From Haliclystus octoradiatus (Eukaryota; Cnidaria; Staurozoa; Stauromedusae; Haliclystidae): DNA of 64,000 nucleotides. Positions 1 through 64,000 of the stretch are shown in pieces. Every line of letters starts with the position of its first letter. Position 1 is the first letter of the stretch. The position numbers and the translations under genes are program-made. The notes under the pieces were generated by a model. The model saw nothing but the letters and a program-made list of their open reading frames with translations. It searched no databases and was not told the DNA's origin. Where the stretch lies: the NCBI GenBank assembly GCA_916610825.1, contig OU744451.1, positions 17,879,307 to 17,943,306 on the forward strand. Direction: 5' to 3'.

Positions 1-1970
1 GCAGGAAACTCTTTGACCGAGGTTGGTTTGTGTGCATTTTTACTTTTGAACCAACAATGTAAATAAATTTTCTGCTGTCTTCTCCAAAATTTCCTAGGGT
101 TCTGCTGCAGTTGGTTGAAAATGTAGTTGTCACCCAGAGATGAGTATTTCTTCGTTTATCTTTCTTCGGCTAGTTGTTTTGTTGCACCAGCTGATGACGA
201 TGAGGCGTTTAAATTTGATGCGTCAAATGAATCCACACAGGTGAAATCCAATACCAGATATTTTCCTCTAGAACGTGGGACTTGAGTCATGCCATCCGGT
301 CTTCGTCTCTTGCCATGCCAGGTGGTTCAAGGACCACTGGGACATTTACGGACGACAATGCTCTGTGCAGGATGTTGTTGATATCTGCATGCCTTGTGAA
401 TCTGCTAGCTGATTTTCTCTAGGCAAATCCGTGGTAACCATTAAGCAATTCTTTTTCCCAAACTTTTTGCTTCGTAGAGTGTAGTTCTGATAGGTTGGTA
501 TCGCATGTCTTCTTGATGTGAGTACGTGTTTCTTCAAAACCTGGTATGGTACAACTTTCAAAAGCTGCATGGGTGAGGGAGGAAGCCAGTATTGAAGTTC
601 CATTTACTGAAGTAGCAAAAGCGCATGGAGCAGTATATTGTGCTGAGCGAATATCAATACCACCAACGGATACCGATGATGTAGCTGGGCACCATGATTT
701 ATCATCGAGATGGATATTTAGAATTTCTTCTAAAGCTTCTTTGCATATCGAGTCCCAATGTGTTAGTTCCTCTGAATTGTAGCATGGACTGCATCTTAGA
801 ATGTGTAGAATTCTAGGTGTTGAAAAGCAATGCTGGAGTAAAAATTAGGCATGGTTTGCATACATAACCTTCAAGTGAGAAGACATTGTGATGAGGTCTG
901 ATATCTTTGGTTTTAATAAATCTTCCTTTGCTTTAACTCCGATTGGTGCTCTTATTAGTTAAAGATCTGATGTTAATGTCTTTTTAAAGTAGTTCAATAC
1001 TCCCCATTTATCGATTGCAGCTTTTTTCAAATTTACTGATGACTTCACACTTGGATCGTTAAGGGACAGTCCGACATTGTAACCACAAGATTCGATTAAT
1101 TTAACATCTTCACAGACTATTGATGGTTCATCGGCTAAAGTTCCATCATCCAAATACCATAAAATTTAATCGACTTTTCAAGCGATTGGTTGTATAGAGT
1201 CAGGCTGAAACGTAAGGGACCCAATGGATTGCCTTGTTGAATTCCTTCAGATGATTGTAAAATATGGTCATTCCCGAATAGAAGATAAGAGGGTAAGGCG
1301 TATGCTTGATATGTATAGTTGTAAATCTCAGGGAAAACTTTTATTGTCTCTTCCAGCATTGAGTTCCTTCTAATTTGGTTGAATGCATTACTGAAGTCTA
1401 TCTTCACTAGTACGTCTTCGTCCGGTAAGTTATTAAAAGTGAGGGACGCGGTATGAACAGTTGCTTCTGCGCCTTGTGATGTACCAACGCCAAGCTGATT
1501 AGGGCGGAATTTTTCAATTACTTTTCCTTTGCTTTCTGAGCTTCTATGTTAGATGCAAGTCTTCTAAGACTGTTTCCAACTGCAATTGGATGTAGTCCTC
1601 CATCAGGTTTGTTAAGGGCTGAAAGTGAAGCTCCAAAGAAAAGTGGACATATGTTCATTGGCATTAGATCTTCATTCATGAAATTGATCAATGAAGTCAG
1701 CGATGAAAGGAGTTTTGCTCCGTGTTCTTTGGCTTGTGCGCTTAACATGTCTTTCAGATGATGTGGCTTGAGACAATCGGGCCAATTAGCGGAACCATTT
1801 TTGAAACGCCGAATTGCTTGCTTTACTTCTTCAGGATTATCTTTGAAGTGTTGAGATTGTTGATGTAATTCGTTTGGATGTACAGGATTCCTGTAGTCTT
1901 CAGGCAGGCATGGGTGTTTTTCTTCAAGTCTGAGACAGTTTTCTAAGGTCAATTGTTAATTATTATACTC
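1..1970 (-). pseudogene. Decayed retroelement: reverse transcriptase with nuclease-like C-terminal domain
   Basis: Read on the minus strand this is one degenerate coding region. A lead segment (about 1952-1518) is followed by a fingers/palm part with the motif VKIDFSNAFN (about 1408) and EGIQQGNPLGPL (about 1240), then the catalytic YLDDGTL box at about 1150. Homologous sequence continues to the left edge through a block at about 300-180 with RPDG and LVLDFTCVDSF, then a KYSSLGDNY block near 130. At least two 1-bp frameshifts (near 1510 and at about 1150, just before YLDD) and several stops show it is dead. RPD...DFT...E-K-KY resembles the restriction-like endonuclease of R2-type non-LTR elements; that link is my inference. 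It could instead be another reverse-transcriptase lineage that I cannot name. Confidence 0.75.
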
Positions 1971-2331
1971 TTTTACTAGCTTATTTCAAGCATATTATGA
2001 AAAAAGAGTGTTGTAGAACTTGAACGATGAGATTGTAATTACAACATAGTATCCCGCCGTATAGTATTCAAATTGGAATCAACATAACTAAATCAAAGTG
2101 TAGTAATCTTACCATTGAAGTAATGTATAGTTCGAGGAAATATGCCTATATAGGAAATATTTTGGAAATAAATATTTTGACCCGAGTTCCTTTTTTATTA
2201 CATGAATTATGAGTTGCTTGGCTGTTTGAAAATAGCGTGGGAAACGAAAATATTATTGTAGGGAAAAAATTTTGTACCGAACATCCTAAGCATGAACAGT
2301 GCTCGCAAAACAACCTGCTGACTGTATAGTT

Positions 2332-5300
2332 TTAAGTTATAATTGTGTGACCAGTAATAACATACGTAAGGCAGCTATGACGTCCGATGTCATAAATCAA
2401 GAGAACTTTTGATTGGTTGTTGTAATGCAATACTTTTCCTTTTTTATTAATACGATGAATTCGATGGTCAACTTCTCGGTGCTCAACTGTACAAAATTTT
2501 CTGGTACAATTTTCTACACACTCAGAATAACACGAACCAGTGCATGTTGCATTGCAGCTAATAGTGCAGTTGGTAGTACAGTTGAAACCACTTTGAATTG
2601 TTGGAATTGCAATCTGAGAGTTATTGACAGTGTAGATCAGTAATGGAGAATTTTCATCATCGAATGAAATGAAATAATCAGCAGCTTCAAATCCAACTGA
2701 AATGAAACAGTTAACAGTTAAAAATATGGTGTTTTATATTTATAAAATAGACTCAAATTATATTTGATCTCTCAATACAGAATTGCAAATGTACAATGTA
2801 GCTTGATATCAGTATACATCAATATTAATGAAATTAAAAAGTTAGTTAATAAATTTGATCACGCTTGTGATTTTATACGACGGTATAGCCCCCTTCGGAA
2901 AATAGATGGGGGGTCTGTGTATAATTATAACCTCATTTCGGCATTTGTTATATCATCACTACCATCAGATGGTGATAGGTTATTGACTGGACGGCTATCG
3001 GTACTATATTGCTCTGCAGTAGGAGGATCGATGATTCCACTACGGGCAAACTAGTTACGAGAAGCTGATACTGTTCTGTTATTTGTGATAAGCCAAGTTG
3101 TGTTAGAACATTTAGAAATGACATATTCCGTTGTAGTGGGAGAATGCAAAAGTGACGGTTTATTCATTACTATATCTCCAGATGCAAAATAACTCAAAAA
3201 GGTACACGTAAATTGGTACGTAAAATACATCTTACCGAACTCTGCAGGGGGTTTACCTCTAGCAAGGGATGTTGCAGGATGGACGGCAAAAATACGGTTG
3301 AAAAGCATTTCAAATGCACCATTTAACGTAATTTTGATGGGATAAAGGGGACACCTTTGAAATACATGACGTCTTTTTCAATCGTCAGACAATCCTTAAA
3401 TCGTATAAACGCTCTCAGACTCAGACAATGCCGACCAGTTATTATTAACAATTTGTTTCATGATATTGACTGCTTTCGATCATTTTCTGTAGAAAATCTT
3501 CATTATCTATAGGCAGGACTGGAGAAAAAATGCTGAAGTTTGCCATGGCGACAATAGCGAGTCTACGTTACAACATTAGTCTTAATGTATAGGCTCAATA
3601 TTGAAGTTATATTTTTCAGCAGAGTACAGTAAAAACTTGTTTCATTGGATGAGCAGTTTGATTGAGCGGTAAACATCCACGGTGAATTTTTTCCCTAGAC
3701 AACTCTATTTACATTTGCATCTGAGACTGCTGATAAACTTCTGATACTATAGACTTGAAATTCAACATCAGAAGCAGACAAATTCAAATGTGTAAACATG
3801 TTTAATGCTGCTCAAAGAAATAACCATCACTTTGCCTTTACCTTTTAGATGCTCACAGTGTCTGCCAGTGGCTTTGAAAGAAGCATTTCCACGGCAATCG
3901 CATGTGTAGTTATCAGTTTCATAAATAGGAAAACAGAGACCTTCATTCTGGCAAGGCTGTCTTTCACATTTGTTCTGTAAAGCAGAAATCAAAGTTGAAA
4001 AATGAGAGTTATTTGAAAGCGAAGTATATGTAAGGCTAGGGTTATATGGACGCACCGAACTCAATTGATTCATTCATTCGAATTAAATCTCATGATAGCG
4101 CGCTTCGTATAACATCATTCGGTTCATCAACATTCCTCAAAAAACATTAAGTGCGTCAAGCTAGCTCCGCACGTCAAGCCTTGACGTGCGGAGCTCTTCT
4201 CCATGAACTAAATTCATCGCCGCGTTATACGAGCGAGCTATCATCGCACCGAACTAAATACATTCCACTCACGGTGCCGCGACTGAGCTCCTATATCTAC
4301 CTTATATGGCAATAAACCGGGGGATGTGCAAATCATAAATCATTTTAAAGGATGTTTCCATGGCATTGCGAGGGAAAGAACATCGCTTTTGGGAAGTTGT
4401 TATGGTGACTTGTTTATATATGATTGAAAGATGGCTGACAGGGAAGCTGATGTTTTCCAAAATCATGATTTAAAGCATTTAAAAACGCTTTCTTCTAGTC
4501 AATCACAATGCATCAGCACTAGAATTGGGGTCGCTTTTATCATAATACGTTATCTAAATGGAAATTCGCATTTAATTTGCTCTGAGTAATATGCCTTGCT
4601 AGAACAAAAACTTTCTTCCCTAAAAATGCTTGCAAACCTTCGAGATTACTACTTCATACAAGTTTCAAACTATAGATAGGCAAAATAGAACTGAAAAATC
4701 GCTGAAAATGAAAAATAATGCAAACAAAACACTTTGGTTTCAAACCATGCGGTATAATTCCAAGAAAACTACTTCCTATCACGTGACATTTTGGCCAGTT
4801 TTTAAAGATCGTCGACATTTGGTTCGTCTGTATAACCCCAAATGCGAATTTAATGCTATTCGGTGTCACACCTAATTCGATTCGAATTGAGTTCGGTGCG
4901 TCCATATAACCCTAGCCTAACTGGCAATGAGTGTAGGATGTAAAAATTACTTCGGAAAAGTAATATATTACATTCCAAAATATCACGAAGGTTTTCTGCG
5001 ATCTGATTTGTCGAAAGAGTGTGCATGAAATCCTAGGGTAAAACATGGCTCCGGAAGCCGGGAAAGACCACTAGCTTCAAAAAGTTTCATCTGTGAAAAA
5101 TACAGAAATTGCAACTTTCCGATAACAATTAATAAACATCTCAATTATGGCAATGATTTACAAAACGATATTTAGCTCAAGATGTTTATATTTATATAAA
5201 AGTGTGGTCATAGAGTTATTGGTCGTGCAGCATGCAAAATAAAAATACAGAATGAAAGACAATTCGCAAGACTTTTCCCCGGATTATCACCTTGTATTTA

Positions 5301-6327
5301 AAACATATAAAAGATATATGATGGGAATATGGTATCAAACTACTTGTTGGTTCACTATACTTCTCAAATCAATATTTTCCTGTCCGCATCAAGCGGAGAT
5401 GAAACATCAAAGACCCAGGATTAAAGAGAGTAGACAATGTTTCCCTGCATATGCAGTTTCACAGATTTACCACTGTGTTCTCAGCATAGCTTTTCCAATA
5501 GCAGGAAACTATATGAAGCTGCGAGCAGGGGTGGCACCAGAGGGGGGCAGGGGGGCTACAGCCTTCCCGTCGGAGATGCTCAGACCCCCCGTCGGGGAAG
5601 ACTAAATTTTCTGTCCGGGAATATTTTTAACATTTTTCTTAAAAAACAATAGGAATTAGCTCCATTCCAGTATCAGAGGCTATTGCCAAATTGTTTCTAT
5701 GTAACGTTGAAATTTGGCATAGCCCCCCTGTCGGGGAAGCCAGCCCCCTCGTCGGGGAAATCCTGGTGCCACCCCTGGCTGCGAGAAGCTGAAATAGACA
5801 TAACTTGACTTACCCTGACAGAAAACGGTTATAGTCTGAATTGAGGAAATATATTGGTAATATTCATTAACTAAAATACTCACACTAATAAAATAATGGG
5901 AAGTTGTTTGATTGTCTGTAAGATTTGCAAATCTCAAGAGTTTCGTTTCGGTATCATATTTATCTTGTTTTAATATCCAACAGCTTGAATTATCATCACT
6001 CCAGTTCATACCTATACAACCATCTGTATTCAAACATTCTGATTTACATTGATCTGAATTCTCTAGCTCTATAATTTCAGATGTTGGTGTAATTAAAATT
6101 GCATCAGGTATTCTTTCAAATGCGATCCATTTCGTATCATTCGTTAGACAATATCTTTGGCTTTGACAATCTTTATAATATTCAAAAACAACTGAGGAAC
6201 AAATATATGTTAAGCTAGTTAACAATATGATAATTCTCAATCTATATGCTCCCATTTTTATGACGACGACCATGTATGGCGATGACTTGTGAATTCTATT
6301 TGCATAAAAGTTGAAATTTATATTCAC
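2332..6327 (-). CDS. Secreted PAN/apple-EGF protein (three exons)
   Basis: Three minus-strand exons join in phase. Exon 1 (6327-5884) has a signal peptide best read from the third Met at 6255 (MGAYRLRIIILLTSLTYICSS), then a PAN/apple domain with the Cys pattern DQC-SEC-DGC-SSC; it ends at a GTGAGT donor in phase 0. Exon 2 (3974-3842) encodes one EGF domain with six cysteines (NKC, QPC, GLC, YTC, DC, HC) and ends in phase 1 at GTAAAG. Exon 3 (2696-2332) begins after a tttcatttcag acceptor. It carries a Cys-rich stretch with C-x3-C spacing and N-glycosylation sites, and a stop at 2332. Length is 313 aa, or 289 from the Met at 6255. Such proteins act outside the cell in adhesion or binding; the ligand is unknown. 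There is no membrane anchor in this model. Open minus-strand pieces at 3308-3051 and 3050-2902 might be alternative exons. Confidence 0.7.
2702..3835. other. Intron 2 of the PAN-EGF gene
   Basis: No repeat with clear ends is visible. On the minus strand, 3308-3051 is open and has a possible donor at about 3235, and 3050-2902 is an open, hydrophilic stretch ending in TAA. They could be alternative exons of the surrounding gene or remnants of another, but their phases do not join cleanly to the EGF exon, so they are not called. Confidence 0.3.
4034..4917. mobile_element. Harbinger-like non-autonomous transposon (884 bp)
   Basis: Terminal inverted repeats of about 36 bp begin GGCTAGGGTTATATGGACGC at 4034 and match the reverse complement of 4882-4917. 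The element is flanked by TAA on both sides (4031-4033 and 4918-4920). A TWA target duplication is characteristic of PIF/Harbinger elements. No transposase is encoded; the open frames inside are incidental. A perfect internal palindrome lies at about 4165-4197. It sits in intron 1 of the PAN-EGF gene. Confidence 0.8.
4163..4198. repeat. Perfect palindrome inside the Harbinger-like element
   Basis: AGCTCCGCACGTCAAG is followed one base later by its exact reverse complement, giving a hairpin with 16-bp arms and a 1-nt loop. It is markedly more GC-rich than its surroundings. Confidence 0.85.
5526..5777. mobile_element. hAT-like MITE (252 bp) with 8-bp target duplication
   Basis: The ends are CAGGGGTGGCACCAG at 5526 and its reverse complement ending at 5777. 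The 8-bp sequence GCTGCGAG occurs exactly on both sides (5518-5525 and 5778-5785). An 8-bp target duplication and CAGGGGTG-type ends are typical of hAT elements. The body holds GC-rich CCCCGTCGGGGAAG blocks in both orientations, so the element can fold on itself. It has no coding capacity and lies in intron 1 of the PAN-EGF gene. Confidence 0.9.
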
Positions 6328-6339
6328 ATATATAGTTTA

Positions 6340-6775
6340 TATAAAATATAGGTTACATATTAATTCGTATACACTGCCTGCATACCACTCTCGAAGCACT
6401 TTATTGATGATTTGCCCCCAATAACGCTATAAAATTCATGTTGGTGTCCTTTAACTCGTCTTGGCGTAAACACAACCTGTTCTATTTTTAATTATTAAAT
6501 ATGCAATTCATGATCATACCAATTACCTCTCATTACAATTATTTTATTGGAATAATTACAAGTAAACAATCTTTACATGATTCTTGAACAACATCATGGC
6601 ACTTTGACTATAAAATGAATGTTGACAAATAAATGATCCTGGTATTCTAGTAGCCATTCACTCTTCTGTTCATAACATCAGTTCTGCTTCCAATTGGCAT
6701 ATTTACATGTACCAGGTGATATGTTATCATCACATACAAGACTAATTATAGATCTCATAATCATAGCACATGGTG
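6340..6775. other. Upstream region of the PAN-EGF gene
   Basis: AT-rich sequence with no recognisable gene or repeat. It should contain the promoter of the minus-strand PAN-EGF gene, but no core-promoter element stands out. Confidence 0.3.
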
Positions 6776-6856
6776 TCAGCTAGCTAGGTGGATTTTGCTA
6801 TATATTTGGGGTAATTTTTTCTTGATCTGAAGCATGTTTATAGTCAATCTGACCAA

Positions 6857-7170
6857 ATGGGATTTTACTTGTGTAGATTCACATGCAACATCATATTTCA
6901 GCAACAATCGCATCCAGTGAAGCAGCCAACATTGCAGAAGCAAACAAATGAAAAAACATATGAGTGCCTCTTGCAAGGATATACATTTCAAACAATAGCA
7001 GCCGAGACTACTGAACCTTTTTGGGAAAAGGGCAAACACTTTATCAATTGAGTTGGAAAACAGAAAGAGAAACAGTGAAGGACCTTCCTGTGGCAGAGAA
7101 TATCCGTGGCAATCGAGAGGGATGCTATCAACGTATTAAGAACCCTTTGAATAGGAGACTATATAATGTA
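6857..7170 (+). pseudogene. C-terminal fragment of the retroelement seen at 1-1970
   Basis: Plus-strand translation gives TYECLLQGYTFQTIAAETTE followed by segments resembling FLWQRISVAIERDAINVL, broken by stops after KGKHFIN and KQKEKQ. The same order (K-Y-x2-L, F-x-P/T-A-x-E, then a QRIS-type block) is found at the C-terminal end of the minus-strand relic at the left edge of the window. It is therefore a 5'-truncated, decayed second copy of that family. Confidence 0.5.
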
Positions 7171-8125
7171 TATATCTAATTTTTAAGAATTAATTTTATC
7201 ACGTCAGATAGTGGATTAAAACAAAGTTGATATTTAGAGTTTTTTCATTGGTTCTCAAATGAGTCTCTCGGGAATTATTTTGAAGGAAAGATTGATGAAT
7301 CTGGTGGTGTATTTTGGAGAGATTGTGACCCCAATGTAGAAATCAATGTATTGTTATGGAACATCAACATTGTTGATGTGAAAAAACCCTATATCAAAGA
7401 CAACATTCTCTATTCAAGTCAGGTCAAATTCGAAAATACAATGAATTCTGTTATTTGGTTTGTGGGAAATGTCCCGCATTAAATTTGACGAGATACTTAA
7501 GCCGAATTAGTTTATCAACATTGTTTATCAGCCCTAGTATTGAGTATACCCAATTGAAAGCTTTCACTGAACAGCATTATTTGTAATCTCTTCGATGCAT
7601 AATGTGGATGAATAAAATTGCATAGTGCCAGACAGCTTTCCATTGAGATATATTGAGGGATTACATCACAACGAGGCCCGCCGAGTTTGCGACGCGGTTT
7701 CGAGATTGTTGTTAGAGAACGAGTGGGTCTAAATTTCGATAACCCACTCACAAGAGAGATTTAATCATTTAAATAATCATGTAACATAACCCTTGTCTGG
7801 AACATCAATTATCTCTCATCAATTTCACTACAGCAATGATTGGTTTTCTAATCTAATGGGTTATTGATTTTTCATTAAATACAGTAAGAATGAAATTCTT
7901 ACGAATATCATTTTGAAATGTAACGTAAAGATTTCAACATAATTGTTTTTCAAATATGTTTGCAACATCAAAGATATTGTAAGAGTTACACCTGAATATA
8001 GCAAATCTCAAGTTGTTACTTTTTCGAATTTCTCAAGTTGAAATTTCAATTACAGCGGGTACATTTAATTTGACATCATGAACAAATATTCAATCTGTCG
8101 CAGCTTGTCGCCATTTTCAAAGCAT
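7171..8125. other. Intergenic sequence left of the MULE
   Basis: No conserved coding segment, tandem repeat or terminal inverted repeat was found here. Short open frames look incidental. Confidence 0.3.
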
Positions 8126-8134
8126 GTGTTCTAC
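8126..8134. repeat. Left target-site duplication of the MULE
   Basis: GTGTTCTAC lies immediately outside the left terminal inverted repeat and matches GTGTTCTAG at 22797-22805 in 8 of 9 positions. Mutator-like elements usually make 9-bp duplications. Confidence 0.85.
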
Positions 8135-8180
8135 GGAGGATTCTATAACATAGCCAAGTCGTGCGAGCGCTGACGTCACA
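8135..8180 (+). repeat. Left terminal inverted repeat of the MULE
   Basis: It begins GGAGGATTCTATAACATAG and ends GCTGACGTCACA. Against the reverse complement of 22751-22796 it has four mismatches, at positions 3, 4, 17 and 40 of 46. It contains a CRE-like TGACGTCA; the other arm has TGATGTCA, which might serve as a promoter or transposase-binding site. Confidence 0.9.
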
Positions 8181-8736
8181 TCTGAAGAAGACTGATGACT
8201 ATGACACATGACTTTCTGTTCGATTTGAAATTAAATGATTTGCATTTGAAATTTTATTTTGTAAAGCAAGGAAGATATCAAAGTGGTTCAAAATCGAAGC
8301 TGTAGGGAATTCAGCTTTGATTATTTGGCATCTAGCTAAATATCATTTGGTATCAAATTCTGTTAATTCGTACAATCGATAATGCTTGTAAGTAATATTG
8401 GAGTATTAATACAGAAGGCATGTTACGCATTTTACTTTACTATATGTTACGGAAACGAATTATTAATTCTTGGCAATTAAACTTTGAAAACAAGATGTCT
8501 ATTTAGTTTCAAGGTAAGGTTGGTTAAAGGTTATGTTATTTACAATAGTAGGTTATAAGCGTTATATCTTCTATGACGATTATTGATTTTTTAAACAACT
8601 GAATAGTCAATTTAAAAAATTATTTATTTATAATTGATGACTAATATGTTGAACTGTAGCCAAGGCCTAGGCTAGGCTATTTTATCCACCGTAATAAATC
8701 ATTAAAATTTCGTAACGTAGGAGCCTATAAAGTTAA

Positions 8737-9468
8737 TTACAGAAATTCATTTGGCAGTTCTGCACATAATTCACACATCCAGCCAAAGCCAATGGCTCTA
8801 GCTGAATCAGTCACCTTTTCTTTTACTGAAATTTGTCAATTTCTGTCAAAATGTTGTTTACAAACACAGCATTCTGTTGTCAGATAAACTTTCGTTGCTG
8901 GCAATCTGCATGAACAGAAGACCTTGATTGCAAGAAGTGTATTAAAACGATTGCCTGGAAGCCTTTCATTGTATGGGAATGTTTCCATTTTGTTTGCTTC
9001 CAGGCATGTCTTCAAATGGAGACGCAGGAGATGGTGATTGAAGTTGCTATACTTCACACTCTGCTTAAAGCATTCTGCAGTTGCAAATGCAATTGCAAAT
9101 AAGCCACAGCTGCTTTTATCATGTTGCTGTTGGATGTCAGGTATAGCAACTAAAATAGACGAATTGCGACAGTTGATCAGACGAGCAATAGTGTGCTTGA
9201 GATTTTCATCTAAAGCGCTGGGTCTCAAGCTATCCAACAGGATGACATTATTGGAATTTAGTGTTCCAGCTGCACTGATTGTAGCCCAGTGGTTCCCATT
9301 TATGTTGATCACTTGTACAAAAGGCGAAGTGGAAGAACGCATGTACTTGGTACCCTGGAGCAACGTATCCTGGAAGCCTGCCAAATCAGGGATTTGTTTG
9401 CGGAGCAATTTTTGTGCAGCATTAATGAGTTTGTCGTTGAGCCACCCATCAGCTGACATCAGCAACTG
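8737..9468 (-). pseudogene. Ulp1/C48 cysteine-protease domain and zinc motif, last exon of the MULE gene
   Basis: The frame starting at 9465 holds the order of a Ulp1 (SUMO protease, clan CE) domain. GWLNDKLINAAQ is at the start, the catalytic His is in GNHWATIS (residue 59), the Asp in LLDSL (78), and QQQ precedes the Cys in SSCGLF (residue 120), where the family usually has DCG. After the domain come paired cysteines (CSCR, CCVCKQH), a TGA at 8836, and in the same frame WMCELC before TAA at 8737. Together these make a PHD-like zinc motif cut by the TGA. In plants such domains are captured by some MULEs; here it is fused to the transposase, whose frame runs into it through small acidic exons. 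Confidence 0.85.
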
Positions 9469-11380
9469 TTAATGATAAACAGATAATAGCATCCAAATCG
9501 TAATGTTTTTAGAAAGTTTAACAAAATACACACAATGATTTCCACCTAAAATCTCTTAGGATACCTACAAATTGAATTTAAGCAGCTCATGTGCATAATT
9601 ACCTCTTTGTCTTTCCTGGACAAACTTATCCCTTCTACATTTATCCACTCCAAATCATTCAGGTCTTCAGGGTCAGTTGATTCATCATCAGATGAAATCA
9701 CTTCGACGTTGTCATTTTGGATTTGCTGAATAAAAGTTTAATTATCATGGATTTAAGTTAAAAAATTTAAGTTTTAAGGATTTAAGTTAAAAAATCATGG
9801 ATTTTCAGTTTGACAACAGTTTCCATAATAAAGTCAAAATGTCAAATTCTATTTGCATTAAACTTACTTCTGAAATATCTTTTTCGCACAGCATCTCAGC
9901 TTCAATACTCAATGACTGAGATGCTAGATAATATAAATTTGATAATGCAGCAATATTATTAGGAATATATTTAGGCCTACGGTGACTGATGATAATTCCA
10001 TATAATCACATTAAACATTCGTTTATTATCAATTTGTTATGTATAATGTTTGCCTTAAAAATGATTGGTCCACAGATCTAGGCCTACTCATGCTTTCTAA
10101 GTGACCCACCTTCATATGCACGTAGCTTCTTTGTAATTATCTTTTTCTTCACCGGTCCAGCAGAATCTTGGCTTGTCAATATTTGCAAATCATCTGAAAT
10201 TCCCAAAGCAGTGAAGTTTTCTTTGTTTTCAGCTTCTGCTCCTGAAATAATATTGTTAAAGTCGATTGATTATTGCGAATAATCGGTTTTATAATTTTAT
10301 TTTTCCCTTTTAGTTTAATTTAGCGGAATCAATTACCAAAACGTTTCTGCTTCTTTTTCTTCCATATCTTGAGATAAATGACAATTTTATCTGAAAATCT
10401 TTTTTTCTGTTGATTTGATGATTTTGCATTTTTATTTACAGTACTTTTTTGCTTTTTGGTTGGAGAATCACATTTGTCTTTCACTGGTACATTATTCTGT
10501 TCAGATCGATGTTTCCTGGCATAATCAAATGTATTTGCGATTAGTTTATATAATTCCTGGGAAGATTCATTGTCTCTTGGAAGGTATATTTCATCAATCA
10601 ATGACTTGCAAATACGTATGCAATCGTATTTTGTTTTCAAATTGTCTCTGGTTGAAACTCCTACGAAGATAAATGCAACATTTTTACAACATCAGGTTAA
10701 TCTACTTTGTTTTATGGATGTTACTTTATTCTTTAAGGAATTTCTATTATTGACAACTATAGTAATTATGCCAAGAGACAGTATTCAAATGAATTACAAT
10801 GCATGGGCAATATTTAATACAGAGATGTTAGAGGAAGTGACACAAAGATTACCACATTTAATAATAATTACAATACTTACTACAACTATAAATATAATTT
10901 CTATAGTAATCTCTATGTCAAAAAAGGATTTGAACTAGTAAAAATAATCTAGCATGATGTGTTGTTTTAGCCAGAGTTATATGGCTTCGCTACACAATGT
11001 TATGTTGGACTCAACACAAATCAGTAAGGCAAATACAATTATCACACAACTTTTAGTGTCCAATCTATGTCCTGGAAATCGAAATGCTAGATAAAAATGT
11101 TATATTTAAAATAATTACTCGCGTTATCAGTGCATCATATACAGACTGGACTATATACAGTGTCCGACAAAAGATTTTGCCTTCTGGAATCTTAAAACGT
11201 TTTCTTAATTTTCTTCTGAATTTTTTGTTATGGTTTGGCCTATAAACCAGGGAATTATAAATTTTCTTCTGAATTTTCTCAGGTCTTCCGGGATCTAGGA
11301 TCCCAGGATCCCCACTCCTGTCGGACCCTGACTATATATTATCAGAGAAGAATATTAAGCAATGTATGATAATGTTTTAC

Positions 11381-11892
11381 CTATGTGTGTTTGTGCTAGC
11401 TCCATTTCAGCTTCTACACAAGGCTGCACATCAATATCCTGTCTGTTATTTTCAGTATGTATCATATTATCACTTTCTCTATGTGAGTTGATATAGGCAC
11501 CTGATTGAGGCACAGTATCACACATATACGAGGTTGCCTCATTCACAACTTCTTCATTAAGAGTAAATAAGGGGTGGTATTTGAATTTTTCACCAACACT
11601 TTCCCATCCATTTGATTGCAGCTTGACCACAGCACATATATGTTTACATGGCAGCCTTGAAGATACAAAGTCCACACATTGGCATGATGGGAGAGTTGTA
11701 CTGGATCCCAATTTGACCATATAATGGCATTCGGTATATTGGCTTTTTGCTATAAAGTCATTACAACCACAGTCTTCGATATAAGATGCAGGGTAATCTA
11801 CATCCAGCCTGAGACTGATATGATTGGCAAGGATTGGATTGATTACGTATCTACTGTAAGAGGATGAACACTGGAGATTCATTTTTCGATAC
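11381..11892 (-). pseudogene. SWIM zinc-finger exon of the MULE transposase
   Basis: This exon runs from a cattacag acceptor to a GTAAAAC donor. It encodes CQCVDFVSSRLPCKHICAVV, the C-x-C-x(n)-C-x-H signature of SWIM fingers that follows the catalytic domain in MULE transposases and in ZSWIM proteins. The exon itself is open, so it is intact even though the gene is broken elsewhere. Confidence 0.9.
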
Positions 11893-14281
11893 CTGTAATG
11901 AAAATATAAAAGACACATTGAATACTGCAACATCTTCAAATATGTAGGTTGTATAAAAGAAGATTCTCAAGGTATGTGTGTCAATAAACATGTCTCACTT
12001 GTGATAGCTGTCAGGTAAAAAGTTTTCTACAATCACTTTAGCAAGCTCTGCAATTGTGCTATTGCGGCGTCCTTTCAAGAAGCTGGACTTCAACCATCCA
12101 TTCTGTCTTTCTATACCGTTGTTAATGTAAACACCAATGTCAAGATTCTTCTCTCTATGAAACATCCCCCATTTCTATAAAAAAGTAGGCCTATTTATAT
12201 TTTGTCACATAATTTAACATAATATCCCATGATTTCCTATTCATTTATATATGATAATCTAGGCCTACTGTTTCCACAGTCTGTTTACACCGAGATAAGT
12301 ATAGGCCTAAATTGACTCAACCAATAGGCCAGTCAATTTTTATTATAGGCTATCCCAAATATTGTTTGCTACCTATTTGTGAACTATAAAACAAAAATAG
12401 AAATTTATGATGAATATAAACCTCTGTATGCTTCTCCCAGTATTCTGTGTAGTAATGCTGGAACTTTTCGCAGAGTGTCCACTCAAGGCTGCTTTTCAAT
12501 TTTGATGTGTGACTATTGAACGTAGCTTCATCTGGGCTATTCGCTATGTCACGCATAAATTTGAGTAATTCATCTTTAAAGAAGTAAGAACCATGATCAT
12601 GCTTTGACAGTCATTCTCCCCACGCTTTCTCTCGGTGAAAGTCACACAAGTGTATGTGTGAATCTGTATGGTGCAATGAAATTGTTTTTGTTAATCTAAG
12701 TTCTATTATCTTAGTAAATTATATTAATGAGCTTTATTTTGATTGATAATATAGTCAAATCTAAGTACTGTAAAACAGCAGTAGTCTACTTGCTCAAGTT
12801 AACCTACACAGCAGCCATATGTACAATTGTACATATACCATATGTAGTTCACTAATTATCTATGTTTTCATATTCAATTCGCAAGTTCATTGGTCATGAT
12901 TAGCCTTTATATCTATTGCATCTAATAGTCCAAACTATGGTTGCTACTGTACAACAATACCCCTGTAAAAAAGTCAATGAGTCCATGATTCATGAACATT
13001 TTCAGTGGGTTCATGAAAATTTGGAAATTTCATGTTCATGGGCTGTATGAACTTTTTCACAATGGTAACTTACCAGGATGTGAATGATTTATGGTATTAA
13101 TTTCCGCAAGCGAATAATCCACAATAAAGTTTTTAGGATTCCAATCAGGATTCTTTTCCTTTATGATATCCAATGCCTCCTTTAACGATTCTTGGTCTTC
13201 ATTCTCAGAAATCAAAGCAGCTCACAGCAAAATCCTTAAAATCGCTTACAAGAATCTTTTTATAAGTATCAAGAATATATTTCCTTGAAACTGTTGTTTC
13301 AAGACGAAATTTTCTTTTTTTTTCACACGCTATTCAATTGAATTTAGCTGTTAATTGCCGCTATTTTCTTGTTTCAAGAATAATTGTCTACATAGAATCA
13401 GAGATTCTCGCACCTTCCAACAATAATATTCTCCTTTCAATTGGCTTTTTTCTTAATTGGAGTATATTTCTGTTCAACCTAATACGGTATTATAGCCCTT
13501 TCCTGGCAGAAATAGAATCATAATCCAAACAACAAACGATATATAACTTGATTAAAATCATGATTTTAATTAAAATATTATAGTTCATTTATCAAATAGC
13601 AAACATTTTATTCAACAATCAACATGAATAATTCCAAAAGTGTTCACATATTTTGTTACTAGACTCAATTAACAAGAACTAATGTAACTTCAAAACATAT
13701 CACTTAATACATCATTTTAGTAGTTAAATGTAATAAAAACGTTTTATGCCTATTTAACAAAGCTCAAGATTATTTAGACTATATACGATGATTATAATAG
13801 TAATTTGTTATTTATGAGATTACCATCTAACTTCAATGTAGTTCATTATTGACAGTACAAAGTTCTTGAGTATGGTTTTACCAATAAAAACACGCATTGG
13901 CATTGCCAAGAACGATAGATGGATGGTATAGTATATTCCCAAAATGAAAAGTTAAACCAAGTAACAGATATGTGTTCCTGGTGAAAAAGCAAACAAAAAA
14001 GAGTTGAGTAAGTGAAACATATATCCTCAGTTAAAACTGGAGAAAGGACACAATAATAGAGTAGCAATGTCAATAATATAAAGATGATAACAGCTCATTA
14101 ATATATGATGAAATTTACTTAAAATTAAATTGATGGTAATTATTCAGTGATACACAACTATATTACGTTACTTCAACTCCAAGAATCCACTTTCTAGTTA
14201 ACTGACGTGCAAATTGTAAATAGTAGCAATAATAATAATGGTAATACATACATAGTTACATACATACATAGTTACATACAT

Positions 14282-14362
14282 AGTTTTTCCAAGATGGCTA
14301 CTTGACCACATGTTGTATTTACTGCTTCATCTTTCTCTGAGTATTTTCTACTTATTATAACA
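14282..14362 (+). repeat. 5' LTR, truncated at its start
   Basis: This 81-bp sequence is identical to 18546-18626. The first 63 bp expected from the 3' LTR are absent; in their place are acatacatagtt microsatellite repeats at about 14245-14281. The retained part ends in TTATTATAACA. Confidence 0.9.
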
Positions 14363-14380
14363 TGGTGTCAGATGTAAAAG
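14363..14380 (+). promoter_or_regulatory. Primer-binding-site-like sequence
   Basis: TGGTGTCAGATG directly abuts the end of the 5' LTR. A TGG start is what is expected where the CCA end of a tRNA primes reverse transcription. Which tRNA pairs here was not determined. Confidence 0.55.
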
Positions 14381-14426
14381 ATTGAACATTAATTGAATAT
14401 TACTTGAACATTAATTGAACAATACT

Positions 14427-17054
14427 ATGGCTGAATCTAGTGAATTTTCTAAGCCTGGACCGCTTGTATTTGATGCAAACGCTGCTGAGAACTGGCGCCG
14501 TTTTTTGATGAGATTTCAAATTTACCTTGTTGCAAAAGAAAAGGATGATAAACCTGATCGCCTCAAGGTGAATATGTTACTGAATTTCGCTGGCCCTGAT
14601 GCTATAGAAGAATATAGCCATTTTACTTATGGTCCAAGAGAAGATATGGAGAATTATGATTGTATAATAAGCAAGTTTGATTTACTATGCCGTGGTGCAA
14701 AGAACGTCATTTATGAAAGATTTGTGTTTTTTACTAGACAACAAAAGGACGGTGAAAGGATTGACTCCTTTATCAGTGAACTGAAAAGGTTAGCATTGTC
14801 TTGTGAATTTGCTGGTCTACGTGACTCTTTAATTCGAGATCGCATTGTTGGGGGAGTAATCTCTGATGACTTAAGAGGAGAATTGCTAAAGAAGCCAGGC
14901 CTAAACTTGAAAACTGCCCATGATTATGCAAGGACATTCGAGGCAACTGAAAGTCAGAAGCAGCAGTTTTCATTATCTGCCCGTGCATCACAACCAGAAC
15001 AGACTGCAATTCATTTTGTGAAGGATAGTAAAAGAAGCAGCAAGAAGTCAACCTGTAAATTTTGTGGTTATAGTCATGCCATGAAAATATCATTATGTCC
15101 TGCCCACAATAAAAAATGCAGAAGATGTGATGAAATTGGGCACTTTGAAAAAATGTGCACAACACAAAAAGATAACAGCAAGAAGATTCGGACTGTCCAG
15201 AGAGATGAAACTGACAGTGAAGAAGATGTTGAAAGCCAATTATATTTTGGATCTCTTGAAGTTGGTGCTATATCTTCAAAGATGCATAAGAAAAGCATGG
15301 TGACTGTGAAAATAGCTGGAAAGGATGTACAACTGAAGGCTGACACAGGTGCAGAAGCAACTGTTATTCCGTTGTCACTATACAGGCACTTGTCCAAGAA
15401 GCCATTAAAGAAAGTGCGTCTACCATTAAAAGGCTGGTTAGCAGACAAGTCTGTATATCCTAAAGGGTGTGTTCGTCTACACACACAGTACAATAATCGG
15501 AGTTTAGACATTTTGTTTTTGGTTGTTGATGAAGAGTTTACACCACTTCTTGGCTGTGATGCGTGTTTGGATCTTGAAGTGGTGAAATTTATGAATGTTG
15601 ATTGCATATCGGACATGAGCCCCAAAGTACCCACTTGCAATGTATGTCCAGTGGATACATCACCTGTGCTGAAAGAGTTTAAAGATTGTTTCTCAGAACA
15701 ACCAGGACTGCTTGCAGATTCGGTTAGTTTGGAAATTGATGAGTCCTGTAGTCCAATAGTCCATGCACCTAGGAAGATACCAATTGCATTACAAGAGCCT
15801 GTCCACAAAAAACTGAAGGAGATGGAAGACATGGGTGTGATTATAAAGCAGACATCTAGTACACCATGGGTGTCTTCAATGGTTGTTGTAGACAAAAGGA
15901 AATCAGCAAAACAATCAACAAGACCTTGTGCCAAAGATATTCGGATATGTATAGATCCTAGAGACTTAAACAAGGCCCTGAAACGCTCACATTATCCGAT
16001 GGCTTCAATTGAGGACATTGCTGCTCGTATCCATGATTCCAAGGTGTTTGCTGTTTTAGATGCTTGCAGTGGCTATTGGCAGTTACCAGTGGATTTACCA
16101 AGCTCTAGGTTACTAACATTCAACACTAAATGGGGAAGATATAGATTTACACGACTACCATTTGGAATATCACCTGCTCCAGAGTTGTATCAACGTGAGA
16201 TGGATCGTCTGTTTGAAGGATTGCCAGTTGACATTATTGTTGATGATTTTTTGGTATGTGGCAAAGATCAGAAAGATTTGGATCAGAAACTGCGTCTAGT
16301 GTTACAGAGAGCACGTGAAGTTGGGTTGCGATTTAATCTAAAGAAATTAAAATACAATTTACCTGAGGTAACTTATGTTGGCCATGTATTAACATCGGAT
16401 GGTCTGAAACCTGATCCTGAAAAGATCCAAGCCATCCAAGAGATGCCAACACCAACAGATAAAGAAGGAATTCTACGGTTTCTGGGTACTGTCAATTACC
16501 TGGATAAATTCTTACCAAACAAAGCTGATTTACAAGGACCTATTTCTCAGCTCTCACAGAAGAATGTCAATTTTGTGTGGGACACACCTCAGCAAGAGGC
16601 ATTTGATGCCTTGAAGAAGTCATTAACCAATGCTCCTGTCCTTGCTTATTTTGACAACAACAAGAAAACAGTACTGAGCGTTGATGCTAGTGGGACTGGA
16701 CTTGGTGCAGTTATACTTCAGGATGGAAGACCAATAGCCTATGGGTCAAAACGACTAACTGAGTGTGAACGAAGATACACAAACATAGAGAGAGAGCTGC
16801 TGGCAATTGTATGGGGTGTAGCAAAGTTCCATACGTATGTCTATGGAAGGCAGATAACGGTTGAGACTGATCACAAACCGCTAGAAGCTATATTTCGAAA
16901 GAATCTTAACGATGCACCACCAAGACTCCAAAGAATGCTGTTAAAGTTGACCAAATATGCCCTAGATGTGAAATATGTACCAGGACGAGAGCAAGTACTG
17001 CCTGATTGCTTAAGCAGAGCTGCTATCGCAACCACTGGAAATATTCCAGAATAG
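14427..17054 (+). CDS. gag-pol: Gag-protease-RT-RNase H polyprotein of the gypsy element
   Basis: The first ATG in frame is at 14427, giving about 875 aa. Domains in order: a gag-like region; a Cys-rich part ending in the zinc knuckle CRRCDEIGHFEKMC (C-x2-C-x4-H-x4-C); an aspartic protease with DTGAEA; a reverse transcriptase with LDACSGYWQ, FTRLPFG and a VDD box in IIVDDFLV; and an RNase H with VLSVDASG, the ERELLAIVWG helix and TDHKPLE. The whole frame is open. It ends at an in-frame TAG (17052-17054) directly before the integrase, which continues in the same frame. Either this is a single nonsense change in a young copy, or pol is made by stop-codon read-through. Confidence 0.95.
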   Translation: MAESSEFSKPGPLVFDANAAENWRRFLMRFQIYLVAKEKDDKPDRLKVNMLLNFAGPDAIEEYSHFTYGPREDMENYDCIISKFDLLCRGAKNVIYERFVFFTRQQKDGERIDSFISELKRLALSCEFAGLRDSLIRDRIVGGVISDDLRGELLKKPGLNLKTAHDYARTFEATESQKQQFSLSARASQPEQTAIHFVKDSKRSSKKSTCKFCGYSHAMKISLCPAHNKKCRRCDEIGHFEKMCTTQKDNSKKIRTVQRDETDSEEDVESQLYFGSLEVGAISSKMHKKSMVTVKIAGKDVQLKADTGAEATVIPLSLYRHLSKKPLKKVRLPLKGWLADKSVYPKGCVRLHTQYNNRSLDILFLVVDEEFTPLLGCDACLDLEVVKFMNVDCISDMSPKVPTCNVCPVDTSPVLKEFKDCFSEQPGLLADSVSLEIDESCSPIVHAPRKIPIALQEPVHKKLKEMEDMGVIIKQTSSTPWVSSMVVVDKRKSAKQSTRPCAKDIRICIDPRDLNKALKRSHYPMASIEDIAARIHDSKVFAVLDACSGYWQLPVDLPSSRLLTFNTKWGRYRFTRLPFGISPAPELYQREMDRLFEGLPVDIIVDDFLVCGKDQKDLDQKLRLVLQRAREVGLRFNLKKLKYNLPEVTYVGHVLTSDGLKPDPEKIQAIQEMPTPTDKEGILRFLGTVNYLDKFLPNKADLQGPISQLSQKNVNFVWDTPQQEAFDALKKSLTNAPVLAYFDNNKKTVLSVDASGTGLGAVILQDGRPIAYGSKRLTECERRYTNIERELLAIVWGVAKFHTYVYGRQITVETDHKPLEAIFRKNLNDAPPRLQRMLLKLTKYALDVKYVPGREQVLPDCLSRAAIATTGNIPE

Positions 17055-17075
17055 GATTCAGACCTTCACATAAGT

Positions 17076-18443
17076 ATGATTAACAATGTCGCCATTCAAG
17101 ATAAGTCAATCGAAACCTTCCGACGTGCCATTTCAACTGATGAGGTATCAATTGTTGTAATGGATTACATTGTAAATGGTTGGCCTGAACAGAAAGATTC
17201 TGTAGATGAATTAGCAAAAGAATACTGGAACTTGAGATATGAACTCAGCGTGGAAGATGGTATCATCTTTAAAATGGATCGCCTTGTTGTACCACGATCA
17301 CTACGAAAGGAGGTGTTAGAGGACATTCATGCTGGCCACATGGGGGAAAATAAAAGCTTGTCTCTTGCAAGAGAATACGTATTTTGGCCTGGTATGTCAG
17401 CCCAAATTAAAGATACTGTGTCGTCATGTGGAATTTGTAATTCATTCCGAAACAGACAACAAAAAGAAACGTTGCAGCCACATGACATTCCAGATTTACC
17501 ATGGCAATCAATTGGATGTGACCTTTTTGACTTTGGTGGGCAAACGTATTTACTACTCACAGATTTTTTCTCAAAATACTTTGAAATTGAACAATTAAAG
17601 AGTGCAACTGCTTTGTGTGTGATCACAAACATTAAGAAGATATTTGCAAGATTTGGCATACCAGATACTGTCTACAGTGATAATGGACCACAGTTCAGCA
17701 ACACTCAGTATTTATTTAGCACATCACATGAGTTCAAAAAATTTGCAATTGATTGGAATTTTAAACATGTCACCAGTAGCCCAGAATATCCAAAATCAAA
17801 TGGAGCAGCAGAGCGTGCAGTGCAAACATCAAAAAGATTACTCCGAAAGGCACAAGCATCTGGCAGAGACCCGTTTGAGGCATTATTGAAGTTACGTAAC
17901 ACACCATTTGAAGATATTGGCCTTTCTCCAGTTCAGTTGTTAATGGGACGCAGGACAAAGACATCACTTCCAACTCATCGAAGGTTACTTGTGCCGCAGA
18001 ATGTATCTCCTGCTCGTGTTGTTGAACAGCTGAAAAAGCGACAAGTCACTGCAAAACGCTACTATGATACATCCAGTAAAGACCTACCAGTTTTGAGTGA
18101 TGGAGAAAAAGTCAGATTTAGACCAAACAAAGAAAAGTCTTGGAGAAAAGCGGAAGTACTTCCAAGATCTTATGTGGTGCAAGATGAACAAGGTCGAGTC
18201 TATCGACGCAATAGACAACACTTGATTGCTGTACCAAATGATCGAATGATGATAAATCACCAGCCTGTCAATCACGAAGCAGATGATGTGTCTCAAAGTC
18301 AAGACCCTGGTCAAAGCAATGTGCACAATAGTCAAGAGTCTGATCAAAACAATGATGCAACTGGACTACCAATCCAAAGCCTGAAACCCAAGAAATCAAT
18401 GAGAGAACGTCGAGCAACAGACAGACTTATTCAGTCGTGCTAA
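17076..18443 (+). CDS. int: Integrase of the gypsy element
   Basis: It lies in the same frame as the upstream polyprotein, separated by one TAG, so it is the C-terminal part of pol; the ATG at 17076 need not be a real start. It has an H-H-C-C zinc domain (HAGHMG ... CGIC), then a DDE core: Asp in GCDLFDFGG, Asp in YSDNGPQF and Glu in NGAAERAV. A basic C-terminal tail includes a chromatin-binding-like segment (KVRFRPNKEKSWRKAEV). The frame is open to the stop at 18443, just before the purine tract and 3' LTR. Confidence 0.95.
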   Translation: MINNVAIQDKSIETFRRAISTDEVSIVVMDYIVNGWPEQKDSVDELAKEYWNLRYELSVEDGIIFKMDRLVVPRSLRKEVLEDIHAGHMGENKSLSLAREYVFWPGMSAQIKDTVSSCGICNSFRNRQQKETLQPHDIPDLPWQSIGCDLFDFGGQTYLLLTDFFSKYFEIEQLKSATALCVITNIKKIFARFGIPDTVYSDNGPQFSNTQYLFSTSHEFKKFAIDWNFKHVTSSPEYPKSNGAAERAVQTSKRLLRKAQASGRDPFEALLKLRNTPFEDIGLSPVQLLMGRRTKTSLPTHRRLLVPQNVSPARVVEQLKKRQVTAKRYYDTSSKDLPVLSDGEKVRFRPNKEKSWRKAEVLPRSYVVQDEQGRVYRRNRQHLIAVPNDRMMINHQPVNHEADDVSQSQDPGQSNVHNSQESDQNNDATGLPIQSLKPKKSMRERRATDRLIQSC

Positions 18444-18482
18444 CTAATTATTATTAAAGTTATATTGTTATGACGAGGAGGA

Positions 18483-18626
18483 TGTTATAATATTTTATGT
18501 TAATCTTATTATTGTTATTGTTGTTTGATAACGAGGCAGTCTTTGAGTTTTTCCAAGATGGCTACTTGACCACATGTTGTATTTACTGCTTCATCTTTCT
18601 CTGAGTATTTTCTACTTATTATAACA
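18483..18626 (+). repeat. 3' LTR of the gypsy element
   Basis: This 144-bp LTR starts TGTTATAAT after the purine-rich GACGAGGAGGA and ends ATTATAACA. It is unusually short for a gypsy LTR. It is followed by GTAATAATAATGGG, the start of the tandem-repeat unit into which the element inserted. Confidence 0.9.
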
Positions 18627-18636
18627 GTAATAATAA

Positions 18637-19880
18637 TGGGATCGTTCCACATCAGTTCTTGGTACGTGGTCAATGAAATAATCAAAGCATTTATAGAATG
18701 AGAATCAAAAATGATACTTGTTAGATTATGTTACGTTACTTCAAGAATCGTCCTTCTAGTTAACTTGGGTGAAACTTGAAGCACCATAATCTAGCAAATC
18801 TTATTTTTGTCTCTAATTTACTATAAAAACTGAAGTCAAGTTTATAAAATATAACATCCTATGTGACTGTCATTGTGATCTCTCAATTATTGATATTATG
18901 AAGTCTAATAAAAATTATAATAATAGTAATAATAATAATAAAATTTATGTTTGTCTAATAGCAGATAATATAGGGCTCTATGTCTTCATTTGACAGAGCG
19001 GTAAATAATAATAATTTATGGCGAAAGAGTCAAAGAATACACATTCTTTACTGTTACTCAAGTTTCACGCTTTTCACAGCGATCTTCAGACAGATTTTTT
19101 ACTCAATAATAGTAATAATAATAATAATAATAATAATGGTAATAATGGTAATATAACAATAATGGGATCGTTTTACGTCAGTTCTTGGTACGTGGTCAAT
19201 GAAATAATCAAAGCATTTATAGAATGAGAATCAAAAATGATACTTGTTAGATTACGTTACGTTACTTCAAGAATCGTCCTTCTAGTTAACTTAGGTGAAA
19301 CTTGAAGCACCATAATCTAGCAAATCATATTTTTGCCTCCAATTTACTATAAAAACTAAAGTCAAGTTAATAAAATATAACATCCTATGTGGTTGTCGTT
19401 GGAATCTCTCAATTATTGATAATATGAAGTCTGATATAAATTATAATAATAGGAGTAAAATAATAATAGTAATATAATAATAATGGTATCATTCTATGTC
19501 AGTCCTTCGTACGTGGTCAAGAAAATAATCAAAGCATTTATAGAATGAGAATCAAAAATGATACATGCTAGATTATGTTACGTTACTTCAAGAATCGTCC
19601 TTCTAGTTAACTTAGATGCAATCTGAAGCACCATGATCTAGCATATCTTATTTTTGTCTCTAATTTTACTGTAAAATCTAAAGTGAAGTTAATAAAATAT
19701 AAAATCCTATGTGATGGTCGTTGGAATCTCTCAAATATTGATATTATGAAGTCTAATAAAAATTCTAATAATAATAATAGTGCCGTGGTATTATGATAAT
19801 AATGGGATCGTTCCACATCAGTTCTTGGTACGTGGTCAATGAAATAATCAAAGCATTTTGAGAATGAGAGTCAAAAGACA
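18637..19880. repeat. Four-unit tandem repeat (about 320 bp) with ATA microsatellites
   Basis: Units begin near 18637, 19163, 19484 and 19801 with ATGGGATCGTTCCAC-like sequence. They share TACGTGGTCAATGAAATAAT, AATCGTCCTTCTAGTTAACT and TATGAAGTCTAATA. The first unit contains about 200 bp of extra sequence. Trinucleotide TAA/AAT runs join the units. A diverged partial copy at about 14150-14250 shows that the gypsy element landed inside this array. The array lies in a transposase intron. Confidence 0.85.
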
Positions 19881-19899
19881 CATGCTAGATAATATTACT

Positions 19900-20800
19900 T
19901 CAAGAATCACCCTTGAAGTTTGATGCTGGCTTGGGATGAGAACCCTGAGAATGCAATTTGGCCTCCTGACTTTAGGCGTTCTAAATTAGTTTGGCAGACA
20001 AAAGTCAACGTTGAATTATTAAACGCATAGAATAACAAAGTATAATAGACCTACCTTTCTTACACTTGAATCTCAAAAGTCAAATCCCACAAAATAATGT
20101 TCGAGGAAAGACAACATTCAGGCTAGGTTTAAATGAACTTCCTTGTTGGCCAATGGCGGTGTCATTCCATCGCGTTTTCATAAACCAAATAGGCCTAACC
20201 AATTCCATGTTTTCACCTTTTATAATTCCTCGCGTAAATATCATATCATTCGAAGCATCTTTACAAGTTAAAGTTAAAGCCATGGCAGGTTGAAAACATC
20301 TTGATGTTCTCTGAGTTTGTAAAGTCGTAAACTGCAAATGCAAACGGTCACAGTTTTCTGTTTTCTTTCAAATCTTCATACCGCGCCTTTGAATGAGGAC
20401 CTGGGTCTCAGTTTGAAAGGACGCAATTGGATGAAACAATAGGTCTGCACGCAGGCTAATAATTTTGGAACTTTGACACATTTTACAGAACAGTTATTTA
20501 GCAGTGTGAAAACATAGAAGCATTGAATTCTTATTTCAAGAATATTGGCCCTATCCTACTTGAAACTAGTGACGCCTCAAATCATATAGCTTTATATTCT
20601 TATTTGGAGAAAAAAATCTGTCAATACAAGAATTTTAGGATATACTTGTTTTCAATTTTTGCTGTGTACTACCAAATAACACATGTTGGATTTGACGCAT
20701 AAAAAGAACAGTGGAACTGAGTATCTATAATTCAGTTATGACAATAAAGTTTATCAGTATTCAGTATGACTCAATTTTCTTAGATTTTACAAGGATATAT
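19900..20800. other. Intron sequence inside the MULE gene
   Basis: No clear exon was found between the tandem repeat and the first catalytic exon at 20816. A TCTGCACGCAGGCTAA motif near 20443 resembles the ends of the palindromes at 40505 and 42201. Confidence 0.3.
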
Positions 20801-22750
20801 CATTTTTACACTCACCTACAACATCTATATGTGGCATCTAACAAACAAAGATCTTGTCCATATCGGACCAACAACCTCCGCATCCACTGTGAGTGGTATA
20901 TGAATAATAGCTTTACAGTGTTAGATTTTGCCTAGAGGCATCAAAGAAAAGTGTACAATGTTACCATGTTGGAAATCATTTGAAAATATTATGATGTACA
21001 TACAATTTACACAAATACCTTATTACTTTGGTAAATGCCTCATGGTCATTTTTGAATGCCAAAATATACATTACATTCGCTGTAAACGTTTTAGTGCTAG
21101 TTTTGAGGATGCATCTGTTTATACTAATTGCTTAAGATTATTTAAGATTATTTTAATTTAATTGTTCATTTAATTTACGCTGTCAAATCTGGCTAGGTTT
21201 GTTTCTCAGGAGTGAATAACTTACCCTGAATTTTACAAAACCATCCTTTTCCTTTGCCCATTCACTGCACATAATTTCCAGATTTTTCAGATCATCTGGC
21301 GAATGCCTCCTTCCTAGCCTCTCGTTATTCAAAATGTTGTAAAGATCTTTTTTGTGTGGAAAATATTTCCGGCGCGTGTTCGGTGGTGGCTCACGATCTC
21401 TAAACAAGTCTTTTGTGACGTAGCATTGATATGCTTTTCTGCCTCTGTGACAATGTTGACACCTATGCTGAACAGATCTCGTACTTTTTGTACTATTTTG
21501 GGGTCTATTGGCTCTCGCATGTGGGATGCCTGCAAGAAAACATCTTGGTAATTATTCATCAGTCATTTTTCAGTATTGATAAACACAGACCAAATGCTCT
21601 AGAACATACCTCTCCTTCTGTTGATTGGTATCTGTGGCTGTTTATAGCAGGTAATTTCAACTGAAAACATTCTTCAGCTTCAAGTGCAATACTGTTCTTA
21701 ATGTCATCTTTCAGCTTCTTCATCATTTTCCGTTTTAGTGCATTGTTTTGTTGTTCTGTGGGCTGTAATTCAACCTAGAAAAGTTGAATGTAATGATACA
21801 GTAGTCTCGAAATATTCGATACATAGGCCAAACATGAGTAAATAAATCTCAAGTGTACAAACACCCTGTATCAGTGGCCAGTGTTGAAATTAAGGCGTCT
21901 ACTAATTTATAAAATCATTGGGTCTTTATTTTATTGTACTATCCCTAAATAATGTATTTCAATGGTCTTACCTGATACTTCGGAAAGATCAATATCCTTG
22001 ACATAAAAATTTTGCTTCGACAACCAAGCTTCTTACTAAATTGCAAAAGGAACCTTTTTCTTAGAAAGGAATGCTCTCCTGGGCCAAGCTAAAATTAAGT
22101 TGAAAAATGATCACTGCAATCATTCAAATATAAAATACATGCACTGAATAAATCCATATACAACAAAACATTTCAGAATCTTATTGTTTTCATTTTCCCG
22201 TTGTCGTTTTTCCTTGGCGTTTGCATCAATATCCTCTCCCTGTTGGTATTGATAATAACAATTGCCTGCACATATGAATGGTATGCCATCGAAAGGGTTT
22301 GAAATTCCATCATTGCATTTTGAAGTGGACGACCAAAGGATTCTGGAAGACTTTAGGAGAGAAGGCAAAGCTTCTTCGAATTTTTTTACTAAAAAACAAA
22401 AATGGTCATGTTTTAATATCACTTCAGCATGGGTCACCTTGATTGTAAACATGAACATTCATGTCCGACTCACCGTATATTTGGTCTTTATGATATAGCC
22501 GCCAACTAGAATATGTATCATCCTTAAACTTTTCGAAAAATATATCTAATTCTGTTTGATTGGTGAATTTATGTATAGTATAGTGACATTCATTGATAGC
22601 CTCCTCGCTATCCATACTGTACTTCGTTCGATGGCTGTGCCGTTCTACGATCATGTGGGTGGGTGGTGGCATCACATTTCATGTTTCCCGCGTATTTATG
22701 TTTTGCTACATGCCTCTCTTTAAATTAACGAATATCTCACTTCCAAACAT

Positions 22751-22796
22751 TGTGACATCAGCGCTCGCACGACTTGGCTGTGTTATAGAATCGACC
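22751..22796 (-). repeat. Right terminal inverted repeat of the MULE
   Basis: This is the reverse-complement partner of 8135-8180, 42 of 46 bases identical. The first transposase ATG candidate (22675) is only 76 bp inside it, so the repeat probably also carries the transposase promoter, as in other MULEs. Confidence 0.9.
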
Positions 22797-22805
22797 GTGT
22801 TCTAG
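22797..22805. repeat. Right target-site duplication of the MULE
   Basis: GTGTTCTAG directly follows the right inverted repeat and is the partner of GTGTTCTAC at 8126-8134. Confidence 0.85.
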
Positions 22806-22833
22806 TTGTTTGGTTAAAACCATGCAGGTATAT

Positions 22834-25323
22834 AGTACAGTCATTTTAAGCCAATATAAGCCTTAACCTCACACAAATTGCAACAGAAGCATTTTTTATC
22901 AATTCTAGGGTCAAATTTTATGCTTAACAACATATCCAAAATTTTCCGAAATCAGAGTAGGCAAAATGCCTTAATTTCGCAATTTGATTTATGGCAATTC
23001 CAGTAGAAACATGAAAGCGAGGCTGTCCAGTTTCAGTGCAATCATGTGATTTAATTTGAAGGAATACCATCAGACATTATAGCCCTGCATCATTTAGCTC
23101 ATAAAATGTGTTTAAAATTTCTTTACTGTCACTATGTATCAAATTATCAAAACGAGGCTATGTATGAAGATTAAACAAATCGACATAGGAAAACTAGAGA
23201 AAGATATATACAGTAAGTGAAAAATGTTATTCATTATATTTTAACATTCCACTAGCAGGATAGATCATGTAAATACTTAATTTATCTTATTTAGAAAATA
23301 CAACTAGGTAATATACATTGTTCACAACGAACAATTTCAGGCAAATGCCTAGGAATGTTCATGGTCGCAATTATTTTTGAGAGAAATTGACTATTACGAT
23401 TTGATGATAGGCATGCAGAAAAAAAGCATAATAAGATATCCAATAGAAACGTCAAATTAAATTAAACTAAAGAACTAATACCTTCATTAATCATTGACAG
23501 GAAATCAATGCAACTTCGTATATAGACTACAGTTACCCACTCGTTCATGTTACTAATTTAACCATGGAATGAAAATTGAACACTGGAACTTCATCTAAAG
23601 GTTATGCCCAAAATGTTAACGATATACTATACACATAAACAATCGGACCTGTTATAGCAGCGGTCTCTATACAGCGACCACCTGTCTGAAGTTGTCACTC
23701 TTGCAATGTTCTGAAATAGTATTTTCTATTGAATCGAAGATTGATGAGCTTGGCTGCAATTTTAGTGAGTTACTCTTTTTCTAGTTCTTGGTTCGTCTTA
23801 CCAGATAAAGGAAACTTGTATAAAGCAAATAATTTGTGCCACTTTTGAAATTTGCAAATTCCCCGACCATTAGCTCTCCATTCATTTTAATCAATAATGA
23901 TTAACATATTTTTGAAACTTCGAATACAAGTGAGTAAAACTGTAGGTTTCACAATATGTGTTTGGCAGCTCTTCATAATATCCCTGCGAAAAACAGTCCA
24001 GGAGTTAATGAACAGTCCATGAACAGTTCATGAACGTTAAATGGCCCTAAGTTTTCATGGATTGTTTATGAACTGTCCGTGAAGGTTCATGAGCTGTTTT
24101 TGAATAGTTCATGAACTGTTTTGAACTTCTGAACTCCTGAACATTTTGCAGGGGATGTATCAAATCTGTTGTATAAAAATCTTCCGTGGAAAAATAGTTC
24201 ATAAATGTTAAATGGCAAAGTTTCATGAACAATTTATAAGCAGTTCATGAACTGCTGAATTAATTTATAAATTGTATAATTTATAATAAATGAAAACTCG
24301 GGAGCATGATCCATAACAATGTTCATGAACTGTTTATGGACCATTTTCTCCATACGAGCTTCCTTTGTCTGCTCAGAGAAACCAAGGACTGAAAAAGAGG
24401 AAATCACCAAAACTACAGCCAAGCTCATCAATCTTTGATTTAATAGAAAATACTATTTCAAGACATTGCAAGAGTGACCACTTTAGACAGGTGGTCGCTG
24501 TATAGAGATGGCTGTTATAGCAGGTTTGATTGTATATGTGTATAGGATATAGTCAACAGTTTGGTCATAACCTTTAGGTGAAGTTCCATGTTCAATTTTC
24601 ATTCCATGGTTAAATTAGTAACATAAACGACTGGATAACTGTAGTCTATATACAAAGTTAATTGACTTCCTGTCAAGAAGTAAAAGGTATTAGTTCGTTA
24701 GTTTAATTTAATTTAACATTTCTATTGGATATCATTTTCTGCTGTTTTTCTTCAGGCCTATCATCAAATCGTAATGGTCAATTTCCGTCAAAAATAATTG
24801 CGACTATGATATCCCCATGCATTTGCCTAAAATTGTTCATTGTGAACAATGTATATTACCTAATTGTATTTTCTAAATAAGATAAATATAGTATTTACAT
24901 GATCTATACTGCTAGTGGAATGTTAAAATATATTGAATAACATTTTCACTTACTGTGTATATGTTTTTCTAGTTTTTCTATGTCGATTTGTTTAATTTTC
25001 ATACATAGCCTCGTTTTGGTAATTTGATACATAGTGACAGTAAAGAAATTTTAAGCACATTATATGTGCTAAATGATGCAAGGCTACTATTCCTGATATT
25101 TTCCTCTCAAATTAAATCACATGATTACACTTAAAAAGGACAGCCTCGCTTTCATGTTTCTACTGGGAATGCCATAAATCAAATTGCGAAATTAAGGCAT
25201 TTTGCCTACTCCGATTTCGGAACATTTTGGATATGTTGTTAAGCATAAAATTTGACCCTAGAATTGACGAAAAATGCTTCTGTTGCAATTTGTGTGTGGT
25301 CATTTTTTATAATGACTGTACTA
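22834..25323. mobile_element. Foldback element with about 1-kb inverted arms
   Basis: The left arm (about 22834-23825) and right arm (about 24347-25323) are inverted copies through most of their length. Examples are the shared AGTACAGTCATT ends, GCAAAATGCCTTAATTTCGC and the ACAGGTGGTCGCTGTATAGA-type block. Divergence of several percent plus small indels suggests moderate age. The roughly 520-bp centre is rich in GTTCATGAAC palindromes. On the minus strand, 24431-24234 could encode a short signal-peptide-like protein starting MMSLAVVLVISSFSVLGF, but no family is recognised. No target duplication was found. The class is unknown, because foldback structure alone does not assign a superfamily. 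Confidence 0.75.
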
Positions 25324-25329
25324 ATAGGT

Positions 25330-26850
25330 CTATATCCGCACACGTGGTGGTTGCCATGGAATTTCATGGGTCGTCTTGACATAATTGCTAAACACGTGGT
25401 ACAAATCAACCAATCATGACACAAGATTTTTTCAAGTGATTATTAAAACTTGTTACTCCTGTTGTAGAACATGATATTAATAAGATGTACAATAGGTGTC
25501 GTTGAAAAATACAAGATATAGTAATGTCACTTATACTTGGTCTATATTCTGTGTATATTTCTTCGGCAAAAATATCAACAAAAATATCAATGAATCGACA
25601 TAAGTTAAATTATTAAATTGTGCCAACAAACTAATTTATTCAGTTGTTTATTTGACGAATAATAACTAAGTAATTTACTCATTTAGTGTGATACAATCAT
25701 TGGATATTTACAAATAGCATAAATACCAGAATAGTAAATTTTATTGAGTACTTTGGCATGTTTATACAATTTGGTTTAAATCATAAAATTTTAAATAATC
25801 TACACAATTATCATATCAAAATTTCAAGCTATATTAATTTATAGCTAGTACTTAGTTAACTGATTGGTTGGTTAAAAGAAGTGTCGTATATTCTCAAAGC
25901 AGTTACCGTTTCTATACAGCTTTCATGAACCCAGAGACTGCAGACTTAAATGATCTGAACACAAAGTAAATAAATAACAAATAAAATGATTTCGATAGGT
26001 GAATCGCATGGAAAAGTACAAAAACATCATCAACATATGGGAAATAAGAAGGATCGAAAAGAAATAATATAGGGATTCGAGCAGTGAATAATTACTGTTA
26101 TTCTATGTTTTGCTTATGCCTTTTTTTCTCCATGCCAGATATTAAATTTTGTAGGATTACTAATTGTAACAGATAGTTCATGCCAAAACTTATACCAAGG
26201 GGTTTTGATCACTTAATCAAAACCGTCAAAATTTTATGCATGGTTCATGAACAGTTCTTCGATCCAAAGACAAATGACCTAAACACTTTATACGAGTTTC
26301 ACAGAAGGTTCATGAATAGTTCATGCGGATGCAGGAGTTCTTGAACTAATCGTAATATTTTCATGAGCCGCTGATAGATTTTTGATGAAACTTTGTCAAT
26401 TTCAGATCATGAACTTATTTCCTAGGGCGGTAGTTTCCTTGATTCACAGGACACAATGACACAACACAGATCATATGGAAGAATAGACACTTATATAGTA
26501 CAGCCAAACCTGCTATAGCGGTCACCTTTACATAGTGGTCACATGTCTATAGTGGTCACTCTTGCAATATCATCTATTGAATCAACCCTGTATATAACTT
26601 AGGTCACCTGCATATAGTGGTCAATTTATCTACGTTTTCTTGTTGGCGGTTCCATACAGGATTCACTGTAGACATATGTTTTCACAACACAAACGAATCA
26701 TAAAACAAGGGTGATCAACGGTTAACATCCAATGCCATTATTGACAGAACTTGAATCAAAGTTAATATTTTTGTCCATCAATAATTTGCTATTATTTAAA
26801 ACTATTATATCATTTAACTAGAAAATAAATTTCAATTTTCAAAATCAGAA
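25330..26850. other. Intergenic region with degenerate repeats
   Basis: No coding segment is recognised. It holds GTTCATGAAC clusters (26230-26370) and, at 26503-26660, four tandem-like GTGGTCAC units (TATAGTGGTCACTCTTGCAA, ATAGTGGTCAATTTATC and similar) that also occur in the foldback arms. Confidence 0.4.
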
Positions 26851-26857
26851 TTGTGAG

Positions 26858-26936
26858 ATGTTGAGATGTGCACAAATAATTTAACATTTATAATGAATTT
26901 GGGTTTATTTTCTTAATGAGCCACTCAGATATGGCT
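26858..26936 (+). repeat. Inverted duplicate of the TRAPPC2L intron 3/exon 4 boundary
   Basis: About 80 bp here match, nearly base for base, the reverse complement of 28828-28910. The matching segment includes the AATGAGCCACTCAG acceptor and the ATATGGC that opens exon 4. An AT-rich ATATATCTTATA run follows directly. It lies just downstream of the last TRAPPC2L exon. Confidence 0.8.
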
Positions 26937-27091
26937 ATGATATATCTTATATGATATATGATATATCTTATATATATATATATATAAATCAGAAGGGTTG
27001 GCATTAGCTTAAATGGAGTCTCAGCTGAAGACAATATTGCTTGAAATTCGTATTTAAATCGAGAATTGTGTTTGGTAAGGAGTATAGAAGC

Positions 27092-30000
27092 TTACTTTGA
27101 TGTAATTTTTTCGCCTGGATTGTAGAATGGATTACACACCATATCAGCATAGGCAATGTGAAGTTTCCGGAACATCTGAAAACAGAATGACAGATATTAG
27201 AAATGTTATCAATAGAAATGACAGGAATTGTTATAGCCTACTTGTAAGCAAGCTACATCAAATGAGAAAGATTTCTTTACCAAATTCTGAACATCGTGCA
27301 TTCTTTGAAGAAGTTTTGCTTTTGCAGCAGAATCATTTAGAAGTAGGGTAAACACCAAACAAGAAAATAATTAACCGCTGTTCAAAAATCAACAATAGTT
27401 AATTCGTATTGGACCACAAACTCAAGCTTGGCAATAAAATAGCAATATTTGGTTCAATACATCTACTTAAACAAAATTTGTTGAATCGGACAAGAAAGTA
27501 TAACTCAAATGATCATGTCACTGCAAAAAAATGTGTAGGATTGTTCATGAACACCAATTATATAGTTATGAATGTTAAATGGCTCAATTTTAATGGACTT
27601 TTTCATGAACAAATCTTTTTGAAAATCTAACAAATATATAAGTCATATTATCCTTTTAGGTAAAAACTATATAGCATATCTACTATCTGGAGATGCTGTC
27701 AATTGATGCAGTCGCAAAATCTATGCTCATACTAGGACTGGATTAAGAGTGTAAAAGCAAACAATTTAATATTCAAAAATATATAACAAATTTGTTCATA
27801 ATTTCATTGCAAAACAAAATCATGATAAATGGAACATTTTTATACAGTAGCTGGGTTTCTTTGACAACAGGTAAAAGCCGTACTTTTATTTGAAAGAATT
27901 TGTGAGCTTTTTCAGATTTCTGCTTCACGTAAAGTTAATATAGCATTGCCTAACTCTGGCAGAAAATGTGCTGCATTTTATGTCGAAGTAACACAATGAT
28001 AATGAATAAATATCATGAAATTGAAAAAGTTGAAAATCAAAATGTAAATTGACCAATGAGCTCAACATATACATGCATGATTTCAACAGCATCTCATATG
28101 GGAGTTTAACGTTTTACAGTTAAGTCTGGTATAATGGTCACCTCTTATAGAGAGGCCACATTGCTGTCTTTGTATTATAACGAAAATGATTCAATCAATC
28201 CAACTGGTTTACAGTTATGACGCCAAATAACCATATCAATGCAGAACAAAACTACGTTTGCAAACACGATCAATCTTGCAATTTGAACTTGACATCACAA
28301 ATGAGAAATCCAATTTCATCAGGAGTTTAGAAAAACACTTCATACACAAGAAAGTCATGTGAATGCTATACAACGCAATTGGAGTACAGTTTTCTATGAG
28401 CTATTGATAATTGGCGCACTTGAGTCACTCCATGAGAAAACTCGAAGGCGAAAATCACTCACTGCAGCAATTCATGATTTCTGATGCCTTCTCGTTTACT
28501 CCTTACGTTTCCCTCTTGTACACAACATAGCAATAGCTCATAGGAAACTGTGCGCCAATTGCTTAATAGTGATCATGGTTCCAGTGTCTAAATTAGTATT
28601 TTCTATTGAATCAACCATGCATAAAAAGGACACCTGCTCAGAGCGGTCAATTAATATACCTCTCATAGATGGCTGTTATATACAGGTTTCACTGCAGGTG
28701 TTTCTTGTTAATGTGTCAGTTGGGTAATGTCTAAGTGCAACTTACTGTTCTGACGTCTCCATCTCGTAGCGTTGTATTAGATGATTCAACCACGATAACA
28801 AATTTGACTTTAGTGTTTGTCACAAAGCCATATCTGAGTGGCTCATTAAGAAAATAAACCCAAATTCATTATAAATGTTAAATTATTTGTGCATATCTCA
28901 ACATTAATGTCATTCCAGATCGTAGCCATTAATCACAGTTGAACAGTTGTATAATATTATATTACAAATGGCAGTCTTATGATTTGAATGATGTAGGTGG
29001 GCATGTTGAGTGAGACGGGCAGCAGCATGTGCCTGCAGAACTGACATGTACTGACGTAGTTTAATCTATGTATAGGCAATGGGAACCCAATCTGAAATAT
29101 GGGTAGGCTAAAAAGTGTTTCTATAAACCATTTGACAAAAAAAATAGATTTCTGTAAATTTAATTATGAGTTTGATTACTCATTCATTTTGATCTTAAAT
29201 ACTGAAAGGTGTTGTTCAAGTTTGTGTCATTATATTCAGCCAGACCATAAAAGATCAAATTTTATAAGAAGGTAAATAAGTATTGTTGAAGATTATGCTT
29301 CAAATAAATCAATAATTTAAGCTGGATTTTCCATATTCTAAGTTCAATCCAGAGGTGATGTTAGAACAAAACGCCACAATAAGAGCGTTAACCCCTGTGA
29401 AACAAAGTTTGTTAATGTTAAAATAGCCCCATTATTATCATTTTTCAGAAATATTGATGAAAAAAGTTATGATGTTCATGAAAAGTTCAAACGATGTAGG
29501 CTATTGATTACTCAATCATAGCCATAAACTAATTTTCACAGGTCAGTGTTCAAGTGTGTATTTTATGCTATTTTGTAAAACCAATATAAGCAGTAAGGGG
29601 CGTGTTTACATTGGGATGAATAAGGAATACAAAGGAAAGGTGAATTCATATCCATGCAAATTTAACAAAATTCAACAAAAAAGATACACTTTGTAATCCT
29701 CAGTTGGATAAAGTAAACCAAGACATAATTCCCTAGGATCTGTGGCTGATTTACTTAACGATGAAACTAAAATAGAAAGAAAAAAAAATGGCATCAATAG
29801 GCCTAGCAGGATTAAAAGTGATATCAAAAAATATTAACCTAATTTATTTAACTTTGGGCATCCAAGTATCCAGGAACTCAATCATTTTGCGTTTCAAACC
29901 TCTCCCAGATTGAACTTACTATTTCATAGTTTCAAACATTAATTAATTTCATTTCAATATAACTAATAAATAGAAGAAAACAAACAATCACATTTTTAAA

Positions 30001-32360
30001 ATTAACACAAATTGTATAGGGCTATATGCACATTGCTGTGTGCAAATGCGCATTTTCATCAAATTAATATGACCGGGGTCATTTCGGATGCAGATGACTT
30101 CGGACAGAACGGTTTTAGTTTAAATAAAACATACAATCTCTCAGTATTATAAAAACAAGGGTAAAACATACTTATTGCTAAAATTTTAGATAATTCCATC
30201 AAGTAATAAAAAAGTTATTATGGTTTGAAACTTTGTCCCGCTTTTGTGTATTATTTGCTCTCGAAGAAAATCTTCGACAAAGAAAATCTAAATCACGCAA
30301 CCAACATGTTGATATTAGTACCATTTTGAAGCCAGTGATGTTGTGTGCCTCATACTGAAGTTACATCCATATGCGCTTTGAAAATTCAACTGCAGAAATG
30401 ATATTCTTCAATGTTTATAAACGAGGTGACTATGATCAGAGCGTCATAACATGGCAAAGCGATGAAGAGGTAAAATATCTAGCAGTGAAACAATGGTAAA
30501 TCTGACATTAAGTTTGACATTCTCATTCCACCCAAGTTTGACACGCTCCAGCTGTGTTGTGTAAACATTTCAGAGCATCTGAGATCCTTCGGCTCAAAAT
30601 ATATGGAAATAATATAGTCTAGTTAAATAGAATATCAAATTGTGGATGAAAAAGCAAGTATGAAGTGCATTTAATTACAGATATGTCTCAAGTTATATAT
30701 GTTGAAGAGTTTGGTTTGCTCTTGTTGATTTACGAGCATGTTTTGTTTTCGTTTGGGGCCGCTGAGTTATCACTTTAATCTACGGCTTTCGATGACTATT
30801 TCGACGCGCTAAAGAAATTATAAATATTAGCATGGTTTGTAATTTATGAATAATTTTTTATTTCTCTGAGTCTATTGAAAGATAAAGCTTTCGATTGATG
30901 TCAATAAACATTTGTTTCGTGCATTGCTGAGAGTTTAAATTCACTCTCCAGAGTCACCCAGTCTGGCCGAAGTCAACCCGCTCAACTAGGGGTAAAAGAG
31001 TGATTAAATACTTGGCACTCGGATATATCTCATTTTCCAACAATCGACCCTTTTAAACATGGCACATTAGCTATTAAATGATATACAATTTATTTGTTTT
31101 GAGCGGAAAATAAAATAATTACAAGTAGGAAACCAAAAAGCGTCCGATGTGTACCCGGTTTCCCCAAGGCTTAACATGATAGGCTTTGGAATGGAATGGC
31201 CCACAATATTAGCAAAATAGGGCTTACCAACTAGCTACAGTAACTACTTCACAGGAATAAACATAGAACCAAAATATCAAAGTCAACTACAACACTAAAA
31301 TAATCCTTACGTTTTTCTTCTATCACATCAAGACTTGTATGAACAATATAATGGAAACTCAATTCTGGTTGAGGATATACTGTCTCGATGAACAGTGGAT
31401 AATTCTGGTAGAAAACGAAACAACATTACAAAATGATTTTGATAAATAAATAAATTAAGATTAGGCCTATGCATCAATCAATCATCATGAAGTTGTACTG
31501 AATGTAACAGCTCTGTGCTATTGCTAATTTTATATTGTAACTTCCGCTTATTAATCAAGTATTCTCTGCCTTGTAAATATGTAATGCATTATCTGTATTC
31601 GTCCTCTTACTCTTTAACCGTCATCGTGTGAACATCAACTTGTATAGCTGGCCAGACTGCAGAGTTTGTAATTTGCGCGGCTAATTTAATTTTCAAATCA
31701 TATTTTTGTGCGGCTGGGAAGCACTGTTTTCGTTACTTTTCTCCTGTTCTGCGGCTGGATTTAGTTGAAAACGTATAGAAAATTGTAAAATCGAGACACA
31801 ATGTGCGGCCAGAAAGGGGCCAGATCAATATTGAAATATTCTTGTTCTGCGGCTAAGATCTTAGCCGCAAACAGCAAACTCTGCAGTCTGGATAGCTGGT
31901 TCACCGTCATAGAGGCTCTGTTACTACAGTCATATGATACTCATTATTCATCCTCTCCCTGTCGGTGGCCAGCTACTTATATACAAATATATTATTTCAT
32001 CTCTATTTAATATGTGGTGTTCTATTAATCTCAAATTAGATTACTGCAAGGTATTCATCGTGCCTCATGTAGTAGCCTAGCTAACTTAGCCATACATGTC
32101 ACATCTCAGGAAGACGAAGTCGAGCCTTAGTGGAGTCCATCTACTTGGAACACCAGACATTTACGCCAATTTCATGACTTAGTCGACCTTGTTGTCTTTG
32201 TCAACATTTGTCGTTAATCAAATTCATATTAGAACATGAGAAAACTCAGAACTGTGTAAAGGTTCCTGGAGCAAGTAAGAAGACAAATAAATCCGATAAA
32301 TGAAATAATAACAATAAATATATTTACCTCTCGAGCGATAACTGCCACACATACAGCCAT
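27092..32360 (-). CDS. TRAPPC2L: Trafficking protein particle complex subunit 2-like, five exons
   Basis: Five short minus-strand exons join in perfect phase into 125 aa (human TRAPPC2L has 140). Exon 1, 32360-32328: [11 protein letters not shown]. Exon 2, 31404-31311: [10 protein letters not shown]...[15 protein letters not shown]. Exon 3, 29766-29688: [19 protein letters not shown]. Exon 4, 28833-28746: [19 protein letters not shown]. Exon 5, 27175-27092: [20 protein letters not shown], then TAA. All junctions have GT donors and AG acceptors. The product is a longin-fold (sedlin-like) subunit of the TRAPP complexes that tether and activate Rab GTPases in ER-Golgi traffic. Nothing suggests a pseudogene. 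Intron 1 carries a MITE, and the start of exon 4 with its acceptor is partly duplicated in inverted orientation in intron 4. Confidence 0.95.
28828..28910 (-). repeat. Partner copy of the inverted duplication, at the exon 4 acceptor
   Basis: This is the original location of the duplicated segment, because it carries the working splice acceptor and the first bases of exon 4 of TRAPPC2L. Transcripts would contain both arms about 1.9 kb apart and could form a hairpin. Confidence 0.8.
29775..31300. other. TRAPPC2L intron 2
   Basis: AT-rich intron of about 1.5 kb without recognisable coding sequence or bounded repeats. Confidence 0.4.
31652..31891. mobile_element. MITE (240 bp) with 8-bp target duplication
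   Basis: It has perfect 17-bp inverted ends, CCAGACTGCAGAGTTTG and its complement, extending imperfectly inward for about 33 bp. Exact 8-bp flanks ATAGCTGG lie at 31644-31651 and 31892-31899. An internal palindrome GCGGCTAAGATCTTAGCCGC lies near the right end, and CTGCGGCT motifs recur inside. The 8-bp duplication suggests a hAT relative. It lies in intron 1 of TRAPPC2L. Confidence 0.9.
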
Positions 32361-34210
32361 GCTGAGCGCTTCTTTTAAAAAAGATTTGTATATAAAGAGA
32401 AAGACCGTCCAGCAAAATTTTATTCTACTGCCGCCATTAGAGTTGCCTACCATGCCTCTATTTCGAAAAGAATTTCTAAACAACACGAGGATCGTACTAC
32501 GTCATGATATTCGCATGTATTTCTCGTAGCCTGTCTGCAGACAATGCTAACTTTTGAAGGTACTGTATATAATATAGCGTAAATATAGTGATGAGAGTAG
32601 ATTAGCTATAATAATGATGACTTGCTTGATAGCTTTTTTTTCACTGATTGGTATAGAGATAAAAATAACTCTCGGAATCTCGCTGCGTAATCAATCATAG
32701 TTATCTTACTATCAATAATTCAAGTAAATTTGTATGCTCGTGAAATTATTATCCATTTGAGAATAAATTCTTAACATGTGAATTTTCAAGAATATTTATT
32801 TCTAATGAGATTCTTTAATAAATTTTAAAAGTACCCTCATGTATCAGAGTGACTCGTAACCCCATTCTTGGATATGGCTTATACTATACAGTTTTAATTG
32901 CAACTGTAGCTATTGCGATATGCAAATAAGTTCAATTAAATCAATTGCGGCTGATAAGATAAAGAAATATTATCATGATAACCTCTATGAAATATAATAA
33001 TTTTATAGATATGAAATTATGATGAATAAAAATCAATATAAACAGAATCTTTACATACGTAATGATTTCTCCTGACATCCTTATCTGAAGCCACAATTAC
33101 AATAACAACATCAACCATGCATCAACAGAATTTTGAAACTGAATAAAGCATTATATTTCTCTGAAGGAACATTTTGAGTTTTAATTGACATGCTGTAATA
33201 ATTATTGTGCTGTATATGGCAGATGTTGAATGTATATTCTATTTAACCTCGTTGATGATCTACGTGTATTGCTCGTTTTAGATCTATACGGGAAAGGATT
33301 TATAAAGGCCATTATTTCACTAATAAATTCAATATAAGAAGTATAATAAATCACTAAATATGTAAGTATGTAACCAGAAATACAATTAATGCTATACATT
33401 TATTATCATTAGTTACTTCAGCCTCGACTTTATTAGGCCTCCATTTCAATTGGGACTCATTGTTTTTGGCAAACCAAAACTAATCCCAAGTGTTCACGAA
33501 AACAGCGTAAAGTCAATATAACATCTTGCACAAAGTTTATTGGAATGATTAATAATTTACCGAGTTTGAGCTAAATAAATATTATTCTCGCCATGTCGAT
33601 AGAAATAGTTCGATAATAAAAAATAGTAAAAAATAATAAAATTCTTATATTTTCAGCACTTTTGCAACTTACAGAGTTACAGTGATGGACGCTAAATATC
33701 GAAAATAGTTCGTTTCTGTTTCTGAAGTTCCAAACGCCAAAAAACAAAATTCATTGGAATAAACGTCGTTTTCAATGTCTATGAAAAACATTATCATCGA
33801 ATGAATCCAATTCAAGGATCGGGTGCAGAATACCATCAATTTTCTGCTGAAAAAATTCATAAATATAATTATATATAGCCTATATATAAGTATATAATTT
33901 TAAAATGGTTGGCTCATTTGGAAATGATCACCATTATCGTCGTGATCGAAAATTATGATAGCCAAAAAAATAACATTAAGATCTTCCAGTTATAATCTTC
34001 ATGTGACTGTTCAACTTGTTCAAATATTTTTAGCTCATGATAAATTTACCAAAGCTGTAAAATAAAAAAACTGCTTTTGGCAGGGATGGAAAACTACAGT
34101 AATACATCCTTACGGTTTTTGATTGATAATTTCATTTATGCATGTTACTATTCTTCTCTTATATAGTTTGCTTGAAAATATTGCATTTCACGACAAATCA
34201 TGGTATTCTA
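32361..34210. other. Divergent intergenic region between TRAPPC2L and the PAN-TSP1 gene
   Basis: It should hold both promoters. A minus-strand stretch at about 33850-33770 after a tttttcag acceptor reads as a short protein-like sequence (KIDGILHPILELDSFDDNV) ending in TGA, possibly a last exon, but no partner exon was found. Confidence 0.3.
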
Positions 34211-37200
34211 ATGGCAGCTTGGAAGGTGTTTGTTATCTTTATCATTGGTGCAGTCTCTATTACCAGCATTTGGTCATATGCACAACTGGTTTGTCAATTT
34301 CAATCGGCAGAAGAGTCAAATATCATAGTCAAAACTTTCCATAGTTCAGAGCTATCAAATGCAATTCTACTTACTACGATAGAGGCAAAGTCATTGTTTT
34401 CGTGTGTTCATCGCTGCAAAATACATCCGGTCATTTGCAATGGGGTGTACTTCTCGATGAAAACATTTGACAACTGCGTTCTTCTTGCTTTTACACATAA
34501 AGATGTTGTGTCTCTGACAGCGGACTTAATTGCTCAAAACGAAGTTACATTTGCCGCTCTTTTGAAGGTATGCAAAGTTTAACAAATTCAATAAGTAATG
34601 TCATTTAAATACGTATGTATATTTTGTATATTAAGAAAAAGATTCGATCAAATTGATTGTTTTAGAGTTATGATTCCTAATCATAGAGGTATAAGTACTA
34701 GAGTGCTAACCACGGGACTTCTCTTTGGATGCAGATAATAGACTATATCCTCATTACATCGCGACCCATCCAATAAAATGCCTTAAGCAACTTGCTCCCT
34801 ATTGCAACAATCATCACAAATATCACCTCCTTCTCACTACGCTATAAAAGAATAATCAAGCTCGACATCATCATTTTCAAAGTACTTGCTAGGGCAACTG
34901 AAACTCCCAAGTTAATAAATACACATTTTTTAAAGTATCTTACACCAACACTGTAACACAATCCTTATACCTGCAATGCCTTCATTCTCATCATGCCTTA
35001 CATACATCTAGTGATCTGCATAACAGCATTCACTTAGCTTTTGAGTGTTGGTATTCGGCTTAAATTTTTGAGAAGGCATCGTGCAAATACTATTACTATA
35101 CACAGTAAATATATATAAAACTGTATGCAATTAGCCAGCAGTCTCTCAGTAAACAACATAATAATCACTGACTATGTGATAATTATCCTTATTGGAAAGC
35201 CACAAATTAGTCAACGAGGTAGTTATTTTTAACTAATCTTGTGGAATCTTCGTTAAATTAGCAATGTCGTTAAAGAAATCAGTTAATTCAAAATTAAAGA
35301 AACACTAACAAACTGTGTTAACTTGATTTATTTTCAGCAACAATGTTATGCTGGATCTGTAGGTAAGTTAAAATATAATTATCTATTACAGTTTGTATTG
35401 CTTAATACCAATTAAGACAATACTGTTTCTGTTAATTTATTGATTTTTTGTTAAATTTATTCTTTGGACTGCAAACAAGAACTCTCTTTTCTTTATCATC
35501 CATTGTTCCAAATAACTTTCATTCTAAGTTTAATGAATATGATTTTGCCCAGAAAGTCTCTAATCCAACTGGCTGGGCAATTAAACAAGAAGCGACATCG
35601 TAAACTTATTTTTTCGATTTTCACATTTTCCGTTTTCTCTTGAAAATCCGAGTACTTGATTCTCGTTGAATTTTGGAAGATGGTTGATGTTATCTATCCT
35701 AAATCTCTCTACCATCAACTATCTAATATTTTATATAACGGACAATGTTTTATATGTCATTCGCTAAAATGCAGACAAAACGCAACGACAAATATGTTCC
35801 CTTTCAATTTTGTTGTCATGATAGATAATACGGTATCCAGCAACGAAGAAAGTGCTCAATTAGTAGAACATTCATTGCCTAATTACCCTCTTCTACTAGG
35901 GATCATTGTATCTTGTGTTTACAAGCTAGGGGTACAGCTCTGCTCGATAGTCGATAGGATCATCCTAGCATACTTGTCCATTGTCTACTTTTATAGATGA
36001 TACATAGACAGACATTTATGGCCATGATCGAATTGACTATAAAAATGAACCAAATGATTGTATAACGAAGTACGATTTAGGATCCAACATCTAGCTATCG
36101 AGACTATTAAAGAAGACAACCGTTTCGAATGTAAGTCACGTTCAATTAAAATATTTTGTCATTCAGACATTCTATTTACATGCTCTAAGAACGGGATTTG
36201 ATTACACAGTCCTTATACGATCATTAATGGCATTGAGAGGTCATACCTTTGTGGTAATCAGTGGTAATCTCTACATGTAGAATTGTTCTTCCTTCCTAAT
36301 AGTCAACAGCACTAAACTATATGTTACAAGTGATGTTCATCATATACACTTTGTGCATAAGATACATTGCATATCGAGTATTTCATCCTTTCTCATAGTT
36401 TCATATTTGTGTAGATGTACAATAACGGAATACAGGCGATATATATGCATAAATATTTTGACAAGGGATCTTCAAAGCACTTTTAGTTTTTGCATTTAGA
36501 CGGATGATTTTCTATAATATACCCTATCTACAGATGAACCTATTACCTAACACTACCTATCTTTGATTGGGGTCTGTTTACTAATGTGACTATATAGTAA
36601 CTAGTATAGCACAACCACAGACATAAAACATAACACATAAAATGATGGGATTTCGTTAATTTCTGAATTGTATATGAAGTTTGTTTTTCTGCTGATAGTA
36701 ATTTGATTTTGAAGGATATTTTCATCACCGCGAAATCAAAACAAAACTTCTTATTGGTGTGAGAACACAGTTTAGTTTGTCATTTCATGTTATTATTGCG
36801 TTGTTGAGTTTCAAGTTATCAAAAACAATGCACTTTTAGTCTGGACTAAACATATATTATTAACAAAATTGGTTTGCTATAAGTTCTAAAAAATGATGGC
36901 TTCCAAAGTGAACTACCAGCATTACCAAGATATTATATATATACTGTCCGAAACTATAGATTGAAAGCACAAACGAAAATACAGTTTCGATTTTCCAATC
37001 CCAATGTATGCAATCTAATCCATATGTTAGAAATATATTTAAAGTGAAATGCTCGATCTTACGTAGACCTGTAATAATATGTAGTATTCCATATTCTACT
37101 GCAGTTCATGGCGGATGGACGGAATGGACTTATACTGGTGCCTGTGGGGTGAGCTGTGGCATTGGAAATCGTCTGATTAAGCGCTACTGTGCAAATCCAG

Positions 37201-37894
37201 AACCACAAGTAGGAGGGCGTAGTTGCATTGGACAAGATTCAAAGAATGTAACATGTCAATCAGTACCTTGTGAAAGTAAGTGAACAATCTCTTAGAACTT
37301 AAAACTCTGGATTTGTTATTGAATTTAAATGTTTTCTTCCACTTTTCACTTTTCAGTTATAATTTCACGCCGGAATGTCTTTCTCAAAATATCTCAATGT
37401 TCTTTTAGTTTGAATCATGGTCTTTCTATGTTTAGATGGAGTACAAACATCACAGATTTCCTTGACAAGTTTTGACGCTGTATATCTACTAACTTCAATC
37501 CGGGGCACTTTATTTAATTTTCTAGTACGAGCTGAGTGTACGAAGAAAAATGCAAACCAAACATATAACTATAATCTGAACCTATTATGATAGACGATGT
37601 TAGGGAAGAGTATATACAAGTACAGGGAATGGAACGGTTTAATTGTGTCTCATCAAACAATTGGGAATATATAAATTTTCAGCACGAATGATTATTTCTT
37701 TTCTACTTTCAGCTGATGGTGGATGGGGTGAATGGGCTGAAATAGAATGTAATTATAGTGAATCAGCTGATACGACAACAAGACTGTATCGTCGCGTTTG
37801 CAATAACCCTATACCAAGCACTGGTGGCGCTCAATGCACTGGCAGAACAGATAAGGAGGAAAGTGGAACTGCAAGTGAAGTTGCTAGCTGTTAA
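34211..37894 (+). CDS. Secreted PAN/apple-TSP1-TSP1 protein (four exons)
   Basis: Exon 1 (34211-34567) opens with a signal peptide (MAAWKVFVIFIIGAVSITSI) and most of a PAN/apple domain (CVHRCKIHPVICNGVYF, DNC). Exon 2 (35338-35362) is a 25-nt microexon encoding QQCYAGSV, which supplies the closing PAN cysteine. Exon 3 (37105-37275) is one thrombospondin type-1 repeat (GGWTEWTYTGACGVSCGIGN ... CQSVPC). Exon 4 (37713-37894) is a second TSP1 repeat (GGWGEWAEIEC ... VASC) ending in TAA. Phases are 0, 1, 1, all consistent, giving 244 aa. The PAN start at 34211 is preferred over upstream codons because it gives a clean signal peptide. Such proteins bind glycosaminoglycans or other matrix ligands; the target here is unknown. 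The first domain resembles that of the PAN-EGF gene at 2332-6327. Confidence 0.85.
35363..37104. other. Intron 2 of the PAN-TSP1 gene
   Basis: About 1.7 kb of AT-rich sequence. The open frame at 35656-36000 has no family resemblance and is judged incidental. Confidence 0.35.
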
Positions 37895-37932
37895 AATAAT
37901 TAACTTTTTAATTTCACCTCAGCTTAATATAA

Positions 37933-37938
37933 AATAAA
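37933..37938 (+). promoter_or_regulatory. Candidate poly(A) signal of the PAN-TSP1 gene
   Basis: AATAAA lies 39 nt after the stop codon at 37894. Confidence 0.45.
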
Positions 37939-37939
37939 A

Positions 37940-39000
37940 TACACGGGGAAATATAATCTTTCGAATATAAAAAATAAAACAATGATTATATTTATATGTG
38001 TTTAAAAGCATATAGTACATGAAATACCGAGTAGGAAAAAGCACTTTGTCAATACTGCATTTAACGGGAGAGAAAGGAGCCATATACTCCTGTAGAGTAA
38101 CTGAAAAATATTAATTAAGGTATATGGAACTATAGATATATAGCGAGGAGTAAATACTGCTAAATGTATTTTATCTGTATGTATAAGTTTGGTATAATAA
38201 AAGCTGGTTGTACTTCCAAGTGGAAGTTTCTTAATGCGTCTGCTGTTCAGTCCTTCGTACCCACGCAAAAACTTAAGATCATGTGGTTGTATTTACGTAT
38301 TGGTTAAGTTACGAAGTAAAAGACAATTCCACATATACTGGTATAATGGTTTTACTCTGCATTTGTGAAGTTAAAGAACACAGGGATACCTTTTACATAC
38401 AAAATTCTCGACATCACATATTTCTTTAACCTGCTTCACAGACCTAATTAATTTTTAAAATAATAATACGTGAAATAATCTGTATTTCTTTATCCAGTCA
38501 TATGAATTCCGGGATGAATTCCTGTGCAGAGATCTTTAGACTGGAATGAGGAAATGCATATACTAATATTGTCTAGCCTCAATATTCCATGTTTCAGATT
38601 CGTCTCACGTTTTCAGTTTTGTGAGATTCTCCTCTCTTTCCTTTTTCATTTCACACAGAAGGTGAGAAAATCTTACAAATTACCATAAATTATTTGCCAC
38701 CAGACACGTGACATTGGGTATATTACAAAGAGACCATGGTCTTTCTTTAATGAATTTGGCCTGCCACGCAGGCCGAATATTTTCTCCACTATACTGAACT
38801 ATATGAATTATACTGTGATACTTCTAATGCGACAACCTGAAACCAAACTTCAATAACTCATGAAGAAGATAGTTGGCTCTCGGGATATATATCAAATATT
38901 GCACAGTGGATATTAACACTTGGCTATAACTCCAGCATTTGTCATTGAAGAGGGATTTTTGAAATTCGAATGTTAATACTGTCCTGACAAATTTCCGAGG
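37940..39000. other. Intergenic region
   Basis: No gene was recognised. A GGCCTGCCACGCAGGCC palindrome is at about 38759. Confidence 0.35.
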
Positions 39001-39005
39001 GTTTG

Positions 39006-40412
39006 TGTATGTATGTATGTATTTTATTTGTCAACAATGGTGACAGGCAAATACAGGGAAACTTGTGGTTCCCACTTATGTAAAGCCGTTAAAAAAAAAA
39101 AAAAAAAAAATTAAGATATGTTATTAAGATAAAAGTTTTACAAACAAAAATTGCTACTCAAATATTTACAAGGCATTTAGAACTATCTAGCTAAGTTAAA
39201 AAGGTTATAAGATAAAATTTAAAGGTTACGACATTTGTACTAAAGTATTTACAAGGCATTTAGATCTATGCTAGCTAAAGAACGTTTGAATGCTGGCACT
39301 GTCTTTGAAGTAACACATTTCTCTGGCAGAGAATTCCACCAAGGTATGACACGATTGCAAAAGTCATTTTGAATGGATTTAAACTTGGGGATTGATTTTG
39401 ATTTTAATTTGTACGAGTTTCCTCTCATGTTGTATTTATTTATATCAAAATCGCAAAGCTTATTTATGTCTAAATCGACCATATTATGGGTTATTTTAAA
39501 CATAAAAACTAAATCATTTTCAATTCTACGGGTTTCCAACGATTCAAGATTGTAATACTTTAGTCTTTCAGGATATGACTTGTAATACAAACTGTCTACT
39601 CTTGAAGGGTTCATTTTTCTTGTTAAATGCCTTTGAACTTTCTCTATTGTAACAATATCTTTTTGAAGACAGGGATTCCACACTGGTGAAACCGTTTCCA
39701 ACAGTGGGCGTACATATGTTTTGTAGGCTTTGACTAGTAATTCAGGATTACGACAGGTGAAACATTTTAATATTAAATAAAGTCTTGAGTATGCTTTAGA
39801 TGCAATCATTGAGCAATGAGAAGATGACTTTAGATCTGAAGTGAGGATAACTCCAAGGTCTTTGATCTTATTGACAGGTTGTAAATAGTGTCCAGATAAG
39901 TTGTAATCACATGAAGGTATTTTCATGTTTCCTACACTAAAGACTGAGCATTTTTCAAACGCGATACGTAGCTGCCACTTTTCTGACCATTGACAAAGGT
40001 TTTCTATGCTGTTAGATAAATCAGAGTTAACGTTTGCTGTACTTCTGCAAGAGAATATCTTTGCATCATCAGCGAATAATTTAATTTGACAATCATCTTC
40101 AACACAAGTGACAATGTCATTAATAAATAAAATAAATAAGAGTGGTCCAATCACAGAACCTTGCGGTACTCCGCTGACAACGTTTAAGGGATTTGAATAG
40201 GCATCTTCGATACATACGATTTGAGAACGGTCATTTAAAAATGAAGAAATCCAGTCCAAAAGTTCGTATTCGAAACCATAAGCACTTAACTTGATCAATA
40301 ACTTACTATGTGATACCGTATCGAACGCTTTGCTAAAATCGATATAAATTGTATCAACGCGTAGCCTTTTGTTCACTGCTTCACTCCAGCTACGTAACGT
40401 ATCAATAAGGGT
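39006..40412 (-). mobile_element. 5'-truncated non-LTR (LINE) retrotransposon
   Basis: The minus-strand copy starts inside the reverse transcriptase at about 40412 and ends in an ATAAAATACATACATACATA tail at about 39006, the usual 3' microsatellite tail of CR1/jockey-like elements. A 20-nt A run (plus strand) lies in its 3' UTR at about 39092. Truncation at the 5' end is typical of incomplete target-primed reverse transcription. Confidence 0.9.
39249..40376 (-). pseudogene. C-terminal half of a LINE reverse transcriptase
   Basis: This is an open frame of 375 aa, extendable upstream to about 40412 where a stop and unrelated sequence begin. Motifs in order are IDFSKAFDTVSH (first catalytic Asp), SGVPQGSVIGPLLFILFIND, FADDAKIF (catalytic Asp pair), then the thumb and the conserved tail FCNRVIPWWNSLPEKCV. 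The N-terminal endonuclease and the first reverse-transcriptase motifs are missing. The open frame suggests a fairly recent insertion. The type is CR1/jockey-like; the exact clade is not resolved. Confidence 0.92.
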
Positions 40413-40504
40413 TTATTTTGCAACAATATGTTCTGAACAAAAAAAAACTATAGAATTCAAGAGACAAGATGAGGCAAAAGCATTTCTCTGTTACTCATAG
40501 TTTC

Positions 40505-40590
40505 CTAGCCTGCGCGCAGACCTTACTTGAAAACCTTACTCTCGTTAACGAGGAAGTAAGATTTTCAAGTAAGGTCTGCGCGTAGGCTAG
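40505..40590. mobile_element. 86-bp near-perfect palindromic MITE
   Basis: CTAGCCTGCGCGCAGACC at the left end is mirrored at the right, and the palindrome continues through the whole length to the centre CTCGTTAACGAG with only a few mismatches. AGTTTC flanks both sides (40499-40504 and 40591-40596), consistent with a short target duplication. A transcript would form a single long hairpin. Confidence 0.8.
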
Positions 40591-40659
40591 AGTTTCCCGC
40601 GTTCAATTGCAATCTTCAGACAGTAATATTACAAAATTAGAAACGCTCATTTATGAATG

Positions 40660-40995
40660 AATGAATGATATATATATTTCAATTGGAATTTGACATGCAA
40701 ATAAAGGATAAATTAATTACTCTTACATACAGCCTAAATAAATTTAAAAATTGTGCTGATGATACGCTATTTAAACTATTTAAAATAAACAACAAGTGAG
40801 GTTGCGCTAATCACTTCCTCGGGTAAAGAGTTCCACACCGGAATGACGCGGTTGATGAACGTATAAAATGATGCGCTACTAACATCAGTGCTGTATTGCT
40901 TTAGCTTTAAGTTTCTGGGAATGTCCACGCATGTTATATTTATTATTATCATATGAAAATAATTCCATCCTATTTCAATACATGATATCCGAGTG
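40660..40995 (-). pseudogene. 3' fragment of a second, diverged LINE
   Basis: Minus-strand translation gives SFYTFINRVIPVWNSLPEEV, matching the conserved tail of the LINE at 39249-40376 (FCNRVIPWWNSLPEKCV), with preceding ITCVDIPRNLKLKQY-like sequence. It is a separate, older copy in the same orientation, lying upstream. Confidence 0.7.
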
Positions 40996-40999
40996 ATAA

Positions 41000-42200
41000 T
41001 TTGAGAACAGGGGGATAACTCAGGAACTTCAGGTACAGTTGGGAACTAAACTGTATACTGTACAGCCCCAATCATTTTCTCAATGCGTATTATAATGAAT
41101 ATAAGGAATGTTCTGCGTTTACATGGTAATTACTTACTCAGTTTGAAAACAATACCCCGTATATTTTTAAAATTTCTGAAGTATATACTCCTGGAAACAA
41201 TTTCTTGAGAACATTGAACATATGAAGTTACCCCCGTGTGAGAACGTGAAGGGCATACTATTAAGGAAGGAGAGTCATCTGTTTCACACCACTATACCCG
41301 AATAGCCTTGAAAATGGGCCATCATCCTATGGACAAGATGTCTGTTGTCGGACAAGAGAGTTGTGGTGAGGTGACTATGTAGCAAAATGCGGCTCACATA
41401 ACTCCATGTGCCTATAGAAAATGCGACTATTTCCAAATAACATTATTGTGTCAGGGGGTGCGTTAATTGTAAATTCAAGGCAAAATCTTGACTTATGAAT
41501 TAGAAGTCACTTAATTATTAGGAATAAATCCTCGTTGCGATAATAGCTGCCAATCTGCAATATGGCCAGGAAATAAATTCACTTAGGTAAAATAAATACG
41601 AGGCGCCTATCATGTCACGTAGGCGACTTGGTGAAATCTATCGGATTTTACTGTCTTGATTTCAAATTAGTTCAATATTCTACGTATCTGGCGCAAATCA
41701 AGAATATCAGTCATTGGAAATTTTTTCAAGGAATATGGGACCATATGGATTTCAAATGAGTCTCAGGAGCTAGGGGTCTACAGGGAAACTTTGATTTTCA
41801 GAAACTGAACAAAAATGACGTTATGAGGAACATTACCAAGCAGTGCCCACTCTAAAGATCTTAAGCATAGTACCGAGACACCAACATTTCCCCAATAGTT
41901 AATTATGTTCTCTCCAAGGTGTGACCCTGGGCATTCAGCCCTCCCTTTACTATGGCATGACTTCCCTACCACAATTATAATTAGACTGTAAGTAAATGTA
42001 AATAGTAAATGATTTATAATTAGACTGTAACTTAATATAAAAACTATTTTAGATAATTATAATGTTTAACATGCTTACTGTACAATTTCAAAGAGTTCTA
42101 TTTTGATCATGGCGTTGTGGGACAGTTTGTCCGGCTTTTTGAGTTATCCCCCCGTATAGCTTTCTATCGTTAAAATGCTGGTATACATATACTATAATAT
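41000..42200. other. Intergenic region
   Basis: No coding segment or bounded repeat was recognised. Short open frames here have no family resemblance. Confidence 0.35.
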
Positions 42201-42271
42201 TAGCCTGTGACCCTGCGTGCAGGCAGGCTTTTTCTTCGTATAGTCAAAAAGTCTGTCTGCATGCAGGCTAG
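42201..42271. repeat. Hairpin-forming repeat related to the 86-bp palindrome
   Basis: CCTGCGTGCAGGCAGGCTTT on the left pairs imperfectly with AAAGTCTGTCTGCATGCAGG on the right around a short loop. The outer TAGCCTGC(A/G)(C/T)GCAG motif is shared with the element at 40505. Confidence 0.6.
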
Positions 42272-43016
42272 TATTTCACAGCATTAACAAAATTGTTGGT
42301 AACTAAACCAAGAATTTCTTTCTGTATGAAAAAAAATGGAAATTTAAATTTGACATGTAGTTTTCCTAAAGCTTGACTTTGTGAAAATAATTAATTCTGT
42401 AAACGGTTAGTCGGTTATTATATCAACTTCATCAATAAATATTTACCCATGAAGCTGATCTGTAGGTTTGGGACTTCAAGTAGGGGGTATATATGCAGTA
42501 GCAGACTGCTGAGTCACTCAGTCACTGCTCGATGCATACGTACCATTTCACAGACACAGCTGAATTACAATTCGATTCCATAACGGTTCACTCTAAATAA
42601 ACTTGTCGCTGTCTCATCAGTAGACAATAGACACTTCCTGTTGAATCTTTGGCGGTTTTCTCTGTGTATCTCTTCAAGAGAGATCAAAAGAGCCGTTTCT
42701 TCACGTCGTTAAACATAGATCAATTTGAAGGACCTGTCATGTAAGTTCTTGTGTTAACCAATCAAAAGCTATAAAATAACAACAGAAGGCGATCATTTGT
42801 CAACCGGCTCCTTGAATTTCATCTCGATGTTAGCCATATCACTTTTGGCTTTAAAAATCGGTGAAGGAGAAAACTCGACCTCTTTGCTATAACTAATTGA
42901 CTCTATATCATCGTACTTTTAAAATATTTTATCCAACGTATATACACCTTATGAATTGAAGCCTTAATATTCTGTTACGAATATTGTGAACATTTATAGT
43001 AGGATATTTTCAGACT

Positions 43017-46000
43017 ATGGGAAAAGGTTGCAGTAGACCTCGAGTTCAAGGTATGCGAACTTTATAGTTTTTTCTTTCATCAACAATTAATGCTTTAAAT
43101 ACCTCTTTGTTGATTATTAAAATTAAAGTAATTTGATAATACACTCTCTGGCATTGACATTATAAAGTGTACTCGGATCGCTTGATTGTAAGTGTATTTT
43201 GTTTTATATTTTCACTCATAGGTTTTGAAATCTTTGAAGAATCCCCCAGTTTTAGAACTGCTCCTGAAGGTATGCCTATGAAGTCATAATTTGAGTGATA
43301 GTATATTTGTGAATATCTATTTATCGAGCTCTCGATCATACCTATGTTGCTATGTCGGTCTGCTGTAAATATAATTGTTGGTTAAAAATTGTCTTCGCTG
43401 TTCGTGTCAAAGTGATTTTCTCTTCGCGCCACGAGTTGTCAAAAAATGATGAGTTTGTTGACATAGTAAAACATTTGTATTCGGCTGTATGAAAACTGGC
43501 TAGTTGTTGTATCACTACTGTTGATGTATTTGAACAGATATCTTATTACAAAGTCGTCATGTTTTCGTTTGTGTGGTCCTTGAACCACTTCAATTTGTGT
43601 TGATAGATATTCAAGAAATGGAGATTTTCTATTTGTTGTTTTCAGGTAAACCTGCTGAAGAACCGTGCATTGAAGGTACTCCGACAGAAACAAACGCTCA
43701 ATATTACGCTTTGTATCAGGTAAGAAAACACATTTTATCATTAAATCGCAATATTTACAATTGTGTGATCACATTTCATAACATTGACCCCCTATTTTGG
43801 CGTGTTTTTAATTGACAACCCATTAGTCTACTAGTCGTGCAGTCGTTGTAGCCGCTTTTCACATCTTTTTCTTGAGTTTCACGAAGACGTTCTTGTTTGT
43901 AGTTGATCTTCTTTCATTTTAAATACCTAGCGGTAATCCATCTTTTGTTTTAAACGACATCGATCCTTCTCTATTTTGGAAATTACTCAGTGTTTTCAGT
44001 CTTTGACCGAGCCGTCTTGCACGGCCTGTTTCAGTCGTTGGATCTTTGTTGTCAATGTTTTCAACTCGTCTGCATTTTACTACAATACAACGATTTCACG
44101 TTCATTGTGTTCCACCTGATTAATGCGAGATAAAGAAACGTAGATATATAAATTATGATTAATTTATCGCTGATTGCTACACTTTAAGATGTGTAAAAAT
44201 GATATTTCTATTCAAATGTATTCTGATTTCCAGCGCATAAAACTATTTAGCCGCTCCTAATTGATCTGAGATAGCGATCAGTCGGTGTGATTCTGCATAA
44301 AGAAGCAATCGCTAGCGGTTTCACCCCACGCTTGTTTCGGAACACCCAAACGACCCATTGGCAGCTGCACACAAAAAAATGGTATAATTTAAACGTCAGA
44401 GACTTGTTTGAGTCTGTCGGATCGGCTTTTTCCCGTCCTATTTTCAAACGCTGCTGACGCGTGTTGTCGGAAAACATGCCAGTATGCCCGCTTTGTACTT
44501 TTACCGACGCCACGTTGAAACGTTTTACATTGAATTTCAAATAAATTAGGTTTGAAATTGTTAATGTTGATTATAAAACATTGCACATCGTAAACTAGAC
44601 CTCCCGATTTTAAATCTAAAAATAAACTCAACAGTTGACCCTATCAAACTGGTTCCTTTTCATAGCTGAAAGACAGTAAAGTTTGATCTATGAACCTTGA
44701 TAAATTGAGTGACATTTTTGACAGAAGGATGTGTCCCTTGTTTGCCCCTACGAAAAGTTTTACAGTAGGACCGCTTCTGTATATATCTAAAATTTCTGAG
44801 AGCCGCATTTGATCAGTATACTGGGAACCTATTCCGCAATTCAAAATCAATAATGGTCAATAAGAAATATTTCTTTGTAATATTTTGCAGAGAGAACCTT
44901 CTAAGAATGTCTCAATTGGTAAACCGTTTTCCAGTGAATGCAACTTAATTGGTGGGTAAATAGTTAAAATCAAATATTAATTATTTTTTTTGTTAAAAAT
45001 GTGAATTCTGCTTTCCCATTTTCATATGGCCCCTTCTATGCTTTCCAAACTGAAAATGCCCTCTTTGAAAACAACAAGTATGTCCCTATTCTTTAAAGGG
45101 TACTTAACTGTATTATCCTTTAGGACCTTTACAGTAGTCCCGGTCACCTATTGAAAAATAAATTTATTTCATGCTTAATATAAACTGATATCTTGTTTTT
45201 ACTCATAATATAGTTAAATTTTACCCAACAGCGGGCCCTACTTAATAACCTAAGCATTCAAGTATCCCGTTAAGTATATAGGTCTACCATTGCGTAACAA
45301 ATCAGTTACTGGATTGATGATAAATAAGATTTCCAATCAATGAAAATAACTTTTTTATTTGAACATTTTCACTTCTTATGTCCTCTATTCCATTCCTTCA
45401 TTCAATATTCACGACAGGTTATTTTATCATAGGCGTGTAAATATTAGCCCTTGGTACTTTCGCCTTGATTAAAATCATTAAAAGAAAACTGCAATATTGG
45501 TATTTCATTGACTTTCTCAAATAAAACAACAACATTTTTTGACTCCTGTTCTTCAAACACAGGAGGCTGTGCTGTGAGTAAGATTCAAAGAGATCATCGT
45601 TAACATTTTATTTCAATAAAAATGGTTGCCCTCTCGATAAAACTGTTTCAAGAAAAATAATTTATTTAAACACTGTGGCTGTCCCTGCAGCATGTCGGTC
45701 TATGTTAGTCTTATTGTCTCAATGTTTATGTTTGCAGTCTCTTTACCTTCGGGATCAACCGCGAATGGAATTGACTCGGCGTGCCATCAATCATCGGATA
45801 CTCGTCCCACGATGCAATCGCAAGCAACGCAGACACCACCGACCGATCCTACTGTCAAGGTGACTATATCCTATTCTACTCTGATTCTATCCCTGTGGTC
45901 TCATCTTCTGTCTTTTCTTATCATATGCACAACTACGATGATGTTATTAATACAACAGTTATCGAATACCCACGATATACCCTCAACTCCTAAGCTACAG

Positions 46001-47475
46001 TGTAGTCCCACACTGATGCAATGATAATAATTTGGAACATTCTCTAAATAAGAACTGGATCACCAGCGCATAATTAAGAATCATTTCGTTATTTAATTTT
46101 CTGAATTATTAAAAATGTATGAATTTGGCTGGAAAGAGGGGTGAGACAAAAACTATAACGATGACATGGAACAGAATGTACGTCATAAATTTGATTGGGT
46201 TCATTGTTGTCATTCGCGATGCGTTACTTGGTTCATAAATTTTCCTTACAGTTTCGTACACTCCTCTCTTGTGTGTTGCTTTATTTCTGACGCGAATTGT
46301 AAGGCTTGCGTTTCCGTGAGTCGAATTTAGGGAGTTTGGATAGGTTTTCCTGTAGTTACTGTTGTTTTCAATGAAAGAACCTATTTGAAGGGCTTCCCTT
46401 GATTTTGCTCCAAGAAGTAGTTTGAATCAATCGGGTTATTAAGCATTCATTCATCCTGAAATTTATTTTCCATTTGAATAAGACCTGATACAATCGCTCG
46501 AAAGATGCGTTAAATATCCGATCTAAACATAAATGCATGTTATCCTCTATATCACCTAGTTAAGTTAAATAATTAAACTTCACTTTTCTCCAACCTTTTT
46601 AGAAAGACAACCGCCAAGAAATTGGCAATATCTCACCTCGTGGTTATAATGATATGCCAGTAAATGAAATGGAGTACCGCCGTACGAAGAAGAAACGCCG
46701 ACGGCGTCTACAGCAACATCCAACAGAAAGTGGACTTTGCGGTAGTGACCCTGATTTGATCAGTGCATACATCAAAAAGAGACTAGAACTAATTGCACTC
46801 GAGGGTGATCGTTTTCTTGGGAAATCAGAACCGCAAGTACAACATCAATCTGATGAACAAACCATCAGGAAAATGCGCCCAAGAAGGCGGCATTCTCTAG
46901 TTGATAAAAACAATCTCGCTGATGATTTACCAGCACGAGATGTAACGTACCCTGGTGCATGCGTACCGCCTGATGATGTAAATGACATTAATTCGTTAAT
47001 AGTTGAACCCGGCTCGGAATGTTCTACACAACTATGGTTACCATGCCGAGACGGAAAAATACACAGAGCAGGATATGTTGAAAAACACGAGCGGCAGAAC
47101 AGTCACCATCACATTGAAAATGCCACCAGGTGTCCTTGCGTACATAAGCACTCAACTCCACGAAACACAGAACTTAAATTGAACTCACACGAAGAACCAC
47201 ACGATACGCCTCGTAATCGACGAACTAGGCGTAGAAAGCCGAAACCGACTGATGGAAATCGTAATGATCGTTGCTATAGTAATAACGATGCTAAGACAGC
47301 ACACACAATCAAAATCGACCGAAGTTGTCTATGTGACCGTGATAATAACGATGACGGGATAGATTATTTGGGTTGTTGCCGGCGTGAAATTATAATGAGA
47401 CACGAACATCATCATTACCACCATTACCCAAAATCACGGTCAAAAACAAACAGGAGACACACATTTAGAATATAA
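43017..47475 (+). CDS. Unrecognised basic protein with N-myristoylation motif (six exons)
   Basis: Exons that join in phase: 43017-43050 (MGKGCSRPRVQ), 43222-43269, 43646-43719, 44891-44951, 45738-45859, 46603-47475; 403 aa in total. MGKGCS fits the MGxxxS N-myristoylation signal with an adjacent palmitoylatable Cys, so the protein may attach to the inner face of a membrane. The middle is Ser/Thr/Pro-rich. The long last exon has a basic patch (RRTKKKRRRR), an ordered-looking DPDLISAYIKKRLELIALEG segment, many Arg/Lys runs and a His-rich tail. No known family is recognised. The exon 4 donor could instead be at 44955, with an 11-nt microexon near 45567; that path also keeps phase. A TATA-like GGTATATATGC lies at 42486. 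The terminal exon is certain as an open frame; the upstream exons are inferred from splice sites and phase. Confidence 0.6.
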
Positions 47476-47714
47476 GAACTTCTGTCTAAAATATCAAACT
47501 ACATGATGCTATACTCAAGCGCTATTGCAATATTTGAACATTGTATTTAGATTTCGGTAGAATCTACATTTTAATAGCCTGTTTGAGACAGTGAAGCTAT
47601 GATTTGATGATGGAGCTCAGACTATAAAATTTGTTGGAGATAAAGTGATGAAATTGATCGCTAAATTGTAATATTTAAATTGTCCATATTCTGGTTTTAA
47701 TTTTTCAAGAGTGG

Positions 47715-47720
47715 AATAAA
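47715..47720 (+). promoter_or_regulatory. Candidate poly(A) signal of the six-exon gene
   Basis: AATAAA lies 240 nt after the stop codon at 47475, with no closer match noticed. Confidence 0.4.
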
Positions 47721-47729
47721 AATACACAC

Positions 47730-48640
47730 ACGCATACAGATACTGTAATATGTTACGTTTTATTTACTTACAAAGAGATACATTTATTATTACCTGTAAT
47801 ATAATACCATGTACGCAGCTTACTAATATCCAACATGAAAATAGTATTTGAATTACAATTATATAGAGAGGATTTTATTATTATAAATTATCCGTATAAA
47901 TAGAACATGGATTCAAAATAAAATATATATTTTATCGTCGATAAACATCGACAGAGTAAATTCACGTTTTTGATTTGGTTACTTTTTATATCAAAGTCCT
48001 CGTTGCATTTTATTATCTCAGATAGCGACAATGTTACCGTTTACACAATTCGTTTTCAGAAAAGCCTCTTGCACGAGTAATTACTATCTGTTCTAAGTTG
48101 AAAGGTGTTATATAATTATAAATTTATATCTTTTTAAGAATATAATTCCTTGCATTGTGACTGACACGAGAAATTGTGGGGGTTGCTGGGCCTTCGTTGT
48201 GGAGACTTAACAAAAGCAAAACTATTAAAAATGCGGGTGGGGCTACAAAATATTGAGTACGTACGTAGAAGGCCGGTGGAACATCAACTGAATACGAGAG
48301 TAAATTTAAGAACTTGCTTCCTGTGAATTGAGTAGGTATGAAAAGGACTTGTACAAGCTGAACTTTTTCATCTTCGCCGTGTCATATATATGATAGGAAC
48401 TTTAATTTCATTGGTCCCCCCTAATACTTAATCAAATTTACAATAGAATTAGAATTTAGTAAGAATTTATTTAGTGCCTTGATAACTTCTGGTAGTCGAA
48501 TGACGTCATATTTATTCTGGCGGGAATCTTGAACCCAATTTTATTCGACCATTAAGTTTTGCCATAACTTTAAGTTTTTTTAAATATTTGCATAACTATA
48601 GGTTTGTTTGAAATTTCTCAGTTTTATAAACATCTGCAAA
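47730..48640. other. Region upstream of the VPS4-like gene
   Basis: No coding sequence or repeat was seen. It should contain the promoter of the ATPase gene at 48641. Confidence 0.35.
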
Positions 48641-49870
48641 ATGTCTGGAACTATTATTGAGTTAGAACAGTTGATTGATAAATTATTTAGCCTATACGAA
48701 AATGATACTTATGCAACAAAAGAGTTTAAAATAACTGCGAAAGAAGCAAGTAAGCTGTTGCAAGAAGTAATACAACAGGAGGATAATGAATTTTATAAAA
48801 TGGCTTTAGAAAAGGTAAATGTCACTATAGAAGAATTTAGGGATCCGTTTTATTCCAAATTAGAAGAAACTGCAACAGACGAAGGAAACCACAATTCTTT
48901 AGATCTGAAAAGAAAAGCTTGCATTGAAGATACAATTTTACAACCAGGAAAAATTGGGTTTGGAGATGTTGCTGGTCTTTACGATGCCAAAAGGCTATTA
49001 AGAGAAGCAATTATTCTCCCAACGCAGTTGCCCCATTTGTTTACATCCTCAAGAAAGCCTTGGAGAAGAATCCTTTTGTTTGGTCCGCCTGGGACTGGAA
49101 AGTCAAGACTAGCACATGCAATTTCAAGTGAAATTACATCAACGTTTTATTCAGTTTCAAGTTCAGATTTACTTTCTAGCTGGTTTGGTGAAAGTGAAAA
49201 ATTAATTAAAGAATTATTTACCCATGCAAAAACCATGAATGGCCATTCTGTAATATTTATTGACGAAATTGATAGTTTATGTCGAAAAAGATTTGCAAAA
49301 GAAGAAGAACAAACTAGAAGAATTAAAACTGAATTATTAAAACAAATGGAAAATTCATCAAATTTACCAAATCAAAATATGTTTTTAATCTGTGCAACAA
49401 ATTGTCCATGGGAATTAGATACAGCATTTTTGCGTCGTTTCGAAAAACGTATTTATGTACCATTACCAAATCGTGAAACAAGAAAGGAACTAATTAAAAT
49501 ACATATTAATAACCTTGAAAATAGTTTAGATGAAAATGATTTTGATATAATTTTAGATCAAACTCATGGATTTTCAGGTAGTGATTTAGCTACATGTATT
49601 GCTGATGCATCGTTTGAACCTATAAGAGAATTAACTGATAATATATTTTGGTGTTGGTCTGAAGACGGAAAGTTTGTTAAACCGTGTTTGTCAAGTAATC
49701 CAAAAGTTATCAATGTTAAAATTACATCTTTACCACCTAACCAGATTATACCTCGAGAAATAACATTACAAGATGTATTAAAATCATTAAAAACTAATCA
49801 TAAAACTGTGCCTTTAGATGAATTATTAAAATATGAAGAATTTACAAATGTTTATGGACAGACAGGTTAA
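48641..49870 (+). CDS. VPS4-like AAA ATPase, intronless
   Basis: Single exon, 409 aa from the ATG at 48641 (an upstream TTG is not a credible start). The N-terminal 75 residues are helical and could be a divergent MIT domain, which in VPS4 binds ESCRT-III tails. The AAA module starts at GFGDVAGLYDAKRLL. It has Walker A GPPGTGKS (residues 148-155), Walker B VIFIDEID (about 204-211), the sensor segment ATNCPWELD, and arginine fingers in FLRRFEKRIYVPLP. A beta-domain-like insert and a C-terminal helix ending LLKYEEFTNVYGQ match VPS4 order. VPS4 disassembles ESCRT-III filaments at endosomes, midbody and membrane repair sites. Compared with usual VPS4 (about 440 aa) the linker is shorter and many otherwise fixed residues differ. 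In an intron-rich neighbourhood this suggests an old retrocopy that has stayed open; no poly(A) tract or target duplication was seen. Confidence 0.9.
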   Translation: MSGTIIELEQLIDKLFSLYENDTYATKEFKITAKEASKLLQEVIQQEDNEFYKMALEKVNVTIEEFRDPFYSKLEETATDEGNHNSLDLKRKACIEDTILQPGKIGFGDVAGLYDAKRLLREAIILPTQLPHLFTSSRKPWRRILLFGPPGTGKSRLAHAISSEITSTFYSVSSSDLLSSWFGESEKLIKELFTHAKTMNGHSVIFIDEIDSLCRKRFAKEEEQTRRIKTELLKQMENSSNLPNQNMFLICATNCPWELDTAFLRRFEKRIYVPLPNRETRKELIKIHINNLENSLDENDFDIILDQTHGFSGSDLATCIADASFEPIRELTDNIFWCWSEDGKFVKPCLSSNPKVINVKITSLPPNQIIPREITLQDVLKSLKTNHKTVPLDELLKYEEFTNVYGQTG

Positions 49871-52490
49871 ATCTGATTACTATTAAGTAAAAATTCTGAA
49901 AATGATGAAATGTAATTTTAAATATTCATGCGTTAAAATTAATTTAACTGTATATACACGTCACTTTTATAAAAAAAGTTTTTAGAATCCACTAGTATAT
50001 TAAAACCTTTTTATTACTCAAACACTAAATAAGTATAGAAATTCAACATTGCCTGTTCAAATGGAACTTTGGCCGATTGGCCATGAAACATTTTCACATT
50101 ATGAAAAAGATACCCCAAATATATTTTTGGTAAAAAAACAATGAACAAAATAATTTCTTAGGTAAAATTTGTTTTTCAATATGGAAAAATTGCAAAGACG
50201 TCAAAAGGATACCTTTTTTAAAAATTTTCATGGCCTAATCTTTTTTTGGATTTTGAAGGTGTAAGGTGTCTTTTAATATTTCCACTGCCACTAGCTATTG
50301 CAATTGAAGTATCTAATAAAAATTTCTTCAAACAGGTCCCTCTAGATTACATCCCTTACAAGTATCAAATAAGGGACAAGGAAAGGATTCAAGGAACAAG
50401 AAACACAATGAACCAGAAACTGATAATAGCTATAGCTATAACGCAGATAATTTACTTTCTTAGGCCTATACAAATCCGAATATTGAACGTTTTTTTAGCA
50501 ATCTGGGAGGTTAAGTACTAACTTTCTAGAAAGCACTTTCTTATAAAAAGGTGTACGGCTGATTGAGCTAATCGGATAAAGCATTAAGTCGGATTGGCCC
50601 ATGATAAATCTCGTAAAAAATGGAATGAAAATGGAAGCAGTTAATTACACTTTGAGCTTAATCGCAATTGAATGATTTATTTATTGTGAAATTATGATAC
50701 TACTCATTTGCAAATTTTAAATCTAATAAACCCACTAAAGTAATATAGAACTATAATAACTATAGCAAGCGTAATTAACGCTTTAATCGCTATAGAAAAT
50801 CATAACTAAACAACTCATTTAATATAGATAATAACAAATTGTCCTTATATATGTCCTTATGATAGTATTGTGTTAGCTTTGAAAATTACGAGTGCCCAAA
50901 CACGATTTCTAACCATTGCCCGCATGTGATCCCAGCTAGTTTTACTGAAGTGACTATCTTCGTTGGATTGTAAAAATAGTATTAGCAGTATTATAGAGTC
51001 ACTGTAGCTAATGATTAACTGGCTCAGTGACTAATCGCATCGGGAGCATTACAAGCTTTTACATCGGATAGAATGCATGAGAGATGAAATTGGCTACAAT
51101 ATATATGATGTATTCTAATATTCTAATATGACGCACTTACATATACTTATATGTTTGTAGACGGTGTTGTTCAATTAAACAACAAGGGTGACCACCTTAG
51201 ACAGGTGGTCGCTGTACAGAGGTGACCGTTCTTTCGGTTTTGACGGTCTGTGAGTATCCTGTCATCCTGTCATCCAATTTGGGCCTGCATTTTCTTGCAA
51301 TAGAATTAATCATTTACTTACTGGCTAATGAGTTGATCAGTTTAGATAATCTCAAATTGTGGATAAATCCCTCCTAATCAGGAAATAGTATTCATTTATT
51401 GAACTTGCGATTTATTGACAATGTCACGCACAAGGCATTAATGTTTCATTTAATTTTGATATATCTTTTGATCAAAAAATGTCAACCACAATTCTTGAAA
51501 TAGTGGAGAGGAACCGTGGGAATATGAAAATTTGTCAATATAAATACTCTTCATGATGTCATGGAGTTTAAATCAAGACTATAACATGTCTATGGAGATT
51601 AATTTTGCATACAGAAAAATAATCGTCATGGAACTATTACGACAGACGTTTTTGACGTAAGGATTTTAACTTAATGGGACCTTAATTTAATCAGTTATTC
51701 AGTATTATTTAACGTTGCTTTCAAACGAATCCAGCTTTCTAAACTTGGCAACAACGGTTTCCGCAATTGGCGATCAAAAATCATCTACGTTGTTCCCAAT
51801 CATTGACGTTTTAGTATTATAGTTCCTCATCCTCGTATCCTCATGTAGGTCTATTATACCGAGCCCCTCTGAAAATCAACAGTTGGGTTGCCATGGGTTC
51901 AGTTTCTAAGAAATACATACCACGATTTCCTGACTTACATCCCATCTGTTTAATAGAGGAATCATTAAAGATGTTAAATTTCTCAATTTCTGTCACAATT
52001 TCTTTCAGTTTAGCAAGTTAATGAATTCGATTGCAAAATCAACGCGCTGACTTTTTGCCTGTTATCAATATTACGACTGTTATCATTGACTCTATCCGAC
52101 ATCCAATATTTCTCGACTAGACTTTAGGCTCATTTCTTTTCATGTAAACTCTGAATATTTCGGCAATGACGCTAGTTTTGTTTAATGAAGCGAAACCAAA
52201 CGACTGTTTCTAACTATCAAATATGACATCACAATCCGATTTCTTTTCATTTCGAATAATAGTGCTCTATTCTATAACTATCTATCTTATTGTGGAAGAT
52301 CCGCTCCTTTGTATTTTCAAGAAATACGCCATATTTTCTCAACGTTTCTTGGACAGTCGCTTTATTTTAGATGATAGCATTTTCTAATTTAAATCAACTT
52401 TTACTCGAAATTCCTCGTCAATTTAAGGCTCAAATTAGAGGCTGAAGTATAGATACTATATATTCCTTTGGGAATCGATCATATTTATAA
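49871..52490. other. Intergenic region
   Basis: No recognised gene. The open frame at 50246-50521 resembles no family. At 51183-51236 there is one more copy of the GACCACCTTAGACAGGTGGT repeat also seen in the foldback arms. Confidence 0.35.
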
Positions 52491-55400
52491 ATGGATTCTA
52501 TAGACAGAAGGAGAACTTCGGAGTACCACATTGCTGCGAAAGAAAGAGATTTAACAACACGGTGGTATACTGGCGAAGAAGACGACTGGTAAGAAGCATT
52601 TCATATTCAATTGTAAACTGTCAACATTTGAAACTACTATTTTGATTTATACACGCATGCCAAGAACTGCACAAATAAAATACCCTGTGTCTATATTGTT
52701 TATCAAGGAGGTCCAAATTCTAGGAGTCAAAAATTTGAAAGTAAAAATTGAATACGTAACGTGCCCATAGATAACCAACATATGTTCAAGATGTTTATTT
52801 TATTAACTTTTCTTATACCTTTTACGATTAAACTCAACGGCTATGCGCCATAAGTTTAAACTAGTATTTTCTCTTTCTCTTTCTACTAAGATTTCTATTT
52901 TCACACAGAAATTATATATTGTTATTTCGCACATTGTCTGGGAATTTTCAAAAATGTCTTAAATTTAGAAATTTGCAAATTTGCCGCACGACTGCGGTGT
53001 TTGATAAATTTTTTCCCATGAAAAATTAATGCTCAAAAAAATCTCATTCCAACAACAAGAGAAGTTCTGAGGTATATTTGTCAAACCGCAGCAAGAATGC
53101 CCTTTAAAATCATTATTTTTATTTTACATCGCGTCAAATTTGAAATACTCCAAATTTTTGCCATTCGTTTCGTTTCTATTGAAGTCATGGTAACCGAAAT
53201 TCGTTTTCACAGATTCTACAAACATGCAAACATGCTTTATTCAACATTGCATTGAAAGCACAATCATACAGGGCCATACACTGTCAGCCAAATAACTTTC
53301 TTTCCGCAATAGAAATTGTGAAATTCATGTGAAATTCCAATCCTTGTTTTGGTTGAATTCATAATTGCGGAACGATTTTTTTGATAAGAAAAATAACAAG
53401 AACTTATTATAAAGAAACCTGTGTCTGAAAGATCTTGATAAGCAAAATCTATGATAATAACTCCACAATATAATCCTTACATTAATTAAGGACGTGAGTA
53501 ATATAGTGAAAAAGTGAAATGAAGGTTCCCTTATACTGCACGGTATACTGTACTAATGTATAGTTGTTCGTTTGTATGATGTTCATGTCTTGTCTGTCGT
53601 TTATACATCGAACTAATCAGCGTATCAGTACTTCTCTTAGATATTTCCCAGTATAACCATCGATCTTAGATATGACGCGAGAAACTGCATCAGCCAATCG
53701 TGACCCAACGGCCCCCAAGGACAAATTCATTCGTAATACTGACTCCAAGCATATATACATTGCTTTAGAATCAGTTTCCCCGGCAATGGAAAATATATTC
53801 TAAATGAAAATGATGTGGAAAAATTAAATGTATCTCTCCTTCTTTGAAATTTCGTAAAAATCTTCTTTTTTTTTTAAAATTTCACCTGACTATAAGCAAC
53901 AAGCAGAAATTATGCAGCATATATGGTTTTATGTAACATAGATATATCTGGGTTTAAAACTGTTCCCCTGGCAATGTATTGTATATTCCATCTCATATTA
54001 GGCCCACACTCTTATTTATACCGTATCCCATATGCATCAAGTATGATGTTAGCTTGTTAGCCTCTGCATGTTGTTGTATAAGCTTTGGCCTTTATGTTGA
54101 AAGAAATCTTTTCTGTGAGTTCATTTGACTATTGGCGGAGTGATGAATAGCAATTGGAAATTACCAAACCTTGTTTTATATCCTGAAAATATTTGAGCTT
54201 TATATAGATTAGTTTTAAGGCGTGATATCACAAGTACTAATATTTTGTTCAACAGTCCGAGTTCAAATTTTGCAATGTTCACGCGTGGACGAATAGAAGC
54301 AGAGTTATAATTGTGTTTATATGAATGAGGAATAAATCGATTAGTCATGCTACAGATATCTTCAACTTCATTATAAAATTAGGATATAAACAAATTAATT
54401 AATGCAGCAATCAATTAATGTATTTAGTAAAATTAAATCGTTCTGTCTATAAAAATACAATGTTAACTATGATAAAAATAGATTTCATCTTTATTCGTAT
54501 AATTATGATTTGTTGATCATTTCTATTATCAGTTGTTGAAAGGTTATTAAAATTGTCTGATCTAAATTAGTCAATTAAATGTGCCAATTAAATCTTTATA
54601 AATATCATTCACGTACTGATCTATATAGTATTCTGATATTGACTTTTATAGCACAGTCGCATTTCGTAGCTTGTGCTCAATGGTAGTATATATATGTATA
54701 CAGCTTGGAATAAATATATAACTTGTTGGCTTTTTCATTTTGTACTTTCATTTTCCATAATGTTTCGTTTTGGTAGTATGATGAGCCTAAGGTATACTAC
54801 TATACTCTAATGGAATACTACAGCGACTTAATTAAATATAATGTACAATTATATTTATACCCTTATACTTGGCGTTGGTGGATTTTGGAAGTCAATTCAA
54901 TATCATATTGAATGTCTTTAAGGGAAATGGATCCAGTTCCAGATTGGATCCAGATAGTATGGAAAGAGTTTAATAGCATGTCATATAGATGTGACATCGG
55001 TTGGGTCCTCAAAATTTAATTTGTTAAAGGAAGATTTCTTGGAATATTTCTCTTTATGCATCGAATAAGAAACATTTGAATAGTTTTACAGTTTTCATGC
55101 AATTCCTTCTGTCGCTAGACCTGTTCCACATGCCCCTGTACTTCACTTTACCTTTACCGCCGTTTCGTTTCAGCGAAATAGTGGGCCTTGTGGAGCTAGG
55201 CTATTCAATTACTATCATCCGTTGATAAAAATCTATCAGAACATTATTCATATTTTTATAATTTAAAATGTGTTTCTTTTCTATTTCATGAAACAGGGGC
55301 TCGAGGACGACAGGTCGAAGATCAAAGCCATTAGGCTCCAATCCTAATATCTCTAGAAGCTGTGTTGATATACATTCATGGAGTAGCGCACATGGAGATC

Positions 55401-55697
55401 AAGATAATGGTGGGTTTAGTTCATCAAATAACAGAGATTGTATGTCTGAATTTGGTGAAAGAAAGCTTAGAAAACCAGGAAGAATCAGACGTTTATTTGG
55501 ATCTTTAAAAAATATATCAATCTCAAGAAGTCATAGTTTACGTCTCCATTCTGCACAAAGGAAAAATTCAGAATTAAGTATAACAGATTCTTACAAGAGT
55601 AAAGATAGTATTGACGAAGTCGAAGAAGAATATGAAGTTAATGAGAAATTAAATGGTAATGAGATATGTCCATATCAAGATGCTAGTTCTGATGGAA

Positions 55698-55730
<33 letters not shown>

Positions 55731-56128
55731 GCAATGATAATATTGTACCATATGATCCAAATGATTGTATAGAAAATAATGAAATTTATCCATATAATCC
55801 GATTACAACAAATGAAGAGATTTATCCATATCCAATCCGATCGATTGAATGTTCAATAGAGATTGATAGTGATAATAATATGACTTCAGATGATGATGGA
55901 ATTTGTACAGATGATCAAATATATCCGATTAATAATAAAGTAATCGATCATGAACAATATATTCGAGTTAATGATCAAATTGATCAGAGCACTACGGAAG
56001 ATGATGGAATCGGAACAGATGATCAAATGTATCCGATTAATACGAAAGTCAAGAAAAGTCGGGACCGATATATTCGATCCATTGATCAAATTGGACAAAA
56101 TACCAGAGAAGTTTATATGATGATATAA
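52491..56128 (+). CDS. Orphan acidic low-complexity protein (two exons)
   Basis: Exon 1 (52491-52588, MDSIDRRRTSEYHIAAKERD...) ends at a GTAAGA donor in phase 2. Exon 2 (55297-56128) begins after aaacag and continues in frame; the product is 309 aa. A Ser/Arg-rich basic first half (RIRRLFGSLKNISISRSHSL) is followed by an acidic half with an Asp run of ten residues. Then come repeated tyrosine-proline motifs: ICPYQD, IVPYDP, IYPYNP, IYPYPI, IYPINN, MYPINT. The last two lie in a duplicated 37-residue block (DDGI-x-TDDQ-x-YPIN). No signal peptide, membrane span or known domain is visible. It is probably a disordered adaptor; the function is unknown. Confidence 0.65.
52600..55290. other. Intron of the orphan acidic-protein gene
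   Basis: This 2.7-kb AT-rich intron shows no further exon or bounded repeat. Confidence 0.4.
55698..55731 (+). repeat. GAT microsatellite coding for poly-Asp
   Basis: A run of GAT codons, nearly pure, inside exon 2 of the orphan gene. Length variation would change the acidic tract without shifting the frame. Confidence 0.9.
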
Positions 56129-56177
56129 AATGCTGTTCTGTTTTAAGATACATGCATTTCTAATGACTAATTGCAAA

Positions 56178-56183
56178 AATAAA
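56178..56183 (+). promoter_or_regulatory. Candidate poly(A) signal of the orphan acidic gene
   Basis: AATAAA lies 50 nt after the stop codon at 56128. A second copy is at 56470-56475. Confidence 0.45.
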
Positions 56184-56654
56184 TATCTCAATAGAATCCT
56201 AAATATGCAATGTCCCTTTATATAAATTGAATGCAAAAATATTTTGCAAAGAACGTATATATAAGAGCCTTGATGAGATATCTCCAAAATAATTTTCACA
56301 GAACACTATAATTGCTGGCCAACATAATGTTCCAAGCACAATGTGATTATTGATATATTAAAAAATTTTTAAAGCATTTTTATACATATTTAATATATGA
56401 ACAATATTTTTGTTCAAATAGAATTTTTAATTTTACAAATTTACATATTACTATATTGTTACCACTGCAAATAAATATTTGATTATTATTATTATTACTT
56501 TGCAACTGAATTTGTTAATTTGTTTTGATTTGTACATAAATCGATAATGTCTCTGATGAGTATATATGCCTACCTTAATTCCATTTTGAATCGTATCTAC
56601 ACCTTATTAGCATTCTCGCAGACTCTCCGTGAATCTGAAAGTAGTGGTAAAACA

Positions 56655-57604
56655 GATATACGCATTCATTCCATTTTAATCAAGGGTTGATTCGTATACC
56701 TCTATTGTGCGATCACTTTTGATTCTACTGACCGTTAACGACAGTTTTTCTATATAGTAAATGGTATTGCATTTCTTCCATTAATTCCATTTTAATCAAG
56801 GGTTGATTCGTATACCTCTCTTGCGCGATCACTTTTGATTCTACTGACAGTTAACGACAGTTTTTTTATACAGTAAATAATATATGCATTTCTTTCATTA
56901 ATTCCATTTTAATCAAGGGTTGATTCGTATACCTCTATTGTGCGATCAATCTTGATTCTACTGACCGTTAACGACAGTTTTTTTATACAGTAAATAATAT
57001 CGCATTTCTTCCATTAATTGCAATTTAATCAAGGGTTGAATCGTATACCTCTCTTGTGCGATCACTTTTGATTCTATTGACCGTTAACGACAGTTTTTCT
57101 ATACAGTAAGTAATATTGACATTTATTCCAATAATTCCATTTTTAACTAAGGAGTTGATTCGTATACCTCTCTTGTGCGATCAATCTTGATTCTACTGAC
57201 CGTTAACGACAGTTTTTCTATACAGTAAATAATATCGCATTTCTTCCATTAATTGCATTTTAATCAAGGGTTGAATCGTATACCTCTCTTGTGCGATCAC
57301 TTTTGATTCTATTGACCGTTAACGACAGTTTTTCTATACAGTAAATAATATTGACATTTATTCCAATAATTCCATTTTTAACTAAGGAGTTGATTCGTAT
57401 ACCTCTCTTGTGCGATCAATTTTGATTCTATTGACCGTTAACGACAGTTTTTCTATACAGTAAATAATATTGACATTTATTCCAATAATTCCATTTTTAA
57501 CTAAGGAGTTGATTCGTCTACCTCTCTTGTGCGATCACTTTTGCTTCTACTGACCGTTTACGACAGGTTTATTTTCTATACAGTAAATAATATCTGTATT
57601 TCTT
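56655..57604. repeat. Eight-unit satellite, 116-119 bp per unit
   Basis: Each unit has TTCCATTTTAATCAAGGGTT, GATTCGTATACCTCT, GCGATCA-x-TTTTGATTCTA and GACCGTTAACGACAGTTTTT. The CGACAG marker recurs at about 56741, 56857, 56974, 57090, 57209, 57325, 57444 and 57563. From the fourth unit on, AATCAAGGGTTGAATCG and AACTAAGGAGTTGATTCG variants alternate, hinting at dimer-wise amplification. The array runs into the last codons of the polycystin-like gene. Confidence 0.95.
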
Positions 57605-57617
57605 TTATTAATTCTAC

Positions 57618-60600
57618 TCAATTATCAATGGTTGATTTGTTAAACATATAATTTTGTTCAGATGACCACCATTTTTGTCTATCTTCGTCTTTGTTTGATA
57701 TTTCCTTATCTAAGATATTAGCTACAGTAACTTTTTGCCAATTTGGTTTGACTCTAGCATAACAATCAATTTGTTTTGTCAATAGTGAAAATATAAGGGA
57801 AACATCTTCAGAGAAATCTTCTACGTATAAAGAATTGACACTTTCATTTAACTCTTCATTATTTGCATCAATTCTATTTTGTAATTTTTTCATTCTTTTT
57901 TCTGATCGAATTAAATCTAAGTCAGGATCTTCTTCTCGTACAAGTTCATCCACTTCAAGTTTTGGAGGTTTTTCAACTCCAACAGCCAATTTGAATTTTT
58001 TCATAACATGTTCAATAACTTTATAATCTATCAAAGCATCTTTTGCACCATGTATACGATATGCATCCGTTAAAACAACAATAACTAAAAATGTCAACAT
58101 TAACTTCACTGTAAACCAAAAACTTACATATAACCATTTGATAAGAAATGGTAGATAATCTCGATCCAATGCTAAATCTCTATAACCAAAATTTGCAATC
58201 ACAAGTGCTGTAATAGCTGCGTATAAATCTTCGTAGCTTAATGAGCTAGAACAGAGTATTATCCAAGCTGGAAACGCATGCGCTAATATACATAAAATAA
58301 CCAATAGGACTATTCCAGCAACATGACGTGCACAATAAGCCATAGTCAAACCAGCTTTATTTAAATACATGTTCAATTTTAGAAAAATGGCAAACTTCAT
58401 TATGCATAAGAATAAAATAAGCGCTAATAGATAACTTAGCATTTCATTAAAGATAGCAGTTTTATAAAAACTTTGAAAATCATCCGGATGTGTTTGAAAG
58501 TTTTCCATTTTTAAATCAAGGGCATAAAGTCTTGCAATGTAAATACATAATGCAGAAATACCAACTAATGTGAAGAGAAAATTTGCAATGTTTGAATATT
58601 CATAGAAATATCGTTTTCTCATTGTGAATATTTTTTGACCTTCACGATAAAGACTGTAGAATATAAATAAATAAAATATAATATCAAAGACCAACGTAGA
58701 AACATAATTGGTTGACATTTTCTGGTAAAATCGATTGATATATAATTCATACGTAGCAAAGGCACCACCAAATTCTGGAAACTCGAATGTAATGACACAG
58801 ACACTTAATAGATTCCTGTTCACATTGTAAAGTGAGAATTCAAAGAAAACAGCTCTAGTACGTGTATCTAACCAGTTGTATAATTTTAGATATTCCACAA
58901 GACCATTAGCATATTCTACGTCAGCTTTAGATGGTGCGATTTCAACTGCATAGCCTCCTCTTGGATAGAAATGGAATAGTGGCCACAGATAGGGTATTTC
59001 GTGAAATACAGCCTTTTCGTATTTCCATGGATTTATGACGTCATTTGAAGGGTCAGTATGCGTTGATTGGTCAATTGAAATCCATGAAGGTCCATACGTT
59101 TGCTTGTCTTCATCGCCTTTAGAATATGCTTTGTAACAACGGTGAATGATGTTGTCAAATTCATCAAGGATGTCGCATGAATCTAGAAATTTTTATTGAT
59201 CAGTTTAAGATATGGTACAAATTTTAAATAAGAGTCTATACCAAGAAATGACTTTTATGCTATGTTGAACAAATTATAACCATTGTGTCACAAACAGTCA
59301 ACATACTCCAGCTTCCAACATTACGTTTTAGTTCTCAACATAGAAGCTGGCAACATTTTGAGCCTCATGGTCAAAATTAACTACTGAATTGCATGGCTCG
59401 CCTATTGCAATTACCTCTCGATTTGGGGCATAATTGGCCGAGAAGGGCGTGTGACTATCTCGCGATATCCGAGAATAGTAAAGGAACTCTAAGGGAAAAA
59501 TTCACTTGATTTTCCCATAGGGGATGTATCATTTTCAGGAGAGGTGGGTAATGAAGCCCCATAAAATTACCGCTCTCCACAATAATCCGGCAGACGAGAA
59601 ATGATACGGAAATAGTCCTAACCCTACATAATATCGAATAATATGTATTATGAGCTACATTATTGGAGTTACTCCTCCCAGGAAAGGAATCCGCATACCT
59701 TGACAAATGAAGTTAAATCATGGTCATAAATATTCTGACTTACCATTGTTGACTCTGATTTGCCGCATTCTCACTGCACCAAGCCTGATATTTTCTCCTA
59801 TCACTTTACTCTGTGTATTGTTGTCGTGTTGTGAACCATGTGTGAATCCATAAAGGCCAGGGATAAGAATATATTGTGTCCAGTACCATAACGAGTGGAA
59901 ATTGGTCACCTTCACAATGAAACCGAACAATTTTATTGAGATATCGAAAAATATTTCCTTGTAAACAAAAGGTCTCCCTTGCAAATCGCAAGCGTGGTTC
60001 CCAAATGAGTAAATTCGGTCATATGTATTTATACATGATTTTCTGCCTTGATAGTTGGCCTAGTTAAATAACACCTCTCGATGACAGATCTATATCCTAC
60101 ATCTTCTGCAATCTGATTCACTACCTGAATGAATATCTTGGAGCTGAGGTTGAATTGAACTGATGAAATCACTGGACTCTTTAGAATCATGAATCCTAAT
60201 GGAAGTATCTCAAACATCTCTAAAGCCACATAGATCTCTGGGTGCCAGCTATTTTACAATGGGTGATACAAGGAAGGAGATCCTACTTTATGACTTTTCT
60301 ATTATTAAATACCAGCTGATAGCGACAAGATTGTCTCAAGATATTTGGGAAAGAAACTATTCAAATGACTGCTATAATAAAATAAGGTCAACCTGTGATA
60401 TGAATCCAGAGGGGACAGGGGATATGATTTTAACTATCATACATCTACCAGACTAGTTAAACATAAGGGAATCTGACATTCAATGCAGGTATTTGAATAA
60501 CAATAAGCGTACATAATCAAAGGAACATAATCTTCCGTGACTTACGTTTTTAAGATAAGCCAGTTTTTCACCAGCCAAAAGAGGATTCAGTTGTTTACGT

Positions 60601-63600
60601 ATGGCCAGTGCATCTTCATCCTTATGCCCGTAAATGACAATCAATACAAGTGCTAGTAGAACTAAAGAGTAAAAAAATTCACGAATTGTATCGTTCAAGT
60701 GTCGTTTTTTAATGCCTTCTTCTCGTGCTAAACCAAGGCGTCTGTCGTCAATTGGACGGAAACGATGGCGGACTTTGGCTGGATCTAGTGGCTCGTTTGT
60801 GTTGTTGCCAAACAAATTTTTCATCGAGACAACTATCAATGCAAATAAAAACAGGAACCATATAGTAATAATGACAATCATCGAGTTAAAGGAAGGATGC
60901 TCAACACTATATCTGAATAAAAACCTTGATATTTGCGGATATACAAAGCCCCCCTGGGGGAAGGTAACTCAAGCAATTTCGGGAACAAGAAGAGGGGTGA
61001 AAATTGAATTCAGAAATTTGCCTTCCAATTTTTTTTGTTTTTCAAAATTGATAACCTCAAATATTTTATTCAGGCCAAAATGTATGACCCCAAATATTTG
61101 TTTATCAACGCAAATTTAAAAATTGATTACGATTTATAGTAAAACCTGCATGTGCATATAGTCAATACTGCTATACGGTTGCCTCAATAAAGCAGCCAAC
61201 TGTCTGTAACGTGGTCAACTCAGTATTATTTGAACCGTGTAAATGTCACTTGGCAAGTGTCCAGTGCATTTTTCGAAATCTTTTATTGTGCGTATGATTT
61301 GGGGAAGAATTTCTTACCGTTGTAAGTTGTTCCCATTACATGATCAAGTCTTTCTTTTTGTACACTTTTCTTGAATAAGAACGCAATTGCAAATGATACC
61401 AACATTAATTTAATTGGTTGAGCAAAGATAACATCTTGGATTAAATAGATGCCAACATGTAACAGCCAAGCATTTGATTTCACCCTTCCCCATGTCATGC
61501 TATATAGGATGGTAATAAAGGTTGTTGTTATACAAATCAAGAAACATAATGTCCATGTAACATACGCAATCCATGAAGGAAATAATCCATAAACACGCTG
61601 CAGTTGATCTTCTTTGTCTTTCCGTCGTTTGACTTGTCGTTTTGTAGTTTCGTCTTCGACCCAATACTCGTCGTCTTCCATTTCATTTGAGAGATTCTTA
61701 TTTGATCCATTATTTTTCCTGATTACTTGCAATTCAATGGACTTTTTGTCGTCCCAAACTTCGTCTTCGATTTGGGCAGCGATATTGTTGTACGATTTCA
61801 GAGCAGGAGTATCAATAGAATCATAAACACTGTCATCTTCTTTCTCTATTAATGATTCATCATCATTACCATCGAGGTTAATTTTGATACTTACATCATC
61901 ACAGCTAGTCGTAGAATTGGGTCGTTTCATATTTGGTGTTATCATACCTATATTATGTTTCCTTCTTAAATTCATTTTAGCTGCACGTCGACCGAGTTTG
62001 ATGACATCATCCCTTGAACGTGTATATCGAAATAACATGACCAAGATCAAATTAGCAGGTAAAACAATTAGACTACATTGTATTGCAATTGAGATGGTAG
62101 TTAAACTAATAACCAAAGGACCAATATGCACTGCATTGTTTTCTTTCTTATCAACACCCTCTGCTATCCCATAAAACATTGCGTTGGCCATCATAGCACC
62201 ACATAACACACTTAAACAACACGTCAACCTTTGCACATGCGTAAAGCGACTTTGTGGGGAACGGAGAAACATTGAAAGCCATAAATGCTTATCAAATATA
62301 TCCTGGGAGAACTTCTCTTTAAAAACAACAGTAGTTTTGGTTAACTCCTCTCGTGTGGCTGGTGTGAACGTGAAATCAATCTCCCCGTTTTCTTCCTCAG
62401 TAGCTAACCAACGATTGCACAAAAATATCCATGTCTCTTCACTTTGACAATCATAAACAGTGACTCTTGATAAATACCAACCTGGTTGTAACCCAAAATT
62501 ATCATGCCATATTCTCATTTTCTCCACTGGGCCCAAAGTGTCTGGCACAGCCAACACAAATGGCTTCACACTGCCTGCCTTGAACGGTGCGTTTTCACTT
62601 GATAATAATGTGTATGGCCCAGTTGATGATAACGATCCAGTTATATTGACACTAACGTTAGCAGTAGAACCACATTGAGAACCCCGTCCAGTAAAAAATG
62701 TTACTAGGTAGCGATATTGTGATTTTGGGTTGATGATGTTTGGAACGTGTCGTGCTGTTAGCTAGAAAAAAAGGGAAACACAGATATAACTTTTACCTTG
62801 ATAATAAAGTAATAGTAATCGAAACGCGGTCACCCTACCGAAGGCATCCTTCCACTCTTCTAGCTATTTTCAATAAAACCATGCAATGATTGTTAGTGCT
62901 GGTTATTGATCTCAACCGCAGGTCCTTGTGAACAAATTTCACGAAGAACTATTTCAACATATAACAATAAATTGAAGATGAAGTAATAGTAACTCTAACG
63001 GATCATCCCATTTCAGAACAAACAATGATCCGGCATCAATACTTAATTTATACAACACCTCCTGTTCATAACACTTCACTCCGATCTCTGTAACAAAAAA
63101 ACTCATATATATACAACAGGGGAATTCATAACGATTCACAGCGATCTTTTGTAGCATAAAACTGGAAATGATGATGATGATGATGATGTTTTTGACCATT
63201 TATTCTTACCTGTGCATTGTGTCGTAGATCTTTTCTTCTCAATATCAAAACAAGAATAACATACAGCATATAGAGAAGAATGTAAGTCAGAAGTACTGCA
63301 ATATTTCCAGTTTGAAAGGCAGTAAGAAATCCACGAAATGCCTTCCCAAAATCTATTGGATTTGGCGCAACGATGATTTGACCAGCAAACGACGTTAAAT
63401 GATTACATTGGCAGTGAAGTATAGTTGAATTTGTTTCTGGGAGGACCTACAATTGAGTAAAATGAAAAATGATTGTTCAAGGCATACAATTGACCATCAC
63501 GCCTTTTGATGGCTCAAAATTGTAAAATAAATGTCCTTTCTCAAGCCAGTGTGCATGACGCATCATATCCGAAGACCGTTCTTAAAGGCTGCCGGTAAAT

Positions 63601-64000
63601 TATATGCATATAAAATATTTAAGAAAGAAAATTTGACTCATTGTAAAACAGCAGTCCAGAATTGCGGAATTGATTTTGATTATTGAATGGTAAATTTAAT
63701 TTTTTTTTTCTAATTTTTATTTGCTTCTACATTTAAAGTATTATGTTTTCGTCACATCGTACATAAAAAAGAATATTAGTAGGCGACTAGAACTTGCTTC
63801 GATTTCAAACAGCTAGGTCAAAATTAGTTATAATCTACATAGAAAAAATCACTCATATAAAATCGTGCTGTGTGTATTATTTTCAAAGGTTGCTCTATAT
63901 ACAACATTTGCTTATTATATATATAATTCAAGATGAGAACATTTACAAACCTGGCATCCATCTCTTTGCCATCGACTTTCTTCCAAGTTAAAATAATTGC
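57618..64000 (-). CDS. Polycystin-1-like receptor/channel, 3' part (runs off the window)
   Basis: Minus-strand exons: 64000-63951 (partial, WQRDGC); 63446-63210 (GPS cleavage motif HCQCNHLTSFAG, then the first membrane span); 62761-61318 (PLAT/LH2 domain, two spans, a long acidic cytoplasmic loop, two spans); 60912-60546 (a span, PIDDRRLGLAREEGIKKRHL, another span); 59909-59744 (start of the extracellular TOP/polycystin domain); 59182-57618 (rest of that domain, WLDTRTRAVFFEFSLYN, then the remaining channel-like spans and an acidic tail). This matches the 11-span plan of PKD1/PKD1L proteins, which pair with PKD2 channels on cilia and elsewhere. All junctions keep phase except 61318/60912, which is off by one base with every AG that I could find. 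That points to a missed microexon, an assembly error or a damaged copy. The N-terminal ectodomain lies beyond the right edge. Confidence 0.92.
59190..59740. other. Intron of the polycystin-like gene
   Basis: No bounded repeat or extra exon was recognised in this intron. Confidence 0.4.
59915..60540. other. Intron of the polycystin-like gene with open stretches
   Basis: Minus-strand sequence just upstream of the exon at 59909 stays open for some distance (YKEIFFDIS, GNHACDLQG), so a longer or additional exon cannot be ruled out. The GTG acceptor at 59909 is preferred because it keeps phase and aligns with the family. Confidence 0.35.
60920..61310. other. Intron of the polycystin-like gene with phase conflict
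   Basis: This short intron lies between the exons whose phases do not match. It contains a CCCCCCTGGGGG run at 60950 and a degenerate copy of the GGTCAC-type repeat at about 61141-61260. Confidence 0.5.
63165..63190 (-). repeat. GAT/ATC microsatellite
   Basis: A run of seven GAT units in the intron between the PLAT and GPS exons of the polycystin-like gene. Confidence 0.9.

What the first reader, a model, noticed from the sequence alone, without database searches (positions are those of the whole stretch)
8126..22805. Animal MULE whose transposase is fused to a SUMO-protease-type domain
One minus-strand gene, bounded by 46-bp inverted repeats and a 9-bp target duplication, links a CaRF-like DNA-binding region, a full DDE core, a SWIM finger, a Ulp1/C48 domain with recognisable His-Asp-Cys residues, and a PHD-like zinc motif. 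Ulp1 capture is known from plant MULEs. A fused animal version with exons this finely split is unusual. The protease might remove SUMO or ubiquitin-like tags from host silencing factors or from the transposase itself; that is speculation.
Basis: partly seen in the sequence, partly recalled or inferred. Interest (0 to 1): 0.85.

Follow-up and report, generated by a model that had tools for sequence, protein, structure and literature searches.

The report
Jumping gene with built-in SUMO-type protease
This is a dead copy of a Mutator-type jumping gene whose enzyme carries a protease domain of the kind that removes SUMO tags; the combination is real and recurs in several animal groups, but this kind of element was already on record.

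Summary
Window 8126-22805 holds a Mutator-like element (MULE): 46-bp terminal inverted repeats, a 9-bp target duplication (8 of 9 here; 9 of 9 in six sister copies and a second family), and one minus-strand gene in the order CARF/ALS2CR8 region, DDE core, SWIM finger, Ulp1/C48 protease (His-Asp-Gln-Cys intact), PHD-like motif. The fusion is real. The exon order recurs in five families of this genome; lancelet, Hydra and frog proteins carry these parts in one chain; 27 of 40 DDE matches have a same-strand Ulp1 match within 12 kb downstream. This copy is dead: a 7.4-kb nested insert with a Gypsy-like pol splits the DDE core, with a frameshift and stops besides.

It is not new in kind. Bao and colleagues (2010, PMC2836005) already name Ulp1 domains in Mutator elements of hydra and lancelet and align the Ulp1+PHD of Ginger1 and Mutator transposases. 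Purifying selection and a largely conserved triad suggest an active protease. The predicted fold is closest to SENP5, but a ubiquitin protease is tied and a NEDD8 protease close, so the substrate is open. In passing, ISL2EU-type transposons here carry a YqaJ+Ulp1 second protein. Three transposase superfamilies thus share this module, perhaps as a counter-SUMO device.

The parts
8126..8134 (.). Target site duplication, one copy (GTGTTCTAC; 8 of 9 with the other)
8135..8180 (+). Terminal inverted repeat (3' side of the gene)
   Evidence: 38 genome matches of the end
8749..8916 (-). PHD-like zinc motif, 3' part of the last exon; interrupted by a stop in this copy
8974..9468 (-). Ulp1/C48 protease domain; His 9289-9291, Asp 9232-9234, Gln 9124-9126, Cys 9106-9108
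   Evidence: Pfam PF02902, alignment A2, fold
9597..9722 (-). Exon block just before the Ulp1 exon (acidic linker)
10335..10394 (-). Short basic linker exon block (weak match in the window, E 0.66)
10515..10661 (-). Linker exon block between SWIM and Ulp1
11535..11891 (-). SWIM zinc-finger exon (about 9 residues shorter than in L029)
   Evidence: Pfam PF04434 just below cut-off
11998..12171 (-). Exon with the catalytic Glu (NGIERQN; Glu near 12109-12111)
12422..12667 (-). Exon with the CDFHRE region; one stop in this copy
13081..13206 (-). Exon 7, 3' piece, with the second catalytic Asp (FIVDYSLAEIN)
13232..20666 (.). Nested insertion (about 7.4 kb) that splits exon 7; holds a plus-strand Gypsy-like pol, ORFs 14415-17054 (Pfam-scanned) and 17055-18443 (not scanned)
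20667..20726 (-). Exon 7, 5' piece (RYSVPLFFLCVKSNMCYLVV)
20815..20925 (-). Exon 6 with the first catalytic Asp (LLDATYR; Asp near 20836-20838)
21225..21529 (-). Exon 5, C-terminal part of the CARF/ALS2CR8 region; frameshifted in this copy
   Evidence: Pfam PF15299 2.6e-4, below cut-off
21610..21750 (-). Exon 4, CARF/ALS2CR8 region
21972..22076 (-). Exon 3, CARF/ALS2CR8 region
22189..22440 (-). Exon 2, CARF/ALS2CR8 region (approximate ends)
   Evidence: Pfam PF15299 5.3e-7
22475..22615 (-). Exon 1, N-terminal block (start at MDSEEA)
22751..22796 (-). Terminal inverted repeat (5' side of the gene)
22797..22805 (.). Target site duplication, other copy (GTGTTCTAG)

Best explanation
A decayed copy of a metazoan-type Mutator-superfamily (MULE) DNA transposon that encodes one large transposase: an N-terminal CARF/ALS2CR8 region (likely binds the terminal repeats), an RNase-H-fold DDE core that cuts and pastes, a SWIM finger, and a C-terminal Ulp1/C48 cysteine protease followed by a PHD-like finger. 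Shown: the architecture, repeats and target duplications, colinearity in several families, triad conservation in nearly every sequence compared, and purifying selection. Inferred: the protease is active and strips SUMO (less likely NEDD8 or ubiquitin) from proteins at the element's own chromatin. Targets may be SUMO-dependent silencing factors or the transposase itself, so that transposition or expression goes on. My estimate for SUMO-directed activity that helps the element is about 0.45, for anti-silencing specifically about 0.25. This copy does nothing now.
Confidence: 0.75

Rival explanations
1. The Ulp1-PHD exons are a separate gene or a captured host fragment (Pack-MULE-like) that merely lies inside the repeats.
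For: No RNA data here; about 2 kb separate the SWIM and Ulp1 open frames in L042; plant Ulp1 genes in MULEs may be separate genes (recalled: Kaonashi; Hoen 2006 is only cited in PMC2836005).
Against: Same order and strand in five divergent families; the parts stand in one annotated protein in lancelet, Hydra and frogs; purifying selection on the protease.
Confidence: 0.08
2. The protease serves as a self-processing enzyme (as adenain-type viral relatives do), releasing the DDE-SWIM part from the C-terminus.
For: The fold family includes viral processing proteases; adenovirus and ASFV proteases are among the fold matches.
Against: No conserved Gly-Gly in the up to 90 residues before the domain: 4 of 16 MULE linkers and 2 of 81 ISL2EU-type linkers have one; nearest structures are SENPs.
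Confidence: 0.12
3. The domain acts on NEDD8 or ubiquitin rather than SUMO, for example to stabilise the transposase or to act on DNA repair factors at the break (the repair idea is that of Bao et al. 2010).
For: OtDUB is within 1 Z unit of SENP5 (a tie) and Den1/NEDP1 within 1.7; Bao et al. discuss repair factors.
Against: SENP or Ulp1 chains take the first eight VIA rows and Foldseek rows 1-18; Z differences under 1 are ties, so this is weak.
Confidence: 0.25
4. A domesticated host gene rather than a transposon.
For: CARF and ZSWIM domains also occur in host genes (Pfam names; recalled).
Against: Multi-copy, repeat-bounded, with target duplications and decayed copies.
Confidence: 0.02

Closest known systems
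MuDr-type transposons with Ulp1 domains of Hydra magnipapillata and Branchiostoma floridae (Repbase Reports, cited in PMC2836005; passages and reference list of that paper read, the reports themselves not seen)
   Same: Animal Mutator transposase with a Ulp1 domain; a figure legend of PMC2836005 names an alignment of the Ulp1 and PHD of Ginger1 and Mutator transposases
   Different: Other species; the CARF/ALS2CR8 N-terminus and fine exon splitting are not mentioned in the passages read
Ginger1 transposons (Bao et al. 2010, PMC2836005, passages read)
   Same: C-terminal Ulp1, in one listed family with PHD, fused to a DDE transposase; P0024 (rve, H2C2, weak C48) and, by eye, P0023 are relatives of that kind
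   Different: Gypsy-integrase-type core, not MULE; the word SWIM does not occur in the paper
Plant MULEs with Ulp1 domains (Hoen 2006, van Leeuwen 2007; cited in PMC2836005, not read)
   Same: MULE plus Ulp1-type protease
   Different: Plant lineages; not compared here by sequence
Muta1 of Aedes aegypti (PMC5225508, passages read)
   Same: Animal MULE, DDE, 8-9 bp target duplications
   Different: The word Ulp1 does not occur in the text

Membership tests
Mutator-like element (MULE) superfamily | 8-10 bp target site duplication | tested here: met
   9 bp: 6 of 7 two-ended copies perfect, window 8 of 9; L033 9 of 9; read by eye
Mutator-like element (MULE) superfamily | Terminal inverted repeats | tested here: met
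   46 bp, 92% over the 48-nt arms; shorter than the over 100 bp that PMC5225508 calls typical
Mutator-like element (MULE) superfamily | MULE-type DDE transposase core | tested here: met
   Window piece alone: ZSWIM1-3 RNaseH 1.3e-4 and MULE 0.056, both below cut-off; full relatives reach MULE 5.4e-12. Core interrupted in this copy
Mutator-like element (MULE) superfamily | SWIM zinc finger (recalled as common in MULEs) | tested here: met
   Window 0.5 bit below cut-off; relatives above it
Ulp1/C48 (SENP) protease family | His-Asp-Cys triad with Gln, in a Ulp1 fold | tested here: met
   Pfam PF02902 above cut-off. Asn for Asp in P0005
Ulp1/C48 (SENP) protease family | deSUMOylating activity | not testable with these tools
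   needs biochemistry
Ginger1 superfamily | Gypsy-type integrase core (rve, H2C2 zinc motif, GPY/F) | tested here: not met
   No rve or H2C2 match in the nine element pieces scanned, unlike P0024; GPY/F not looked for
PHD finger | Cys4-His-Cys3 zinc motif recognised as PHD | tested here: inconclusive
   No Pfam PHD match in the truncated window exon; relatives P0001, P0002, P0004, P0005, P0007 match PF00628 above cut-off; motif columns conserved

The most novel reading that the evidence does not exclude
The Ulp1(+PHD) module is a general counter-SUMO device of animal DNA transposons, recruited or exchanged among at least three unrelated DDE superfamilies (MULE, Ginger1, ISL2EU), and serves to undo SUMO-dependent silencing at the element itself.
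Probability: 0.2. Interest if true: 0.72.

Novelty: new member of a known kind. Interest (0 to 1): 0.36.

Why it matters
The locus itself adds another lineage to a known class. The repeated link of a SUMO-protease-type domain with unrelated transposases in animals makes one question directly testable: do DNA transposons fight SUMO-based silencing or use the SUMO system for repair? The material at hand is multi-copy families with near-identical, stop-free protease exons.

Tried and rejected
SUMO-interacting motifs before the protease: seemed striking by eye, but a fixed pattern found 2 of 16 MULE linkers (shuffled mean 2.7) and 5 of 81 ISL2EU-type linkers (shuffled mean 2.9, most 7); not supported. 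Self-processing at Gly-Gly: not supported. Exchange of the protease between MULE families: the DDE tree groups L041 with L029/L033 (100/100) while the Ulp1 tree puts it with L040 (89/92). Holding the DDE grouping on the Ulp1 data is not rejected (AU p 0.069; 0.13 without the Hydra row), so no swap is claimed. Ulp1 of MULEs as one group apart from Ginger1-like and ISL2EU-type: not rejected (AU p 0.0998). PDB by sequence: only weak matches (SENP5 E 0.036). Ten literature searches with MULE/Ulp1/SWIM, ALS2CR8, Zisupton, ZSWIM, sponge, YqaJ/ISL2EU, SUMO protease, WRKY-GCM1 and Branchiostoma terms gave one direct precedent for animals, PMC2836005; the library lacks most subscription journals. The host was not identified by name. 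Exon 8 was given to the tree script in the wrong frame and so fell out of the tree; exon 2 was given in the wrong frame.

Full report
WHAT IS THERE. The interval is a transposon. Inverted repeats 8135-8180 and 22751-22796 are 92% complementary over 48-nt arms, and just outside them lie GTGTTCTAC and GTGTTCTAG, 8 of 9 identical. These form 14 closed repeat pairs within 20 kb, with 10 matches left unpaired. Six other two-ended copies examined all have a perfect 9-bp duplication, read by eye from the flanks, which fixes the ends and the duplication length.

THE GENE. On the minus strand the exons encode, in order: a CARF/ALS2CR8 region, the DDE core (LLDATYR, FIVDYSLAEIN, NGIERQN), a SWIM finger, a linker, a Ulp1/C48 domain and a PHD-like motif. 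In the 7.1-kb sister copy L029 14 coding blocks were recognised. L029 itself has a stop in the CARF part.

THIS COPY IS DEAD. Between 13231 and 20667 it has about 7.4 kb that L029 and the C2 copy (L030+L031) lack. The insert carries a plus-strand Gypsy-like pol (RT_RNaseH_2 3.2e-32, RVT_1 2.1e-18) and splits exon 7 between the first and second catalytic Asp. A frameshift in exon 5, a stop in exon 8 and a stop in the PHD part are further damage.

IS THE FUSION REAL? Three lines say yes. First, exon queries from L029 find colinear, same-strand matches in L033/L034/L048, L040, L041 and L042. In L042, whose 5' end was not fetched, no CARF exon of L029 matched; in L040 the CARF match is weak (E 0.004). 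L048 lacks part of the exon series. The L033 family is itself bounded by 30-bp perfect repeats and a 9-bp duplication. Second, 27 of 40 DDE matches have a same-strand Ulp1 match within 12 kb downstream; the window core counts twice because it is split. The controls give 1 same-strand upstream, 1 opposite-strand upstream and 0 opposite-strand downstream. Third, annotated proteins from Branchiostoma belcheri, Hydra vulgaris, Bufo bufo and Phyllobates terribilis, and a EukProt record, contain ALS2CR8, a MULE core, a Ulp1 region and a PHD finger in one chain, most with a SWIM match too; some of these matches are below Pfam's cut-offs. Pfam C48 reaches its cut-off only in the Hydra protein P0013, is sub-threshold (E 0.0009-0.0052) in P0002, P0004, P0005, P0006 and P0007, and is not listed in P0001 and P0022, where the region aligns with the window family's domain. 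Of the 21 proteins, 8 have an alignable Ulp1 part. The two fish proteins read, P0003 and P0008, end before it.

EVIDENCE AGAINST UNIVERSALITY. 13 of 40 DDE matches lack a Ulp1 match within 12 kb downstream. L049, from a group of six similar loci, has CARF, DDE and SWIM blocks and weak PHD-like pieces (E 0.2-0.5), but no Ulp1 domain was found in it; its SWIM block has a stop. Eleven of 14 repeat pairs of the window's own family have neither DDE nor Ulp1 matches. They are probably non-autonomous; the five compared keep about 160 bases related to window 8735-8900, where the PHD part ends.

HOW IT MAY WORK. The DDE part moves the element. A SUMO-type protease in the same protein would act where the transposase binds, and a PHD finger could hold it on chromatin. 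Removing SUMO from silencing factors, or from the transposase, is the likeliest benefit. This is inference. Conserved self-processing sites and SUMO-binding motifs were tested in the linker and not supported.

WHAT IS KNOWN. Bao and others 2010 (PMC2836005; passages and reference list read) state that Ulp1 is encoded in Mutator transposons of hydra and lancelet, show (by its legend; figures are not held) an alignment of the Ulp1 and PHD of Ginger1 and Mutator transposases, and suggest a role in repair. The finding is therefore a new member of a known kind. What is added here is the CARF N-terminus, the count over one genome, selection on the protease, a locus group without it, and the fold comparison. 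I found no paper on the CARF-MULE-Ulp1 combination in the ten searches listed under Tried and rejected.

A SIDE FINDING. In the same genome, the four fetched loci L036-L039 look like ISL2EU-type elements. In each, a THAP/DDE_4-type transposase frame (Pfam-tested in L036 only; cut by the locus end in L038) lies next to a convergent frame of 774-936 aa (L039's is split in two). Three of these frames were Pfam-scanned, and YqaJ and C48 were found in 3 of 3. A protein search with the L036 frame gave 267 relatives, of which 120 are listed, nearly all with YqaJ, among them proteins from corals, Nematostella and lancelet. 77 of those 120 have a located Ulp1 domain. In two ISL2EU papers the main text mentions YqaJ but not Ulp1, SWIM or a PHD domain (searched by word).

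Noticed in passing
L036:1727-4477 and 5467-6999; also L037, L038, L039: ISL2EU-type elements whose second ORF joins YqaJ exonuclease to a Ulp1/C48 domain, with SWIM-like and PHD-like cysteine motifs (those two by eye); many copies in the genome and relatives in corals and lancelet.
   Followed up: partly
window 13232-20666: Nested insert with a plus-strand Gypsy-like pol (ORFs 14415-18443) flanked by 81-bp identical direct repeats (14282-14362, 18546-18626), beside 4 copies of a 91-bp repeat at 18620-19876. Observed only.
   Followed up: partly
L049 (G000:C6:12221000-12230000): Member of a six-locus MULE group with CARF, DDE and SWIM blocks but no detectable Ulp1 domain; weak PHD-like pieces remain.
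   Followed up: partly
L042 and the C4 and C7 copies: A related MULE family with four Ulp1 exons at 100% amino-acid identity and without stops, which suggests recent movement.
   Followed up: no
P0003, P0008 (fish proteins): Fish CARF-MULE-SWIM proteins that end just before the Ulp1 part: loss, domestication or cut gene models.
   Followed up: no
window 21183-22458, 13057-13221: These exons match Pfam ALS2CR8 (human CARF, name recalled) and ZSWIM1-3 RNaseH-like, which hints that those vertebrate genes share ancestry with this MULE lineage; not tested.
   Followed up: no
P0005 (Phyllobates terribilis): A fused frog protein whose Ulp1 domain has Asn in place of the catalytic Asp, so some relatives may have a weakened or dead protease.
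   Followed up: no
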